64,000 nt of DNA, from positions 150,901 to 214,900 of the forward strand of contig NZ_NCQY01000002.1 of the NCBI RefSeq assembly GCF_002894645.1, written 5' to 3'. Origin of the DNA: Salinibacter altiplanensis (GTDB lineage: Bacteria > Bacteroidota > Rhodothermia > Rhodothermales > Salinibacteraceae). A program made the position numbers and the translations under genes. Under the pieces are notes generated by a model, which was given only the letters and a program-made list of their open reading frames with translations, had not been told where the DNA came from and ran no database searches. Position 1 is the first letter of the stretch; each line of letters starts with the position of its first letter. This document shows positions 1 through 64,000 of the stretch, piece by piece.

Positions 1-213
1 ACCCCGCCGGGACCGACTCCGAGGGGGAGCACCGAGGGATGAGTCGCGCGCCCCCACGGTGGTTTGACGGCGCGGACGACGGGGACTGTGAGGTCGGGCG
101 TGCAACGCCGTGGCGTTCACGGGGCGATGTTTACGGCACCTTTTCTCACGGGCGCTCTCTTGGTTGGAGCGCTGGGAAGGAGGCTATGTGTTGCTTCTTC
201 TGACGCACCGCCG

Positions 214-648
214 CTATGCAAACAGCCGGTCGTACTCAATCTTGATGCATCGGTTGCGTACGTAGGGCAGCTCCGCCTCCTCGGCCAGTGTGTTCGCCTC
301 CGAGCTCGACACCCCGAGCTGAGTCCAAATCACCGGCTGCTCGTCCGTTTGTTGGACGCGTGCAATTGCCGAGCGGACCATGTCGGCCGTGTGGGCGGGG
401 GCCCGGAAGATGTCAACGATGTCGAGCTCTACGTCCGTTGGGATGCTCGGAAGATCCGGATAGCATGATTCGCCAAGCACCCGGTCGTGGTTTGGGTTCA
501 CCGGCACGATGCGGTAGCCGCGTGCCTGCAAGTACCGGCCAATCTTGTGGCTCGTGCGTGTCGGTGTGGCTGAGCAGCCGACCACCGCGATCGTGTCGGC
601 GGTTTCGAGTACACTGTGAAGGTCGGGGGAGAGACCGTCGTCGGGCAT
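214..648 (-). CDS. CoA-binding domain protein (YccU-like)
   Basis: A 144-residue protein of the CoA-binding (Rossmann-like) family. The N-terminal part has the typical segment TIAVVGCSATPTRTSH followed by a predicted nucleotide-binding core, then YRIVPVNPNHDRVLGE and IVDIFRAPAHT, all characteristic of the YccU/YneT group. A conserved late segment CIKIEYDRL closes the protein. The ATG at 648 was chosen because the family begins just before the first beta strand; the frame stays open upstream to 831 but that part does not resemble the family. The physiological role of this family is poorly known; CoA binding is inferred from family membership. It diverges from leuS. Confidence 0.85.
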   Translation of the reverse strand: MPDDGLSPDLHSVLETADTIAVVGCSATPTRTSHKIGRYLQARGYRIVPVNPNHDRVLGESCYPDLPSIPTDVELDIVDIFRAPAHTADMVRSAIARVQQTDEQPVIWTQLGVSSSEANTLAEEAELPYVRNRCIKIEYDRLFA

Positions 649-836
649 AGAACGATTGAATTCGTGTGCAGGCAGTGGAGAGGTGGCGAGTCGGTACTTA
701 CCCTGTGTCGGCACGCAAAGTCTTCTCCTTTGTTGGTCTCGTACCCCGCAAGGGTCGTTACGACCCGTAGCGAGAGCGAGACGCAGCGGGCGCCCTCCCC
801 ACCACAACCCACTAGATTGTTCAATCGCCATCCGCC

Positions 837-3428
837 ATGGCCTATCCGTTCCACGACATTGAGACGAAGTGGCAAAAGCACTGGGAGGAGCACCAGACCT
901 TCCGCACCCCCGATGAGGTGCCGGACGACACGGACGAGTTCTACGTGCTCGACATGTTTCCGTACCCCAGCGGCGCGGGCCTCCACGTGGGCCACCCGGA
1001 GGGATACACGGCCACCGACATCGTGGCCCGCTACAAGCGCAAGCAGGGATTCAACGTGCTGCACCCGATGGGATGGGACGCGTTCGGCCTGCCCGCCGAG
1101 CAGTACGCGCTGAAGACAAACACCCATCCGCGGGAGACCACAGAGGAAAACATTGCGCAGTTCAAACGTCAGCTCAAGCGCCTCGGCTTCTCGTACGACT
1201 GGCAGCGGGAGATCAACACCACCGACCCAGACTACTACAAGTGGACGCAGTGGATCTTCCTGCAGCTCTACGAAAAAGGGCTCGCCTACCAGTCCGAAGA
1301 GCCGGTGTGGTGGTGTGACGAGCTGGGCACCGTCCTGGCCAATGAGGAGGTGATCGACGGCAAGAGCGAGCGGGGCGGGCATCCCTGCGAGCGGGTGCCG
1401 ATGCGGCAGTGGGTGCTCAAGATCACCGAGTACGCCGATCGGCTGCTGGAGGGGCTGGAAGACCTCGACTGGCCGGAGAGCACGAAGGAGATGCAGCGCA
1501 ACTGGATCGGCCGCTCGGAGGGCGCGAACGTCTACTTCGACCTTGCGGGCGTGGACGATTCGTTGGAGGTCTACACCACGCGGCCTGATACCCTCTTCGG
1601 GGCCACCTACATGGTGTTGGCGCCCGAGCACGAGCTGCTCGACGAGGTCACGACCGAGCCGCACCGCGAGAAGGTGGAGGAATACTGCACGCAGGCCCTC
1701 CGCAAAAGCGAGCGCGAGCGCCAGCAGCAGGGGGACAAAACCGGCGTCTTTACCGGGGGATACGCGGTGAACCCGGTCACCGGCGAGGACATCCCGATTT
1801 GGGTGGCCGACTACGTGCTTGTCTCCTACGGCACCGGTGCCATCATGGCCGTCCCGGCCCACGACGAGCGCGACCATGCCTTCGCTGAGAGGTACGACCT
1901 GCCGATCCGGACGGTCGTGGAGGGCGGCGACGTGGACCAGGAGGCCTACGTCGGCGACGGGCCGCACGTGAACTCCGCCAACGAGAACGTGAGCCTCAAC
2001 GGCCTGCACAACAAGGAGGCGAAGGAAAAAATCATCGAGTGGCTGGAAGCGGAGGGCACGGGGGAGCACACCGTCAACTACCAGCTGCAGGACTGGCTCT
2101 TCAGCCGCCAGCGCTACTGGGGCGAGCCGTTCCCCATCGTGTTCACCGAGGACGGTGAGGACAAGCCGGTGCCCGAGGAGGAGCTGCCCGTCACGCTGCC
2201 CGACGTCGACACGTTCGAGCCGAGCGGCACCCCCGAGGGGCCGCTGACGACCATCGAGGACTGGGTGGAGACCACCGACCCGGAGACGGGGGGGGCGGCC
2301 ACCCGCGAGACGAATACGATGCCGCAGTGGGCCGGCTCCTGCTGGTACTACCTTCGCTTTCTCGATCCCGACAACGACGAGCAGCTCGTCGACCCGGAGA
2401 AGGAAGAGTACTGGATGCCGGTCGACCTCTACGTCGGCGGATCGGAGCACGCGGTGCTTCACCTGCTCTACGCCCGCTTCTGGCACAAGGTGCTCTACGA
2501 CGCGGGGGTCGTCTCTACGACAGAGCCGTTCCAGACGCTGGTGCACCAGGGCATGATCCTGGGCGAGACGGAATACACAGCGTACCGGGACGAAGACGGC
2601 ACTTTCGTGTCCGCCGAGGACGTTGCGGACGACACTGAACTCACGCCCGTGCAGGTCGACGAAGACGCCATCGCAAAAGAGGGAGACGTGTTTGTGCTTG
2701 AGGAACGGCCGGAGGTGCAGGTCGACGCCCGCAGCCACAAGATGAGCAAGAGCCGCGGCAACGTCATCAACCCCGACGACGTGGTCGACGAGTACGGGGC
2801 CGACACGCTCCGCCTCTACGAGATGTTTATGGGGCCGTTGGAGCAGGACAAGCCCTGGAGCACCGACGACATGGAGGGCGTCCACCGGTTTCTCAACCGT
2901 GCCTGGCGCCTACTCGCTGGCGCGGACAGGGAGGAGCAGGCCGTGCGTGACGAGGCGCCGGACGGTGAGCAGCTTCGCACGCTGCACCGCACCATCAAAA
3001 GGGTCACGGAGGACATTGAGGCCCGGGCCTTCAACACCGCCATCGCGGCGATGATGGAGTTCGTGAACGCGGCCAACAAATGGGACGCGATGCCCCGCGA
3101 GATTGCCGAGCCGTTCGTCCTCCTCCTGAGCCCGTTCGCGCCGCACCTCGCCGAAGAGCTGTGGGCACGCCTCGGACACGATGCGTCGCTGGCCTACGTG
3201 GACTGGCCGGCGTACGACGATGAGCACATCCGGCGGGAGGTCGTGGAGATGCCCGTACAGGTGGACGGCACGGTCCGTGCCACCATTGAGGTGGACGCCG
3301 ACGCGGACGAGGACGATGTGCTCGCCGCCGCGAAGGCCGCGGACAATGTGGCCCGCTACCTCAGCGACGTGGACATCCAGCGCGAGATTTATGTGCCGGG
3401 GCAGATCGTGAACTTTGTAACTGGATAA
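837..3428 (+). CDS. leuS: Leucyl-tRNA synthetase
   Basis: Class Ia aminoacyl-tRNA synthetase that charges tRNA-Leu in the cytoplasm. At 863 residues it has the normal bacterial length. The HIGH-type signature is at about residue 45-55 ([13 protein letters not shown]), the CP1 editing domain contains [12 protein letters not shown] near residue 245, and the KMSKS loop is [11 protein letters not shown] near residue 638. The C-terminal anticodon-binding and leucyl-specific regions are complete. The protein is very acidic, which fits a salt-in halophile. The start ATG lies 188 bases from the divergent CoA-binding gene. No frameshift or truncation is seen. Confidence 0.98.
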
Positions 3429-3610
3429 CGTCGTATGCGCGGTGGGGGCGTATTAGGCTCGGCGTTGTACTGTTGGCATCGTGATGCGTGAGGAAAAGAG
3501 CCTGTATCACGTTCCTCGGGTCACGCACCACGAATGACGTTTCACCCCTGACCCAATCCGATTCGGGCCGTCGCCCGTCCGCTTAGCATTTCTTCAGAAA
3601 CGTGCGTCCC

Positions 3611-4369
3611 ATGCCCAAACTTGATCTTCTCGCCCTCGCTGCCCACCCCGACGACGTAGAGCTCTGCGCGGGAGGAACGATGTGCCTGCTTGCCCAACAG
3701 GGGTATGAGGTCGGCATCGTCGACTTCACGAAGGGGCAACTCGGCTCGCGGGGCACGCCCGAGCAGCGCATGGTGGAGGCCGAGCGGGCCTCAGAGATCC
3801 TGGGCCTCCGCGCCCGTGAGAATCTCGGGCTGATGGATGGGGACATCCGCAACACGAAGGCCAATCAGCGGAGGGTGATTGAGGCGGTGCGCCGGTACCG
3901 CCCGGACATCGTCCTCATCAACCCGCCGGAGGCCCGACATCCCGATCACAGCGACGCCGCCGACCTTTCGACCGACGCGCTCTATTACAGCGGATTGCAA
4001 GAGGTAGAGACGACAGGGCCGGACGGATCTTCTCAGGATCCCTGGCGGCCCCACCACGTGCTCCACTACATGCAGGCCGTCTCCTTCGAGCCCACGATGG
4101 TGGTGGACGTGACGGACGTATGGGACCAGCGCATTGAAGCCCTGCAGGCCTTCGAGTCGCAGTTCCACAACCCGGACTACGAGCCGGACCCAGACGAGCC
4201 GGAGACCTTCGTGTCCAACCCTGAATTTTTCGAGTGGGTGAAGGCCCGGGCGCGCACCTACGGCTACACGGTGGGGGCCACGTACGGCGAGCCGTTCAAG
4301 TACCGACACGGTCCCTTCGGCGTGACGGACCTGCCCGATGTCCTCCGCAAGGAGAAAGAGTTTCGCTGA
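3611..4369 (+). CDS. bshB1: PIG-L family deacetylase, BshB1-like (bacillithiol synthesis)
   Basis: A 252-residue zinc-dependent N-acetylglucosamine deacetylase of the PIG-L/LmbE family. The metal-binding AHPDDVELCAGGT motif lies at residues 10-22 and a second histidine motif, ARHPDHSDAA, near residue 112. The arrangement matches BshB1, which deacetylates N-acetylglucosaminyl-malate in bacillithiol synthesis. The ATG at 3611 gives the standard N terminus; an in-frame GTG at 3602 adds only three residues. BshA and BshC are not in the window, so assignment to bacillithiol rather than another PIG-L substrate rests on family similarity. Confidence 0.85.
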   Translation: MPKLDLLALAAHPDDVELCAGGTMCLLAQQGYEVGIVDFTKGQLGSRGTPEQRMVEAERASEILGLRARENLGLMDGDIRNTKANQRRVIEAVRRYRPDIVLINPPEARHPDHSDAADLSTDALYYSGLQEVETTGPDGSSQDPWRPHHVLHYMQAVSFEPTMVVDVTDVWDQRIEALQAFESQFHNPDYEPDPDEPETFVSNPEFFEWVKARARTYGYTVGATYGEPFKYRHGPFGVTDLPDVLRKEKEFR

Positions 4370-4471
4370 GCTAGATCCTACGTGAATTAGTTGGGGCAGA
4401 AGGCTCAACTCGCAACAACCGAAAGGTTCAGGTCTTTGAAGCAAAATAGCGCTGCACTGATCGTCCATGAG

Positions 4472-4501
4472 TTGACACCATCGTCTGCGGCGCGGTATAT
4501 T
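4472..4501 (+). promoter_or_regulatory. Sigma70-type promoter of efp
   Basis: A perfect -35 box TTGACA (4472-4477) and a near-perfect -10 box TATATT (4496-4501) are separated by 18 bases and lie about 40 bases before the efp ATG. This is a textbook housekeeping promoter read directly from sequence; activity is inferred. Confidence 0.75.
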
Positions 4502-4540
4502 GCCCCACTATAACTGCTACGAAGCGACCTTCCCCCTTCC

Positions 4541-5119
4541 ATGGCGGACACGAGTGACTTCCGAAACGGCATGACCTTTCTCTGGAAAGACGATCTCTGG
4601 GAGATCGTCGACTTCCTCCACGTCAAGCCTGGCAAGGGCGGCGCGTTTGTCCGGACTACCCTAAAGCATGTGAAGGACGGCCATGAGGTGGAGGAGACCT
4701 TCCGAGCGGGGGCGAAGGTCGACGAGGTACGGGTGGAGCGTCGAGAGCACCAGTATCTTTACGAGGACGATTACGGGCTCCACTTTATGGACGAGGAGTC
4801 CTACGAGCAATTCTCGATGCCGCCGGGGCAGGTGGAGGGGCGCGAGTTTCTAAAAGAAGGGGGCAGCGTCGATATTCTCTTTCGGAGAGACACCGAGGAG
4901 CCGCTCCGCACTGAGGTCCCACAGAAGGTGGAGCTTGAGGTCGTCGAGACCACGCCTGGGGTGAAGGGCAACACCGCGCAGGGGGGCGACAAGCCCGCGA
5001 CGTTGGAGAGCGGGGCCACCATCGACGTGCCGCTGTTCATCAACGAAGGAGACGTCGTCCGTCTTAGCACCGAGACCGAGGAGTATAAGACTCGTGTCTC
5101 GGCCGCCTCCACCGTGTAG
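4541..5119 (+). CDS. efp: Translation elongation factor P
   Basis: EF-P relieves ribosome stalling at polyproline stretches. The 192-residue product has three domains: an N-terminal KOW-like domain with the modification loop near residues 28-36 ([15 protein letters not shown]; Lys31 is the usual modified position), a central OB domain, and a C-terminal OB domain ending in TEEYKTRVS. It has its own sigma70-type promoter 40 bases upstream and is followed after 47 bases by accB, the common efp-accB-accC order. The protein is acidic and full length. Confidence 0.98.
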
Positions 5120-5166
5120 TCCTCGGCGTGCGCCCGCCACTCTTTCGCACACACCTACTCAGACGC

Positions 5167-5781
5167 ATGGAGCTCTCGAAGATCCAAGAACTACTTCGAC
5201 TTGTCGCCGAGAGCGGGGTGTCGGAGGTCGAGATTGAGGAAGACGACTTCAAGCTCACCGTTCGGCAAGACAGCCCGCAGGTGCTCATGCAGCCGGCGGC
5301 TCAGCCGGCCCAGCTGCAGTACGGCCCGCCCCAGCAGGCGCCTCCCCAGCAGGTGCCCCCGCAGCAAGCCCCGCCGCAACAGGCCGCTCGCCCCCCTCAA
5401 CAGCAGCCGTCAAACGCCCCCGCTTCGTCGGCAGCCCCGAGTGGGACACAGGCGGCCCCCGAGCCGACCGAGGAGGGCACGTCCGCGGTGCCGACCGAGA
5501 ACGGAACGGCGGAGGCGGAGGAGACGGAGGGTGCCGCGGAGGAGCACGTGGTGAAGGCCCCGATCGTGGGGACCTTCTACCGCGCCCCGTCGCCCGACGA
5601 CGACCCCTTCATAGAGGTGGGCGACGAGGTGCAGGAAGGCGATGTGCTCTGCATCATCGAGGCGATGAAGTTGATGAACGAGATCGAGTGTGAGACCGCG
5701 GGAACCGTCCAAGAAATTCTGGTCGAGGACGCCGAACCGGTCGAGTTTGACCAGCCGCTCTTCGTGCTTGAGGAGGCGTAA
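5167..5781 (+). CDS. accB: Biotin carboxyl carrier protein of acetyl-CoA carboxylase
   Basis: Carries biotin between the carboxylase and transferase parts of acetyl-CoA carboxylase, the first step of fatty acid synthesis. The 204-residue protein starts [12 protein letters not shown], has a long linker at about residues 40-130, and ends with a biotinyl domain holding the biotinylation site EAMKLMNE (Lys near 169). The linker holds four consecutive copies of a five-residue Pro-Pro-Gln-Gln-Ala/Val unit followed by more Pro/Gln, then acidic Glu-rich sequence. The ATG at 5167 matches the family start; the frame is open to 5128 but no homology is expected there. accC follows 261 bases later. Confidence 0.97.
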
Positions 5782-6042
5782 CGCTGGTCGTCCGTGGCGT
5801 CGACGGCCCCGGGGCGGCTTGCGTGTGGACCCTGCTCGAGGCTCCTGCTCGTGCTGGCCTGGAGGAGCGGGCTCAGTCTGACTCATGGTCTCCTGATGCC
5901 CCGTAGTGTATGCGTCGTGTCGCGGAAGGCCCCTCCCCCAGACGACTCCTTCTCAACGATTGTGCTGTGCTCGTCACGTGCCGCACGCCGTGCCCCTTTC
6001 TCCCGAACGCCCGCATGTCCCACAGGATACTGCTGACCCCGC

Positions 6043-7410
6043 ATGAGTGACCTCCAAAAAGTTTTGATCGCCAACCGCGGCGAGATTGCGCTGCGCGTGA
6101 TCCGCACCTGCCACGAGATGGGCATCAACACCGTGGCGGTGTACTCGACGATCGACCGCGACGCCCTGCACGTCCGCTTTGCCGACGAGGCCGTGTGCAT
6201 CGGGCCGCCGGCTTCCGGGGAGAGCTATCTGCGGCCCGACCGTCTCATCGCCGCCGCGGAGGTGACGGGGGCCGATGCCATCCATCCCGGCTATGGCTTC
6301 CTCGCCGAGAATGCCGAGTTCAGTCAGATCTGTGCCGACAACGACATCGAGTTTATCGGTCCTTCGGCCGAGACGATTGCCCTGATGGGGGAAAAGTCGA
6401 AGGCAAAGGAGGAGATGCACAAGGCGGGGGTGCCCATTGTGGAGGGGTCGGACGGCACGATCAACGACCTCGATACTGCCTACGAGGTCGCCTCCGACAT
6501 CGGATTTCCCGTCATGGTAAAGGCCGTTGCGGGCGGGGGCGGCACTGGCATGCGGCTGGTGCGGGAGGCCAGTGGGTTTGAGCGGGCCTTCAACGGGGCT
6601 CGCTCCGAGGCCGAGGCGGCCTTTGGCAACCCCGAGGTGTACATCGAAAAGTTCGTTGAAAAGCCGCGCCACGTCGAGATTCAGGTGCTGGGCGACGGGC
6701 ATGGCAACGTGATGCATTTCGGCGAGCGGGAGTGCTCTATTCAGCGCCGTCACCAGAAGCTGCTCGAAGAGTGCCCCTCGCCGGTGGTCGACCAGGAGCT
6801 CCGCGAAGAGATGGGCACGGCGGCCATCCGAGGGGCAGAGGCCGTCAACTACGAAGGGGCCGGGACGGTCGAGTTTCTCGTGGGGGCTGACCGCAGCTTT
6901 TACTTCATGGAAATGAACACGCGCATTCAGGTGGAGCACCCGGTCACCGAGGAAGTGACGGACTGTGACTTGGTGGAGCATCAGATTCGCGTGTCGATGG
7001 GAGAGACCCTGGATGGGGTGGAGCGACCGTCGATGGAGGGCCATGCCATCGAGTGCCGGATCAATGCCGAGAATCCCTTCCAGAACTTCAGTCCTGTACC
7101 GGGCGACATCACGGCGTTCCATCAGCCGGGGGGGCACGGCATTCGGGTCGACACGGCGGCCTACTCAGGCTATCGAATTCCGCCGACCTACGATTCGATG
7201 ATTGCGAAGCTCATCGCCTATGGAAAAACCCGCGAGCAGGCAATCCGGAAGATGCGGCGGGCGCTCGCTGAATTTGTCGTGGAGGGGGTCGATACCACGA
7301 TTCCGTTCCATCGGCAGTTGATGGAGGACCAGCGGTTCAAAGAGGGCAACTTTGACACCCGGTTCCTCGACGACTTCGAGATGCACGACGCCCCCGCGGA
7401 GGTTGCGTAG
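6043..7410 (+). CDS. accC: Biotin carboxylase subunit of acetyl-CoA carboxylase
   Basis: ATP-grasp enzyme that carboxylates the biotin on AccB. The 455-residue length is normal. Visible signatures are [15 protein letters not shown] at the N terminus, [13 protein letters not shown], the glycine-rich ATP loop [11 protein letters not shown] near residue 163, [18 protein letters not shown], and [15 protein letters not shown] with the catalytic residues. It pairs with accB upstream. The 261-base gap shows no terminator, so cotranscription is possible. Confidence 0.98.
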
Positions 7411-7541
7411 CGGGGAGCGAGTGCGCGTGGCACGCGAGAAGGCATGTTGGCCACGCTCGCCATGCGATGAAGGAAATCGTGCCCGCTCCTTGACGTCCGG
7501 GCGCGCCTACAGTTTTCTTCTAGTCGGTTTGCAGGTGCCTT

Positions 7542-8756
7542 ATGTCGTCCCCAACCCAGTCCGTTCAACTCAACGACCGTGTGGCTGCGATGCAGCCGTC
7601 GGCCACGCTCGCCATGAAGGCGCGTGCCGAGGAGCGGCGGCGGCAGGGACACCCGGTCGTCGCCCTCAGCGCCGGAGAGCCGGACTTCGACACGCCGGAG
7701 CCGGTCGCGGATGCGGGGGTTGAGGCCATCCGGAACGGGTTCACGAACTACACGGAAAACCCGGGCATGCTGGAGCTCCGGGAGGCCATCTGCGACAAGC
7801 TCGACCGGGACAACGGCCTCTCGTACACGCCGGAGCAGGTCGTGTGCTCGAACGGGGCCAAGCAGTCCCTCGCGCTGGCCATCCACGCCCTCTGCGACGC
7901 GGGCGATGAGGTGCTCATCCCGGCGCCGTACTGGGTGAGCTACCCGGAGATGGCGCGCTTCAGCGGGGCGGAGCCCGTGACGGTGCCCACGGACGTGGAC
8001 GACGGGTATCGCCTGACGCCCGAGGCCCTGGAGGACGCCATTACCGAGCGGACGCGACTGCTCATTCTGTGTACCCCGTCCAACCCCACTGGGACCGTGT
8101 ATTCGCCCGAAGAGTTGGCAGCGCTCGCCGACGTGCTCCGCGGTCACGAGCAGATCCACGTGGTGTCCGACGAAATTTACGAATACGTGCTCTACGACGC
8201 CGAACACCGTGCGTTCGCGTCGCTTCCCAGCATGAAGGATCGGACCGTCACGGTGAACGGATTCTCCAAGGGCTTCGCAATGACAGGGTGGCGGCTTGGC
8301 TACATGGCCGCGCCGGCGCCGATTGCCGAGGCTGCGGGCAAGATTCAGGGACAGTTTACCTCGGCGCCCAGCAGCATCACGCAGAAAGCGGGCGTGGCGG
8401 CTCTGGAAATGGACAAGGGCCCGGTGGACGAGATGGTGGCGGCCTTTCGGCGTCGGCGCGACGTGGTCCTGGAGCGCCTCCGCGCCATCGACGGGGTGCA
8501 GTGCCCCACCCCCGAAGGAGCCTTCTATGCGTACCCGGACGTGTCGGCTTTCTTCGGATCCACGACGCCCGACGGCTCGACGATTGAGGACGGCGGCGAC
8601 CTGTGCTTCTACTTGTTGGAAGAGCAGAACGTCGCTCTCGTCCCGGGGCCGGCGTTCGGAGAGCCCGATGGGCTTCGCCTGTCCTACGCCTCGTCGATGG
8701 AGGACCTCAAAACGGGCCTGGATCGGATTGAGGCGGGGCTCGCTGCGCTCCGCTGA
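7542..8756 (+). CDS. Class I pyridoxal-phosphate aminotransferase (aspartate-type)
   Basis: A 404-residue fold-type I aminotransferase of the AAT I-gamma group, probably aspartate or aromatic transamination. The PLP-binding lysine is Lys243 in NGFSKGFAMTGWRLGY. Other conserved elements are SAGEPDFDTPEPV near residue 44, NGAKQSLALA (cofactor phosphate), APYWVSYPE, and CTPSNPTGTVYS with the conserved Asn. The C-terminal Arg in GLRLSYASS binds the substrate carboxylate. Substrate is inferred from the family only; the neighbours (accC, an M50 protease) do not help. Confidence 0.93.
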   Translation: MSSPTQSVQLNDRVAAMQPSATLAMKARAEERRRQGHPVVALSAGEPDFDTPEPVADAGVEAIRNGFTNYTENPGMLELREAICDKLDRDNGLSYTPEQVVCSNGAKQSLALAIHALCDAGDEVLIPAPYWVSYPEMARFSGAEPVTVPTDVDDGYRLTPEALEDAITERTRLLILCTPSNPTGTVYSPEELAALADVLRGHEQIHVVSDEIYEYVLYDAEHRAFASLPSMKDRTVTVNGFSKGFAMTGWRLGYMAAPAPIAEAAGKIQGQFTSAPSSITQKAGVAALEMDKGPVDEMVAAFRRRRDVVLERLRAIDGVQCPTPEGAFYAYPDVSAFFGSTTPDGSTIEDGGDLCFYLLEEQNVALVPGPAFGEPDGLRLSYASSMEDLKTGLDRIEAGLAALR

Positions 8757-8819
8757 CGGGGGCGATGCCGAGCGGCACCGGGGCGCGATCACGATTGTCA
8801 CTGACGCACGTCTACGCTC

Positions 8820-10061
8820 GTGGAACCGAACCAGCCCTCCGGTGACGTCCGAATCGAGGTAAATACTGACTCGGCCTCGACGGCGGCCGCGTCCCAATCG
8901 ACGGCCGACCGCTACTGGCTGCACCTCCTCCTCTTCGTACTCACGCTGGCGTCCACGGTGTACGTGGGGGCCTCGTGGTGGGCCAACCGCCTGCTCCACT
9001 ACGAGGCGCACGACCAGACAATCTCCCTCTTCGTCCTGACCCTCAATCAGGCCTGGCTCGTCGACGGGCTGCGCTACGCGATCCCGCTCGTCGGCTTCCT
9101 CACGGTGCACGAGTTTGGGCATTACTTCGCGGCGCGGTACCACGACGTGCGCACGTCGCTGCCCTACTACATCCCGTTTCCGTTCAACGGCATCGGCAAC
9201 TTCGGGGCCGTCATCAGCATTCGGCAGCGCATCCCGAGCACGCGCTCGCTCTTCGACATTGGCGTGGCCGGGCCGCTGGCGGGTTTTGTGGTCGCGCTCG
9301 GAGCCCTGATCTATGGCTTTGCCACACTCCCGCCCCCCGAGTACCTGCTCGACCTGCCGGGACACGAGGCGCTGAAGGCGCACATCCGACAGCACGGAAC
9401 GTTTCCGGACACGCCCCCGGCCGGAGACAACGGAATGCCGGTCCTGATGGTCGGATACACGCCGCTCTACTGGGCCTTGTCCCAGGTCTTCGCGAACGTC
9501 CCGCCAATGTACGAAATGTACCACTATCCGGTGCTCTTCGCCGGGTGGCTCGGGCTGTTCTTTACGGCGCTCAATCTGCTTCCGGTGGGACAGCTCGATG
9601 GCGGCCATGTGCTATACGCCCTGCTGGGCGACAAATGGCACCGTCGCTTCGCGCAGGCCTTCGTCTTCGTGCTGTTGTTCTCGGGGGGCATTGGATTCAT
9701 GGACGGGATGCGGCAGTCGCTTCAGAACGCAAGCCCATGGTTGGGGAGAGCGTCGTGGATCATCCTCGCGGCGATCTATTACGGCTACCTGTACAAAATC
9801 TTTGGGGGAACCGACCGGCGCACCTGGGGAGGACTGGGGGGGCTTCTGGCGGGGGTGAGTGCGGCCATGGCGCTCGGGTGGACGGGCCTCGGATGGACCG
9901 GTTGGCTCGTCTGGAGTCTTCTCATTATCTTCCTTGTCCGGGTGGAGCACCCCCCGGTTCTGCAGCCGCAGCGACTGACGCCCGGCCGGCGGATCCTGGG
10001 GTACCTGGCCATCGCCATTTTTATTCTCTGCTTTAGCCTGCAGCCGCTGAGCACACTCTGA
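8820..10061 (+). CDS. Site-2 protease family (M50) membrane metalloprotease
   Basis: A 413-residue polytopic membrane protein. The zinc motif HEFGH lies in LTVHEFGHYFAARYHDV at about residues 97-113, and the third ligand motif is LLPVGQLDGGH near residue 258. Around these are at least six hydrophobic segments. Members of this family cut transmembrane substrates such as anti-sigma factors or signal peptides. The start is a GTG at 8820; no better ATG lies before the acidic, Ser/Ala-rich N terminus. It is closer to the plant-EGY-like M50 proteins than to RseP because no PDZ domain is visible. The substrate is unknown. Confidence 0.88.
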   Translation: MEPNQPSGDVRIEVNTDSASTAAASQSTADRYWLHLLLFVLTLASTVYVGASWWANRLLHYEAHDQTISLFVLTLNQAWLVDGLRYAIPLVGFLTVHEFGHYFAARYHDVRTSLPYYIPFPFNGIGNFGAVISIRQRIPSTRSLFDIGVAGPLAGFVVALGALIYGFATLPPPEYLLDLPGHEALKAHIRQHGTFPDTPPAGDNGMPVLMVGYTPLYWALSQVFANVPPMYEMYHYPVLFAGWLGLFFTALNLLPVGQLDGGHVLYALLGDKWHRRFAQAFVFVLLFSGGIGFMDGMRQSLQNASPWLGRASWIILAAIYYGYLYKIFGGTDRRTWGGLGGLLAGVSAAMALGWTGLGWTGWLVWSLLIIFLVRVEHPPVLQPQRLTPGRRILGYLAIAIFILCFSLQPLSTL

Positions 10062-10145
10062 CGTTTTGGGGTGAAGCGGAGGAAGGCACAGATTCTGGAG
10101 CAAGGGATCGAGACCGACACTTTGTTTGACTAAACGGTGTTCTCC

Positions 10146-10685
10146 ATGCCGGGCCCATTTTTGTCCATCTGGGGACGCCTGCTGGGGGCTGTGCTAATTG
10201 GGGGCGGGCTTGCTTTGTGGGGCGGGTGCGACACGGTGCCGGCCCCGGAGCGTACTCAGCGAGGGCCGTCGGTCGCGGACCTTCAGGTGACTCCGGACAG
10301 CGTGCACGAGTCGGAGTTGGACGACGAACAGATCGTGGATGCGCTGGCCCAGGTGGCGGTCGATGTGTCGGCGCGCGCGGAAGACCCGGACGGGACCGTC
10401 GAGCGGGTCGTGTTCGTCGTCGAACCGTCGTCCAACCCGCGGGGTACGTTCTCTGGATCCCTTCCTCCGTCGAGCAACGAAATGCGTTACGGGGCGCGCC
10501 TGGGGCTGTCGCTTCCGCTCTCTGATGAGATCTACACGATTCGCGTCTTCGCCGTGGACGACGACAGCTTGTCGAGCAACCAGGTGACGGGGCAATTTCG
10601 GTTTGTGCCGACGGATGCGTCGGGGGCCACGGGGGATGCTGACGCTCTTCGCATGCAGGTAAACGGCCGCCCAGACGACTCGTGA
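10146..10685 (+). CDS. Predicted lipoprotein with Ig-like domain
   Basis: A 179-residue protein with a lipoprotein signal: a hydrophobic stretch ending in LALWGGC at about residue 30, then an acidic mature part. The middle (VSARAEDPDGTVERVVFVVEPS) resembles beta-sandwich/Ig-like modules of surface lipoproteins. The ATG at 10146 is preferred to a GTG three codons earlier. Its stop overlaps the start of the next gene by four bases (GTGA), so the two are probably translationally coupled. Function is not recognised. Confidence 0.75.
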   Translation: MPGPFLSIWGRLLGAVLIGGGLALWGGCDTVPAPERTQRGPSVADLQVTPDSVHESELDDEQIVDALAQVAVDVSARAEDPDGTVERVVFVVEPSSNPRGTFSGSLPPSSNEMRYGARLGLSLPLSDEIYTIRVFAVDDDSLSSNQVTGQFRFVPTDASGATGDADALRMQVNGRPDDS

Positions 10686-12298
10686 AACGCATTCTCATCT
10701 GGCTTTGTGTGGTGGGGCTGGGAGCCGCGCCGGCGTGGGGCCAAGACTCGCCGCGCCTGCAGGAGTTGCAACCGACGATGGGCCTGGCGAGCAACACGGT
10801 CCAAGAGTTGGCGTCGGCGGGCGATTCGCTCTGGGCAGGGCCCCTGCTCACGGTGTACACGGAAGAAGACGAGCGCCTGTTTGCGCCGGACGACCCGGTG
10901 GTGCAGCGTCGACTTGAGGAGGGGAGCAATGTTGTGCTCTCGCTAGCCGCTGGGGGGAAGCGGCGCGGGGCGCCGGCCCTCTGGGCGGGGCTTGCGTTCG
11001 ATGCGGGAGGCAACACCACTGGGGCCGGTGGGTTTTTGGTCTCGACCAACGGCGGAGCGTCGTTCACCGAGCGTCCGGCCCCGCTCGATGACCCGTCGGA
11101 CTCAACGGTGACCTACGGAACCTCGACGCTCCCGGCGGTGCCGATTACGCAGGAGGCGGGCAGTCCACCTCGGGATCTTGCGATTGAGCCCCAGGCCGAT
11201 ACGGTGTGGGCTGCCGGGGGGCGCAGCGGCCTCCGGCGCTGGACGGCGCAAAACTCGACCTGGACGCGAAGCGTGTTGCCGCCGGACACGAGCACCCGGA
11301 TCGATCCGTCTACGCCCACCGACTTTCTCGTCGCTCCGCCCCTCGACGACGGGCGCGGCTCCCAAAACCACCGGGCCCTAAGCGTGTTGGTCGACGAGAC
11401 GGGGACGGTTTGGGCCGGCACCGCCGCTGGGCTCAACCGCTCCAGGCCGGACGAGGTTGCCCCCTCAGGGGACCGGGCCTGGCGCCTTTTTCGGCCGGAC
11501 GGAACGCCGAACAGTTTGCCGGGACAGGTGGTGTTTGGGCTCACCGAGCAGCCCCGGCCCAATGCACGCAATCCCGTCTGGGTCGCCACCCTGCGGGCCG
11601 ATGGCGGGAGCGTGCTCCAGCGCAGTGGGCTTGCGGTAACGCCGGATGGGGGCGAGACCTTTCGACAGCCCCTCATCGGGGCGCAGGTGAATGACGTGGC
11701 GGCCCGGCGGACGCGCGTCTACGCCGCCACGGAAGACGGGCTTTTCGTCTCCGGCACGCAGGGGGAGACGTGGCGCACCGTGGAGGAGGTGGTGCTTGCG
11801 GAGGCGGATCAGGCCTTCCCAGGCACGATAACGGCGCGAGCGGTAGAGGTCACCCCCACGGCCCTCTGGGTCGGCACCACAGAGGGGCTGCTGCGCCTCA
11901 ATCGGGCCGACGAGCCGCGGCTGCTCGCCGAGGGGCGGGAGGCGCCCCCGCCCGAGTGGCAGCTGTTCCGGACCGAGGTGCCCGTCAGCCCCGACGCGCC
12001 GACCGAGCAGGTGCCCGACGTGGAGACGTACGCCTATCCAAATCCCTTTGCCCCGTCGCGCGACGACGCGGTGCGGATCGTGTACGACGTCCCGCAGCCG
12101 CAAACGGTAAAAGTTTCGATCTACGACTTCGGAATGAACCGTGTGCGCACGCTCAAAGAGCAAGAGCCGGCCGGCCAGCAAGAAATCGTCTGGGACGGGA
12201 CCGATGCTTCGGGCCTCCGCCTGCCCACCGGCACCTACCTGTACACGGTGGAGGTGGGCGGCACAACGGTACGGGGCAAAATTCTGCTAGCAAACTGA
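10682..12298 (+). CDS. Secreted beta-propeller-like protein with C-terminal FlgD/T9SS-type sorting domain
   Basis: The 538-residue product has a signal peptide (MKRILIWLCVVGLGAAPAWG), then repeated segments of the type DTVWAAGG, GTVWAGTAAGLNR, TRVYAATEDGLF and TALWVGTTEGLLRL, which look like blades of a two-component-regulator-type propeller. The last 90 residues begin YAYPNPFAPS and end with GTYLYTVEVGGTTVRGKILLAN, the classic shape of the FlgD-like Ig fold used as a type IX secretion sorting domain. Start is GTG, overlapping the preceding lipoprotein stop by four bases. The next gene, 37 bases on, is a PorV-like barrel, which fits export and surface attachment. Surface location is inferred. 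Confidence 0.8.
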   Translation: MKRILIWLCVVGLGAAPAWGQDSPRLQELQPTMGLASNTVQELASAGDSLWAGPLLTVYTEEDERLFAPDDPVVQRRLEEGSNVVLSLAAGGKRRGAPALWAGLAFDAGGNTTGAGGFLVSTNGGASFTERPAPLDDPSDSTVTYGTSTLPAVPITQEAGSPPRDLAIEPQADTVWAAGGRSGLRRWTAQNSTWTRSVLPPDTSTRIDPSTPTDFLVAPPLDDGRGSQNHRALSVLVDETGTVWAGTAAGLNRSRPDEVAPSGDRAWRLFRPDGTPNSLPGQVVFGLTEQPRPNARNPVWVATLRADGGSVLQRSGLAVTPDGGETFRQPLIGAQVNDVAARRTRVYAATEDGLFVSGTQGETWRTVEEVVLAEADQAFPGTITARAVEVTPTALWVGTTEGLLRLNRADEPRLLAEGREAPPPEWQLFRTEVPVSPDAPTEQVPDVETYAYPNPFAPSRDDAVRIVYDVPQPQTVKVSIYDFGMNRVRTLKEQEPAGQQEIVWDGTDASGLRLPTGTYLYTVEVGGTTVRGKILLAN

Positions 12299-12335
12299 AC
12301 GCTCCGTCGCTCCTCTTTCACGTCTTCGTTCGTCC

Positions 12336-13403
12336 ATGCACAGTTGGCTCCTCACATCGCTGTTTGGTGGCTCGGAGCGGCGGGTGGTCCTGAGCCTTCT
12401 GCTTGGGATCGGGCTCGTGGCGGGGGGGACGGCCCCGGCAAACGGCCAGGACGCCGGAACAGGAGCGTTTTCACGACTCGGGTTTGGGGCGCGGGGCATG
12501 GCACTGGGCAATGCGCTCGTGGCCGACCCGTCGGCGGACGTGAGTCCTCACTACAACCCTGCCCTCCTCCCGTCGGCCTCCGGCCAACGGGTCTCCGCGT
12601 CCGCCGCACTGCTGTCATTCGATCGCGAATTGCAGTTCCTTGAGTTCGCGGCTCCCCTCGGCCCCACTGCGGGGATTGGGCTGAGCCTCACCCACGCCGG
12701 CGTCAATGACATCGACGGCCGCAACGCGGACGGCGTTCGTACCGAGACGCTGTCGACCGACGAGTTTGCGCTCTCGCTTGCGTTTGGCAACCGCTTCGCA
12801 GAGTGGCTTGCGGTGGGCACGACCCTCACGCTGTACCAGTCCGACCTGTTGCCCGAGGTCGACCCCGTCCGGGGCCTCGGCGTCGACCTGGGGGTGCGTG
12901 TGCAGGCGACCGACCGGCTCTCCGTGGCCGCCGCCGTGAAAGACCTGCTGGCGCGCTACGAATGGGACGCCGCCCCGGTGGGAGGCGGAAGCCACACGGA
13001 TCGGTTTCCGGTGCGTGTGCAGGTGGGGGGCAGCTATGCGCTCCTCAACGAGCGTCTCCAACTTCTGGCGGAGGTGGAGTCCCGGTACACCACGCGGAAT
13101 CGACGCGGCCGGCAGACGCTCGTGACCTCCGGCGGCCCGCAGGCACGGACCCGCACCGAGTCGTTTCTGCTGCACGACCTGCGGGGGCGGGTGGGGGCGT
13201 CCTACCGTCCCCTTGAGGTCCTTCGAATTCGGGGAGGGATCGACCGCCTCGGGGTGGACGACGTGAGCGGGCTTCGTCCCAGCGTCGGGTTTGGCGTGCG
13301 CCAGTCCATCGGGGACCTGGACCTCCGCGTCAGCTACGCGGCCACACTTGAGCCCTACGTCCGATCCGTCGTGAATACGGGAACGGTGGAGCTCTTCCTG
13401 TGA
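12336..13403 (+). CDS. PorV/PorQ-like outer-membrane barrel protein
   Basis: A 355-residue protein with a signal peptide and a mature N terminus AFSRLGFGARGMALGNALVA followed by DVSPHYNPALL, the hallmark of the PorV/PorQ (FadL-like, UPF0164) family of Bacteroidota. Alternating hydrophobic strands (IGLSLTHAGVNDIDG, LAVGTTLTLYQSDLL, VGASYRPLEVLRIRGGIDR) run to the C terminus, which ends in Leu-Phe-Leu as barrel proteins often do. PorV acts with type IX secretion in shuttling cargo to the surface. It follows a sorting-domain protein, so the pair may work together. Its exact role is inferred. Confidence 0.82.
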   Translation: MHSWLLTSLFGGSERRVVLSLLLGIGLVAGGTAPANGQDAGTGAFSRLGFGARGMALGNALVADPSADVSPHYNPALLPSASGQRVSASAALLSFDRELQFLEFAAPLGPTAGIGLSLTHAGVNDIDGRNADGVRTETLSTDEFALSLAFGNRFAEWLAVGTTLTLYQSDLLPEVDPVRGLGVDLGVRVQATDRLSVAAAVKDLLARYEWDAAPVGGGSHTDRFPVRVQVGGSYALLNERLQLLAEVESRYTTRNRRGRQTLVTSGGPQARTRTESFLLHDLRGRVGASYRPLEVLRIRGGIDRLGVDDVSGLRPSVGFGVRQSIGDLDLRVSYAATLEPYVRSVVNTGTVELFL

Positions 13404-13425
13404 GGAGGAAAGGAGGGGGCACTAC

Positions 13426-14223
13426 TCACCCGAGTCGGGACAGGAGGTCGACCACAGCGTCAGGCCCCACCCCCGATACCCCCGTCCGGGCCCGCAGGGT
13501 GCACCACAGGTCGAGCAGCATCATCTGTGCGGCGTGGATGGGAACGGCGATCCAGAAGGACCGGCAGCGCCAGACGAGGGCCCCCAGTGCGATGCCGCCC
13601 ACGATGGAGAGCAATGCCTCCGGCCACGGCTTCGCAACATGGAGGGCGGCGAAGGGGAGCGCCTGCACGAAGATGGCCGACAGCCCGAAGGCCGGTGCGG
13701 TGCCGAAGAGCACAAACCCGCGCCACAGGTACTCCCAGCCGATCCAGTAAAACAAGAACAAGGCCTCGTAGATCAGGAAGACGCCCCAGTCCCGGGTTGC
13801 CGGTTGGTGGTGTGGGTATTGCTCCTGAAAGGCCGTTCCGTCGGAGAGGACCCAGGTGCCCACCGCCACCACCGGCAGGTAGAGGGCCGCCACGACACTC
13901 GCGACGCGCCAGTTGCCGAGGCCCAGGCCCATTTCGGCACGGTCGGTTGCGAAGAAGGCGCGGAGGGCGACCGCCGGCACCACGAAGCCGAGCAGTCCCT
14001 GCATCCCGAACCACCAGCCCCAACCCGCGAGCTCTTGCCAGTCCGGGGGAAGGAACGAGGCGAGATGGGTGCGAAAGAGCCCGCGGTTGCCCAGAACGAA
14101 CTGGAGGACGACGAGCCCCGCCGCGGCCGTAAGGACGAAGGTCGTCTGCCCGTCGAGGGAGGCGGCCGCCCGGTAGAGGCGATTCCACTCACGGCGGACG
14201 CGGGCAGATAGGGCGCGCAACAT
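13426..14223 (-). CDS. CPBP family intramembrane metalloprotease-like protein
   Basis: A 265-residue polytopic membrane protein. The family motifs appear in order: WEYLWRGFVLFG (the EExxxR-like motif, here with one Glu) near residue 163, FVQALPFAALHVAKPWPEA (histidine motif) near residue 185, and HAAQMMLLDLW near residue 240. Such proteins are Rce1/CAAX-like proteases or bacteriocin self-immunity factors. The gene is convergent with the PorV-like gene, with only 22 bases between the stops. Substrate unknown. Confidence 0.83.
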   Translation of the reverse strand: MLRALSARVRREWNRLYRAAASLDGQTTFVLTAAAGLVVLQFVLGNRGLFRTHLASFLPPDWQELAGWGWWFGMQGLLGFVVPAVALRAFFATDRAEMGLGLGNWRVASVVAALYLPVVAVGTWVLSDGTAFQEQYPHHQPATRDWGVFLIYEALFLFYWIGWEYLWRGFVLFGTAPAFGLSAIFVQALPFAALHVAKPWPEALLSIVGGIALGALVWRCRSFWIAVPIHAAQMMLLDLWCTLRARTGVSGVGPDAVVDLLSRLG

Positions 14224-14288
14224 GGGAAACGAGAGTCAGCGATCATGAGATCGGAGAAGGACAGTCCCCGGCAATGGGAGGGGTGCCC

Positions 14289-16970
14289 TCAAGGGCGGTT
14301 GGCGGGCGGGGATGCAGGAACGTCCAGAAACCGCGCGAGGAACTCGTAGGTCCGCACGAGGCGGTCCAAGCGCTGACGCGAAGAGGCCGAGTCGGACACG
14401 TCATGGCCCACCCCGGGGTACCGCACGTACTCGACGGGTCGATCCAGGATCTTCAGGCGTTTGTAGAGGCGCTCGCCCTGAGACGGCCCAACGCGCCGGT
14501 CGGCGCCGCCCTGCATCAGCAAGAGCGGCGTGCGGATCAGGTGGGCGTATGCGAGTGGGGAGCTGCGATGAAGCGGGGTCCAGGACCTCGGGGCCGTCGA
14601 GTCGGGGGGGGACGCGTCGGGGGCAGACACGGAATCAGCGAGCGAATCCGGCGGGACGTCCTCCTTGGGGAATTCGCCAAACTCCTGCGACACGAGACGC
14701 CAGGCACGGCCGCCGTCCAGCAGCGCGGGAAGGTCGTACACGCCATTCAGGGCAACGCCGGCCGTGAACCGGTCGGTCTGACCGAGGAGCCAGGCGGTGA
14801 GGGTGCCCCCGTAGCCGGTGCCGGCGAGGGCCACCTGGGTGGAATCAATCCAGGACCGTGCCGCGACGGAGTCGGTCAGGGCAAGCACGTCCTGGGCCGG
14901 GCCGGGGCCCCAGTTTTGGTCGTTCGCGTGGCGGAAGGCCGTTCCGAAGCCGGCCGATCCCTGCGGAAACACCTCGGCGAGTCCCAGCCCTCGGCCCGCG
15001 AGGTACTGCCGTTCAAACCAGGTCTCTGGCGTGTACGGGGCGCTCAATGTCAGCGGTCCCCCCCGGGCCTGCACGAGCAAAGGATGTCGGGTCGAATCGG
15101 CAGCGGCACCCGGACGTGTGACCCATCCCGTGACGGTGAGGCTGTCGTGTGACGCGGTGATGCGCTCGGGGGTCGCGACCTGTCGTTGGGCCAGCCAGTC
15201 GGCATTGGGCCTCGCGAGGGGGCGTTCGTCGTTGAAGCTGACGGTGTTGGCGTAGAGGGCGGAGGGCGTGGTAGGGTCCGTCGAGGTGTAAACGGCCGTG
15301 GCGTCGGTGACGTCGAATGCATGCACGGCCCGCGCAGCCGTCGTCATTTGGTTGGCCTCGGCGGGACGGACCATCGTGGAGTCAACCGTGAAGGTGTCGC
15401 GCGACGTGGGCCGATCGGCGGACATACTTGGGCGTTGGGCCCGCGGATCTTCGTCGGTCGTGTCTTGGGCGAAGGGGGAGAAGCGGAAGAGGGGACGTCC
15501 GCCCTCTGAGGGGGCCGTCGCGTACAGGTACCAGCCGTCGGGTCCCCACTCGATCGATGCAATGTCACGGTCGAGGGCACTCGTGACTATGCGGGGCTGG
15601 GACCGGCCGTTCAGGGCAAAGAGCCCGACCTCGGTGGGCGCGTCGCTGAGGGCAGACAGGGGCTTGAGTTGGAAGGCGACCGTGTTGCCGTCGGTTGTGA
15701 CGGAGGGGGCGCTGAGGGCGTATTGCTCAAGGCGAAGCAGGCGCCGGGGCCGGTCTCGGTCGAGGTCGGCCACATACAGGTTGCGCCGGCGGACGCGGTC
15801 GGGCGGGCGATCCGTGGCGGGCATGCCGCTCACGACGACCTGCCCGCCCCCGGGCAGCCAGTCGGCCTGCCCGTACGAGCGATAGCCGCCCGTGACCGGT
15901 TGGGGAACGGGGCGCGCCGGCCGGCCGGAGCGGAGGCCGGCGGGAACGTCCACGACATAGTGATGCCGGTAGGTCGGGGTGGGCTGGAGTTGCCGCTCTC
16001 CGTGTATCTCGAGGCGAGAAGAGACGAGGGCTGTGCCGGAACGGCGATTCTGGTGCATCCACCGTCGGACCTGCGCGAGGTTGCCGTCCGGAGCGGCGGC
16101 GGTATCGGGGCGAACGGCGACCGTCGTCGTGTCGGGGCGGAGTCCGAACCGGTCCAACGTGGCGCGCAGGCTATCGGAAGAGAGCGCTGCGAGGCGATCC
16201 ACGGCTGGGGCCGCAAGGGTGTCCGGAACGGAGGAAAGCTGCGGGGTCCGCAGGGTGTCGGTCGAATCTGTGGGCGTGCGGAGCCGACCCTCTGCGTCCA
16301 CGGCGAGGGTGTCGAGGGGATCGAGCGTGTGGGTGTGTCGGAGGACGAGGAGGGTGTCGGGAGCGGGGGCACGAACGGTGTCCAGCGCCGCCCGCCCGGG
16401 GCGTTCAGTGGGCGGGGGACGCCCTGTTTTGTGCTGGACCGTCGATTCGGGGACGTGGCTCGCGAAGAGCAGGCGGTTCCCCTCGGGGCCCCACTGCGGT
16501 GTCCCGGCCCCGTGCGGGGTGTCGGTCAGCTGATAGGGAACGCTCCGATCGAGGGGAACGACGAACACCTGCGGTGTGCCGTTGACGGGACGGACGAAGG
16601 CGAGATGCGTCCCCTCGGGGTGCCACGCGGGCGCCCGGACCGTGCTGGCCTGCGACAACAGGCGTGGGGCGTCTCGTCCACTCGTTCGGGCAACGTACAG
16701 CTGCGTACGCGGCGCGGCGGACCCGGTGGACGCGAGGTGACGCACCGTGTAGGCGACGGAGCGGCCGCGGGGGGACAGGGCGACCTCCGTCACCTCCTGC
16801 ATTTGGTAGAGGTCCTGGGCCTGAATGGCCCGCTCCGTCCCCGAGGGGATTTGTGCAGGGGCCGGCATGGGGAGAGCGAGGCCGGTGAAGAGGCCAATCA
16901 GGAGGACAGAGAGGTGCGCTCGTCCGACGCTAGGGGGAGACGGTGACGCCGAGTTGTAGAAGATTTGCAT
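14289..16970 (-). CDS. S9 prolyl-oligopeptidase-like protein with catalytic Ser replaced by Gly
   Basis: An 893-residue exported protein built like S9C acyl-peptide hydrolases: signal peptide ending near PMPAPAQ, a WD40/TolB-like propeller (ALSPRGRSVAYTVRH, PAWHPEGTHLAFVR, PQWGPEGNRLLFAS), and a C-terminal alpha/beta-hydrolase domain. The nucleophile elbow that normally reads GGSYGG reads GTGYGG, with Gly719 (codon 14814-14816) where Ser should be. The Asp (GGADRRVG) and His (YPGVGHDVS) positions are kept. It is therefore probably not a serine peptidase. A long unusual insert rich in Asp, Thr and Pro splits the propeller near residues 160-290. The ATG at 16970 overlaps the upstream PagL-like gene by 41 bases; the start is uncertain. 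Confidence 0.85.
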   Translation of the reverse strand: MQIFYNSASPSPPSVGRAHLSVLLIGLFTGLALPMPAPAQIPSGTERAIQAQDLYQMQEVTEVALSPRGRSVAYTVRHLASTGSAAPRTQLYVARTSGRDAPRLLSQASTVRAPAWHPEGTHLAFVRPVNGTPQVFVVPLDRSVPYQLTDTPHGAGTPQWGPEGNRLLFASHVPESTVQHKTGRPPPTERPGRAALDTVRAPAPDTLLVLRHTHTLDPLDTLAVDAEGRLRTPTDSTDTLRTPQLSSVPDTLAAPAVDRLAALSSDSLRATLDRFGLRPDTTTVAVRPDTAAAPDGNLAQVRRWMHQNRRSGTALVSSRLEIHGERQLQPTPTYRHHYVVDVPAGLRSGRPARPVPQPVTGGYRSYGQADWLPGGGQVVVSGMPATDRPPDRVRRRNLYVADLDRDRPRRLLRLEQYALSAPSVTTDGNTVAFQLKPLSALSDAPTEVGLFALNGRSQPRIVTSALDRDIASIEWGPDGWYLYATAPSEGGRPLFRFSPFAQDTTDEDPRAQRPSMSADRPTSRDTFTVDSTMVRPAEANQMTTAARAVHAFDVTDATAVYTSTDPTTPSALYANTVSFNDERPLARPNADWLAQRQVATPERITASHDSLTVTGWVTRPGAAADSTRHPLLVQARGGPLTLSAPYTPETWFERQYLAGRGLGLAEVFPQGSAGFGTAFRHANDQNWGPGPAQDVLALTDSVAARSWIDSTQVALAGTGYGGTLTAWLLGQTDRFTAGVALNGVYDLPALLDGGRAWRLVSQEFGEFPKEDVPPDSLADSVSAPDASPPDSTAPRSWTPLHRSSPLAYAHLIRTPLLLMQGGADRRVGPSQGERLYKRLKILDRPVEYVRYPGVGHDVSDSASSRQRLDRLVRTYEFLARFLDVPASPPANRP

Positions 16971-17613
16971 CAACGCCGGGGTTAATCTGTCCACGAAAGC
17001 CATTTGAGAGGTGGTGGTAGCGGTAGCCAAGAGAGAGGAGCAGAGTGGGGGTCAAGACCACGCGGACGCCCGCCCCCACATCGAACGTAAAGTTCAGCGA
17101 CCGCCCCAGTGCATTCGGAACGGAGCGATCGAAGAACGCCAGGCCCGTACTTCCCGCGATGAATGGTTGTACGCGCCTGCCAACTCGATAGGTGAGTCGC
17201 AGGCCCGCGGGGCGCACCCCAACGCCGACGGTGGTCCGTTCGGACGGGAAGCCGTCGGACGAAAGGCTTCGGGGAGCGCTGGACGGGACGGACAGGAAGA
17301 GAACGGGAAGCAGGTCCGCCGTGTATGTAAGGGTCGGGCCGTCGGGCGTTGGGGAGGGGGAAGACGGCACGAGAAGGCGATGGTAGCGCAGCCCGAGTAG
17401 TCCCAGGTGGGCCCCCTGGATGTTTCCGATGAGGCGCCCGGTTGCGAACGAGCCGCCGACCCACGCGCCGACGGCATTTGTAGCAGGAGCGGGTCCCGGG
17501 GCGGAACTGTCCGTCGGCTGGCCCACACAGGGTGCAACGACACTTAGGCTGACGAGCACGGTGACGGCAGCGAGGCGAGCGTGCAAAATCGAGGGCAGGT
17601 TCGTCCGTGACAA
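16930..17613 (-). CDS. PagL-like lipid A 3-O-deacylase (acyloxyacyl hydrolase)
   Basis: A 227-residue outer-membrane protein with a signal peptide (cleavage near VVAPCVGQ). The C-terminal block GYRYHHLSNGFRG then NPGVD matches the PagL active site: His201 and Ser203 in the HxSN motif, with Asp215 where Pseudomonas PagL has the catalytic Glu. Amphipathic strands (LTYTADLLPVLFLSV, GVGVRPAGLRLTYRV, LNFTFDVGAGVRVVL) fit an eight-stranded barrel. The enzyme would remove an acyl chain from lipid A. It precedes and overlaps the S9-like gene, so the two are probably one transcription unit. Confidence 0.75.
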   Translation of the reverse strand: MSRTNLPSILHARLAAVTVLVSLSVVAPCVGQPTDSSAPGPAPATNAVGAWVGGSFATGRLIGNIQGAHLGLLGLRYHRLLVPSSPSPTPDGPTLTYTADLLPVLFLSVPSSAPRSLSSDGFPSERTTVGVGVRPAGLRLTYRVGRRVQPFIAGSTGLAFFDRSVPNALGRSLNFTFDVGAGVRVVLTPTLLLSLGYRYHHLSNGFRGQINPGVDANLLQLGVTVSP

Positions 17614-17707
17614 TGCGCAGGGGCGGGGCCGCAGTCATTTTGGCAACACACGGCCCGGGTCCCCGTGGCCGTGCGAAGGATTCTTTCTCATACGCACCTC
17701 ATCTCAG

Positions 17708-18484
17708 ATGGAGCTCTTCTACAACCAGTACGGCGACTCCGGGTCCCCGCTCATCATTCTCCACGGGCTCCTGGGCGCACACGGCAACTGGCACACCCTC
17801 AGCCGGACGGCGTTCCAAGACGCGGCTCGTGTGTACGCGGTAGACCAGCGCAACCACGGACGGTCGCCCCACGCCGACAGGATGGACTACTCGACCCTCG
17901 CGGCGGACCTGCGCCGGTTTACCGATCACCACGATCTGGGCCCGGCCGCCGTGCTGGGGCACTCAATGGGCGGAAAGACCGCCATGCAGACGGCGCTCGA
18001 GTACCCCGACCGGGTCGACCGCCTCATTGTCGTGGACATGGCCCCGAGGGCGTACCCGCCCCACCACACGGAGCTTCTGGATGCCCTGGCCCGGATCGAT
18101 CCCGAAGGGTATGAGAGCCGAGACGCGATCGATGAGGCGCTGGCCGAGGACGTGTCGTCCTGGCCCATCCGCCAGTTTCTGCTCAAAAACCTGGACTACG
18201 ATGGCGAAACCTATGCCTGGCGGATGAACTTGGACGCCATTCGTGCGCACTACGACGACATTACGGCGGCCCTGCCGACAACGTCTCCCTTTGAGGGGCC
18301 GGCCCTCTTCGTCCGGGGCGGCGCCTCGGACTACGTGACCGACGAGGACCGGGAGGGCATTCGGGCGCGCTTTCCCAACGCCGAGCTCGTGACCATCGAC
18401 GGGGCGGGGCACTGGGTCCACGCCGACGCCCCCGATGCCCTGGCCGCGGTGGTGACGGACTTCCTCTCTGCAAAGACACCGTGA
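17708..18484 (+). CDS. Alpha/beta hydrolase, YbfF-like esterase
   Basis: A 258-residue alpha/beta-hydrolase. The oxyanion segment LIILHGLLGAHGNW is at residues 15-28, the nucleophile elbow is GHSMGG near residue 84, the acid is in the segment LFVRGGASDYV, and the histidine is in DGAGHWVHAD near the C terminus. The pattern VYAVDQRNHGRSPHAD is typical of the YbfF/acyl-CoA esterase group. The ATG at 17708 was chosen because the first strand begins right after it; an open frame extends to 17420 through the promoter region of the divergent PagL-like gene. Substrate unknown. Confidence 0.88.
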   Translation: MELFYNQYGDSGSPLIILHGLLGAHGNWHTLSRTAFQDAARVYAVDQRNHGRSPHADRMDYSTLAADLRRFTDHHDLGPAAVLGHSMGGKTAMQTALEYPDRVDRLIVVDMAPRAYPPHHTELLDALARIDPEGYESRDAIDEALAEDVSSWPIRQFLLKNLDYDGETYAWRMNLDAIRAHYDDITAALPTTSPFEGPALFVRGGASDYVTDEDREGIRARFPNAELVTIDGAGHWVHADAPDALAAVVTDFLSAKTP

Positions 18485-18559
18485 GCAGGGGTCGACATGG
18501 GGGGCGCCAGTTCGTAGATTGCGGGTGCATCGCTCTTGCACAACCCCCTACGTGTACTT

Positions 18560-19363
18560 ATGGACCTAGGACTTTCGAACCGTACCGCCTTTGTGGCCGG
18601 CGCCAGCAAAGGACTGGGGCGGGCGACCGCCCACGAACTTGCCGGGGAAGGATGCAATGTTGCTGTGTGCTCGCGGAGCGGGGACCGCATTCGGGCGGCG
18701 GCGGAGGCCATTCGTGACGATACGAACGCCGACGTGCTGCCCCTGGTCTGCGACGTGACCGATGCGGAGCAGGTCGAGAGTGCCATCGCGCAGACCACCA
18801 GCGCGTTTGGCGACCTTCATGTGCTCGTAACCAACGCCGGCGGCCCTCCCTCCGGTGCGGCCACGGAGCTGAACCTGTCTGACTACCGCGACGCGGTGGA
18901 GCTCAATCTGATGAGCACCATCTCGCTCTGCGACGCCGCCCTTCCGCACCTTCGCACAGCCGCGGCGGAGGACGACCACGCCCGCATCATCATGGTGACG
19001 AGCGTGTCGTCGAAGCAGCCCATCCCCACCCTTGCGCTGTCCAACACGGCCCGGGCCGGCGTGCAGGGCTACGCCAAGAGCCTGGCCGATGACCTGGGGC
19101 CCACCGGCATTACGGTCAACACCGTGCTCCCGGGCTACACCCGCACGCAGCGGCTCGAAGACCTGGCCGATGAGATCCAGGAGCGCACGGGCCAGTCGCG
19201 GACGGAGATCGAGGCGGGCTGGGCGGACGACAACGCGCTTCCACGCATCGGGGAGCCGGACGAGTTTGCCGCGACGGTGGCCTTCCTTGCCAGTGCGCGT
19301 GCCGGCTACGTGACCGGCGTGGCGTTTCCCGTCGATGGGGGACGCAGCAAGCACCTCCTGTGA
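18560..19363 (+). CDS. Short-chain dehydrogenase-like protein (atypical BKR-like)
   Basis: A 267-residue Rossmann protein. The cofactor motif is TAFVAGASKGLGRATA at residues 9-24, followed by CDVTDAEQVESA and TNAGGPPSG in place of the usual NNAG. The catalytic region reads VTSVSSKQPIPTLALSNTARAGVQGYAKSL: the YxxxK motif of normal SDRs is replaced by SNTAR. This is the known atypical subgroup annotated as beta-ketoacyl-ACP-reductase-like. The C-terminal GYVTGVAFPVDGG is standard. The start ATG at 18560 is preferred to an earlier in-frame ATG at 18536. True activity is uncertain. Confidence 0.85.
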   Translation: MDLGLSNRTAFVAGASKGLGRATAHELAGEGCNVAVCSRSGDRIRAAAEAIRDDTNADVLPLVCDVTDAEQVESAIAQTTSAFGDLHVLVTNAGGPPSGAATELNLSDYRDAVELNLMSTISLCDAALPHLRTAAAEDDHARIIMVTSVSSKQPIPTLALSNTARAGVQGYAKSLADDLGPTGITVNTVLPGYTRTQRLEDLADEIQERTGQSRTEIEAGWADDNALPRIGEPDEFAATVAFLASARAGYVTGVAFPVDGGRSKHLL

Positions 19364-19399
19364 AGGGCGGTGCGCCCCAAGCCCGACCCGACAGAACAT

Positions 19400-19448
19400 A
19401 AAAAAGCCCTGGACCGCGGGGCGGGGAGGGGAGGGCGCGGCCCAGGGC
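19400..19448 (-). terminator. Intrinsic terminator, minus strand
   Basis: Two arms at 19406-19418 and 19436-19448 can pair over 12 of 13 positions around a G-rich loop. On the minus strand the stem is followed by six T residues (19405 down to 19400). It lies 168 bases past the stop of the minus-strand hydrolase and faces the SDR gene, so it would stop transcription before it enters that gene. Confidence 0.65.
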
Positions 19449-19615
19449 AAAAGGGAAGAATGGGAGACGACTTGTTGTCACCATCCTGTGATAAATCACT
19501 ACATCGTAAGCGTGCACGGACTTTTTTGCTCCGCCAACTTTCGATGAACCGTCGTGATTCGACGCGACTTACGGTTTTCCCAAAGAAGCATCCGAAAAGC
19601 GTCTGTTCAAGGGGC

Positions 19616-20614
19616 TCACTGAAGATCAAGGAAGGCATCTACGGTGTCGAAAAAAGGCCCCGGAGCTTCCCAATGCGGAAGCAGCCCTCCGGGAAGGGTC
19701 TCGTGGGACAGGTCGCGGGTGTTCGAGGAAAGGGTCGTGGAGAGCTGCTCAAACGACTGCACGGTGGGGCCGGGATTGGACGGGGTAAGGAGAAGGGTAG
19801 GGCGGTACAGACGAGCATAGACGTCGTCCGCGACGTCCGCAATCGAGAGCGTGCCGTCCACGAATCGGAGGGGGGCCCGGTGAGCCCCACGGACCTGGGC
19901 CGTCTGCGCGGCGTAGTCAAGCAGCGCGTCGGGAATGGCGTCGGGGGCCAGAAAGACCTGTCGGGCGTAGTAGTCGCGGAGCGATGCCCGCCGGGTGAGG
20001 CGGTGGTAGAGCAGTTCGAATGTGCCGGTGCGGTCGGCCAGCGCAAGCCCCAGACGGCCGGGCGTGGAGGGGCCCTGAGTCGGGGCGAGGCCGGTCGGGG
20101 AAACGAGCACAAGTCGGCGCACGAGGGGGGCAGCCTGCAGGGCCACCCGGGCAGCGTACTCGCCCCCCAGTGACAGCGCGATGACATCGGCCGGCGCGTC
20201 GAGCACGTCGTTGAGGACCTGGTAGAGCTGTCGTTTGTACAGCGCTGGGGAGTAGGTCCGCGAGCCCCGATCCGACCGCCCGAAGCCGAGCCAGTCGAGC
20301 GCGTACACCGGCCGGGTGGTGCTCGTTATGAGATGCTCGGCAATGGGCTGCATCTCGCGGCTTGAGGCGACGGCGTTGAAGCTGTGGAGCAGTACGACCG
20401 GCGGGCCGGTGCCGGGGCGAACGTAGCACTGCGCACGGCCGTCCGGGCCCTCGACCGGGCGTGGCTCCAGGTCGAGCGCCGGAGGAAGAGACAGGGGGGA
20501 CGGCAGGGTGCGTCGGTAGGCCCACCGGGCAGCGGTGAGTCCAGCGTAGGTCCCCATCAGGGCTGCACCGGCGGGAAGGATAGTGCGACCGAGAGACGAG
20601 GAGGAATCAGTCAT
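19616..20614 (-). CDS. Alpha/beta hydrolase, membrane-anchored
   Basis: A 332-residue alpha/beta-hydrolase with a hydrophobic N-terminal segment (ILPAGAALMGTYAGLTAARWAY) that may anchor it. The oxyanion motif is VVLLHSFNAVASS near residue 73, the nucleophile elbow is ALSLGGEYAAR near residue 146, and the C-terminal histidine lies in LPGGLLPHWEAP. The layout resembles chloroplast-type and Bacteroidota hydrolases of the MhpC group. It diverges from the tRNA-Arg gene and has a likely terminator 170 bases downstream. Substrate unknown. Confidence 0.82.
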   Translation of the reverse strand: MTDSSSSLGRTILPAGAALMGTYAGLTAARWAYRRTLPSPLSLPPALDLEPRPVEGPDGRAQCYVRPGTGPPVVLLHSFNAVASSREMQPIAEHLITSTTRPVYALDWLGFGRSDRGSRTYSPALYKRQLYQVLNDVLDAPADVIALSLGGEYAARVALQAAPLVRRLVLVSPTGLAPTQGPSTPGRLGLALADRTGTFELLYHRLTRRASLRDYYARQVFLAPDAIPDALLDYAAQTAQVRGAHRAPLRFVDGTLSIADVADDVYARLYRPTLLLTPSNPGPTVQSFEQLSTTLSSNTRDLSHETLPGGLLPHWEAPGPFFDTVDAFLDLQ

Positions 20615-20726
20615 CGAGAGAAAAGAGAGGAAAGAGACGATGCGTCCGAACGCCGTGCCGCCATCGGCGTTTGGGACGAATCCGCTCCCATCGTCCCAGT
20701 TCTATTCCGACAATCGGAGCCCACAT

Positions 20727-20799
20727 GCCCCTGTAGCTCAACTGGAGAGAGCGGTGGCCTCCTAAGCCGCAAGTCCTGGTTCAAGTCCGGGCAGGGGTA
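20727..20799 (+). tRNA. tRNA-Arg (anticodon CCU)
   Basis: The 73-nt sequence folds as a full cloverleaf: acceptor arms at 20727-20733 and 20792-20798 (first pair G-U), a D arm starting TAGCTCAAC, anticodon stem 20754-20758/20766-20770 with loop CTCCTAA and anticodon CCT at 20761-20763, and a T arm with TTCAAGT loop. Discriminator A is at 20799; CCA is not encoded. It reads the rare AGG codon. A small gene starts 31 bases downstream. Confidence 0.95.
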
Positions 20800-20830
20800 C
20801 TGTATTCTTCAGTCATCCACTCGCGGGAGC

Positions 20831-21043
20831 ATGGGCACCTGTACAGCCACGAACCAGGACGGATCGTCCTGCAGCAACGACGCGATGGACGGCAGCGACT
20901 ACTGTCATGTGCACCAGAAGTCGTCGGGGACGCCTCCTGCCCTCCAATCGAAAGACGAACATGGGTTCTGGCCCATGCTGGGGAGCGCCCTCGCTGTGAT
21001 TCTCGCGGTCCACTTTCTCCTCCAGTTTGTCCTGGCCCTGTGA
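20831..21043 (+). CDS. Small Cys-rich membrane protein (DUF5763-like)
   Basis: A 70-residue protein with an N-terminal Cys/His cluster, MGTCTATNQDGSSCSNDAM then DYCHVHQ, the pattern of small zinc-knuckle-like domains (DUF5763-type) that read Cys-x-Thr-x-x-Gly-x-x-Cys ... Tyr-Cys-x-x-His. The C-terminal third is a single transmembrane helix (GSALAVILAVHFLLQFVLAL). It starts 31 bases after tRNA-Arg and may be transcribed with it. Function unknown; metal binding is inferred. Confidence 0.7.
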   Translation: MGTCTATNQDGSSCSNDAMDGSDYCHVHQKSSGTPPALQSKDEHGFWPMLGSALAVILAVHFLLQFVLAL

Positions 21044-21090
21044 GGGCGACTGGCCCCGAGAGGCGCCTCCTTTTGCGGAAGGGGCAGAGA

Positions 21091-21876
21091 TCACTCCAGG
21101 GCATCGTCGATGTGGGGACGGAGGTCATCGATCGTCTCGTACATCCACTCGAAGTAGTCGGCGTGTTCGGCCTGGATTTCGCGGAGGGTCTTCCCGTCGT
21201 GCTTGCCAAAGCACACCACCACCGCGTCCCCGTCCTGCTTGAGGCGGCGCTGGTCGTCGAGATAGTCGCCCCGAATTCGTTGGGCGAGGCCGGCCGGCGT
21301 GCCGTCGATGTCGTGCTCGGCGAGTTGTCGCTGCAGAACCATCCCGGTCGCCTCCACGTCTCGGAGGGCGTCGTGGGCCTCGTCGAGTGTGCGGTCGGTG
21401 TACCGCTCGTAGAGCGCCGACAGGGTGCGCGGGCGCAGGATCTGCTCCAGGCGGTACGGGTCGAGGACGACGCGGTCGTCGGGGCCCGGAAGCGTCCGGC
21501 CGTGCCGTTCAAATTCAGCCTGGAGAAGGGGAACGTCGTATGCGAGGGCGTTATAGCCGGCTAGGTCCGCGTCGGCGAGCAGTCGGGCAAGGCGGTCGAG
21601 GTGGTCCGGCAATGGGGGCGCCTGCCGGACAGCGTCGGGCGCAAGGCCTGTCAGGTCGGTGACGGCGGTCGGGATTTCCTCTTGCGGGTCGACGAGCACG
21701 TCGAGGGTCTCGCCCAGCGCAGCTCCCTCGTCGCTCGGCACGAAGCGTTGCATCCCAATCTGGATGATGCGGGCCGTTTGAGGGTCCGTGCCGGTGGCTT
21801 CGAGATCGAAAAAGACGAGGGGGCGTTCGAGGTGGAGCACGAGAAGACAGTCACGGATGGAACGAGCGGCACACAC
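21091..21876 (-). CDS. DnaQ-like 3'-5' exonuclease (DEDDh) with DUF3820-like tail
   Basis: Exonuclease of the DnaQ family. ExoI motif is VFFDLEATGTDP at about residues 21-32, ExoII is LAGYNALAYDVPLL, and ExoIII is LDEAHDALRDVEAT with the His of the DEDDh type. The last 60 residues (VVVCFGKHDGKTLREI then YFEWMYETI) resemble the small DUF3820 domain of a KxGK-type module often fused to such nucleases. The start is uncertain: GTG codons at 21876 and 21840 are both possible and no ATG fits. Repair or RNA-processing role is inferred. Confidence 0.85.
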   Translation of the reverse strand: MCAARSIRDCLLVLHLERPLVFFDLEATGTDPQTARIIQIGMQRFVPSDEGAALGETLDVLVDPQEEIPTAVTDLTGLAPDAVRQAPPLPDHLDRLARLLADADLAGYNALAYDVPLLQAEFERHGRTLPGPDDRVVLDPYRLEQILRPRTLSALYERYTDRTLDEAHDALRDVEATGMVLQRQLAEHDIDGTPAGLAQRIRGDYLDDQRRLKQDGDAVVVCFGKHDGKTLREIQAEHADYFEWMYETIDDLRPHIDDALE

Positions 21877-21930
21877 GTCCTCATATGCACGACTCGGACG
21901 AAAGATCGCCGTTCCCTTGACCGGGGAAGG

Positions 21931-22401
21931 TTAGTGCTGGGGGAGCACCGAGTCGAGCCACTGCACGAGCGCGCTTTCGTTGTCCTGCGTGCGCAGCTCC
22001 AGAAGCGTCCGCTGGAGCGCAAATTCCAGGAGGAGGCTCTTCGACACGGTCGCTGTGTACCGGGAACCGAGAACCGACACAGCCTTCTCGAGCTGGCGAA
22101 AGAGGTCTGCCCGCACAGACCCCGCGGGGACGGGTTGTAGGGCGGGATTCGGTTCGGGAAGTTCCGACGGATCTGCCATGGAAAGGGCGAGCTTCTGGTC
22201 CAGGGACGACGCCTCCGTGGGGGCGGCGGACCCGCGGGACAGGGCTTCTTCACGCCCGGGGGAGGGGGGAGGAGGCGTCGTCGCCTGTTCGGTGGCATCG
22301 GTGGGAGAGGCGCTGTACACCATGTCCCGGTCCACCGCTTTCATCCAGCCCGGGACAGTGCCGTCGCCGTTGAACGAGTTGGGGGAGGACGACTTGCTCA
22401 T
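21931..22401 (-). CDS. Small protein linked to ParA, function unknown
   Basis: A 156-residue protein without recognised domain. The N-terminal half is low-complexity and Pro/Ser-rich ([18 protein letters not shown]), likely disordered; the C-terminal 60 residues are helical and conserved-looking (LFRQLEKAVSVLGSRYTATVSKSLLLEFALQRTLLELR). It begins 24 bases after the ParA stop on the same strand, so it is probably cotranscribed. Position after parA suggests a ParB-like or cargo-adaptor role, but no ParB motif or helix-turn-helix is visible. Confidence 0.7.
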   Translation of the reverse strand: MSKSSSPNSFNGDGTVPGWMKAVDRDMVYSASPTDATEQATTPPPPSPGREEALSRGSAAPTEASSLDQKLALSMADPSELPEPNPALQPVPAGSVRADLFRQLEKAVSVLGSRYTATVSKSLLLEFALQRTLLELRTQDNESALVQWLDSVLPQH

Positions 22402-22425
22402 GGGAACGTCGGAATCAGGCAGAAA

Positions 22426-23265
22426 TCACGCGGCAGTCGCAACGCGGGAGCGTTCCACGACTTCGTCGGCGAGGGCGAGGTAGTAAGAGGCTGCGTCGGA
22501 GGCGCCTTCGTACTCCATGATATTCGTGCCGTGGGTGGCCACCTCGTTGACCTTGGAGCGCCACGGAATGGCGGTCTCAAAGAGAACGTCGGAGTAGACC
22601 TCCTCGAACTTCTCTTGCATGTCGCTTACGAGGCCGGAGCGCAGATCAAGGTCGTTGGGCAAAAGGCCCAAGATCCGGAGGCTGTCGTTGTGTACCTTTC
22701 GGATCTGCTTGATGGTGTTCTGAAGCTGGCTGACGCCCCGCATGCTGAACCGGTCGGCGTGGATGGGAACGATGATGCCGTCGGCCCCGGCCAGGGCCGT
22801 CGCGATGCTGCGGCCGAGCGACGGCGGGCAGTCCACCAGGCAGTAGTCGTGTTGCATCGAGGAGCTGGAATTGCGCTGCACCTCGGCCGTCCGAAATTCC
22901 TGCACGCGACACCGGAATTGTTGGGGAAAGATGGGGCTCCGCCCGATTACCGAGTCGAAGCTTGCCGCCGCCATGCGCCGGTCGGAGGGAATGAAGTCGA
23001 CCCCCACGGACGAAGAGGACCGGAGCACGTTGGCGAACGCCCAGTCGTCGGATTCGTCCCCGTCCCAGGTGGCGAGGGAGTCGAAAATGGTAGCGTCGTC
23101 TTCGGTCGCCTCCCGCCCCATGAGCCAGTCGGTGGCGTTCATTTGGGGGTCGTAGTCAATGACCAAGGGGTCGTGGCCCTTGTGCTTGAGGGCCGTGGCC
23201 AGATTGACACTCGTAACGGTCTTCCCGACTCCGCCTTTCTGATTGATGACGGCAATGGTGTACAT
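22426..23265 (-). CDS. ParA/Soj-family ATPase
   Basis: A 279-residue deviant-Walker ATPase. The Walker A motif is INQKGGVGKTVTSVNLA at residues 6-22 with both signature lysines; Walker A' is VIDYDPQMNATDWL (Asp-Pro-Gln) and Walker B is YCLVDCPPSLG. The middle carries an insert (PQQFRCRVQEFRTAEVQRNSSSS). These proteins position chromosomes, plasmids or protein clusters. There is no parB next door; the partner is a 156-residue unknown. An in-frame ATG at 23280 would add five residues. Confidence 0.9.
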   Translation of the reverse strand: MYTIAVINQKGGVGKTVTSVNLATALKHKGHDPLVIDYDPQMNATDWLMGREATEDDATIFDSLATWDGDESDDWAFANVLRSSSSVGVDFIPSDRRMAAASFDSVIGRSPIFPQQFRCRVQEFRTAEVQRNSSSSMQHDYCLVDCPPSLGRSIATALAGADGIIVPIHADRFSMRGVSQLQNTIKQIRKVHNDSLRILGLLPNDLDLRSGLVSDMQEKFEEVYSDVLFETAIPWRSKVNEVATHGTNIMEYEGASDAASYYLALADEVVERSRVATAA

Positions 23266-23868
23266 GGCACTGTGGGGCATCGGCGAAGAACGAGAACTGT
23301 GGCAGCGAACACTTTGGAAGGCCACAAAGAGCGTTCCGGAGCAGGGAGAACGCGACACCGCGGGGGGATGGGCGGAAGAAATGGGAAAAAGTACCCGTGT
23401 CGATGGGTGTATATGTACGTCACTGGAGGTGTCCGGTCCGGACTCCGAGACGTTGGGCGTAGCGATGGCCCGCACAGGTCTTGTCCGACCCTTCGGTGCT
23501 GCGCACGGACGAGGTACACAGGAAGTAGGGAGAGGGGGCACGGTCCCCGAGTCGGCACGAGGCGAATTCACCCCGTGGCGCAGTGGGCAAAAATGTGGGG
23601 GCCGGGCGGACCATCGTGGGGCACGACGTTTACAACTCAATGTGTTGTTCGAAGATTAATCCCACACCGAGACACCGTGGGCGACCGGCACGAAGGGGCC
23701 CGAGTGCTTCCCATGGCGGCCCTGCCGGAGGGGTACAGAGCCCATTTTGGCCAAAATCTGCGACCCCACAGTGCCGGAAGTGGAGCGCCCGAGGTTCCTC
23801 CGAGAAAACCATCAGACAGTCCGCCAAGCAGCTTCGCACCCTGTCTCTTTCCGCAACCCTGCCGCACA
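23266..23868. other. 603-base divergent intergenic region
   Basis: Lies between the starts of parA (minus) and folK (plus). I see no gene with coding-like composition, no tRNA and no clear terminator. The part at 23390-23450 is less GC-rich and could hold the parA promoter. Confidence 0.5.
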
Positions 23869-24417
23869 ATGCCTTCTGCGTACCTGGGGCTCGGGTCCAA
23901 CAAAGGGGATCGCCTGAAGCATCTACACGGGGCCGCCGAGCGCCTGCACCAGCGCGATGGCCTTCGCGTGACGGGCGTTTCGCCCGTGTACGAGACCGAG
24001 GCCCACACGCCCTCGCCGGACGAAACCCAGCCCCCATTCTTGAACGCTGTGCTTCGCTTGGCCGCCGAGGCCACCCCGGACGTTCTCCTCCGGACCGCAC
24101 ACGTGGTAGAGCGGGCAGAGGGACGCGCTCGGGCCACCGAACAGCGGTGGGGGCCACGCCCGCTGGACGTCGACCTGCTGGCGGTGGGGGCCCTCACGCG
24201 AGACACCGAGACCCTCACGCTCCCCCATCCCCGCCTCGCGGATCGCCGGTTCGTGCTCCGGCCGTGGACCGATCTCGCGCCAAACTTCGTCGTTCCACCG
24301 CCGTTTGACCGATCTGTTCAGTCGCTGCTCGACCGGTGTACGGACCCGGCCGCCATTCGACGGACCGAGCACACGCCCGGGGAAGGGACATTTTCCTCCG
24401 GAGCTCCCAGCGTGTGA
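23869..24417 (+). CDS. folK: 2-amino-4-hydroxy-6-hydroxymethyldihydropteridine pyrophosphokinase
   Basis: HPPK transfers pyrophosphate from ATP to the pterin precursor in folate synthesis. The 182-residue protein starts MPSAYLGLGSNKGDRLKHL, the family N terminus. The catalytic segment RWGPRPLDVDLLAVG (conserved Arg and two Asp for Mg-ATP) and the closing LTLPHPRLADRRFVLRP motif are present. It is followed 87 bases on by the deoxynucleoside-kinase-like gene, a neighbourhood seen in other Bacteroidota. No other folate genes are in the window. Confidence 0.96.
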   Translation: MPSAYLGLGSNKGDRLKHLHGAAERLHQRDGLRVTGVSPVYETEAHTPSPDETQPPFLNAVLRLAAEATPDVLLRTAHVVERAEGRARATEQRWGPRPLDVDLLAVGALTRDTETLTLPHPRLADRRFVLRPWTDLAPNFVVPPPFDRSVQSLLDRCTDPAAIRRTEHTPGEGTFSSGAPSV

Positions 24418-24504
24418 GTTGCGGTCCTCCGGGGGCAGACGCTCCGCGCCGGCGGGCCCGGTCGAACCTGCCGTACGACATTCTTCTTGAACTCGCTGCG
24501 CCCA

Positions 24505-25158
24505 ATGCCCTCGATGACCCCGCCGGATGCTCTCGACTACGTGGCCATCGAAGGGGCAATCGGGGCCGGCACCACCGCCCTCACCGAACTTCTGACTGAC
24601 CGCTTCGAGGCCGACCCGGTGCTTGAGCGGTTTGAGGAAAACCCGTTTCTAGAGCGCTTCTACGAGGATCGGGAGCGGTGGGCCTTCCAGACGCAGCTCG
24701 CCTTCCTGGCAAGTCGGTTTCGGCAGCAGAAGGAGCTGTCCGAACGTGACCTCTTCCGCGATTTCGCGGTCAGCGACTACACGTTCGACAAGGACCGCAT
24801 CTTCGCCCGCCAGACGCTGGGCGGCGATGAGCTGCAGCTCTACGAGTCGCTCTTCCGTCTCATGGAGCCGACCATCCCGTCGCCCGATCTCGTGGTGTAC
24901 CTGCGCTCCTCTCCCGAGCGGCTTCTGCAAAACATTGAGAAGCGTGACCGGCCCTATGAGCGTGACATGGACCCGGACTACATTGCGGACCTCCACGCGG
25001 CCTACGACCAGTACTTTCGGCAGTACGGGCGCACCCCGCTCCTCGTGGTGAATGTTGCGGAGATGGACTTTGTGGAGCGTCCGGCGGATTTTCGGGCACT
25101 GGTGCAGCACATTGTCGCCCCGTCCGACGAGCGCACCCGCTACGTCCACCCGTCGTAG
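24505..25158 (+). CDS. Deoxynucleoside-kinase-like protein, Walker A Lys missing
   Basis: A 217-residue protein of the deoxynucleoside kinase family. Family features are FEENPFLERFYEDRERWAFQTQLAFLASR at residues 35-65, SDYTFDKDRIFA (the DRS-like base-binding region), the segment LVVYLRSSPERLLQNI and the LID arginines (KRDRPYERDMD). The P-loop reads GAIGAGTT (residues 17-24): the lysine expected at position 23 is Thr (codon ACC). ATG 24505 was chosen; an in-frame TTG at 24487 is less likely. Catalytic activity is therefore doubtful although the rest is intact. Confidence 0.85.
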   Translation: MPSMTPPDALDYVAIEGAIGAGTTALTELLTDRFEADPVLERFEENPFLERFYEDRERWAFQTQLAFLASRFRQQKELSERDLFRDFAVSDYTFDKDRIFARQTLGGDELQLYESLFRLMEPTIPSPDLVVYLRSSPERLLQNIEKRDRPYERDMDPDYIADLHAAYDQYFRQYGRTPLLVVNVAEMDFVERPADFRALVQHIVAPSDERTRYVHPS

Positions 25159-25203
25159 TGGCCCGGCTCGTTCCGACAGCACGGCCTTTCGACGACGCGC
25201 ACG

Positions 25204-25473
25204 ATGGAGTATCTCGCTCTCGGCATCATTCTGTACTTTATTCTGCGGACGTCCGGGAACCTCGTCCGCCTGATGGGGGGCGAGCAGGGCACGTCTTCGC
25301 AGGCAGGACCGGTGCACGAGTCCTCGCCCCGGCAGACGAAGTGGGAGGGCCCCTCGCCCCGGCAGCGGACGGGGACGGCGCGTGACGGGCCGACGTTCTG
25401 GGGCGAGGACGTTGAGGACGCGCGCTGGCAGGACCTCAACGGAGAGGCCGGCTCCCCCGACGCGTCTCGCTGA
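25204..25473 (+). CDS. Small membrane protein (DUF4834-like)
   Basis: An 89-residue protein with one N-terminal membrane helix (YLALGIILYFILRTSGNLVRLM) and a hydrophilic tail ending in DVEDARWQDL. The shape resembles the small DUF4834 proteins common in Bacteroidota. It starts 45 bases after the kinase-like gene on the same strand and its stop is 13 bases from the convergent tonB stop. Function unknown. Confidence 0.65.
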   Translation: MEYLALGIILYFILRTSGNLVRLMGGEQGTSSQAGPVHESSPRQTKWEGPSPRQRTGTARDGPTFWGEDVEDARWQDLNGEAGSPDASR

Positions 25474-25486
25474 CGCCCGGTCGACG

Positions 25487-26170
25487 TCACTCGGGCGTGC
25501 CGAACTCGAAGGTGAGGGTCGTCTGGCTTGAAACCGGCTGGCCGTTCTGCTGGGCGGGACGGAAGCGGGACCGTTGGGCCGCGACCAGGGCCGCCGCCTC
25601 TAGGCCATGGTCCAACTGTGCGACGGCGTGGACACGTCCCTCCTCCGCAAGCCGCCAGCGTTTGAGGACGGTCGCCTCTGTGACCCGTCCCGCCTCCGAT
25701 ACCTGCACGGCGACGCGGATTCGGGCCTGTATGCTCTCCTCACGGGCGGCGGCCGGATAGTTAGGCTGCACGGCCCGGAACAGGCGAGCGTTGGTGTCGG
25801 GCGTGCGGGCCGCGCGGGGCGTGTCGGTCGTGCCCTCCCGCAATTGGTCGTCGTCCTCGGGGGCGTCGACGGCCAGGGCGGACGTGCCAAACTCAAGCTC
25901 TTCTTCGATCACAACATTGTTGGGAACGACGTTCGGAGGCACCGGGGCCGGCGGGGGCGGCGTCTGCTCTCGAGACTGGGCCGTCGGCTGCACCTCATTG
26001 ATCTGGATGCGGTCCGGGCCCCGCTTCCCGAATGGGCCCTCTGGAGCCTGTGGGGCGGGAGCAGGCCACCAGCGTACGAGTGCAACGCCGAGCGCCAGCA
26101 CGACCGCCAGCGCCCCGAGAAGGCGTCGCCGGTACGCCTGATCGGACGTGGAGAAGGTAGAACGACGCAT
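25487..26170 (-). CDS. TonB-family energy transducer
   Basis: A 227-residue periplasm-spanning protein. One N-terminal membrane helix (LLGALAVVLALGVALVRWW) is followed by a Pro-rich linker and a C-terminal TonB domain starting QPNYPAAAREESIQARIRVAV and ending FRPAQQNGQPVSSQTTLTFEF, with the YP motif and final beta strand intact. It would couple the proton motive force to outer-membrane receptors; ExbB/ExbD are not in the window. It diverges from the car operon. Confidence 0.9.
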   Translation of the reverse strand: MRRSTFSTSDQAYRRRLLGALAVVLALGVALVRWWPAPAPQAPEGPFGKRGPDRIQINEVQPTAQSREQTPPPPAPVPPNVVPNNVVIEEELEFGTSALAVDAPEDDDQLREGTTDTPRAARTPDTNARLFRAVQPNYPAAAREESIQARIRVAVQVSEAGRVTEATVLKRWRLAEEGRVHAVAQLDHGLEAAALVAAQRSRFRPAQQNGQPVSSQTTLTFEFGTPE

Positions 26171-26389
26171 CGGACGGATGGGATGTGAGGCTTCGGCACC
26201 GTATCTTTAAAAACGGGGGCGAACATCTGTTTCTAGGCAGTAGACGCCACCATTCCCCAGTGTCGACACACGCGAAACATTGAGGGCTTCCGAAACGAGA
26301 CTTTGATCAAGAACGCTGGTTGCGAAACTTTTCGGGCAGCTTGTACTTTGATCGGCAGAATTTACGGTCCTCAATCAACACTGGGTGTC

Positions 26390-26452
26390 ATGCTCCCTGA
26401 CATTCCCCCCGACCCCGAGCCTTGCTCACCGGCACTGGCCTCATTGGATTAG
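26390..26452 (+). CDS. Candidate leader peptide of carA
   Basis: A 20-codon frame, ATG at 26390 and TAG at 26450-26452, reading MLPDIPPDPEPCSPALASLD. Six of twenty residues are proline, including a PPD triplet known to slow ribosomes. It ends nine bases before the stem of an intrinsic terminator and 80 bases before carA, so a ribosome at its stop codon would cover the left arm of the terminator. The ribosome-binding site is weak (GGGTG-type). No Arg codons occur, arguing against classic arginine attenuation. Expression is unproven. Confidence 0.45.
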   Translation: MLPDIPPDPEPCSPALASLD

Positions 26453-26461
26453 ACCTTCTGT

Positions 26462-26486
26462 CCTCCCCATTTGGGGAGGTTTTTTT
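26462..26486 (+). terminator. Intrinsic terminator in the carA leader (candidate attenuator)
   Basis: A 7-bp all-GC-rich perfect stem, CCTCCCC (26462-26468) with GGGGAGG (26473-26479), around a 4-base loop, is followed directly by seven T residues (26480-26486). The upstream neighbour tonB runs the other way, so no plus-strand gene needs termination here; the element sits between the carA promoter region and the carA start. Regulation by conditional readthrough is inferred. Confidence 0.8.
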
Positions 26487-26531
26487 ATGGCCTCAGGCGC
26501 CGCCGTCCGTCACCGATCCTCTACCCATACC

Positions 26532-27692
26532 ATGTCCCACACTTCGTCGTCCTCCACCGCCCATGACCCGGCCAAACTTGTTCTGTCCGACGGCACTGTC
26601 GTCTGCGGCGTTGCGCTCGGACAGCGGGGGCTCACCGGCGGGGAGCTGTGCTTCAATACGAGCATGACGGGGTACCAGGAGATCATGACGGATCCGTCGT
26701 ACTACGGTCAACTCATGATGATGACCCAGCCCCACATCGGCAACTATGGCGCCTCGGCCGAAGACATGGAGGCCGACGCGCCGATGGTGGCGGGCTTTAT
26801 CGTCCGCGACTCCCCTCGGCACTCCAACACCCAGGCCGATGAGCCCCTCGAGGCGTTCATGCGGCGCCACGGCCTCGTGGGCATCGCGGGGGTCGACACC
26901 CGGGCCCTCGTGCGGCACGTGCGGGACGAGGGCGTCATGAACGCCGTCATCTCGTCCGAGAACCTGGAGACGGAGGCGCTCAGGCAAAAAGCGAAAGACT
27001 GGCCCAGCATGGCGGGGCGTGAGCTGGCCTCGGAGGTAAGCACTGAGGGCCCCCATGTCTTCTGCGAGGGCACTGGGCCGCGCATCGCGGTGTACGACTT
27101 CGGGGTGAAGCAGAACATCTTGCGCTCGTTCCGCCGGCGCGGCTGTACGGTGAAGGTGGTGCCGGGCGACACGGACCTGAGTGACGTGCTCGCCTGGACC
27201 CCCGACGGGATCTTTTTCTCGAATGGCCCGGGCGATCCGCGCCCGATGGACGACGCCATCGAAACCGTGAGCGAGGCCATCGACACGGGGCTACCCCTCT
27301 TTGGAATCTGCCTCGGCCACCAGCTGATGTCACTGGCGGAAGGCATTGAGGTCTACAAGATGCACGTGGGCCACCGCGGGGCGAACCACCCGGTTAAGAA
27401 CCTGGATACCGAACGGGTGGAAGTGACAACGCAAAACCACGGCTTTGCGGTCGACCCCGAGTCGATTGCGCCGGAGGTCGCCCGCGTGACGCACGTCAAC
27501 CTGAACGACGACACGGTCGAGGGGCTTGAGTTCAAGACGTTTGCCGGCATGTCCTTGCAGTACCACCCGGAGGCCTCCCCCGGCCCGCACGACAGCCATT
27601 ACCACTTCAACCGGTTCATGGAGCTGGTGGCCGAGACGCGAGACGTGACGCTGCCGGAGAAAGCGACCGAGCCCGCGGTCGCGACGACGTGA
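26532..27692 (+). CDS. carA: Carbamoyl-phosphate synthase small subunit
   Basis: Glutaminase subunit that feeds ammonia to CarB for arginine and pyrimidine synthesis. The 386-residue length is normal. The N-terminal domain has MTGYQEIMTDPSYYGQ, and the C-terminal class I amidotransferase has the nucleophile in LFGICLGHQLMSLA near residue 265 and His/Glu in YHPEASPGPHD. The ATG at 26532 gives the family N terminus; an in-frame ATG at 26487 immediately follows the terminator T-run and is less likely. carB follows after 119 bases. Confidence 0.97.
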   Translation: MSHTSSSSTAHDPAKLVLSDGTVVCGVALGQRGLTGGELCFNTSMTGYQEIMTDPSYYGQLMMMTQPHIGNYGASAEDMEADAPMVAGFIVRDSPRHSNTQADEPLEAFMRRHGLVGIAGVDTRALVRHVRDEGVMNAVISSENLETEALRQKAKDWPSMAGRELASEVSTEGPHVFCEGTGPRIAVYDFGVKQNILRSFRRRGCTVKVVPGDTDLSDVLAWTPDGIFFSNGPGDPRPMDDAIETVSEAIDTGLPLFGICLGHQLMSLAEGIEVYKMHVGHRGANHPVKNLDTERVEVTTQNHGFAVDPESIAPEVARVTHVNLNDDTVEGLEFKTFAGMSLQYHPEASPGPHDSHYHFNRFMELVAETRDVTLPEKATEPAVATT

Positions 27693-27811
27693 GCGAGGAA
27701 CGGTTGGTTGGCAACGGCGGCACGGCAAAGACAGAGGCCTGAGATCCGTCGGGGGCTGAAAGGGCCCCGATGTTACTCCCCATCACGTATCACGCACCAC
27801 GCACGTCCCCA

Positions 27812-30640
27812 ATGCCCAAGCGCACCGATATCGAGACCATTCTACTCATTGGGTCCGGCCCGATTGTGATCGGGCAGGCCTGCGAGTTTGACTACAGCGG
27901 CAGCCAGTCGGCCCGGGCCCTGATGGACGAGGGCTACCGGGTGGTTCTGGTGAATTCCAACCCGGCCACCATTATGACCGACCCGCTGATGGCCGACAAG
28001 GTGTATCTCCGGCCGCTCACGCCGTCGTCCATCGCGCAGATTGCCCGCGAGGAGGCGCCGGACGCGGTGCTCCCCACGATGGGGGGGCAGACTGGGCTCA
28101 ACGTGGCACAGGACCTGAAGAAAAATGGATTTTGGGACGAGCAGGACATCGAGGTAATCGGCGTCGACATCGACACGGTCCAGATTACGGAGGACCGCCA
28201 GAAGTTCCGGACGCTGATGGATGACATCGGGCTCGATCAGTCGCGCAGTGACACGGCCAAGAGCCTGCTGGAGGCCAAAGAAATCACCCAGGAGCTTGGG
28301 GGGCTACCGGTCGTCATCCGCCCGTCGTACACGCTTGGGGGAGCGGGCGGGGGCATCGTCTGGAAGGAGGAGGAGTTCGAGGAGATGGTGACCCGCGGCC
28401 TGGAGCTCTCCCCGGCCCACCAGGTGCTGATCGACGAGTGCCTCTTCGGGTGGAAGGAGTACGAGTTGGAGCTGCTGCGCGACCCCAACGACAACGTCAT
28501 CATCATCGCCTCCATCGAGAACGTAACGCCGATGGGCGTGCACACCGGCGACTCGGTGACCGTCGCGCCGCAGCAGACGCTCACCGACAAGCAGTTCCAG
28601 CGGATGCGGGACGCGGCGATCAAGGCGATGAACTCGATCGGCACCTTCGCGGGGGGCTGCAACATCCAGTTCGCCTTCGAGCCGGGCACTGGGCGCATGA
28701 TCGTCATCGAGATCAACCCGCGGGTGAGCCGCTCCTCCGCCCTCGCCTCGAAGGCCACCGGCTATCCCATTGCGAAGGTGGCCTCGAAGCTGGCGATCGG
28801 CTACACGCTCGACGAACTGCCCAACGAGGTGACCGGCGACACGAGCGCCTGCTTCGAGCCGTCGCTCGACTACGTCGTCACCAAGGTCCCGCGCTTCAAC
28901 TTCGACAAGTTCGAAGGGGTAGACGAAGAGCTGACCACCCAAATGAAGGCCGTCGGCGAGGTGATGTCGATTGGGCGCACGTTCAACGAGAGTCTGCAGA
29001 AGGCCTGGCAGAGTCTCGAGATTGGGTACGCGGGGCTTGGCGCCGACCGCCCGGACGCCGCCCGCGAGACCGTTCGTGAGCGGCTGAAGAGTCCGCACTG
29101 GGACAACCTGCTGCACGTCCGTCATGCCTTTCGCTACGGGGCGAGCGTAGAAGAGGTGTACGACATCACCCAGATCGACAAGTGGTTCCTCTACCAAATT
29201 CAGGACCTCGTGGCGCTGGAGGACGAGATCCGCTCCACGCCCCTCCGCGAGATGGACACCCGCTTTCTCCGGGAGGCCAAGCGCGCGGGCTTCTCCGATG
29301 AGCAGATTGCCTTTCTCGTCCCCGAGGATGTGTCCGACCGCGAGGTGCGTGCCCACCGGACGGAAGAGGACGTGACCCCGGCCTACCAGCTCGTCGACAC
29401 CTGTGCCGGCGAGTTTCCGGCCGAGACGCCCTACTACTACTCCAGCTACGAGACCGTCAACGAAAGCGAGGTTACCGACAAGCCGAAGGTGCTCATCCTG
29501 GGCTCCGGCCCGAACCGCATCGGGCAGGGCATCGAGTTCGACTACTGCTGCGTCCACGGGGTGAAGGCCGCGCAGGAGATGGGCTACGAGGCGCTCATGC
29601 TGAACTGCAACCCCGAGACGGTGTCCACGGACTTCGACGTGGCGGACAAGCTCTACTTCGAGCCCGTGTTCTGGGAGCGGGTGCAGGACGTGATCGACTT
29701 GGAGCAGCCGGAGGGCGTCATCCTGCAGCTCGGCGGGCAGACGGCGATCAAGCTGGGCGAGCGGTTCGAGGAGGATGGCTTCCAAATTTTTGGAACCTCA
29801 TATTCGAAAATGGACCTCGTGGAAGACCGCGGCAAGTTTACGGACATTCTCCAAAAGCTGGAGATCCCGTTTCCGCCCTACGGCGTGGCCCACTCGGTCG
29901 ACGAGGCCCTCGAGACCGCCGACCGGCTCGGCTATCCCACGCTCATCCGGCCCAGCTACGTGCTCGGCGGTGAGGGCATGCGCATCGCGATCAATGAGGA
30001 CGAGGTGGCCGAGTACGTTCAGAATGTGCTGGACATGTACCCCGACAATGAAATCCTGCTCGACCGTTTCCTGGAAGACGCGGTGGAGCTGGATGTGGAC
30101 GCGATCTGCGATGGGGACGAGGTGTGGATCGCGGGCATGATGCAGCACATCGAGCCGGCAGGGGTTCACTCCGGCGACTCGACCGCCGTCCTGCCGCCGT
30201 TTAGCCTGTCCGATGAGGTGCTCGAGACAATCCGGGACTACGTGCGTGCCCTCGCGTTCGAACTGGATGTCCTTGGCCTCGTGAATGTACAGCTTATCGT
30301 CAAAGACGGAACGGTGTACGTCATCGAAGCCAACCCCCGTGCCTCCCGCACGATTCCCTTCATCGCCAAGGCGGCCGACATTCCGATTCCCGCCATCGCT
30401 ACCAAGGTGATGCTGGGCGAAAAGCTGGAGACCTTCCGCAGGCGCGGCGATCTGGAGTCGGACCTGGAGGACTACGCGATCAAGGAGCCGGTCTTCTCCT
30501 GGGACAAGTTCCCAGAGGTGCCCAAGGAGCTGGGGCCCGAGATGAAGTCGACCGGCGAGTCGATTGCGTTCGTGGAGTCGTTGGACGCCGACCAGTTCGA
30601 GCAGCCCTACGAAATGAAGGACCTGTACCTGTCCCGGTAG
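27812..30640 (+). CDS. carB: Carbamoyl-phosphate synthase large subunit lacking the allosteric domain
   Basis: Synthase subunit with two ATP-grasp halves. The first half has LLIGSGPIVIGQACEFDYSG and EINPRVSRSSALASKATGYP; the second has LILGSGPNRIGQGIEFDYC and EANPRASRTIPFIAKA. The product is 942 residues and stops just after GPEMKSTGESIAF..., the junction where E. coli CarB (1073 residues) enters its C-terminal MGS-like domain that binds UMP, IMP and ornithine. That domain is absent and no remnant is seen in any frame downstream. The stop codon sits in a 15-bp tandem repeat. Shorter CarB proteins occur in some Bacteroidota, so this may be lineage-wide. Confidence 0.95.
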   Translation: MPKRTDIETILLIGSGPIVIGQACEFDYSGSQSARALMDEGYRVVLVNSNPATIMTDPLMADKVYLRPLTPSSIAQIAREEAPDAVLPTMGGQTGLNVAQDLKKNGFWDEQDIEVIGVDIDTVQITEDRQKFRTLMDDIGLDQSRSDTAKSLLEAKEITQELGGLPVVIRPSYTLGGAGGGIVWKEEEFEEMVTRGLELSPAHQVLIDECLFGWKEYELELLRDPNDNVIIIASIENVTPMGVHTGDSVTVAPQQTLTDKQFQRMRDAAIKAMNSIGTFAGGCNIQFAFEPGTGRMIVIEINPRVSRSSALASKATGYPIAKVASKLAIGYTLDELPNEVTGDTSACFEPSLDYVVTKVPRFNFDKFEGVDEELTTQMKAVGEVMSIGRTFNESLQKAWQSLEIGYAGLGADRPDAARETVRERLKSPHWDNLLHVRHAFRYGASVEEVYDITQIDKWFLYQIQDLVALEDEIRSTPLREMDTRFLREAKRAGFSDEQIAFLVPEDVSDREVRAHRTEEDVTPAYQLVDTCAGEFPAETPYYYSSYETVNESEVTDKPKVLILGSGPNRIGQGIEFDYCCVHGVKAAQEMGYEALMLNCNPETVSTDFDVADKLYFEPVFWERVQDVIDLEQPEGVILQLGGQTAIKLGERFEEDGFQIFGTSYSKMDLVEDRGKFTDILQKLEIPFPPYGVAHSVDEALETADRLGYPTLIRPSYVLGGEGMRIAINEDEVAEYVQNVLDMYPDNEILLDRFLEDAVELDVDAICDGDEVWIAGMMQHIEPAGVHSGDSTAVLPPFSLSDEVLETIRDYVRALAFELDVLGLVNVQLIVKDGTVYVIEANPRASRTIPFIAKAADIPIPAIATKVMLGEKLETFRRRGDLESDLEDYAIKEPVFSWDKFPEVPKELGPEMKSTGESIAFVESLDADQFEQPYEMKDLYLSR

Positions 30641-30666
30641 GCACCCACATTGTAGGCACCCACATT
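30637..30666. repeat. 15-bp tandem direct repeat at the carB stop
   Basis: Two exact copies of GTAGGCACCCACATT at 30637-30651 and 30652-30666. The first copy contains the carB TAG stop codon. Confidence 0.9.
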
Positions 30667-30873
30667 CGTGCTGGCACTGCGGATGAACGTGGAAGGCCGT
30701 TTGGGAATTCGCGGAGCGAAGCGGTGCCCTCGACGAACGTCTTCTTGTCCGGATCGGGACCTATCGAGGCCCCCCTTCCGAACGGTCGGTGACGTCGGGC
30801 TTCTGTTACCCACGGAGGGGGACCTGCGGCCCAAAAGATCCCATGGTTTTTGGATCTTTGAGCCCTGCAGAAA

Positions 30874-31722
30874 ATGGTTCTTTTCCTTGTCCGTCGGCCC
30901 CGTCGCCAAAAGCGCTGGGGGAGAGTGCCCACGTCCATAACGCGTCCGTATCTCCTGTTGCTCATTGCCTGGGCGTGGGGGGCCGTTCCGGTGTCGGGGC
31001 AGGCAGTACACGCCCCGCTGCCTCGTGCCGTCCCGTCCGTGAGCGAGCTCGCCCGCCGTGCCATAGCCACAGATGGGCCCTGGGGACCGCGTGCGGGGAG
31101 GCCTTTCGTGAGAGAGAGCTCGTCTGGGCGCTCGCCCCTGCGAGGACTGGCCCCCGCCTCCCCGCCGGGCGCCCCCGAGTCTCTCCCCCGGTTCCGATAC
31201 GCCCTCCTGGGCGGTGCGGTGGGAATTTCGGTCAGCGTTGGGATGCTTGCGCTGCTGTCGGACACCGATCTCGCCGACCGTCACGACCGAACGCAGTACG
31301 GAGACACCGAAGAGCGGCGGGTTCAGGGCGCCGCGTTGCTGCTGATTGTGGGAAGTGCGCCGATTGGGGCTGTGATTGGGGCCGGGCTTGCCGACGATGG
31401 GCTTCCGGGCGAGGCCCTCCTCGCCGCGGGGCTCGGAGAGCTGATCGTTGGTGGAATGGGAGCCTTGGTCGGCATCGGGGGAACGGCCCTCGTGGGCGGT
31501 GGGCCGCAGGCACAACAGGTGGGGGCAGGTGTAGGGGCGGGGATGGGAGCGGCGGTCGGGGCTGCCCTCGGGGCCACGCTCTCTGCTCGAGACGAGCACG
31601 GTGCCCTGTCTTTCCGAGACGGAAGATGGTCTGTCGGGGTCCCAGACATCACAATCCGTCCCACCCCGCACCGTGACCTGCCCGTGGGGGCGCGTGTCCC
31701 TCTCGTCACGGCCCGCCTTTAG
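30874..31722 (+). CDS. Secreted or membrane glycine-rich protein, unknown
   Basis: A protein of up to 282 residues. After a basic N terminus comes a signal-like helix (LLLLIAWAWGAVPVSGQA); the middle has several glycine-zipper-like hydrophobic stretches (YALLGGAVGISVSVGMLALL, GAALLLIVGSAPIGAVIGAGL, LLAAGLGELIVGGMGALVGIGG, VGAGVGAGMGAAVGAALGATL) and the end is a short polar tail. The regular Gly/Ala spacing suggests membrane-inserting helices. A GTG at 30925 is an alternative start. Coding composition supports a real gene, but no family is recognised. psd starts 37 bases downstream. Confidence 0.65.
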   Translation: MVLFLVRRPRRQKRWGRVPTSITRPYLLLLIAWAWGAVPVSGQAVHAPLPRAVPSVSELARRAIATDGPWGPRAGRPFVRESSSGRSPLRGLAPASPPGAPESLPRFRYALLGGAVGISVSVGMLALLSDTDLADRHDRTQYGDTEERRVQGAALLLIVGSAPIGAVIGAGLADDGLPGEALLAAGLGELIVGGMGALVGIGGTALVGGGPQAQQVGAGVGAGMGAAVGAALGATLSARDEHGALSFRDGRWSVGVPDITIRPTPHRDLPVGARVPLVTARL

Positions 31723-31759
31723 GGCGACAGTCGTTTCCGGACAACGTTCATGGAGACGG

Positions 31760-32590
31760 ATGAACTTCTCTGTGCCCCGAAGGTACAGCGAACCGTTGGC
31801 GGAACGCACCGCTTCCGCATTCAGTGACTCAGTCCCCCAAGTTCTTCCGGTCGTGGTCGCACGCGAAGGATATACGATTATTGCCGTTGCGGCGGGCCTG
31901 GCGCTCGTGCTGGCCGTGGGGGCGTTCTGGGTAGAGTCGTGGCTCTGGCGGGGACCGATGCTCGTCCTTGCGGCCGGCGGGCTGGCGTTTACCCTGTACT
32001 TCTTCCGAGATCCAGAGCGCACTCCGCCGTCAGACGCGCTGGAGGCCGGCATCGTGGCCCCCGCCGACGGCCGGGTCGTGGAGATTGTGAATGAGGACGC
32101 CCCCCTGTACCTCGACGGCCCAGCCCGGCGGATTTCCATCTTTCTCTCGCCGCTGGACGTGCACGTAAACCGGGTGCCGGCACGGGGCGTCATCGAACAC
32201 GCGACGTACCGTCCTGGGGACTACCTCGTGGCCTGGCACCCGAAGGCCAGTGAGAAGAATGAGCGGTCCGAGTTTGGGCTGCGGCACCCCAGTGGCACGA
32301 AGCTCTTGTTCAAGCAAATCGCCGGGGCCGTGGCCCGTCGGATCGAGTACGATCTCCAAGAGGGGGATACTGTAGAGACCGGGCAGCGCTTCGGCATCGT
32401 CAAGTTTGGGTCCCGGATGGACCTGCTCGTGCCGTCGTCGGTAGAGCTTTGTGTGAAGGAGGGCCAGGCGGTGCGGGCGGGCACGACGGTCTTGGGCCAC
32501 ATCCGAACGCCTGGCGCCGACCGTGCGCGGCCTCCTGGGGCACCATCCGCATCTACCGCCTCGCCCGTCCGCCGTTCGTCTGCTTCCTGA
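31760..32590 (+). CDS. psd: Phosphatidylserine decarboxylase (archaeal-type/short form)
   Basis: Converts phosphatidylserine to phosphatidylethanolamine at the inner membrane. The 276-residue protein has two membrane helices near residues 35-75, then FFRDPERTPP, VAPADGRVVEIV, IFLSPLDVHVNRVPARGVIEH and the self-cleavage site in KFGSRMDLLVP, where the Gly-Ser bond gives the pyruvoyl prosthetic group. ATG 31760 places the helices near the N terminus; an open frame runs further upstream into the previous gene. pssA follows 16 bases later, making a complete PS-to-PE unit. Confidence 0.93.
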   Translation: MNFSVPRRYSEPLAERTASAFSDSVPQVLPVVVAREGYTIIAVAAGLALVLAVGAFWVESWLWRGPMLVLAAGGLAFTLYFFRDPERTPPSDALEAGIVAPADGRVVEIVNEDAPLYLDGPARRISIFLSPLDVHVNRVPARGVIEHATYRPGDYLVAWHPKASEKNERSEFGLRHPSGTKLLFKQIAGAVARRIEYDLQEGDTVETGQRFGIVKFGSRMDLLVPSSVELCVKEGQAVRAGTTVLGHIRTPGADRARPPGAPSASTASPVRRSSAS

Positions 32591-32606
32591 TTGCTGACTG
32601 AGTGGA

Positions 32607-33482
32607 ATGATCGACCTTTTTGGGGCCGATCGTGCGGGCCGTCCGGCACGGACAGACGACCGCTCCGCCCGCCCGGCGAGCGTCCGGCGCCGGCTCCGCG
32701 CCTACCGGAGCGCCCGTCGCGAGCAGCGGGGCGACCGGCCGCCCCCACGGGTGGCCGTGCCGTCCTTTTTCACGCTGATGAACCTGCTGTGTGGGTTCTT
32801 GGCCCTCACGCAGGTGGCGAACACCTCGTTCGTCATGGCCTGCTGGCTCATCGTGCTGGCCGGCTTTTTCGATCTGCTCGACGGCATGATGGCACGCCTC
32901 ACGGGGGCCGATAGCTCCTTCGGCGTTCAGCTCGATTCCCTTAGCGACATGGTCTCGTTCGGGGTAGCGCCGTCCTTTCTGCTGTACGGCTACGTGCTGG
33001 ACGCCTTCAATCCACTCGGAGTGATCGTCGCGGCCCTGCCCGCGCTCTGCGGGGCGGTGCGACTGGCCCGCTACAACATGACCGCCGACGAGAGCGATAA
33101 GGAGGGCTTTGAGGGACTCCCCATTCCGGGGCAGGCCATTGCCGTGGTGGCGCTCGTTCTGGCCGCCGAGAACTCGACCTGGGACGGTCGGTTCGCCCTC
33201 GACAGCCTCCGTGTCGTGCTGCCGGTCGTCGTTGTTCTGTCCGGGCTGATGGTGTCGAGCATCCGGTTTGACGCGATTCCGATGCCTTCCCTGAAGGCCC
33301 TGCGCAGGCACCCTCGGAAGATGTCCGCGTACGGGCTTGCGGGACTGCTCATTGTGGGCCTCCAGGAACGGGGGCTTTTGATTGTCCTGGCAGTGTACTT
33401 GTTGCACGGCATGGGACGGTCCATCTACAAGCTTGCCCGGGTGCTCCTTGCCCCGGTGCCGGACGGGCCACTGGGTTCTTGA
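32607..33482 (+). CDS. pssA: CDP-diacylglycerol-serine O-phosphatidyltransferase
   Basis: Makes phosphatidylserine from CDP-diacylglycerol and serine. The 291-residue integral membrane protein has the CDP-alcohol phosphotransferase signature spread over DLLDGMMARLTGADSSFG and LDSLSDMVSFG (DGxxAR...GxxxDxxxD) near residues 90-115. Several membrane helices follow. An unusually basic Arg-rich N terminus of about 45 residues precedes the first helix. It lies 16 bases after psd and is likely cotranscribed with it. Confidence 0.95.
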   Translation: MIDLFGADRAGRPARTDDRSARPASVRRRLRAYRSARREQRGDRPPPRVAVPSFFTLMNLLCGFLALTQVANTSFVMACWLIVLAGFFDLLDGMMARLTGADSSFGVQLDSLSDMVSFGVAPSFLLYGYVLDAFNPLGVIVAALPALCGAVRLARYNMTADESDKEGFEGLPIPGQAIAVVALVLAAENSTWDGRFALDSLRVVLPVVVVLSGLMVSSIRFDAIPMPSLKALRRHPRKMSAYGLAGLLIVGLQERGLLIVLAVYLLHGMGRSIYKLARVLLAPVPDGPLGS

Positions 33483-33537
33483 GGGTCCTGCCGGTCGCTT
33501 CGTCATCCTGTGTCGCTTTCCGTACCCACCTCCTCTC

Positions 33538-33816
33538 ATGTACAAAGCCACGATCGCGATCACCCTCCGACCCTCCATCCTCGATCCCGAGGGCAAGACC
33601 CTTCAGCACGCCCTGACGAACCTCGGGTACGACGAGGTGGATCAGGTCCGCATGGGCAAGCAGGCCGAAGTGTGGATCGATGCCGAAAGCGAAGCAGAAG
33701 CCCGGAGGGTGGCCACCGAGACCTGCGAAGAGCTGCTTGCGAACCCCGTGACCGAAAACTTTGACGTTCAAATCGAATCCGTGCCCCGTGAGGCGGCGAA
33801 ACAGGGAACGGCTTGA
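33538..33816 (+). CDS. purS: Phosphoribosylformylglycinamidine synthase subunit PurS
   Basis: The small third subunit that bridges PurL and PurQ in the purine pathway of bacteria with split FGAM synthase. The 92-residue product reads MYKATIAITLRPSILDPEGKT with the typical PEGKT segment, then VRMGKQAEVWIDAES and a C-terminal ELLANPVTENFDVQIE. The ATG at 33538 is the only start giving the family N terminus. purL and purQ are not adjacent; here it sits between pssA and clpS. Confidence 0.93.
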   Translation: MYKATIAITLRPSILDPEGKTLQHALTNLGYDEVDQVRMGKQAEVWIDAESEAEARRVATETCEELLANPVTENFDVQIESVPREAAKQGTA

Positions 33817-33899
33817 CAACGCAGCCGTCCTCACTTCATTGGTGGTTCGATGTGCTTGCCTGCGACGATCCGTTCACGAAAGCCATTCGTTTGTTTGCT

Positions 33900-34238
33900 A
33901 TGACTGAGGGTTTCCCGCAACGCACGCTTGGCGCACCGGCCGAGCCGGATGTTCAGCCGGCGCCCCCGGAAGTGGAAGAGGTCGAACAAGAGGAGGAAAG
34001 CAGGGGCACCGACGAGCCCTGGTTCGTCGTTCTCTTCAACGACGAGGTGCACACCTTCGAAGAAGTCATTGGGCAACTGGTAAAGGCGACCGGCTGCAGC
34101 CGCAGCGAGGCAGAAGACATGGCCTGGACGGTTCACAACGAAGGCAAGGCGACCGTCTACGAGGGCACCTTTGAGGAGTGCTTTGAGGTGCAGAGTGTGC
34201 TGAAGGAGATCCAACTCGTGACGGAAATTCAGGGGTGA
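33900..34238 (+). CDS. clpS: ATP-dependent Clp protease adaptor ClpS
   Basis: ClpS delivers N-degron substrates to ClpAP. The 112-residue product has an acidic, flexible N-terminal tail (about 40 residues) and the ClpS core starting WFVVLFNDEVHTFEEVI (Asn-Asp-Glu N-end-binding motif), followed by AWTVHNEGKATVYEGTFEEC. ATG 33900 is preferred; an in-frame TTG at 33813 would add an unrelated extension that overlaps the purS stop. clpA is not in the window. Confidence 0.92.
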   Translation: MTEGFPQRTLGAPAEPDVQPAPPEVEEVEQEEESRGTDEPWFVVLFNDEVHTFEEVIGQLVKATGCSRSEAEDMAWTVHNEGKATVYEGTFEECFEVQSVLKEIQLVTEIQG

Positions 34239-34254
34239 ATCGTCCCCGTGGGCC

Positions 34255-35457
34255 CTACGAGGCAGGACGGCGCCATGCGTGGAGAAGTGTCTCGGGCGCG
34301 GGATGTGTGTAGCGGGTCGTGCCATCCAAGGACTGGACGCGCACAGAGTCTGGGCCCGGCACCACCACCGAGCGATCGTCAAGCCAGCCCCATACTGCTC
34401 CGTCCACCTTGCCGAGGCGTCGGGTCTGTCCCTGCATGCGCACGGCGGCTTGTTGAGTGGAGCCAGTCCGTAGGGTGAAGGCGAGGCGGTTGCCGGACGG
34501 CGACCATCGGGGATGCACCTGATCGCCCGTCGTCTGGTCGGGGGCGACGAGGAAGGTGGGCCGTGAGCCGTCGTAGACGACCACCTGTCGATGGCCGGAC
34601 GCTTCGACCCGTACGTCAAGGGCCACGTCGTGTGCGGCCGGCGCCCACCGGTGGTGGCGGGCCCGGCGCTCGTCCCCAAACAGTGTTTCGGCATCGCCGC
34701 CCCCGGGGTCGCTCAGGACGAACGATGAGTCGGGCACATACTCCCCGCGGTCCCGATCGTACTCAAGTTCCCGGTGGATGTAGGCCATCTGTTGGCCGGT
34801 AGAGGCGTGGCGGATGAAGTGCATGCGGCGAATATCGAGGGACATCTGGGTGGCACAGTCCGCCGGGTCCACCGCGTACAACGTGTCGTCGGTGCGAGCG
34901 GACAGAGACCCATCCGGGAGCCAGTGGAGCACCTCGCGGACGCTGCTACAGCCCACGTCTCGGGTCGTGCCGTCGGGGGAAGCGATTCGAACACCGCCGG
35001 GCCCCCGTCCGCCATTGTCGGTGGGGCGGTAGTGACCGACGGCGAGGCGATCCTGGTCGGGGTGCCAAGCCAGAGAATAGGTGACGGCCCTTCCGGCCAC
35101 AGCGTGCACGCGCTGCATTTGTTGCGTCGTCAGATCCAGCAGCGCAAGATGAGACGAGTCGGCCGTGGCGTAGCTGAAGGCAAGGTAGCGGCCAGACGGC
35201 GACACTGCCCGGGGAGGCTTGGCCGTGGCCCCGGCGACCAGGAGCCGTCTTCGCTCATCCCGCGCATCGTGGAGCATCAGGCTGTCGGTTGGAGTCGTGT
35301 ACAGCAGGGAGAGGGCTGGGCCGGAGCGAGACGCTGGTTCGTCCGTCTTGGTTGTCGGGCCGGGCGACTGCGAGGATGAGCATCCGGCCCCGACGCCCAA
35401 CACGCCCATGAGTACGAGCAGAACGAGGCCCCGAGATGCGACTGACGAGTCGTGCAT
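34255..35457 (-). CDS. Lipoprotein with TolB/WD40-like propeller
   Basis: A 400-residue predicted lipoprotein: signal segment LVLLVLMGVLGVGAGC gives the lipobox, then repeats typical of TolB-type propellers such as AVSPSGRYLAFSYA, SLAWHPDQDRLAVG, HPRWSPSGNRLAFTL and GAVWGWLDDRSVVV. No catalytic domain is attached, unlike the S9-like protein at 14.3-17.0 kb. The ATG at 35457 fits the signal peptide; an upstream in-frame start at 35493 is less likely. It is convergent with clpS and divergent from the cold-shock gene. Function unknown. Confidence 0.8.
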   Translation of the reverse strand: MHDSSVASRGLVLLVLMGVLGVGAGCSSSQSPGPTTKTDEPASRSGPALSLLYTTPTDSLMLHDARDERRRLLVAGATAKPPRAVSPSGRYLAFSYATADSSHLALLDLTTQQMQRVHAVAGRAVTYSLAWHPDQDRLAVGHYRPTDNGGRGPGGVRIASPDGTTRDVGCSSVREVLHWLPDGSLSARTDDTLYAVDPADCATQMSLDIRRMHFIRHASTGQQMAYIHRELEYDRDRGEYVPDSSFVLSDPGGGDAETLFGDERRARHHRWAPAAHDVALDVRVEASGHRQVVVYDGSRPTFLVAPDQTTGDQVHPRWSPSGNRLAFTLRTGSTQQAAVRMQGQTRRLGKVDGAVWGWLDDRSVVVPGPDSVRVQSLDGTTRYTHPAPETLLHAWRRPAS

Positions 35458-35725
35458 GAACAAGAGACTGCTTGGGAAAAACCGCGGCTGCACAAAAACC
35501 TAGGAGGGCGACCCGTGAAGGACAGACAAATCCTCGGGGGCTCGATCCCTGCCGGATTGGTTCCCGGATCGCGGGGGCGTTCCAAAAGCGTTCCACATGG
35601 CCGCAGAACAAGTGGGGAGAGGTCGCATAGAAGACCATTGTGAATAAAATTCCGGGTCCTTTTCCCCTGTGGAGAGGGAATCGGAGGTCCGCTGAACGCG
35701 AACATGAGAAGATCCCAACTGAGTT

Positions 35726-35935
35726 ATGGAGACAGGAACCGTCAAGTGGTTTAGCCCCGCCGAAGGATATGGATTCGTTGAGCCCGACAATGGGGAGGAT
35801 GATGTCTTCCTCCACCACAGCGAGGTGCCCGACGAAGACCTGGAAGAAGGCGATCGTCTTGAGTTTGAGATTGAGGAGACGGAGAAAGGGCTAAACGCCG
35901 TCGACATCGAGCCCCTTACCGAGCCCGAGTGGTAA
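35726..35935 (+). CDS. Cold-shock domain protein
   Basis: A 69-residue OB-fold RNA/DNA chaperone. METGTVKWFSPAEGYGFVEP contains RNP1 (variant GYGFV) and DDVFLHHSEV contains RNP2 with the conserved aromatic/His face. The C terminus is very acidic. A long upstream region (268 bases to the divergent lipoprotein gene) leaves room for a structured leader, as in cspA genes. A strong terminator follows 20 bases after the stop, so the gene is monocistronic. Confidence 0.95.
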   Translation: METGTVKWFSPAEGYGFVEPDNGEDDVFLHHSEVPDEDLEEGDRLEFEIEETEKGLNAVDIEPLTEPEW

Positions 35936-35955
35936 GCTCGGCCCGGTCCATTCGG

Positions 35956-35990
35956 ATGCCCCTGAGCGTTTTGCTCAGGGGCATTTTTGT
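35956..35990 (+). terminator. Intrinsic terminator of the cold-shock gene
   Basis: A perfect 12-bp stem (35956-35967 with 35973-35984) around a 5-base loop GTTTT, followed by a T-rich run (35984-35990). It starts 20 bases after the stop codon. Confidence 0.92.
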
Positions 35991-36980
35991 TTGTAGACCC
36001 GAGTGGAGCGTTGTGCAAAAAGGCTCAGTGCGAAAAGGCTCAGGGAGACACGTGTAACGGAGAGGCGGGAGGCCTGGGGCGCGACGAAGAGAAAATGCGG
36101 ATTGGAGGAGGGAGAGCACGTGGGTCTGCCCCAAACCCCCCAGAAGTCCTGTTGGGGGCTCCGTAGGACAGCGGCCATGGAGCATCCTACTGCGCACCGC
36201 TGCGGCGACCCCGACCGCGCATTCTTCTGCGGGGGCACAGAGGCTCTGTGCATCAATTACTTCCCGATGGAGCACAGCCGCGTCCGCGGGACCTGACAGG
36301 CGAGTAGTTTTTCCCCACCCACCTGCTCCTCGCGGGCCGGAACCGGCGGGCTGTACGTCACGAATCTGTGGAGCCCTGGTCGGCGCACGGCGGACCTACG
36401 TAGCTCGCCCAATCATAGATTATCGTGGGAGATGAACACCTGGGCGTTGAGCGTCGTGGAGCGATGTAAGTACAGGAGCTTCGTCGCGGGCCTCCGGCGC
36501 CGCACATCGTCCGGTGAGTACCTCGCTCCGCGCAGCCCCATTCCGAGGGGGGCTGTTTGGGGATGTGCCCCTACCTGCGAACCTACGTTGAGGACGATTG
36601 GGACGGCGAGAGCGACTGTACGTCTCGGAACCGACGACTCAAGAAATCAAAATTGTGTCCGATTGACGCGCCGAGGGCTGCCTCCAGGTCGTGCACGTGG
36701 TGCGCATGAACAGGCGGGCTGGAGCGTCGAGCATTTGTGTCGCGCCGGAAGGAAGATCGAAGAGGAGAAGAAGCGTTTTTCATAAAGAGCGCTTGTCGGT
36801 GCTACGGTGACATATATTGTGTCCGTCTGCACAATAACTTATCCGATGGGGTGAATTATGTTCCTCACCGAACTTTGAAGTTTCCAGCGCCCTTATCGTG
36901 TTCAAATTGAAACATGAAAAACTCAAACGACTATGTATTGCCCATTTTGAGTGAAAGATAGCTCACCCGCTCCGTCCAAC
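35991..36980. other. Gene-poor region of about 1 kb
   Basis: No frame here has convincing coding composition or a recognisable family. Near the left end AAAAGGCTCAG occurs twice within 30 bases. GC drops sharply at 36770-36960, unlike the rest of the window, and this AT-rich part leads into a small DNA-binding-like gene, so it is probably its promoter region. A structured non-coding RNA cannot be excluded. Confidence 0.5.
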
Positions 36981-37181
36981 ATGACGATCAACGAACTGCA
37001 GGCCTTGAAGCCCTATCTGAAGATTTCGGCGTTGGCCGACGAGATTGAAGGCATCAACAAGCATACGCTCCTCTCGAAGGTTCGGCGTGGCACCGAGCTT
37101 ACGATCGTAGAGAGCGACAAGCTGGAGCAAAAGCTGGGCGAGGTGATGACCCACGCCGGGTTTTCGCTTGCGCGCCAGTGA
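36981..37181 (+). CDS. Small helical, possibly DNA-binding protein
   Basis: A 66-residue protein: MTINELQALKPYLKISALADEI then INKHTLLSKVRRGTELTIVESDKLEQKLGEVM. The spacing resembles a short helix-turn-helix (Cro/C1-like) in which NKHTLLSKVRRG is the recognition region and the last helix follows, as in small HTH proteins of Bacteroidota. It lies alone after a long AT-rich region. A GTG at 36951 is an alternative start. Function is inferred from shape only. Confidence 0.6.
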   Translation: MTINELQALKPYLKISALADEIEGINKHTLLSKVRRGTELTIVESDKLEQKLGEVMTHAGFSLARQ

Positions 37182-37318
37182 GATTGCAGGGACGGGGGGC
37201 ATCCGACTGCTCATCTGCCTGGGAGAACGACAAGGGCCGGTGGGGGCAGACCCATTCATTGTGCACGCAGGACTTTGAGATGCAGGGCCCCGTCGGCGGA
37301 AGGAAGGGTCCCGTGAGG

Positions 37319-38161
37319 CTACCGGAGCGTGTCCTCCAGGGCCGTGGCGGCGTCGGTGTCGGCGTCGCGGTACTTGACGATAACGGGGGTCGAGAGGGAA
37401 AGGCCGTGCTCGTCCCCGAAGGCGGAGTCGACGGACCGGGAGCCCGGCACGACCACGGCATTCTCGGGCACCTCCAGCGGGTTCTCATCGGAGGCAGTGT
37501 GCACCGTCTCCTCCACGAGGTCGTACAGTCGGGTAGAAGAGGTGAGTGTGGCCCCCGCGGCCAGGACGGCTCCCGTCCGCACGATGCAGCCCTCGTAGAT
37601 CCCCGCGTTGCCCCCCACGAAGACATCGTCCTCCACGATGACTGGGGTTGCGTGCACGGGCTCCAGCACGCCGCCGACCTGCGCCGAGGCGGAGAGATGC
37701 ACGCGCTTTCCGATCTGGGCACAGCTTCCCACCAGGGCGTGGGAGTCAATCATGGTCTCCGCGTCAACGTACGCCCCCACGTTCACGTACATTGGGGGCA
37801 TGCAGACCACGCCAGGGGCCACGTACGCCCCGGTCCGGATTGCCGAGCCGCCCGGAACGAGTCGTACATCGTCGGCCTTTCGGAGTGGCTTGACCGGGAA
37901 CGTGTGTTTGTCATAAAACGGGAACCGGTCGCTCGAATGGTCGACCGTCTGTCCGATGCGGAAGCCCAAAAGAATGCCTTTTTTGACCCATTCGTTGGCG
38001 TGCCATGTGCCATCCTCGGTGGGGGTGGCGGCACGGACTTCGCCGGCATTCAGGGCCTGTACGAGATCGGCCACGGCGTCGCCGGCTGCGCCGCGATCTA
38101 CGCCCGACGGCTCCTTGGATTGTGCCACCAACGATTCGATGCGGTCCGGTAGGTCGGTCAT
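37319..38161 (-). CDS. dapD: Tetrahydrodipicolinate N-succinyltransferase
   Basis: Lysine/diaminopimelate pathway enzyme using succinyl-CoA. The 280-residue protein has an N-terminal helical domain and a left-handed beta-helix of hexapeptide repeats (GGSAIRTGAYVAPGVVCMPPMYVNVGAYVDAETMIDS as the typical run, broken up by turns). The ENAVVVPGSR segment and the conserved MIDSHALVGSCAQIGKRVH block match DapD rather than DapH. ATG 38161 gives the family start. The neighbouring genes do not belong to the pathway. Confidence 0.95.
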   Translation of the reverse strand: MTDLPDRIESLVAQSKEPSGVDRGAAGDAVADLVQALNAGEVRAATPTEDGTWHANEWVKKGILLGFRIGQTVDHSSDRFPFYDKHTFPVKPLRKADDVRLVPGGSAIRTGAYVAPGVVCMPPMYVNVGAYVDAETMIDSHALVGSCAQIGKRVHLSASAQVGGVLEPVHATPVIVEDDVFVGGNAGIYEGCIVRTGAVLAAGATLTSSTRLYDLVEETVHTASDENPLEVPENAVVVPGSRSVDSAFGDEHGLSLSTPVIVKYRDADTDAATALEDTLR

Positions 38162-38345
38162 GGGTCGAAAACCAGTGTGTGCGGAAACAAGGGAGGAGGA
38201 AACAACGCAGACAGCCACCGTGAAGCTCCGAAGCGGCGGACACATTGTAAACCCGTCCCCCGTAGCATTTTTCGTGCAGAGTATCCTCGCTCCTTCTGGG
38301 ACGAGGGCATCGTGTGCTCATGTTGTTCCAACTTTCCCGCTGTCC

Positions 38346-38504
38346 ATGAAACGACCGCTCGTATTTGTGACCCTCCTCCTCTGTGCCAGCCTCACCTCGT
38401 GCCAGTGTGCCGATCAGCCTGACGTGGGACCGGTCGAGGGGGAGCAGGAGCAGGCCCATCGCGTGCAGAATGAAGCCGTGGGAGGGGGAGGGCGATATGC
38501 GTAG
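38346..38504 (+). CDS. Small lipoprotein
   Basis: A 52-residue predicted lipoprotein: MKRPLVFVTLLLCASLTSC has basic residues, a hydrophobic core and a clean lipobox (LTSC), followed by a short polar Gln/Glu-rich tail ending in glycines. It sits between dapD (divergent) and dnaG (68 bases downstream). Too short for family assignment; the clear signal peptide is the evidence for a real gene. Confidence 0.55.
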   Translation: MKRPLVFVTLLLCASLTSCQCADQPDVGPVEGEQEQAHRVQNEAVGGGGRYA

Positions 38505-38572
38505 GAATGAACTCTGGGGCGCACATCTGATACACATATGCGTCGTGTCTGCTGCAAGGCGCTTCCCTAGCC

Positions 38573-40534
38573 ATGCCCATCCCGGACGAAAAAATTGAGG
38601 AGGTCCGCACCGCGACTGACCTCGTGGAGGTGGCGGAAGACTACGTCCAGTTGAAGCAAAGCGGGTCGCGGTACATGGGGCTGTGTCCATTCCACAACGA
38701 GGACACCCCCTCCTTCGGGGTCGATCCGGACCAGAACCTCTACTACTGCTTTGGTTGCCAAAACGGGGGGGATGCCTTCAAATTCATTCAAGAAATCGAG
38801 GGGGTTGGCTTTTTGGAAAGTGTGCGGATGTTGGCCGACCGGTACGGCATTCCGCTGCCGGAGGAAGAGACCGATCCCGATGCGGCCAGCGAGCGCGAAT
38901 CCATTCTGCACGCCCTGCGCTTTGCGGCCCGCTTCTTTTACCGTCAGCTCACACAGTCCGACCGGGGACGTCCCGCGCTCGACTATCTTCGCCGTCGGGG
39001 CTTCGCCCCAGAGACCATCAAGCAGTTCGGGCTCGGCTACGCCCCCGACGAGTGGGATGCCCTGTTGACGACTGCGGAGGAGGAGCAGATCGCCCTGGAG
39101 ACGCTCGAAAAGGCGGGGCTCATCATCGAGCGCAACGACGGGAGTGGGTACTACGACCGCTACCGGGGCCGCATCATCTTTCCCATCTTCTCCCACATCG
39201 GCAAGGTGCTGGCCTTCGCCGGGCGCATCCTCGATCCCGACGACGAGCGCGACCAGCCGAAGTACATCAACTCGCCGGAGACGGAGGTCTACCACAAGAA
39301 GGAGGTGCTCTACGGGCTGAACCAGGCCAAGCAGGCGATCCGCACGACCGACGAGGTGTTGCTCGTGGAGGGGTACACGGACGTGATCAGCCTGTCACAG
39401 GCCGGGGTGGACAATGTCGTGGCCTCCAGCGGCACGGCCCTTACCGAACAGCAGATTGGCGTGCTCGACCGGTACGCCAAGCGGGCGGTGATGCTCTACG
39501 ACGCCGACGAGGCGGGAGAGCGGGCGGCCCTGCGGGGCATGGAGCGCGTGCTGGCGGCGGGCCTGGGGGCCTATGCCGTGGAGTTGCCCGAGGGGGACGA
39601 CCCGGACGAGTACGTGCAGGAGCATGGAGGCGATGTCTTTTCCGAGCACGTGCAGGAGCACCGGCAGGACCTCCCGTCGTTTGCCTATCAGCGCGCCCGT
39701 CGCAACGGGAGTCTCGACGCCCCGGAAGACCGGGTCGACGTGCAGCGTGGCATCATCGAGTCGGTTGCCCAGATTCCGGACGCGAACCTACGGCGGGAAT
39801 ACGTCGCCCATACGAGCGAGGTGACAGGCGTGCCGGACTCGGATCTGTTTCGCATGCTGGAGGAGGAGCGAGAGCAGCTGGAGCGCCGGGCCCAGCGGCG
39901 GCGAACGCGGGAGCAAAAGCGTCAGCAGAAGCAGTCTGAGGAGGCTCCCTCCGCCGAGAACGAGGCGGCCCCACCGACCCGCGGCGACGCATCGTCCCCG
40001 TCCCCGGACACCGCAAACGAGACGACGTCCGGCCCTGCGCTGCTTCCGGAGGAGCGGGTGCTGTTTCGCCTCATGCTCGAAAATGGACGCCGCATGGTGG
40101 AGCTCGTACTGGGCCACATGTCACTGGACGAGTTTTCGGAGGGGGGGCCTCGTGCGCTCGCCCGAGCCCTCGCCAAGATGTACGAGGAGGGCAACGTGCA
40201 GCCCCAACAGATTCTGAACGGCGAGTGCGGGGAGACGCTTCAACAACTCGGCGCGTCGGTGATGATGGACGAGCATGAAGCCTCCGAGCACTGGGCCCAG
40301 AAAGAAGACATCCCGGTTCCCCACCTGAACGACCGCCCCTACGATGCGGCCCGAAGCGCAATGAAATTTTTGAAGATGGACCGCGCCGACGAGGCGATCG
40401 AGGCGGTTCGCGAGCGGATGTACCAGGCCAGTCAACAGGGGGCGGACGAACAGGTGCAGCGCCTTCAGCAGAAAATGATGTCGCTACAAGAGCTTCGGAA
40501 GGGCATCAAGCGTGGGGCGTTTCTCGACGACTGA
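38573..40534 (+). CDS. dnaG: DNA primase
   Basis: Makes RNA primers for replication. The 653-residue protein begins with a CHC2 zinc finger (CPFHNEDTPSF then YYCFGCQNGGDAF) at residues 38-68, then the RNAP-basic domain (RIIFPIFSHIGKVLAFAGR), and the TOPRIM core (LLVEGYTDVISL, VMLYDADEAGERAALRG, LPEGDDPDEYVQ) at about residues 260-345. A long Arg/Gln/Glu coiled region leads to a C-terminal helicase-binding domain. Length and order are normal for the family. Confidence 0.98.
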   Translation: MPIPDEKIEEVRTATDLVEVAEDYVQLKQSGSRYMGLCPFHNEDTPSFGVDPDQNLYYCFGCQNGGDAFKFIQEIEGVGFLESVRMLADRYGIPLPEEETDPDAASERESILHALRFAARFFYRQLTQSDRGRPALDYLRRRGFAPETIKQFGLGYAPDEWDALLTTAEEEQIALETLEKAGLIIERNDGSGYYDRYRGRIIFPIFSHIGKVLAFAGRILDPDDERDQPKYINSPETEVYHKKEVLYGLNQAKQAIRTTDEVLLVEGYTDVISLSQAGVDNVVASSGTALTEQQIGVLDRYAKRAVMLYDADEAGERAALRGMERVLAAGLGAYAVELPEGDDPDEYVQEHGGDVFSEHVQEHRQDLPSFAYQRARRNGSLDAPEDRVDVQRGIIESVAQIPDANLRREYVAHTSEVTGVPDSDLFRMLEEEREQLERRAQRRRTREQKRQQKQSEEAPSAENEAAPPTRGDASSPSPDTANETTSGPALLPEERVLFRLMLENGRRMVELVLGHMSLDEFSEGGPRALARALAKMYEEGNVQPQQILNGECGETLQQLGASVMMDEHEASEHWAQKEDIPVPHLNDRPYDAARSAMKFLKMDRADEAIEAVRERMYQASQQGADEQVQRLQQKMMSLQELRKGIKRGAFLDD

Positions 40535-40572
40535 CCGTCGCCATGGGGCGAGGTGACCGCCGCCCCGAGAGG

Positions 40573-42411
40573 CTACGGACGTGGCCGGAGCGTGTCGGGG
40601 ACTGCTGGGACCGTGGGAGAGAGGTCGGGAGGACGCCCCTTGATCTTCATCTGGCCCGTGGCCCGGGCCGTCGCGTCGGCCAGCTCCTGCCAGGGATTGG
40701 ACATCCAGAGCCGCCGATGGGTGCTAATGATCCGAAGTTGGCGGCGGCGGTATCGCGTCGGTCGCTGCTCGGCTAGGGTCTCGAAGCGGTCGTGGAGGCG
40801 AAGCAGCCGGGCGCGGGCGTCCTCAGTGAAGCCGAAGTGGGCAATGTCATCGACGAGCGCCTCGTACTGCTGGTCCCAACGAGTTACCTGATCCGGACCC
40901 GGCCCTGCGTAGGCGGAGTCGTCGTAGCGGAACGTGGCGGTCGAGTCGAGGGCACTGATCCCTGCGGCACGGAGGACATCGGGTGCTCCGAGCGGAAGGA
41001 AGAAGCGCACGGCCTTGCCATCGACGGCGGAAACGAAGCGGACGTTGCCGGCCTCCGGAACAGAGCCGCTGGGGGCGGGCGGCAGGTCGATGTGGGGATT
41101 CAGCGCACGAAAACGATCATATGTCGTCCGGGCCGTGTCGGCGGCCGGTCCCCAATCGAGCGGCCGAGCCGTCGAGTCGAGGGGGGCGAGCAGTTGTCGA
41201 AGTGTCACTGAGGTGCCCGGGCGTACCTGTACGCGGACCGCGCGGAGGGACGGCTGCTCCACCGCCCGGTCGTCACGGGCCATGAGGGCCCCGTACGCGG
41301 CGGGCACATACCCTCGTGAGTCGCCCCCAAAGGTGGAGCCCTCCCGCACGGTCTCGAAGCCCTCCGTAACGGCCCAGGCATAGGCGTCCGCCACAGTGGA
41401 GGAGGCGGTGAAGCGGTCCGAGGTGTAAAACCTGCGATACAGTTTGAAGATGTTGCCGGGCCCGGCGTGGTAGGCCGAGAGGCCGGGAAGCTCGTGCCCC
41501 ACGGCGTTGACGTAGCCACGAAGCAACAAAAACGCAGGCTCCAGCACGAGCAGGGGATTGCGTTCCTCTCGAACCCGGACCCAGGGGGCGGCCTCGGTCG
41601 GGAGCGTGTAGTCGGTCACGCCGCCTCGGCGCAGAATCCAGGGCAGCATCTGATAGCGGCTGACGGCCCCTGCCGTCGACACAAGGTGGTCCTGATTGAA
41701 GGTTTCGACGGTTCCGATCTCCGTGGCGAGTAGGCTCAGCCCGAGGTGCTCGGCGAGCCGGCGCTCGTAGGCCCGAGCCCCCCGATCGCGCTCGTGGGCG
41801 GCCCGCACCTGATTGGCCCGCCCCCAGCGGACGATGATGTCGTCGAGGGGCACGCCGCGGCGTTCGTACTTGTCCACGAGCCGGTCCATGGCCGTGCGGC
41901 GCTGCTCGTCGACAGTCGCCCAGTCCACAGACGCTCCGTCGTCGTACGCTGCCCGGAGCTCCGTCAGCGCAAACCGCTCCAGTACGTCGTCCGTCCGGCG
42001 GTCGATGACCCGAATGGAAAAGTTGTCGTCGTGGGCCTGCCGGTGGACGTACTGGTCAAGAAGGGTGTGAAACTGCCGGAGGAGCTCCGGATTGCGGGTC
42101 GTTGAGAGGGAGGCAGACGGGGTGAAGTAGGGGGCCAGCTTTGTCGACGGATGAGAGAACCGGTCCGTCAAGGCCGAGGAGGCGCCTGTGTCCGAAGAGG
42201 AGGAGTCCTGAGGGGGCGTGGGGGAGAGAAGTGGAATGTCGGAGAACAGAGAGGACTGTCCGGGCGAGGGCGGGGCGATCGCACTCAGAACGACGAGCAG
42301 TGTCGCGCCGCCCAGCATGACTGCCGACAGACGACGGATCAGCTGGTCGGCCCCCGAGGGAGAAGGCTCGCTGCCGTTGCTGGAGGGGTCCGGCCAAAAG
42401 GAGAGCTGCAT
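40573..42411 (-). CDS. Lytic transglycosylase-like protein (MltD/Slt-type)
   Basis: A 612-residue protein with an N-terminal membrane helix (LSAVMLGGATLLVVLSAIAP). The middle has lysozyme-like motifs: TVETFNQDHLVSTAGAVSRYQMLP (catalytic Glu, then the GAVG.WQ-type segment in variant form) near residues 237-260 and GLSAYHAGPGNIFKLY near residue 317. This is the MltD-type arrangement, cutting peptidoglycan glycans. Several motif positions deviate (SRYQ for GLWQ, AYHAGPG for AYNAGPG). A LysM-like segment is suggested by DRFRALNPHID downstream. It is convergent with dnaG. Confidence 0.75.
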   Translation of the reverse strand: MQLSFWPDPSSNGSEPSPSGADQLIRRLSAVMLGGATLLVVLSAIAPPSPGQSSLFSDIPLLSPTPPQDSSSSDTGASSALTDRFSHPSTKLAPYFTPSASLSTTRNPELLRQFHTLLDQYVHRQAHDDNFSIRVIDRRTDDVLERFALTELRAAYDDGASVDWATVDEQRRTAMDRLVDKYERRGVPLDDIIVRWGRANQVRAAHERDRGARAYERRLAEHLGLSLLATEIGTVETFNQDHLVSTAGAVSRYQMLPWILRRGGVTDYTLPTEAAPWVRVREERNPLLVLEPAFLLLRGYVNAVGHELPGLSAYHAGPGNIFKLYRRFYTSDRFTASSTVADAYAWAVTEGFETVREGSTFGGDSRGYVPAAYGALMARDDRAVEQPSLRAVRVQVRPGTSVTLRQLLAPLDSTARPLDWGPAADTARTTYDRFRALNPHIDLPPAPSGSVPEAGNVRFVSAVDGKAVRFFLPLGAPDVLRAAGISALDSTATFRYDDSAYAGPGPDQVTRWDQQYEALVDDIAHFGFTEDARARLLRLHDRFETLAEQRPTRYRRRQLRIISTHRRLWMSNPWQELADATARATGQMKIKGRPPDLSPTVPAVPDTLRPRP

Positions 42412-42456
42412 GGTAGTACACTCGTAAAAACCGATGAGCCGCGAGGGCGTGGAGAG

Positions 42457-43155
42457 TCAGGCGGAGGAAGGGACAGATGCCCTTCGGACCCGATCCAGAA
42501 ATGATTGGAAGAGGGAATGTGTTACGGAGCCCATGCGTTCGGGGTGAAACTGAACCCCAAACAGACGGCCGTTCTCGTGTTCGATTGCCTCGACCACGCC
42601 GTCTGGGGCCGTGGCCGCTACCGAAAATCCCTTTCCAACCGTTGCGATGGCCTGGAGGTGACGGGTATTGACGGTCAGCGTCTCGGTGCCGAGCCACCGG
42701 CGCAGGTGGGAAGAGGGCTGCAGGGACACCGAGTGCGTTGTGCCGCCTCGTTTTTGGCTGTGCGTCTGTGCGCCGTCGCGCTCGGCCTCCACGTCCCCGT
42801 AGATGGTGCCGCCTGCCAGGGCGTTGAGGCGCTGCATGCCGTAGCAGATCCCGAGGATGGGCCGTCCGGCCTGTGCACAGGCCTCGATCCAGCGGCGGTC
42901 CGACGTGGCCCGCAACGGGGAAAGGGCATCAAGCTCTTCGGGGAGCGGGCCGGTGAGGCCCTCGGTGACCGCCGGGCCGCCCGGCACCACGAGCCCGTCG
43001 ATGCAGCCCAGCGTCGCTTCGACCGTCCGGTCCGACTCGGTGAGGGGAACTGGCATAGGAACGCCGCCGGCGTCTTCAATGGCCGTCGTGTACCGACGAT
43101 CGAGACGTTGAGCCCCGTCCGCATGGGAGGTCGTGATGCCAATGTGAGCAGCCAT
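42457..43155 (-). CDS. Class I glutamine amidotransferase, PuuD-like (peptidase C26)
   Basis: A 232-residue hydrolase of the gamma-glutamyl-GABA hydrolase type. The nucleophile elbow is ILGICYGMQRLNALAGG near residue 103, and the His/Glu pair is in FGVQFHPERMG near the C terminus. The N terminus MAAHIGITTSHAD is the family start, so ATG 43155 was chosen. The substrate is not known; the puu polyamine pathway is not present in the window. Its stop is 45 bases from the start of the transglycosylase gene on the same strand. Confidence 0.87.
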   Translation of the reverse strand: MAAHIGITTSHADGAQRLDRRYTTAIEDAGGVPMPVPLTESDRTVEATLGCIDGLVVPGGPAVTEGLTGPLPEELDALSPLRATSDRRWIEACAQAGRPILGICYGMQRLNALAGGTIYGDVEAERDGAQTHSQKRGGTTHSVSLQPSSHLRRWLGTETLTVNTRHLQAIATVGKGFSVAATAPDGVVEAIEHENGRLFGVQFHPERMGSVTHSLFQSFLDRVRRASVPSSA

Positions 43156-43256
43156 GGGCGTCTTGAGGTAGGCAGTGGAAACGGCAGGGGCGGGTCTGTG
43201 GGGGAAACGTCGAAGGCATCCGGGCGAAGGACCGAGAAGGCCGGTTGAGCCAGGGC

Positions 43257-43586
43257 TCAGGGCCGCACGTCGCGACGCGTGATGGGGGTTGGATCGGAGC
43301 GCGTGGTCAGGTCGAGGGCCAGCGTCAGGGTGTCGCGGGAGCGAATGACGTTCGTCGCGTGGGAGCCGAGGGGCCCGCGGTCGAGCTGGTCGTGCAGGGC
43401 GCTCTTGATGGTGCGGCGCTGGCCCTGCGTGGTGGACGAGCCGTGGATCACCTTGAGTCGGTTCCGCCCACGGTCCTCGGCGAGGCGGAGTGTGCTGTAG
43501 GTGACGTCGAGGGCCTCGTCGACCGACAGGCCGTGCAGGTCGAGCGTGACTGTGGAACCGTCGTCGTCGAGCGTGGGCGTCGCCAT
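43257..43586 (-). CDS. Smr-domain protein
   Basis: A 109-residue protein consisting of a single Smr domain: TLDLHGLSVDEALDVTYSTL (LDxHG motif) at residues 14-33, LKVIHGSSTTQGQ (the HGxGxxxG-like motif in variant form), and ALHDQLD. Stand-alone Smr domains are nucleases or nucleic-acid binders in repair or ribosome rescue. ATG 43586 places the domain near the start. Adjacent genes encode amidotransferases and a SWIM protein. Confidence 0.85.
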   Translation of the reverse strand: MATPTLDDDGSTVTLDLHGLSVDEALDVTYSTLRLAEDRGRNRLKVIHGSSTTQGQRRTIKSALHDQLDRGPLGSHATNVIRSRDTLTLALDLTTRSDPTPITRRDVRP

Positions 43587-44010
43587 GGGCCTCAGGGTGG
43601 GGGGCGATGCAATGCATGTGTAATACCTTCCGGGCCGGAAAGAGATTCCGTGAAAGGGTGGGGGCCCGATGCGTGCTGGAGGCAAGAGACCAGGACGTCA
43701 CCCGGAGCCGTCGAGAAACCAGTTGGGGCGTGGTGGGAAGGCGTCCTGCGATCCTATCGCCTGTCTCTGTCCAGTGGGGAGGCCCAGAGTGAAAGACGGG
43801 CCCCACTGTGCGTCCCTGTGTCGTTGAGGGGAGGAACCTGTTTCAATTTGTGTCTCGGGGCTCCGACCGGAGGAAGGCCTGCAGTGCCAAGCGCAAATGC
43901 ACGAGTACATGTGTCCTCGGCATTCGATGTCTGCCGCGTTGCCCCGAGCGGCCCGCCTCTGAATTTTGAGGTTGGTACTGGGAAGGTGGGGATTGAGGGC
44001 TGACAGCCCG
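43587..44010. other. 424-base intergenic region
   Basis: Between the Smr gene start and the SWIM gene stop, both on the minus strand. I see no gene or terminator; it presumably holds the Smr promoter. Confidence 0.5.
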
Positions 44011-44475
44011 CTACACAGGCCTGTCGGATTGTACGGGCTCTCCAGTCAGACGGGCGTGTTCTCGTTCGACCTGGCTCAGGAGACGCGGATTGTGCTCGAC
44101 CAGGTGCTTTATGAGAGAGACAAGGTCCTCTTGGGGGAGGCTCTCCACGAGATCGGCGACTGCGGCGGGGGTTGACTTTGGTAGCGGTTCGTCCTCCTCA
44201 AGCACCTTCAGCAACGTGGCGACGACGTGTTTGCACCAGGAGCCTTCGTGGTACGGGCACGTGCACTCAACGGCCGTGACCGTGTCGGCATCGACCTGGA
44301 CGGTCACCACGTAGGGATGCACGTCACTGCCCTGCACCTTCGCCTTCAGGGTGTGATCGTCGATCAGCTCTACAGCCCGCACGGCCCCGTCCTGCAGATA
44401 CTGTTGGCCGCGCTCGAAGGACCCGCCGGTGGTGTGCTCCCGAAGCTGGTCTTCCGTGAGGGAAAAAGTAGCCAT
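44011..44475 (-). CDS. SWIM zinc-finger protein
   Basis: A 154-residue protein with a SWIM motif: VECTCPYHEGSWCKHVVATLL near residues 66-86 (CxCx...CxH ligands all present). The N-terminal part (SFERGQQYLQDGAVRAVE) is the usual leader seen in SWIM proteins. SWIM domains bind DNA or partner proteins; here there is no helicase attached. ATG 44475 gives the family N terminus. It lies 19 bases after the amidotransferase gene on the same strand, so both are likely cotranscribed. Confidence 0.88.
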   Translation of the reverse strand: MATFSLTEDQLREHTTGGSFERGQQYLQDGAVRAVELIDDHTLKAKVQGSDVHPYVVTVQVDADTVTAVECTCPYHEGSWCKHVVATLLKVLEEDEPLPKSTPAAVADLVESLPQEDLVSLIKHLVEHNPRLLSQVEREHARLTGEPVQSDRPV

Positions 44476-44494
44476 GGCAAAAAGGAGACCGAAG

Positions 44495-45235
44495 TTAGGC
44501 GTTTGGGGCAGAGGAGGGCGCCGTGGAGGCGGTGGCGGCCACGTGACGGAGGAAGTTGTCAAAAATGTGTGTGGTAGCCCCGGTGGCGTCCACGTTGGCG
44601 TCTGTACAGGTGTCGAGGGCGCGCTGGACCGTGCGCTCCGGCAGATCCTTCGAGCGGATCATGGCCTTGGCGGTCTCCAGGTCGTACTCCGGGTGGAACT
44701 GCACGCCGTACACCTGCTCGTAGCGAAGCGCCTGCACGCCCGTCTCGTTGGAGGCCAGGAGGTGGGCGTCGGACGGCATCTTCACCACGTGGTCGGAGTG
44801 GGTGGCGAAGGCGGTGAAGGGAGCCGGGAGCCCATTCCAGATCGGGTCGTCCTTCTCCTGCTGGACCTCGACGTAGCCCAACTCATAGCTGCCGCCCCGC
44901 ACGGTCCCCCCCAAAATCTGAGCAAGAAGCTGGTGGCCCCAGCAGACCCCGAGAATGGGCAGGCCATCGGAAATGGCTCCTTCCACCCACCGGCTCAACT
45001 CTTGTATCCAGGGACGATGGCTGTCGTAGACGGACGACTGTGAGCCACTAATAATGGCTCCGTCAAACGACCGGGCGGCCTCGCTGTCCGTGTGATCCGG
45101 CGCGGGGGCACCGATGGGCGGAGGCATCTCTCCTTCGTTGGCGTTGTAGACGGTCAGGGAGGCGTCTACTTCCCGGTCAAAGTTGCGCTGGGCATGGGGG
45201 GTGCCGAGTGACGCGTCGATCAAGGCAAGGTGCAT
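44495..45235 (-). CDS. Class I glutamine amidotransferase (GMP-synthase-like)
   Basis: A 246-residue stand-alone GATase. The nucleophile is in ILGVCWGHQLLAQILGG near residue 98, the His/Glu pair is in VYGVQFHPEYDLE near residue 181. The segment GAIISGSQSSVYD and AFATHSDHV are typical of the GMP synthase-like amidotransferase family (type 1). Substrate unknown. ATG 45235 is the clear start. It heads a two-gene unit with the SWIM protein. Confidence 0.87.
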   Translation of the reverse strand: MHLALIDASLGTPHAQRNFDREVDASLTVYNANEGEMPPPIGAPAPDHTDSEAARSFDGAIISGSQSSVYDSHRPWIQELSRWVEGAISDGLPILGVCWGHQLLAQILGGTVRGGSYELGYVEVQQEKDDPIWNGLPAPFTAFATHSDHVVKMPSDAHLLASNETGVQALRYEQVYGVQFHPEYDLETAKAMIRSKDLPERTVQRALDTCTDANVDATGATTHIFDNFLRHVAATASTAPSSAPNA

Positions 45236-45561
45236 CCGGGAAGGCTCGTTTGTTCAACGGATCCTCATGCAGATCACCGCCGAGAACGAAGTGCGTTCCG
45301 TCCACCAACGCCAGAGGGGCCCGAATTGGACGAGAGACGCCTTGATTAAAAGCGGGCTCGTCCGTAGCGTCTTTTCCCCAGGGGAGTCATAGAGTTATTA
45401 CCCAGAAAAGCGCGGGCGGGAGACTGTGTCTCGCCTCCCCGCCGAAGAGAGATTGTAGAGCCCGGAGAGGCCCGAGCCCCCAACCTTCGGTCCTGTTCGG
45501 TCGTGAAAACTTTCTATAGGACTGCTCGTGTCAGTCCCTGCATTTTGAGGCTGCTGCGTCG
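45236..45561. other. 326-base divergent intergenic region
   Basis: Lies between the divergent amidotransferase and BamA-like genes. It contains an imperfect GC-rich inverted repeat near 45410-45445 without a T-run, and an AT-rich stretch near 45505-45520 that could be part of the barrel gene promoter. No gene is seen. Confidence 0.5.
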
Positions 45562-46983
45562 ATGGTTTTCGCCTTTCTCCTCCGCATGCCCATTGCAGAC
45601 TACGGAATCATCGGTCGCGTCGTTGTTCTTGGGGGGGCACTTGCGGTGAGTGCAGTTCTCGGGCCTTTTCCCGCGGAACAGAAGGCGCGTGGTCAGACAA
45701 CCACCCAGCCGGAGCGGAGGGGGGCGGTTGCCGACTCGACTTCGGGCCGGAGAGAGGGGCGCGATACCAGTCGCGCGGGCCGGTGGCGTGAGGTGCGTCG
45801 TCGAAAGGCCCAGTCGATGGAGGAGCACGGCCCGACCTTTGTCCAGCGGGCAACGTCGTTCGTGACCAACATTGGGGGCGCCGTCGTGCCTCATCGCCTG
45901 ATTCTTGATGTGCCCCAGTTGGAGGTCGCTGACTTCCACCCCGTCTTCGGAGGACTCGACGGAGATGCCGGGACGACGGCCGGGGTGCTCTACGCACCGG
46001 CGTTTTGGACGGGAGAGGGGCGCCTCGCCGAGGCAGAGGTCCTCGGAAGTCTCCGTGGCTACTATGGGGCGGGGGCGCGCTTCGGCACGGTTTCTGAACC
46101 CTACATGGGGTACGCGTACGCTCGGTACCACCATCGCCCCCGGGAGGGCTTCTACGGGGTTGGGGCCGATAGCCGAGTCGATACGGAGGCCGGCTTCCGC
46201 CTGAATCAGGGTGTAGTGGGGGGGCTGCTGGGATGGGCGCCTCGGTCCAGCGTGCTTCTTGGGGGACACCTTTCGTATCAGGCGAACCGCTACGGAACCG
46301 GGCGGGGCGACCGGCCGACGGTGGCGGAGCAGTTTGGGGCGACGCTTCCGGGCGTGGGAACCGACATGGACTATCTGATGCTCGGGGCGTTCTTCGAGCT
46401 TGATGTCCGGGACGCCCCGTATACTCGCGCGTTTGGACACCGCTTTGCCCCAACAAAGCCGCGACTGCGAGGGGTGTCGCTCGACGCGTCCCGTGGGTTC
46501 TACCTGGCCTCCGAGGTGACACACAACGTGAGCATGCGGGGACAAGACGTTGACTTCACCCGCTTCACGCTCGACGTTCGGGAGTTTATGCCGATCAGCG
46601 AAGGATTGCTCCACGGCTTTTCCTTTCGCCAGTTCGCGTCGGTAACCCACTCGGGGGATGGACGCGTGCCGTTCTATCGGTTGCAATCGGTGGGGGGGGC
46701 ACGGTCGCTCCGGGGATATCCGTCGGGGCGATTCCGCGACCGGAACGTGCTCCTGGCAAACGCAGAGGTGCGATGCCAGATCTGGCACTGGATCGACATG
46801 GCGGTCTTTGCCGACGCGGGGCACGTGTTTCGCACCTTTCGGGAGGTACATTTTGCGGATCCGCGGGTCGGGTACGGGCTTGGATTTCGAATCAAGAACG
46901 AAGGCAAAACGCTGGGGCGCGTCGACGTGGCCCGGGGACAAGAAGGATGGGAACTGCACCTTGACTTGGGCTCTCTCTTTTAG
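45562..46983 (+). CDS. BamA/TamA-family outer-membrane barrel protein
   Basis: A 473-residue protein with an N-terminal hydrophobic segment, a basic linker, and a C-terminal barrel. The Omp85 loop-6 type motif appears as VGGARSLRGYPSGRFRDRN near residue 375, followed by barrel strands (NVLLANAEVRCQIW, VGYGLGFRIKNEG) and a final strand ending in Leu-Phe. The N-terminal POTRA domains of BamA are not visible. The next gene begins five bases after its stop, so the two are translationally linked. Family assignment is good; cargo is unknown. Confidence 0.78.
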   Translation: MVFAFLLRMPIADYGIIGRVVVLGGALAVSAVLGPFPAEQKARGQTTTQPERRGAVADSTSGRREGRDTSRAGRWREVRRRKAQSMEEHGPTFVQRATSFVTNIGGAVVPHRLILDVPQLEVADFHPVFGGLDGDAGTTAGVLYAPAFWTGEGRLAEAEVLGSLRGYYGAGARFGTVSEPYMGYAYARYHHRPREGFYGVGADSRVDTEAGFRLNQGVVGGLLGWAPRSSVLLGGHLSYQANRYGTGRGDRPTVAEQFGATLPGVGTDMDYLMLGAFFELDVRDAPYTRAFGHRFAPTKPRLRGVSLDASRGFYLASEVTHNVSMRGQDVDFTRFTLDVREFMPISEGLLHGFSFRQFASVTHSGDGRVPFYRLQSVGGARSLRGYPSGRFRDRNVLLANAEVRCQIWHWIDMAVFADAGHVFRTFREVHFADPRVGYGLGFRIKNEGKTLGRVDVARGQEGWELHLDLGSLF

Positions 46984-46988
46984 CCACC

Positions 46989-48659
46989 ATGCACGGCACG
47001 CTCTCCGGGTTGACACGAGGGGTGCAGGGCCGGTGTGCAGGTGCTCTGCTGGGTCTGTTGGTCTTCATGGGGGGACTGTCGCCCGCGGTCGCGCAGCGGT
47101 TTCTGTCGGATGATCCGCTGTGGCACGACCCCGATCGCATGGACATGCCCTTCCCGACGCCAACGCCGTCGGCGCACGGGATTGGGCCCTTGGAATTTTT
47201 TAAGCGCAGCTTCGGGGGGCCGGGCGACGACGCCGGGCCGGCGCAAAACATCAACACCGTGGGAGGGGTCCCGAACTCCTCCTGGTATACCAACCGGCAC
47301 TACCGGTCGTCCATGTCGTCGGCGGCCCTTCAACGGGGGCCGAACCAAGAGCCTGGGCCGTCGCGCCAATCGACATGGCGCGTGGTAGACCTGTTGACGA
47401 CGGGGGAGCTTCCGCGTGCCGTCATCCGGGACACCACCGGCCGGACATATCGCATTCTCTTTGACGCGCCGGCCCATCCGGAGATGGCAACGGGCGCCGC
47501 CATGATCAGCAGCCGTCTGCTGCATGCGCTCGGCTACAACGTGCCCCAGCATTGGCTGCGTCGCACGCGGGCCGGGCGCTTGGTGCCGGCACCGGACCGT
47601 GGGGTCACGCAGTCCCGAGTGGACAGCCTTCTCGCATCGGCCGCCCAACGCCCGGACGGTACGTATCGGGCCCTCGTGACCCGAATTCCAGACGTCGAAC
47701 GTCGCATCGGTCCGTTTCAGTTCAACGGAACCCGGGCGGACGACGGGAACGATGTGTTCCCGCACGAAGACCGACGTGAGCTCCGGGGCCTTCGGGTCGT
47801 TGCGGCGTGGATTCACCACAGCGCGCTCCGTTCCCGCCATACGCTCGATGTCGGGGTGACGGTGGAAGGACGTCGGTTTGTGCGGCACTATTTGACGGAC
47901 CTGCACCTTACGCTCGGCAGTGGCGGGGCCGCCCCGAAACCGGCGTGGTCGGGACACGAGCACGTGCTGGAACTGGGCCGTGTGTTCGAGCGCATCGGGA
48001 CGCTCGGGCTGAGTGGTGGAGAATGGGCAGAGACAGGGCTCCTCAGCGACTCGACCGTTGGTCGGTACGGCGCGAACGGGTTTGATCCACGCACGTGGCG
48101 TCCCGAATGGCCCAACCTTGCGTTCCAGAGCGCCACCCCTGCCGACGCATTCTGGGCCGCGAAGAAGATTCAGAATTTCTCGCGGGAGGAATTGCGTACC
48201 ATCGTGAGAACGGCGAACTACTCTTCGCAGGATGTCGCCCACCACATGGTTCAAACGCTCCGTGCACGACGAAATGCCATCGGGCGGGTGTTTCTGGACT
48301 GGGGGGACGGCCTCGACCGATTTGCCGTCCAGTCCGGACGCCTCACCTTTGAGGACCTTCGGGCGGCACACGGGCAGGTCCCCGATACCCTGCAGCGGAC
48401 TGTCGAATGGCGAGCGTACGACAACCGAGCGAAGAAGGTGGGGTCGGTCCTGACGCGTACGTCTTCAGCCCGGGCATCGCTGCCCATTCCCAACTACTCT
48501 CCGCCCTACCTCCGCGCCACCCTGGTGACGCCCCGGGCGGGCACAACCCAGGTCTTTGTGCGCCAGACCAAGCAGGGCCGGGCGTCGCCCGGGGGGCGAC
48601 TGCGTCGACGCGTGGTCGGGGTTGAACGTGCGGACACCGCCGCGGTGCAGGTGCCTTAA
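46989..48659 (+). CDS. Secreted protein paired with the BamA-like barrel, possibly kinase-fold
   Basis: A 556-residue protein with signal peptide (ALLGLLVFMGGLSPAVAQ). Conserved-looking blocks are NTVGGVPNSSWYTNR near residue 90, YRILFDAPAHPEMATGAAMIS, LGYNVPQHWL, VAAWIHHSALRSRHTLD (W274-D287), and FVRHYLTDLHLTLGSG (Asp304). From memory, related proteins in other phyla read NHxDxxxxNTLD and HYLIDFGxxLGSG at the last two, i.e. a kinase-like D...N...DFG pattern; here these are degenerate. It is five bases downstream of the barrel gene. Function unknown; the kinase-fold idea is inference. Confidence 0.7.
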   Translation: MHGTLSGLTRGVQGRCAGALLGLLVFMGGLSPAVAQRFLSDDPLWHDPDRMDMPFPTPTPSAHGIGPLEFFKRSFGGPGDDAGPAQNINTVGGVPNSSWYTNRHYRSSMSSAALQRGPNQEPGPSRQSTWRVVDLLTTGELPRAVIRDTTGRTYRILFDAPAHPEMATGAAMISSRLLHALGYNVPQHWLRRTRAGRLVPAPDRGVTQSRVDSLLASAAQRPDGTYRALVTRIPDVERRIGPFQFNGTRADDGNDVFPHEDRRELRGLRVVAAWIHHSALRSRHTLDVGVTVEGRRFVRHYLTDLHLTLGSGGAAPKPAWSGHEHVLELGRVFERIGTLGLSGGEWAETGLLSDSTVGRYGANGFDPRTWRPEWPNLAFQSATPADAFWAAKKIQNFSREELRTIVRTANYSSQDVAHHMVQTLRARRNAIGRVFLDWGDGLDRFAVQSGRLTFEDLRAAHGQVPDTLQRTVEWRAYDNRAKKVGSVLTRTSSARASLPIPNYSPPYLRATLVTPRAGTTQVFVRQTKQGRASPGGRLRRRVVGVERADTAAVQVP

Positions 48660-48782
48660 CCGGGCCCGCGTGACGTGGAAGGGGAAGACAAAGCCCCTAA
48701 ATGGGCACAAAAATTGAATTTCTCCTAACAATACACAATAATGAACGACAGTTTTTCTCTCCGAATAAAAAGGAAAAACGTT

Positions 48783-49094
48783 ATGTCGCTTGCAAAGGCC
48801 TGGGTCGTACCTATTTTGCTTATCGTCGTGGGGTGTGGAAGTGCGGAGGATTCCCCAATGGAGACGGATGCTTACAATGGAACCATTACTGAGATAGACG
48901 CCGAAGAGCGCGAAGTGCACGTTGAGGTGCCGGACGAGGGAACCATGGAGCTTGCCTTCACGGACACGACACAGGTGCTAAAGAACTTTCTGGAGATGCC
49001 CTTCGACTCTCTGAACGCCGACCGGAAGGTGCGCGTGGAGGTCACGGAGGCTGGGGAGCAGCCGATCCCGACGTCGGTTACCCTCTTGGAGTAA
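48783..49094 (+). CDS. Small lipoprotein
   Basis: A 103-residue predicted lipoprotein with MSLAKAWVVPILLIVVGC as signal and lipobox, then an acidic OB-like segment (YNGTITEIDAEEREVHVEVPD, KVRVEVTEAG). The ATG at 48783 has an AAGGA ribosome-binding site nine bases upstream; an in-frame ATG at 48741 has none. The 100 bases upstream are AT-rich and probably hold the promoter. Function unknown. Confidence 0.75.
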   Translation: MSLAKAWVVPILLIVVGCGSAEDSPMETDAYNGTITEIDAEEREVHVEVPDEGTMELAFTDTTQVLKNFLEMPFDSLNADRKVRVEVTEAGEQPIPTSVTLLE

Positions 49095-49228
49095 GCCACC
49101 GCCTGGTGCCGAGATGTGATGGCATGTGATGCCCTCGCCCAACAACCCCGGCGTCCTCTGTATCGAAGGGGCGCGGGGTGCCTTTTCTGATGGCCCGGAC
49201 GAACGCCGTGTGCAGGGCGAACGGGGGC

Positions 49229-52200
49229 TCAGTTTCCCTTTAATGCGATGTTGTCGGGGCCAAAGATGCGCTGGGCCCCGCGCATGAACTCGGCGGTTGG
49301 CTCCACGACGTAGGCGCGGCTGCGGAGGCGCTCCTGGCCCCGAAGCTCAGGGGCGTCCACGTCGAAATAAAGGGTGCAGCTCCCCTCGGTTCGCTCGCAG
49401 AGCCGCTGAAAGGTCTGAAGGTCGTCGGGCATCACCTGGTCGAGGTCCACGGTGAGGATCACTTCGCTCACCATCTGCTCGCGGACCTTCCACATGGGGG
49501 TGATGTCCTTGGCGAGCACTTTTACGGTGCCGCCGCGCACCTCCACGTTGCCTTTTGCGAGGATGACGTTGTCGACCTCCAGGTAGGGCTGCACGCGGTC
49601 GAGGATGCTGGAGAAAATCACCATTTCGCCCTGGCCCGTAAAGTCCTCGATCGTAGCGAACGCGATGGGCTTGCCGGACTTCGTGGTGTTGCGGTCCACG
49701 TCGGTGACGATGCCGCAGAAGGTGCGGACGGGTCCCCGGTTGCGGCCGTCGCCCCCGGCGGCCTGCTCGATCACCTGCTCGAGCTGGTCCGGCTCGCCGA
49801 AGTGGGCGGTCGCGAAGGCGTCGGCCTCCGCGCGGTATTCGTCGAGCGGATGGCCGGAGACGTAAAAGCCCAGCACCTCGTGCTCCTCTTTCAGGCGCTG
49901 CGACTTCGCCCAGGTTTCCGCGTCCGGCAGGCCGGGCTGCATCGCTTCGGTGCCCGCGTCGCCGTTGCCGAAGAGCGAGTTCTGGCCAGCCATGCGGTCG
50001 TGCTGCACCTTTTGGCCATAGCGCACGGCCTTGTCCATGATCTCCATGAGCTGCGCGCGGTGGCCCTCCAGGTCGTCGAGCGCCCCGGCCTGGGTGAGCG
50101 CCTCCAGCGTGCGCTTGTTGACCGTGCCCAGGTCCACGTTCTTCGTGAGGTCGAAGATCGAGTCGAAGGGCCCGTGTTCCGCCCGGGCCTCAATCAGGGC
50201 ATGGATCGCCTTCTCGCCCGCGTTCTTGATGGCCGCGAGGCCGAAGCGGACGCGGTACGCGCCGTCCGGGCCCTGCTCCACGGTGAAGCGCGACTGGCTG
50301 CGGTTGATGGAGGGAGGGAGGACCTCCAGGCCCATGCTCCGGGCCTCCTCCAACACCTTGGACAACTTGTCGGTGTTGTCCATCTCGTTGGTCATCGCCG
50401 CCGCCATAAACTCCGGCGGGTAGTGGGCCTTCAGGTAGGCCGTGCGGTAGGCGACCAGCGAGTAGGCGGCCGAGTGTGATTTGTTGAAGCCGTACCCGGC
50501 GAATTCGTTGATGATGTCGAAGAGCTCGTCCGCCTCGTCCTCCGGGATGTCGTTCTCCGCCTTGCATCCCTGGATGAACTTCTCCCGCTGCTTGCGCATG
50601 AGCTTTTCCTTCTTCTTGCCCATCGCGCGGCGCAGGATGTCCGCCTCACCGAGGGAGAAGCCGGCCAGCTCGCGGGCCATCTGCATCACCTGTTCCTGAA
50701 AGACGGCGATGCCGTAGGTCGGCTCCAGAATGTCCTCCAGTAGCGGATGCGGGTACTCCACCTCCTCCCGCCCGTGCTTGCGGGCCACGTAGGTGGGAAT
50801 GTTTTCCATCGGCCCCGGCCGGTAGAGCGCGTTCATGGCGATCAGGTCGCCGATCTCCGTCGGCTTCAGGGTGCGGAGGTGCTCCCGCATGCCGGTCGAC
50901 TCGAACTGGAAAATCGAGACCGTATCGCCGCGCTGGAAGAGCTCGAACGTGTCCTCGTCGTCGAGCGGAATGTCGTCGATGTTGAGGTCCACGTCGCGGG
51001 TGTCCTCGACGAGCTCGACGGCGTCCTCGATGAGCGTGAGTGTCTTGAGGCCGAGGAAGTCCATCTTCAGCAGCCCAAACTCCTCCACCCAGTCGCCGTC
51101 GTACTGGGTCGTGACGACCTCCTCGCCCTTGCTCTTGGCGACGGAGACGGGCACGTAGTCGCTGATCTCGCCGGGCGCGATGATGACCCCGGCGGCGTGG
51201 ACCCCGGTGTGCCGCACCGATCCCTCCAGTACCTCGGCGTACTGCATCATCTCGCGGACCTCAGGGTTGTCCGCGTCCTTGAGCGCGCGGAAGTCGGGGT
51301 TCTGGTCAAGGGCCTGGTCAAGGTCCACGCCCGGCCCGTCGGGGATCATCTTGGCGATTTCGTCGGCGCGGTCCAGCGGAATGTCCAGCACGCGCGACAC
51401 GTCGCGCACCGCGGTCTTCGCGCCCATGGTGCCGAAGGTGACGATCTGGCACACGTTTTCCTGCCCGTACTTCTCCACCACGTAGTCGATCACCTTCTCG
51501 CGGCCCCGGTCGTCGAAGTCGATGTCGATGTCCGGCATCGATACGCGCTCCGGGTTCAGGAAGCGCTCGAAGAGCAGGTCGTACTCGAGCGGGTCCACGT
51601 TGGTGATGCCGAGGCAGTAGCTCACGCAGCTTCCGGCGGCGGAGCCGCGCCCCGGCCCCACACGGACGTCGAGCTCGCGGGCCGCGTCCGTGAAGTCCTG
51701 GACGATGAGGAAGTAGCCGGAGTATCCTTCATCGGCGATAATGCCGAGCTCGTGGTTGAGCCGGTCGACGACCGTTTGCGGCAGCGGATCCCCGTAGCGC
51801 TCCTTCGCCCGCTCGAACGCGAGGTGGCGAAGGTACGCGTCCATGCCTTCAAACCCGTCCGGAATGGGGTAGTGGGGCATCAACAGGTCCCCCATCGGAA
51901 GGTCGAATGAGCACTTGTCGGCCACCTTGTTGGTGTTGACGAGCGCCTCGCGCTGAAACTCCTCGGGGATGCCCGTGAGGGCCTCCGTCATGCCCTCCGA
52001 GTCCTTCAGGTAAAACTGGTCGTTGCTGAAGCGCATCCGGTTGGGGTCGTTGTAGTCGTCCCCCGTCTGCAGGCAGAGCAGGATGTCCTGCGCCTCGTGG
52101 TCCTGCTGGTTGACGTAGTGGACGTCGTTGGTGGCCAGCACCTCCACGTCGTATTCCTTGGCCCACCGCAGCAGCACCTCGTTGACGGTGTGCTGGTCGT

Positions 52201-52729
52201 CGATGTCGTGGTCCTGGATCTCGATGTAGTAGTCGTCCCCGAAGATGTCGAGGTACTCCTCGAATTTCTGGCGGGCCGCCGCCTCGCCCTCGTTCAGGAT
52301 CATCTGCGGCACCTGGCCCTGCAGACAGCAGGTGGTGGCCACGAGGCCCTCGTGGTGCTCGCGCAGCAGGGAGAGGTCGATGCGCGGCTTGTAGTAGAAG
52401 CCCTCCAGGAAGGAGGTAGAGGAGAGCTGCATCAGGTTCTCGTAGCCGGTCTGGCTTTTTGCCAGAAGCACCTGGTGGTACCGGGTGGGGTCGGACTGGT
52501 CCTGGATGCCGCTCGGCGTCAGGTAGAACTCGCACCCGATGATCGGCTGGACGTCGGAGTTCTTCGCTGTGGTGTAGAACTCGGGAACGCCGTAGAGATT
52601 GCCGTGGTCGGTGATGGCGACGGCCGGAATGTCGCGGCGCTCGGCGCTTTCGATGAGATTGTCGATGCCGGCGGCACCGTCGAGCAGAGAGTACTGCGTG
52701 TGGCAGTGGAGGTGGGAAAAATTGGGCAT
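49229..52729 (-). CDS. dnaE: DNA polymerase III alpha subunit
   Basis: The main replicative polymerase. The 1166-residue product has an N-terminal PHP domain (FSHLHCHTQYSLLDGAAG at residues 3-20), the catalytic palm (VGPGRGSAAGSCVSY and MPDIDIDFDDRGR with the metal-binding Asp residues near residues 370-400), the beta-binding region, and a C-terminal OB domain (MVIFSSILDRVQ, GTVKVLAKDI). ATG 52729 gives the family start; the open frame upstream to 52783 is unrelated. It is DnaE1-type in length. Confidence 0.98.
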   Translation of the reverse strand: MPNFSHLHCHTQYSLLDGAAGIDNLIESAERRDIPAVAITDHGNLYGVPEFYTTAKNSDVQPIIGCEFYLTPSGIQDQSDPTRYHQVLLAKSQTGYENLMQLSSTSFLEGFYYKPRIDLSLLREHHEGLVATTCCLQGQVPQMILNEGEAAARQKFEEYLDIFGDDYYIEIQDHDIDDQHTVNEVLLRWAKEYDVEVLATNDVHYVNQQDHEAQDILLCLQTGDDYNDPNRMRFSNDQFYLKDSEGMTEALTGIPEEFQREALVNTNKVADKCSFDLPMGDLLMPHYPIPDGFEGMDAYLRHLAFERAKERYGDPLPQTVVDRLNHELGIIADEGYSGYFLIVQDFTDAARELDVRVGPGRGSAAGSCVSYCLGITNVDPLEYDLLFERFLNPERVSMPDIDIDFDDRGREKVIDYVVEKYGQENVCQIVTFGTMGAKTAVRDVSRVLDIPLDRADEIAKMIPDGPGVDLDQALDQNPDFRALKDADNPEVREMMQYAEVLEGSVRHTGVHAAGVIIAPGEISDYVPVSVAKSKGEEVVTTQYDGDWVEEFGLLKMDFLGLKTLTLIEDAVELVEDTRDVDLNIDDIPLDDEDTFELFQRGDTVSIFQFESTGMREHLRTLKPTEIGDLIAMNALYRPGPMENIPTYVARKHGREEVEYPHPLLEDILEPTYGIAVFQEQVMQMARELAGFSLGEADILRRAMGKKKEKLMRKQREKFIQGCKAENDIPEDEADELFDIINEFAGYGFNKSHSAAYSLVAYRTAYLKAHYPPEFMAAAMTNEMDNTDKLSKVLEEARSMGLEVLPPSINRSQSRFTVEQGPDGAYRVRFGLAAIKNAGEKAIHALIEARAEHGPFDSIFDLTKNVDLGTVNKRTLEALTQAGALDDLEGHRAQLMEIMDKAVRYGQKVQHDRMAGQNSLFGNGDAGTEAMQPGLPDAETWAKSQRLKEEHEVLGFYVSGHPLDEYRAEADAFATAHFGEPDQLEQVIEQAAGGDGRNRGPVRTFCGIVTDVDRNTTKSGKPIAFATIEDFTGQGEMVIFSSILDRVQPYLEVDNVILAKGNVEVRGGTVKVLAKDITPMWKVREQMVSEVILTVDLDQVMPDDLQTFQRLCERTEGSCTLYFDVDAPELRGQERLRSRAYVVEPTAEFMRGAQRIFGPDNIALKGN

Positions 52730-53485
52730 ACGAGCGCGAGGCGTCAGAGGGACGGTTCCGGAACGGAGAAGTACGGACTCCAACGCCCAACTAAAATGAT
52801 GCCCGTTCGGGAATCAATGGATTCCTGTCGGTTTCCAGTCAAGGTTCGCGCTAACCCCCTCTCGTCCTACGGGCCGGCAGGAGGGGCGGGCACGAGGCCA
52901 CAGACAGCTTCGAGAGCGAGAAAATTCCCATACGTGTCGGTGTCGAGCTGGCGGGCGGGCCTGCACGTCATCGCCCTTCCAGCGGTCGAAGCCGGCGTCC
53001 TGCATGAGGCGGGCTATGGCGATGTTCATTCCGTTGATGCGGGCCGCCTGGTCGAGGTCAAACCGGCCGGCACGAGTGTCGCGACTGGCGAGGTGCAGCC
53101 GAGTACACCCAGTGGGCGAAGCCGAACAAGGGCGCCCAAACGACCCCCTGCATCCTCTCTACACGACAAGAACTATTGGTGTGAGATCCAGCCTGACCGC
53201 TCCGCAATCGGCTATTCTGAGAGAGCCTACGCCCGAGTGATGGAAACGAAGCGCCCGAATGCTCCTGTGGGGGACCTCTTCGGGTCCGGCGAAGCGTCGA
53301 GCCTTTCGGCCGTATGCTTTGAGGAGGCCTCCGCCTCGTTCGGAGAGCCCCTTCGCTGGTGTTCAGGAGGATCCGTAGTAAGAAGCTGGTATGTTGATTT
53401 TCCCTCGTGATAGGGGCACCTTCCCCGAAACATTGGGAAACATCCGAGGACGCTCGAGAGGCACGGACCGTTCGCCACACAGCTC
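52730..53485. other. Intergenic region of about 750 bases with a possible gene remnant
   Basis: Between dnaE and the DUF819 gene stop. Most of it shows no usable frame. A 135-base minus-strand stretch at 52967-53101 has strongly coding-like codons and is listed separately; the rest is unexplained. Confidence 0.5.
52967..53101 (-). pseudogene. Possible gene fragment
   Basis: On the minus strand this reads RLHLASRDTRAGRFDLDQ then AARINGMNIAIARLMQDAGF and DRWKGDD, with GC-rich third positions like neighbouring genes. No start lies upstream in frame except an internal ATG at 53029 and the sequence turns non-coding after it, so this is probably the rest of a decayed gene. I do not recognise the family. 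Confidence 0.35.
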
Positions 53486-54712
53486 TCACACCGCCACCAT
53501 GCTGATGAGTAGGCCACAGCCCCAGGCCGCGTAGATGCCGAGGATGTAGCCGGCCACGCCCATGAGCAGCCCCACCGGCGCCAGTGCCGGCAGGTAAACG
53601 CCCGCGACGATGGGGGCACTGGCGGCCCCTCCTACGTTCGCCATGCTGCCCGTGGCCACAAAAAAGAGGGGCGCATTCATGATGCGTGCTGCCGCCAGCA
53701 GGAACGCGATGTGGATGGCGATCCATACGACGCCGGCCAGCAGGTAGAGCGGCACGTCGAGCACCGCAGCGAGGTCGGCCTTGGCGCCGATGGAGGTAAG
53801 CAGGAGGTAGAGTGCGAAGTAGCCCATCCGCGAGGCACCAGCGTCCTCCATCTTCTGCAGCGGTGTAAACGAGAAGGCCAGCCCCGCCGTTACCACCAGC
53901 AGGATGGCCCAGGTGCTCGCCGAGATGATGCCCCCCACGGTCGGAAACCAGCCGCCCACGGCCCGCGCCACCACGGTGGCCGCCAGGGCCAGTCCCACCA
54001 TCACCGCCAGGTCCGATAGCGTTACGGGTCGGTGCGTGTCCGTGGCCTCTTCCATCGTTTTGTTGAGCCGGTCCATCGCCGTGGTGTCGGCGTCAATCCA
54101 GTCGTCGAAGCGGTCCTGGTAGGCGCTCAAGAAGATGAGTACCCCCATCCAGCCGTACCCGGCCACCACGTCCACCACCAGGAGCGGGCCCAGCGTGCTG
54201 TCGGGCGTGCTAAAGCTTTGCTTCATGGCCACCATGTTGGCCGTGCCGCCGATCCAGCTTCCCGAGAGGGCGGCGAATCCTTTCCAGGCCACGGGATCCT
54301 CGAAGAACGGCCCAAAGATGGCGAACACGACCGGCCCGCCCACGATGATGCCGAGTGTCCCGGCGCACATCATGAACAGTGCCATCGGGCCCAGGCGGAG
54401 AATGGCCTTCACGTCGGCCGTAATCATGAGCAGGAAGAGCGAGAAGGGCAGGAGGTAGGTGGACATCCAGTCGTACACTGGACTCTCGGCCGGGGTTAGG
54501 CCGGCGGTGGTCAAGAGCATCGGCACGAAGTACGCCCAAATGACCGGCGGGAGGTATTTGAAGAGGGGGGCGAAGCGTTCAAAGGATTCCAGCCAGAACA
54601 CAAGCCCGAGAACAGCGCTGAAGAGCGCGATGATGGCCATCGGGTCGGACACCAGGGGAGAGGCAAACACGAGGGACACGTTTCTTGGAGGAGCCTCGAT
54701 GAAACTGCCCAC
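53486..54712 (-). CDS. DUF819 family membrane protein
   Basis: A 408-residue polytopic protein with about ten hydrophobic helices, matching the DUF819 (YjcL) family: FERFAPLFKYLPPVIWAYF, LSGSWIGGTANMVAMKQ near residue 150, TSIGAKADLAAVLD near residue 312, and NVGGAASAPIVAG near residue 366. The two Gly-rich inverted repeats resemble transporter re-entrant loops. The start is a GTG at 54712; other GTGs (about residues 12-22) are possible. Substrate unknown. Confidence 0.85.
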   Translation of the reverse strand: MGSFIEAPPRNVSLVFASPLVSDPMAIIALFSAVLGLVFWLESFERFAPLFKYLPPVIWAYFVPMLLTTAGLTPAESPVYDWMSTYLLPFSLFLLMITADVKAILRLGPMALFMMCAGTLGIIVGGPVVFAIFGPFFEDPVAWKGFAALSGSWIGGTANMVAMKQSFSTPDSTLGPLLVVDVVAGYGWMGVLIFLSAYQDRFDDWIDADTTAMDRLNKTMEEATDTHRPVTLSDLAVMVGLALAATVVARAVGGWFPTVGGIISASTWAILLVVTAGLAFSFTPLQKMEDAGASRMGYFALYLLLTSIGAKADLAAVLDVPLYLLAGVVWIAIHIAFLLAAARIMNAPLFFVATGSMANVGGAASAPIVAGVYLPALAPVGLLMGVAGYILGIYAAWGCGLLISMVAV

Positions 54713-54800
54713 AACCTGCCACAGCGTGGGGAAAGGGTCAATGTGTCCAATGGGCCGCCTGGGTGGAATGTGCGCGAAAACTCCGGCGGCGACAGGGGAA

Positions 54801-55625
54801 AATGATCAGCACCGCGCAGGGGCTGTCCTGCGGAGCACGACGGGGCGGCGCCTTTTGCGCGACGGCGCACCGCTCCAGGCCATCGATGCCCTCCGGCCCT
54901 TCCACGACGCCGTTGAGCCGACCTTCTCGTTCGTGACGGAGGCCCGGGCCCTGCTCGATGCCGCCAGTGCGAACGTGCTCAACCGGATTCGATCGCCTTC
55001 GTCCGTCGCTCCTCCGTCGGCCCCGCCATTCTGAGCTACAGAAACGGCTGGACGCGGAAGGCTGGGACAGCGAATCCCGAGAGGTTCTCCAACTCATGAA
55101 CGAAAACATTCACGAGGACCAAGAGGTCTTTGGAGAAGAGATTATGGAGAGCCTTCGCCGCAGCCCATCAGTCCTACTACGAGATTGTCGCGGCCATGAA
55201 CGCGGTGCTCACAAGCGATCAGGCGCGGTTCTCGGGCGCGTGGGGCGCGCCCTGGAAAAAGTGACGGATCTGGCTTTGCTCAATGACATGCAGCAGTGGC
55301 GACTGGCCAGTGAGCTTCCCCCGGAGGACGTGTCGGAGCGTGCCGTCAGGCTCGCGAAGGAAGCCCGGTCGCACCGGGGGGCGGGAGAGCTCGGAGCCGC
55401 CAGGGACAGGCCCGCTACGCCGAGGCGTGGGACGTTCTGTGGGGACGGTGCGAGCCGCTGAAGGATGAGAGCTACGCCCTGCTCGCCAAAACCTACGTCG
55501 GCATGGACGTCTAGGACGGCGTGCAGTGGGCCGTTCAGCAGGCCGAAGCGCTGTCGCCCCGCCGGTCCGTCTTTGCGGAGCACATGGCTGCGGTGCGCAC
55601 CACGGCCGCCGAGCGGAACTCAGTG
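54801..55625 (+). pseudogene. Decayed gene, TPR-like in its 3' part
   Basis: Several coding-like stretches follow each other in different frames: LLRDGAPLQAIDALRPFHDA near 54860; LDAEGWDSESREVLQLMNEN near 55050; AHQSYYEIVAAMNAVLTSDQ near 55165; and RYAEAWDVLWGRCEPLKDES near 55410, the last crossed by an in-frame TAG at 55512-55514 before DGVQWAVQQAEALSP. The final part looks like tetratricopeptide repeats. At least three frame changes and one stop mean the gene is broken. It runs into the 3' end of convergent lgt. Original function unknown. Confidence 0.5.
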
Positions 55626-56447
55626 GCGGGCCGGAGAGGAAGACGGAACGGTTGCCCGCTGCCACAGCCACAGGCCCACCGCCACGGCGGGCACGCTGAG
55701 CAACTGGCCCATGCTTAGGCCCATCGGCAGCGTGGCCTCGAAGTGGATCTGCCGCATCTTGAAGAATTCGAGCACGATCCGGGCCCCGAAGATGAGTGTG
55801 AAGAACAGTCCCACCAGCTGGCCCCGCGGCGTGTCGGGGCCCTGTCGCTGATACAGTCGCCACAACAGCCCAAAGACAATGAAGTAGCAGATCGACTCGT
55901 AAAGCTGTACGGGATGGAGAGGAACGGCCTCGATGCCCTGTCGCACTCGGGCTGCACGTTCAAACACGACGCCCCAAGGCAGATCGGTGGGAACGCCCAG
56001 AATTTCAGAGTTGAAGACGTTGCCGAGCCGGATGAGACTGCCGGTAAGAGCGACGGGAGCGGCCAGGCGGTCGAGCAGCCACAAGAACGGCTGGTCGTCC
56101 CGACGCTGACAGTAGAGCCAAATCGCCAGCACGACCCCGATGAGGCCCCCGTGGCTGGCGAGCCCGCCCCGCTGGATCATGGGAATTTCGAGGGGATTGC
56201 TAAAGTAGTAGCCGGGCGCGTAGAACAGGATATGCCCGAGTCGGGCGCCGATGATGGTCCCCCCAAGCAGGTAAAACAGCAGATAGTCGAGGTCCTCTTC
56301 CGGCCTGCCCTCGCGCTCGAACACGTGACGCATCAGGTAAAACCCGATCAGGAAGCCCAGCGCGAACAGCAGGCCGTACCAGCGCGGGGCCAAAATGCCC
56401 CATTGAAAAATTGTCGGGTCGACGTCCCAATGGATCTGCAAGAGCAT
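55620..56447 (-). CDS. lgt: Prolipoprotein diacylglyceryl transferase
   Basis: Transfers diacylglycerol to the lipobox cysteine of prolipoproteins in the inner membrane. The 275-residue protein has seven hydrophobic helices. Signatures are FYLMRHVFEREGR, GARLGHILFYAPGYYFSNP, GGLASHGGLIG (family HGG motif) near residue 100, and SLIRLGNVFNSEILG with the conserved Arg and Glu near residue 140. ATG 56447 gives the family start. The many lipoproteins in this window are its likely substrates. Confidence 0.95.
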   Translation of the reverse strand: MLLQIHWDVDPTIFQWGILAPRWYGLLFALGFLIGFYLMRHVFEREGRPEEDLDYLLFYLLGGTIIGARLGHILFYAPGYYFSNPLEIPMIQRGGLASHGGLIGVVLAIWLYCQRRDDQPFLWLLDRLAAPVALTGSLIRLGNVFNSEILGVPTDLPWGVVFERAARVRQGIEAVPLHPVQLYESICYFIVFGLLWRLYQRQGPDTPRGQLVGLFFTLIFGARIVLEFFKMRQIHFEATLPMGLSMGQLLSVPAVAVGLWLWQRATVPSSSPARH

Positions 56448-56617
56448 GGAGGCGATGGGAAAAGTGAAAAATCGGCATTGTACCAAGCGATTCTGCCTCG
56501 TTGCGTTCAGGGCTTTTCGCAACCTTCACATCCCAAAAGCTCGCAGTGAGAAACCTCGGTCATTTAGATCCGATCTAAATAGCCAGTAGTATCCTCGGCA
56601 CCTTTGGTTCGTCCCCC

Positions 56618-56965
56618 ATGGCTTCTTCTGTTCCCTCCAGCCCCTCTGCTCTTTTCGCGACCGACCATGGCTCTGTGAGGCGCACCACGCGAGGTCGCGT
56701 CCGCCTTCAGTTCGGCGGTATGCGTTGGACCTTGGCGGCATCGGAGGTTCCGGTGTTGCGTGACACGACGCGATCGCTGGCGAGTGAGGTGTACCACTGT
56801 GAGCGTGACTGTCGGTGGCAGCTTCGGGTGGACGGCCATCCCACAGTCGTGCTTGACTCCGACGAGGTGCTTCGGCTCGACGCGCTGCTCGACGGGGCGC
56901 TGACGATGCTCGAGCTCGATGCCATTCTCGAGGATGCGTCCATTTCCCGGCCGGTTGCGGCGTAG
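56618..56965 (+). CDS. Hypothetical protein
   Basis: A 115-residue protein with no recognised domain. After a Ser-rich start it reads RGRVRLQFGGMRWTLAASEV, then CRWQLRVDGHPTVVLDSDEV and a helical, Leu-rich tail (LRLDALLDGALTMLELDAIL). The pattern is that of a small beta-rich protein with a C-terminal helix. Codon composition fits a real gene. It diverges from lgt and converges with argS. Confidence 0.6.
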   Translation: MASSVPSSPSALFATDHGSVRRTTRGRVRLQFGGMRWTLAASEVPVLRDTTRSLASEVYHCERDCRWQLRVDGHPTVVLDSDEVLRLDALLDGALTMLELDAILEDASISRPVAA

Positions 56966-57022
56966 AAAGAGGCTGCGGGGGAGCGACAGGGGCAATCCAA
57001 CTCTTTTCATTGTTCGCCCCGC

Positions 57023-58711
57023 TCACATTTGTCGAGGGGCAGAGATTCCGAGCACGGTGAGGCCGTTCTTGAGTACGGTCTTCGCGGCCCGTGCGAGCTG
57101 CATGCGGGCGGACGCCCGCTCATTCTCCTCGCCGATAATCTGGCAGTGGTCGTAGAACTGGGAGAACGCGGTGGCAACGTCGCGCAGGTAGTTGGGAACG
57201 AAGTGGGGAGCGCGAGCCTCCGCGGCATTCTGTAGTTCCTGGGGAAAGCGGAGCAGCTCTTTGATCAGGGCAATCTCGTCCTCGTGTGTGAGCAGGGACA
57301 GGTCGGCGTCTGCGTCGTGGGAAAAGCCCACCTCCTCGGCCTTGTCGAGGACCGAGCAGATGCGGGCGTGGGCGTATTGGAGGTAGAAGACAGGGTTTTT
57401 TTCGCTCTCTTCCTCCGCTAGCTCCAGGTCGAAGTTTAGGTGCGTGTCGGGGGAGCGCATGAGGAAGAAAAAGCGGGTCACGTCGGCGCCGACCTGGTCG
57501 ATGAGGTCGTCGAGGGTGACGTAGTTGGCGCGGCGCGTGCTCATCTTGACGGGCTCGTCGCCCCGCACGAGCGTGACGAACTGGTAGAGGACCACGTCGA
57601 CCCGGTCCGTATCGTGGCCGAGCACGTCGAGGGCGCTCAGCACATCCGGATAGGCAGCGTGGTGGTCGGCCCCGAAGACGTCGACCATCAGGTCGAAGCC
57701 GCGCCCGAACTTTGCGGTGTGGTAGGCGATGTCGGGCGTGCGGTACGTGGGCTCGCCGGTTTGCTTCACGAGCACCGTGTCGTCCTCTTTGCCAAACTCG
57801 GTGGTCTTGAACCAGAGCGCCCCGTTCTCCTCGTAGGTATAGCCGGCGTCGTCGAGGCCGTTGAGCACCTCCTGCACCCGTCCCTCGTCGTGCAGGGCCT
57901 GCTCGTTGGCGTAGCCGTCCATGTCAATGGTGAGGGCGCGGAGGGTGTCCTCGATGTCGGCGAAAATGGCCTGCTCCGCGGCTTCCCGGAACGGCGCCAG
58001 GTCGTCGGTGGCGAGGAGGGCGTCGCCGTGCTCGTCGTACAGGTCGTCGGCGATCTCCGTGATGTACTGGCCCAGGTAGCCGTCCTCCGGAAAGCCCGCC
58101 GGCACTTCCACGGTGGTGCCGTCGTCGAGCGTGAGGGACGTGGTGGAGACGTCTCCCGCGAGTGCCTCGTAGCGGGCCCGCACCGACTGGGCAAGGACGC
58201 GCATCTGGCGTCCGGCGTTGTTGTAGTAGTACTCGCGCGTGACGTCGTAGCCGGTCCACTCCAGCAGATTCGCGATGGTGTCGCCAAGGACTGCGTTGCG
58301 GCCATGGCCCACGTTGAGGGGGCCGGTGGGGTTGGCGCTCACGTACTCGACGAGGGCCGTTTGCCCGGTCCCATTGTCCGTCTTCCCGAACGTGTCGCCT
58401 TCTGCCAGCAGATCGGCGAGGCCCTCAAAGAGATAGTCCTGGGCAAAGCGGAAATTGACAAAGCCGGGCCCGGCCACCTCCACGCTCTGGATGCGACTCG
58501 GGTCGACGCGCTCCCGCAGCTGTGCGGCCAGGGTTTCGGCGATGGACCGCGGGTTGTCCCCGAGCACGCTGGCGAGGCGGAGGGCCGTGTTTGTGGCCAG
58601 GTCGCCGTGCTCCGGGCGGTCCGGTTCTTCGAGCTCGATTTCGAAGTCGTCCGGCACGTCGCCCAGGGCGTCGAGCACGTGGCGGATCTGCGTTCGGAGG
58701 GGATCCTTCAT
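57023..58711 (-). CDS. argS: Arginyl-tRNA synthetase
   Basis: Class Ia synthetase charging tRNA-Arg, including the tRNA-Arg(CCU) at 20.7 kb. The 562-residue protein has an N-terminal additional domain, the HIGH-type motif in SANPTGPLNVGHGRNAV near residue 127, and the KMSKS-like loop VKMSTRRANYVTLDDL near residue 390. The C-terminal DALR anticodon domain (LRFPQELQNAAEARAPHFV then FYDHCQIIG) is complete. ATG 58711 is the family start. Confidence 0.97.
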   Translation of the reverse strand: MKDPLRTQIRHVLDALGDVPDDFEIELEEPDRPEHGDLATNTALRLASVLGDNPRSIAETLAAQLRERVDPSRIQSVEVAGPGFVNFRFAQDYLFEGLADLLAEGDTFGKTDNGTGQTALVEYVSANPTGPLNVGHGRNAVLGDTIANLLEWTGYDVTREYYYNNAGRQMRVLAQSVRARYEALAGDVSTTSLTLDDGTTVEVPAGFPEDGYLGQYITEIADDLYDEHGDALLATDDLAPFREAAEQAIFADIEDTLRALTIDMDGYANEQALHDEGRVQEVLNGLDDAGYTYEENGALWFKTTEFGKEDDTVLVKQTGEPTYRTPDIAYHTAKFGRGFDLMVDVFGADHHAAYPDVLSALDVLGHDTDRVDVVLYQFVTLVRGDEPVKMSTRRANYVTLDDLIDQVGADVTRFFFLMRSPDTHLNFDLELAEEESEKNPVFYLQYAHARICSVLDKAEEVGFSHDADADLSLLTHEDEIALIKELLRFPQELQNAAEARAPHFVPNYLRDVATAFSQFYDHCQIIGEENERASARMQLARAAKTVLKNGLTVLGISAPRQM

Positions 58712-58931
58712 GGAAAATGGGGTGGGTAGACAATCCCGGTGACAGATTGCTAAGCTATGGACTTGGGGGACGTTCTGAAAGGGGGAAGGATGCGTTTCGG
58801 AGGGTTTTTTGGGGAATTGATGAGCGCGTCCGTCATCGCATCTCCGCTGCGTCTCCCTCTGAGGCGAGGCACGTCAATTCCCGAACAGATTGCGGAAGTG
58901 TAACATCCTAAAATAGGCTCTGTGTATTTGG

Positions 58932-58963
58932 TTTGATACATACCTAAGAAAGTAATACTTTAG
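58932..58963 (+). promoter_or_regulatory. Bacteroidetes-type promoter candidate
   Basis: TTTG at 58932-58935 and TACTTTAG at 58956-58963 (one mismatch to TAnnTTTG) are separated by 20 bases, the spacing of the Bacteroidetes primary-sigma consensus. It lies in an AT-rich stretch of the argS / triple-repeat-lipoprotein intergenic region (58712-59067), which otherwise holds no gene, about 105 bases before the ATG at 59068. Confidence 0.5.
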
Positions 58964-59067
58964 AACTGTATTCAGTCCGACTCCACTGCCTGCATGTGTC
59001 CTGGGCTGCCCCAAGTCCGTCTGGACGTGAAGGTGGCCACTGTTGCGCCATAGTCCCACGTTGTCCG

Positions 59068-59847
59068 ATGTCCGTTCCCTCGTTCCTCTTTGTACCGAGA
59101 GGCGTAGGCTCTCTGCCCCTAGTTCTCTTAGCTGTTGTTCTTGCCTCTGGGTGTGATTCAAGAGGGCCCATTTCTGAAGAACAGGGGGATAGTGTGCCGA
59201 AAGTAGCGGCCGGAGACATCTCCTGCACCGTCGTGGAGCCCTTCGGAGCAGCAGCGTCTCAATTTGACTACTCCGACTCCCTCGTGACGTCGGTCTCAGA
59301 GATTGTCCCTGCCCAGATGGAGATAGGCGGAAGTGTACCGGACGGGCATGTGGTGACCGGACTTAGCGCGAGTGCCGCGGATAAGGATGGCGGGGTGGAA
59401 ATTCAGGCCCTTCACCTCCAGCACCGAGAAGTATTCAGGGACGGAAGCTTGGGGCCTCGAGCGCGAATCATCTTTGCGATCCGGACGGCCGAGAACTGCG
59501 AGGCACCCCCCGATCTTGACGATCCGTTTCCACAGGTTCCCGACGGACACGTCGCAGCCGGAGTGGCGGTGCACATGGAAAACTCGCCTCACGTCCAGTC
59601 GATCGATCTCAGCTCCAGGTCGATCGGGAAGCAGGATGGAGCCTTGCGGCTGCGGGGTGCGGCCGACGACACGACATTTGGCCTGCGGAGGCAGCGAAGA
59701 GACTTCGACGATGTGGCCGTCGTAGCCCCGGGCGACAGAGTACTCACGGGTCTCGCCCTCCGGGCCACGAACACGGGCGGATTCAACGCTCGCCGAAAGA
59801 TCAAACACATCGGCCTGGAGTATGCGAGGCTGAATCCGGATTTCTGA
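59068..59847 (+). CDS. Lipoprotein with three tandem beta-rich repeats
   Basis: A 259-residue predicted lipoprotein (LPLVLLAVVLASGC is the lipobox). The mature part holds three related units of about 65-70 residues, each with a core of the form VPDGHVVTGLSASAADKDGG, VPDGHVAAGVAVHMENSPH and APGDRVLTGLALRATNTGG, each followed by a strand ending in Leu-x-x-Arg/Tyr. The threefold pattern suggests a beta-prism (jacalin-like) or other pseudo-threefold fold. ATG 59068 is used. Function unknown; carbohydrate binding is a guess from fold. Confidence 0.72.
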   Translation: MSVPSFLFVPRGVGSLPLVLLAVVLASGCDSRGPISEEQGDSVPKVAAGDISCTVVEPFGAAASQFDYSDSLVTSVSEIVPAQMEIGGSVPDGHVVTGLSASAADKDGGVEIQALHLQHREVFRDGSLGPRARIIFAIRTAENCEAPPDLDDPFPQVPDGHVAAGVAVHMENSPHVQSIDLSSRSIGKQDGALRLRGAADDTTFGLRRQRRDFDDVAVVAPGDRVLTGLALRATNTGGFNARRKIKHIGLEYARLNPDF

Positions 59848-59951
59848 CTCCGGACACGTGCCGTAGAAGGCCCAGAAGAAGGCTTGGCGACCACGGACAG
59901 GACAATTCTGTCCCGGTGAAATTATTTCTCGTACACAACCCCTTTCAGCCC

Positions 59952-60581
59952 ATGCAACGTTCGAGGTTTTTCTACAGGTTGGTTGTTCCCGTCTTGCTTC
60001 TCGCGGGTGTTCTGCTTTCGCCTCGCCCCGCCACTGGTCAGATCGACACCAGGCTTGGACTTCGGCTTGGGGTGGCCTCCATGACGATCGACGGTGGGGC
60101 CCAGAGCAATCGAGGGCGGCGGGCCGGCCTCGTGGGGGGAGGATACGTGCGGCTCGGGGCACCCGGATGGGTGTCCTTCCAGCCGGAGCTTCTATACGTC
60201 CAGAAGGGAGCATCGAATGAATTTCGGGCCAGAGGAACGACCGTAACGGAGGTTGACAAGCTGGGGGTCATTGCGGTGCCCCTCCTGGTTCGGGTCCATG
60301 CCCCGTTGGAGACTGTATCGCCCACGTTGTTTGCAGGTCCGGTCGTTAGCCAGGTCGTGCAAAGTTCGAGTACGATAGAGGCGGACGGCTCCCGTCCTTC
60401 TAACCTTGCTGCGTCCGTCCCTCCGAGCGTGGAGGGGTTGGGCGCCATGATTGGGACGGGACTGAGCGTCGACGTGAACTCCCGGACATTCACGATAGAG
60501 GCCCGGTACCAGTTCGAGCCGCATACGGGCCAGAACCTCGGAAGTCAGGGGTTTACGTTCTCTGTGGGGGTTGAGCAATAG
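59952..60581 (+). CDS. Outer-membrane beta-barrel protein (PorT-like)
   Basis: A 209-residue protein with a signal peptide (VVPVLLLAGVLLSPRPATGQ) and the opening RLGLRLGVASMTIDGG typical of PorT-like small barrels in Bacteroidota. Strands with WVSFQPELLYVQKGA, LGVIAVPLLVRVHAP and FTIEARYQFEP alternate to the C terminus, which ends FTFSVGVEQ. ATG 59952 fits the signal peptide; an ATG at 59916 adds twelve unlikely residues. It is 104 bases after the triple-repeat lipoprotein gene. Role unknown. Confidence 0.8.
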   Translation: MQRSRFFYRLVVPVLLLAGVLLSPRPATGQIDTRLGLRLGVASMTIDGGAQSNRGRRAGLVGGGYVRLGAPGWVSFQPELLYVQKGASNEFRARGTTVTEVDKLGVIAVPLLVRVHAPLETVSPTLFAGPVVSQVVQSSSTIEADGSRPSNLAASVPPSVEGLGAMIGTGLSVDVNSRTFTIEARYQFEPHTGQNLGSQGFTFSVGVEQ

Positions 60582-60798
60582 TCGCTCCACGAGCGGCGTG
60601 CAGCTGTGCTCTGCGAAGACGAAGATCGTCCGACTGCGGCCGCAGCGGGTCGCGCACCGGCACAGGAGAGGGAACCTTGAGGACTCATCCCCAGCCGAGC
60701 CCCACTCGGCGGGCGAGTGTGGAGCCGGGTGGGATGCAGTCTGCGGAGCCCTGACCGGCCGCAACGATTTCGGTAGGCGATGGTTGACCGAGTCCAAA

Positions 60799-61149
60799 AT
60801 GTCTCCAATCGTCTTCGCGTATCCATCGATGCCCGTCCACTCGTTCGACGCCCTCGACCGCTCCGAAGAGATGCCCGGCTACCTGGGCGCGTTTCTGCAC
60901 GGCGAGAACATGACCGTGACGAACTGGGAGGTAGAGGCCGGCGCGTCGTTTCCCGAGCACAGCCACCCCCACGAGCAAATCTCGATCGTGGTGGAGGGGA
61001 CGTTCGAGCTCACCCTTGATGGGGAAACCGAGGTTCTGGAGTCGGGTCGAATCGCCGTCATCCCCCCCGACACTCCGCATTCGGGAGAAGCCGTGACCGC
61101 GTGCGAACTCATCGACGTGTTCAGTCCCGTCCGGCAGGACTACCAGTAG
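60799..61149 (+). CDS. Cupin-domain protein
   Basis: A 116-residue single cupin. The metal-binding motif 1 reads GASFPEHSHPHEQISIVVEGTFEL (two His, one Gln/Glu region) near residues 49-72 and motif 2 is VIPPDTPHSGEAV near residue 91. Such small cupins are sugar or small-ligand isomerases/dioxygenases or sensors. ATG 60799 or 60829 could be the start. It is 82 bases upstream of rarA. Confidence 0.85.
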   Translation: MSPIVFAYPSMPVHSFDALDRSEEMPGYLGAFLHGENMTVTNWEVEAGASFPEHSHPHEQISIVVEGTFELTLDGETEVLESGRIAVIPPDTPHSGEAVTACELIDVFSPVRQDYQ

Positions 61150-61231
61150 CCTTCCCGGAACACTCAGTCCGCCCCGATGGGTTCAGCACGACCGCGCATT
61201 GCCCGGATCGACATGACCACTTGCCGCACCG

Positions 61232-62602
61232 ATGGCCGACCTCTTTGATGAGCAGGCGGAGCAGGCCCGTCAGGACCGCGCGCCGCTCGCCGACCGCATG
61301 CGCCCCCGTACGCTCGATGAATTCGTGGGGCAGGAGCACTTCATCGGCGAGGGGAAGCTGCTCCGCCGCGCCATCGAGGCGGATCGCGTCACCTCCGTCC
61401 TCTTCTACGGCCCGCCCGGCACGGGCAAGACCACCCTCGCCCGCATTATTGCCCACACGACCGAGGCGCACTTTGCCTCCCTGAATGCAGTCTTGAGCGG
61501 GGTGAACGACCTCCGCGAGGCGATCCAGAAGGCCAAGAACCGCCTCCGGCACCACCAGACGCGGACCATTCTCTTCATCGACGAGGTGCACCGCTTCAAC
61601 ACGGCCCAGCAGGACGCCCTGCTGCCGCACGTGGAGGACGGCACGGTGACGTTCGTGGGGGCCACGACGGAGAACCCCTACTTCGAGGTGAACGACGCGC
61701 TCGTAAGCCGGTCGCGCCTCTTCGAGCTGGAGCCGCTGGCGGAGACACACCTGCGGCAGGTGGCGGCCATGGTACTGACCGACGCGGAGCGTGGCTACGG
61801 CGACCGCGACGTGCAGATCACGGAGGACGCACTCGATCACCTCATCGACACGGCCAATGGGGATGCCCGCTCGGTCCTCAACGCGCTGGAGCTGGCCGTG
61901 GAGACCACCGCGCCCGACGCCGACGGGACCGTCTACATCGACCTGGACGTGGCGGAAGACTCGATCCAGCAGCGGGCGGTGCTCTACGACAAGGAGGGCG
62001 ATGCCCACTTCGACACGATCAGCGCCTTCATCAAAAGCCTGCGCGGGTCCGATCCCGACGCGGCGCTCTACTGGCTTGCCCGGATGTTGTACGCGGGGGA
62101 GGAGCCGCGCTTCATTCTGCGGCGGATGCTCATCTTCGCGGCTGAGGACGTGGGGATCGCCGACCCGCGGGCCCTGCAGGTGGCCCAGAGTGCGGCGGAG
62201 GGGTTCGACTACGTGGGCATGCCGGAGGGGCAGTTTCTAATCGCCGAGTGCTGCCTCTACCTGGCCACGGCCCCAAAAAGCAACACCACGTTTGCCTACT
62301 TCGACGCGCTCGAACATGTCCGTGAGGAGCAGACCGAGGGCGTCCCGCAGCACCTCAAGGACCCGTCTCGCGACAAAGACGGCCTGGGCCACGGCGAGGG
62401 CTACAAGTACCCCCACGCGTACCGCGAGCACTACACGCCGCAGCAGTATCTCCCCAACGAGATGCAGGGCACCTACTTCTACGATCCGAGCACAGAGGGA
62501 TACGAGGAACAGGTCGCCGACCGGCTGGCGCAGTGGCGGGAGCGCGACTTCGACGAGGACGTGGTGAAACGGGCACACCAATACGCCGACGACGAAGCGT
62601 AA
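61232..62602 (+). CDS. rarA: Replication-associated recombination protein A (MgsA/RarA)
   Basis: AAA+ ATPase acting at stalled replication forks. The 456-residue product has Walker A GPPGTGKTTLARIIA at about residues 52-66, Walker B TILFIDEVHRFN, sensor and arginine-finger region FVGATTENPYFEVNDALVSRSRLFEL, and the C-terminal tetramerisation part ending in AYREHYTPQQYLPNEMQG. All are intact and length is normal. ATG 61232 gives the family start. Confidence 0.96.
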   Translation: MADLFDEQAEQARQDRAPLADRMRPRTLDEFVGQEHFIGEGKLLRRAIEADRVTSVLFYGPPGTGKTTLARIIAHTTEAHFASLNAVLSGVNDLREAIQKAKNRLRHHQTRTILFIDEVHRFNTAQQDALLPHVEDGTVTFVGATTENPYFEVNDALVSRSRLFELEPLAETHLRQVAAMVLTDAERGYGDRDVQITEDALDHLIDTANGDARSVLNALELAVETTAPDADGTVYIDLDVAEDSIQQRAVLYDKEGDAHFDTISAFIKSLRGSDPDAALYWLARMLYAGEEPRFILRRMLIFAAEDVGIADPRALQVAQSAAEGFDYVGMPEGQFLIAECCLYLATAPKSNTTFAYFDALEHVREEQTEGVPQHLKDPSRDKDGLGHGEGYKYPHAYREHYTPQQYLPNEMQGTYFYDPSTEGYEEQVADRLAQWRERDFDEDVVKRAHQYADDEA

Positions 62603-63150
62603 CGTCTTCGTGGATCCGGCGGGGAGGCCGGGAGTGGATCCGAGATGCTGGAACCCGTCGTGCAGATTTGAATTGTGCTATTCAGGATTAGCCAGTGATC
62701 GTCCCACGTGGCGATGCTGGCCGTCTTTCGAATCATCCGCGTTCATGCACATGCGTCACGCCGACGTGCGCAGTTCTCACCTCTCGTCCTCTGTCCGGAC
62801 CCTCACTGCGCCGGTGTGTCTCTGTTCGTGTTTGCGTAGCATGATTGCGTCCTGTCGCGGATAACGCCAGTCCCCCGGAGTCTTTTTTCCGGCCCTGATG
62901 CGGGCGTCTCGCACCGGGCACTCTCTCCCTGGCGAGACCAGACTGCGTCTCGTATGGACTGAACTGTGGGATTGAACTGGCGAGAACGCAACGCTCTTGC
63001 GTCCCACTTGAGCAGAGAGGGTATCCGTTGCTCTCTCCTACAGTTGGGCTTCCAAGGACGATGGGGTCCGTGTATTTCCGTCGCCCTCGTGCTCAGTCCG
63101 ACGTCCGCCCCCCCTCGTTTTCGTTCAACACCCCAACACACCCCTCAACC
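62603..63150. other. 548-base intergenic region
   Basis: Between rarA and the rhodanese gene, both on the plus strand. The 9-mer GTGGATCCG occurs twice near 62610-62640. I find no convincing gene, terminator or RNA; part should be the promoter of the sulfurtransferase. Confidence 0.5.
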
Positions 63151-64000
63151 ATGAGTACCTACGCAAATCCCGACGTACTTGTCTCCACCGACTGGGCCGC
63201 CGATCGCCTCGACAATCCCGATGTGCGGTTTGTCGAGGTGGACGTGGACACCTCCGCCTACGAGGAGGGCCACGTGCCCGGCGCCGTTGGCTGGAACTGG
63301 GAAACACAACTGGCCGACACGCAGACGCGCGATCTGGCCTCGAAAGAGAATTTCCAGGATCTCCTGCGCGACTCGGGCATCGACGACGACACGACGATCG
63401 TCCTCTATGGCGACAACGACAACTGGTTTGCTGCCTGGGCCTTCTGGCAGCTTACGTACTACGGCCACGAGGACACGAAAGTCCTGGACGGCGGCCGCAA
63501 GAAGTGGCTCGCCGAGGACTACCCTCTGAGTACCGAGGCGCCGGACCACGAGGCGGGCAACTGGTCTGCTTCGGCCCCCGACAACTCGATCCGTGCCTTT
63601 TCCGGCTACGTGCAGCAGACGCTCGACCGCGACGACGTGGAGCTGGTCGATGTGCGCTCCCCGGAAGAGTTTAGTGGCGAGAAGCTGGGACCCGAGGGCC
63701 TGAACGAGGGCGCGCAGCGCGGCGGTCACATCCCCGGCGCCCACAACATCAGCTGGAGCGAGGCCGTGAATGAGGACGGCACCTTCAAGAGCGCCGAAGA
63801 GCTGAAAGAAATCTACGAGAAGCGGGGCATCACGCCGGAGAAGGAGACCATTGCCTACTGCCGCATCGGCGAGCGGTCGAGCCACAGCTGGTTCGTGCTC
63901 TCGCAGCTCCTCGGCCACCCGCGCGTTCGAAACTACGACGGCTCGTGGACCGAGTGGGGCAACCTCGTGGGGGTTCCCATCGAGACGGGGGCCGATCCCG
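63151..64000 (+). CDS. Sulfurtransferase (tandem rhodanese), truncated by window end
   Basis: The 3' end lies outside the window; 283 codons are visible. Two rhodanese domains are present: an N-terminal inactive one (FVEVDVDTSAYEEGHVPGAV, FAAWAFWQLTYYGHEDTKVLDGG) and a C-terminal active one (LVDVRSPEEFSGEK, GGHIPGAHNI) with the catalytic Cys in IAYCRIGERSSHSWF. This is the thiosulfate:cyanide sulfurtransferase (CysA/SseA-like) architecture, moving sulfane sulfur. ATG 63151 is the start. The visible part is intact. Confidence 0.93.
   Translation, partial: MSTYANPDVLVSTDWAADRLDNPDVRFVEVDVDTSAYEEGHVPGAVGWNWETQLADTQTRDLASKENFQDLLRDSGIDDDTTIVLYGDNDNWFAAWAFWQLTYYGHEDTKVLDGGRKKWLAEDYPLSTEAPDHEAGNWSASAPDNSIRAFSGYVQQTLDRDDVELVDVRSPEEFSGEKLGPEGLNEGAQRGGHIPGAHNISWSEAVNEDGTFKSAEELKEIYEKRGITPEKETIAYCRIGERSSHSWFVLSQLLGHPRVRNYDGSWTEWGNLVGVPIETGADP

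Follow-up and report, generated by a model that had tools for sequence, protein, structure and literature searches.

Carbamoyl phosphate is the shared first step of pyrimidine and arginine synthesis. The closest described relative of the carA leader reported here is the pyrBI (pyrL) leader of E. coli and Salmonella, in which, as at carA, an ORF lies beside or runs through the intrinsic terminator of an early pyrimidine gene, and in which, as proposed here, termination can be prevented by a nearby ribosome. Another attenuator, that of B. subtilis pyrG, depends on the reiterative addition of G residues to the 5′ end of its transcript. In E. coli, a stop codon a few bases before a terminator leads to near-full repression of that terminator, whose function recovers when the stop lies beyond about 27-30 nt (PMC4824070), and when EF-P is absent, termination at E. 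coli pyrL increases if polyproline is encoded ahead of the terminator (PMC5021804). The carA RNA motif of Polynucleobacter, found in beta-proteobacteria, is an extended hairpin beside the ribosome-binding site and a riboswitch candidate (PMC8632094). No described carAB attenuator of Rhodothermota or Balneolota was found in the literature searched.

The window analysed here is a 64,000-nucleotide stretch of one Salinibacter altiplanensis contig, in which carAB is preceded by a short ORF and an intrinsic terminator (Table 1). The original prediction described a 20-codon ORF, a nine-base gap, a perfect hairpin and seven Ts upstream of carA, with no plus-strand gene ahead of the leader; every coordinate was confirmed, and the neighbouring gene lies on the minus strand. 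We conclude, with a probability of about 0.85, that these elements form a real and conserved transcription attenuator of carAB. Control of this attenuator by the ribosome, in the manner of pyrBI, is the most likely mechanism, and we would give it even odds.

Table 1. Features of the carAB leader region, in positions of the window
Feature	Position	Strand	Description
Upstream gene, TonB-family protein	25487-26170	-	divergent from carA
Inferred promoter	26319-26350	+	GTTGCGAAAC ... TTGTACTTTG; Bacteroidota-like TTG / TAnnTTTG type
Inferred transcription start	near 26355-26358	+	proposed 5′ end of the leader RNA
Candidate leader ORF	26390-26452	+	ATG 26390, 20 codons MLPDIPPDPEPCSPALASLD, TAG 26450-26452
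Spacer, leader stop to stem	26453-26461	+	nine bases
Terminator hairpin	26462-26479	+	CCTCCCC-ATTT-GGGGAGG, 7 pairs, 6 of them G-C; computed -13.6 kcal/mol
T7 tract of intrinsic terminator	26480-26486	+	inferred 3′ end of a leader RNA of about 130 nt
carA, carbamoyl-phosphate synthase small subunit	26532-27692	+	NCBIfam TIGR01368, 461.7 bits
carB, large subunit	27770-30640	+	956 aa; NCBIfam NF003671, 1432.5 bits; Pfam

The carAB locus of S. altiplanensis

As the upstream gene is divergent, the terminator does not close a plus-strand gene; it lies between the first gene of the operon and a promoter that is inferred from conservation. The promoter-like block is the best-conserved stretch upstream of the leader in the relatives L002-L007, and TAnnTTTG-like sites occur at the corresponding position in several other Rhodothermales families. 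Comparison of upstream regions showed that the start assigned to carA is consistent with those of its relatives. Two further in-frame starts, GTG 26385 and ATG 26487 (in the context GGGGAGG-T7-ATG), open into carA. The latter was considered as a carA start under control of the hairpin, with GGGGAGG as its Shine-Dalgarno sequence, and was rejected because neither the ATG nor its frame is conserved: L002 has a stop in this frame, and other relatives have GTA or GTG in place of the ATG.

Window-level statistics are by themselves weak evidence for the terminator. A simple scan of the window yielded two terminator-like sites (nested forms of one) against 1.6 expected, the fold of the Salinibacter leader is ordinary (z = 1.0), and no known RNA family in Rfam was matched at the gathering score except a tRNA. 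The exact terminator pattern is single in the 3.59-Mb S. altiplanensis genome, allowing up to three mismatches.

The C-terminal MGS (allosteric) domain was not detected in CarB, nor in carB of any of 41 Rhodothermales searched, and genome-wide MGS matches in Rhodothermales resemble purH and mgsA by size. Loss of this domain was entertained as a cause of attenuation and discarded: no MGS was found in a carB-sized frame in the Balneolales and Bacteroidia genomes tested, and the Bacteroidia, being alike in this respect, hence provide no contrast.

Terminator conservation across Rhodothermales

We located carA in whole genomes of Rhodothermales and examined 96 upstream regions. An intrinsic terminator was present in 86 of them, representing 15 families, and mostly lay 40-110 nt before the matched protein start. 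The same test found zero or one terminator per 96 regions in five shuffles and none upstream of pyrR in 26 genomes, and these counts support the predicted attenuator of carAB. The stem in Rhodothermales reads GCCTTCCC-loop-GGGRAGG followed by a T run. CCTTCCC/GGGRAGG is nearly constant (with the 5′ arm variants CCTTCCC, CCTCCCC, CCTTTCC and CCTTCTC), while the leader sequence varies between genomes. Six Ts of the run are invariant in 49 of 49 aligned relatives.

Changes on both sides were seen at six of the eight stem pairs, a level reached in none of 500 shuffles, and the loop is 3 to 14 nt long. Stem pairs persist through double changes. This range of loop lengths points to an RNA hairpin and not to a spaced DNA operator; a palindromic DNA operator was rejected on account of it. 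The Salinibacter fold also shows a helix between the leader 5′ end and the bases that precede the stem, but this helix did not hold across 47 leaders (mean z 0.06) and was likewise dropped.

In most of 41 genomes, the best genome-wide match to a covariance model of the stem is the one ahead of carA. Eighteen other matches were inspected and were mostly ordinary gene-end terminators with other stems, for which reason a regulon sharing the carA-type terminator was rejected. Three of these 18 secondary matches, in L111, L114 and L115 (G030, G020 and G037, from three families), precede an apparent metY, the gene for O-acetylhomoserine sulfhydrylase. The terminators there have a stem of their own in common, which reads CTCTTCC or a near variant of it ... 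GGAAGGGG and is followed by T6-T7, and they represent another candidate attenuator.

Six genomes of family f14 (L043, L046, L047, L052, L066 and L072) lack the carA terminator, and f14 genomes carry in its place a conserved block with GTGAAG.TATTGAGACCGG.CG and ATGCCTAA. The terminator loops of family f5 (e.g. L044, L050 and L025) carry (A)GGTT, complementary to AACC at the base of the stem, so that a competing hairpin may form.

Two PyrR-like genes were found in S. altiplanensis (G000:C16:449438-449980 and G000:C19:44517-44999), one of which adjoins pyrB. Autoregulation of the pyrR operon by PyrR via a leader of this kind was rejected in view of the 26 pyrR upstream regions, none of which has a terminator. 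In several genera (L206, L207, L227), only some 4-6 bases separate a promoter-like element, TAACTTT(T/C/G), from the pyrR ATG, which suggests that the pyrRB mRNA may be leaderless in those genera.

Leader ORFs in Rhodothermales and Balneolales

The exact 20-codon ORF is retained in six of the seven closest genomes (L001-L004, L006 and L007). Leader changes are more coding-like in the frame of this ORF than in the other two, at borderline significance (P 0.05-0.10): the codon-substitution test gave P = 0.049 for L001-L003 and P = 0.097 for six leaders, which weakly supports the leader peptide of the Salinibacter clade as coding. The original prediction had proposed an alignment with relatives, in which the hairpin proved conserved and the frame held among these closest genomes, but the frame is not kept throughout Rhodothermales and is absent in some families. 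In genus g23 of family f15 and in family f12, the inferred start and the stem are separated by about 25-40 nt, which is too short for a leader gene. The Rhodothermus-like genus g11, on the other side of the ledger, has a leader reading MIGS..GQLHFRRFRGG*, in which five bases separate the stop from the conserved CC of the stem and substitutions look coding-like in the codon-substitution test (P = 0.018).

Among 69 Rhodothermales clusters, 31 had ATG/GTG ORFs whose stop falls inside the stem or no more than 15 nt from it, compared with 16.4±3.2 expected, and the corresponding numbers for ATG-only ORFs were 17 and 9.3±2.6. No excess was found for ORFs crossing the terminator (20 vs 26 expected). 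The excess of ORFs ending at the stem is partly due to a TGA abutting the stem, the A of which pairs with the U-tract; with the paired A allowed for, stops at -3 to -5 occur in 17.4 genera vs 8.5 expected. T content is slightly raised in only the last 10 nt before the stem (0.31 vs 0.19-0.28). The genomes compared share a conserved terminator with an inferred promoter upstream of it, and the juxtaposition of ORF and terminator stands as a statistical trend. Judged from these patterns, the leader peptide probably exists in some lineages, but as neither the ancestral nor the sole control.

In the sister order Balneolales, the carA terminator has a different stem, AAATCCGAC...GTCGGATTT, which occurs at most once per genome in the 15 genomes searched. 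Fifty-six leaders were grouped into 40 clusters, with dinucleotide shuffles as the null. In 34 of the 40 clusters, an ATG ORF starts 20-75 nt before the stem and stays open through the entire hairpin, compared with a shuffle expectation of 9.2±2.5. The frame through the hairpin differs among groups, which implies that no special codon is required. T is enriched in the last 30 nt ahead of the stem (0.35-0.39 vs 0.20-0.23 farther upstream). In the leaders L130-L194, the 12-nt loop holds an inner helix (CGG/CCG, CGA/TCG or CGT/ACG) which, by eye, stays paired through changes. Twenty further genomes of the phylum were examined upstream of carA: two, of family f16, have another stem, AAGCGGC/GCCGCTT, family f17 has the Balneolales stem in one of three genomes, and in the rest a terminator is absent or of unrelated sequence.

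The pyrBI-like layout that had been predicted is therefore upheld in kind, with ORFs that run through the terminator in Balneolales and tend to end at the stem in Rhodothermales, but not as an ORF conserved across the order. Two sister orders that differ in this way offer a natural experiment in how ribosomes control terminators, and the contrast between them makes the rule of such control testable.

Proposed mechanism, alternatives and known systems

Termination at the carAB leader, its control by the ribosome and the signal to which it responds are what we infer from these features. RNA polymerase would start near 26356 and transcribe the leader (region 26319-26531), where the hairpin and its U-tract, if free to fold, would end transcription at about 26486, carAB mRNA arising only by read-through. 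A ribosome close behind the polymerase, or waiting at the leader stop, would block pairing of the 5′ arm and so permit read-through. When pyrimidine nucleotides are short, the polymerase would move more slowly along the pyrimidine-rich leader and the ribosome could catch up, and when pyrimidines are plentiful the polymerase would outrun the ribosome and terminate. The 9-nt distance from stop to stem is within the E. coli range (PMC4824070), which makes ribosome occlusion physically sound; of the prediction that a paused ribosome covers the left arm, this spacing stands, but a ribosome at the leader stop would cover only the edge of that arm. Occlusion would work with any terminator and hence leaves the constancy of the stem sequence unaccounted for; the stem may be constant because its strength is tuned or because it acts as a direct sensor.

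If the stem were such a sensor, it would itself be recognised by a trans-acting factor (an RNA-binding protein or an RNA), or its pyrimidine 5′ arm would be caught by a G-rich 5′ end, a mechanism that has been proposed for B. subtilis pyrG, and the ribosome would be unneeded. One terminator would then serve leaders that range from about 25 nt to about 130 nt and may or may not hold a leader gene, which agrees with a stem that is nearly constant while all else varies, is unique per genome in most cases and is retained in very short leaders. However, no regular G-run is present at the inferred start sites, the stem of Balneolales differs, and no known RNA family in Rfam is matched. The obvious candidate would be PyrR, but four genomes that retain the terminator (G014, G021, G029 and G035) yielded none, and no such leader precedes pyrR. 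That the constant stem is a carAB-specific sensor, with a factor or nucleotide signal acting on its pyrimidine-only arm, appears doubtful. Less probable still is that the terminator is passive and only protects carA from read-through out of upstream sequence, the true promoter lying between terminator and carA. Throughout the order only terminator and gene are conserved and leader ORFs are not, as this explanation would have it, but the upstream gene is divergent in S. altiplanensis, the conserved promoter-like block sits upstream of the leader, and a scan of the 45 GC-rich nucleotides from the T7 tract to the carA ATG gave no promoter-like match on the plus strand.

Within ribosome control, the pyrBI analogy, the pyrimidine-only 5′ arm and the T-rich tract in Balneolales point toward pyrimidines, and we regard a pyrimidine signal as more likely than arginine for S. 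altiplanensis. The original prediction had argued this from a leader without Arg codons, which is correct for the S. altiplanensis ORF and extends to L002-L004, but the argument is weak, as Arg occurs in L005, L006, L007 and L014. An arginine-sensing leader would stall ribosomes on Arg codons when charged tRNA-Arg is low, thereby covering the stem and causing read-through, and carAB does also supply arginine synthesis. The coding-like g11 leader contains Arg and stops near the stem, ORFs end in RPRRR* or RPCCR* in f13, RERPPR* in L014 and NR.M.R* in f4, and over 39 genera Arg triplets keep phase with the stem (P = 0.001, the best value among 20 amino acids). Yet leader ORFs are no richer in Arg than shuffled leaders (z = 1.6), because Arg is common in GC-rich sequence, and Balneolales ORFs cross the stem in different frames, some of them without Arg. 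Arginine sensing is thus unlikely as the general explanation, though the phasing may keep it viable for some relatives. The suggested coupling to EF-P, whereby slow translation of PPD at low EF-P would uncouple ribosome and polymerase and lower carAB expression, has a precedent (PMC5021804), and the IPPD of the S. altiplanensis leader corresponds to IPPE in L002-L004 and L006. It is nevertheless highly improbable, since L005 has IPSE, L007 has lost Pro-Pro, and Pro is not enriched across Rhodothermales (z = 0.95).

Pyrimidine-responsive ribosome control, our preferred reading, concerns an enzyme, carbamoyl phosphate synthetase, that serves two pathways, and it bears on how Rhodothermota and Balneolota balance them. 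Among known systems, the Polynucleobacter carA motif is alike in being a structured RNA directly upstream of carA and differs in that the structure here is a plain intrinsic terminator. PyrR attenuators resemble this system only in the adjoining pyrR and pyrB of S. altiplanensis; the carA leader does not match the Rfam PyrR element at the gathering score, and four genomes that keep the terminator yielded no PyrR. The carA terminator is presumably comparable to that of pyrG in its pyrimidine-only 5′ arm and its promoter-proximal place before a pyrimidine gene, but the inferred start region, ATCGGCAG, is without GGG plus pyrimidine, and there is no regular GGG at the predicted starts of relatives.

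Amino-acid leader attenuators of the trp/his/leu type, including a possible Arg version, likewise have a short ORF before a terminator, and some relatives have Arg codons in it. They differ in that no antiterminator was found in the Salinibacter clade and in that the carA-leader stop is at the stem, where a ribosome would hinder and not favour termination. Compared with pyrBI, the gene is carA and not pyrB, the Salinibacter ORF stops 9 nt before the stem whereas that of pyrBI runs through it, and the GC-rich Salinibacter leader is without an obvious long U-run. The layout of pyrBI is shared by the Balneolales leaders, in which the ORF passes through the terminator and ends near the gene.
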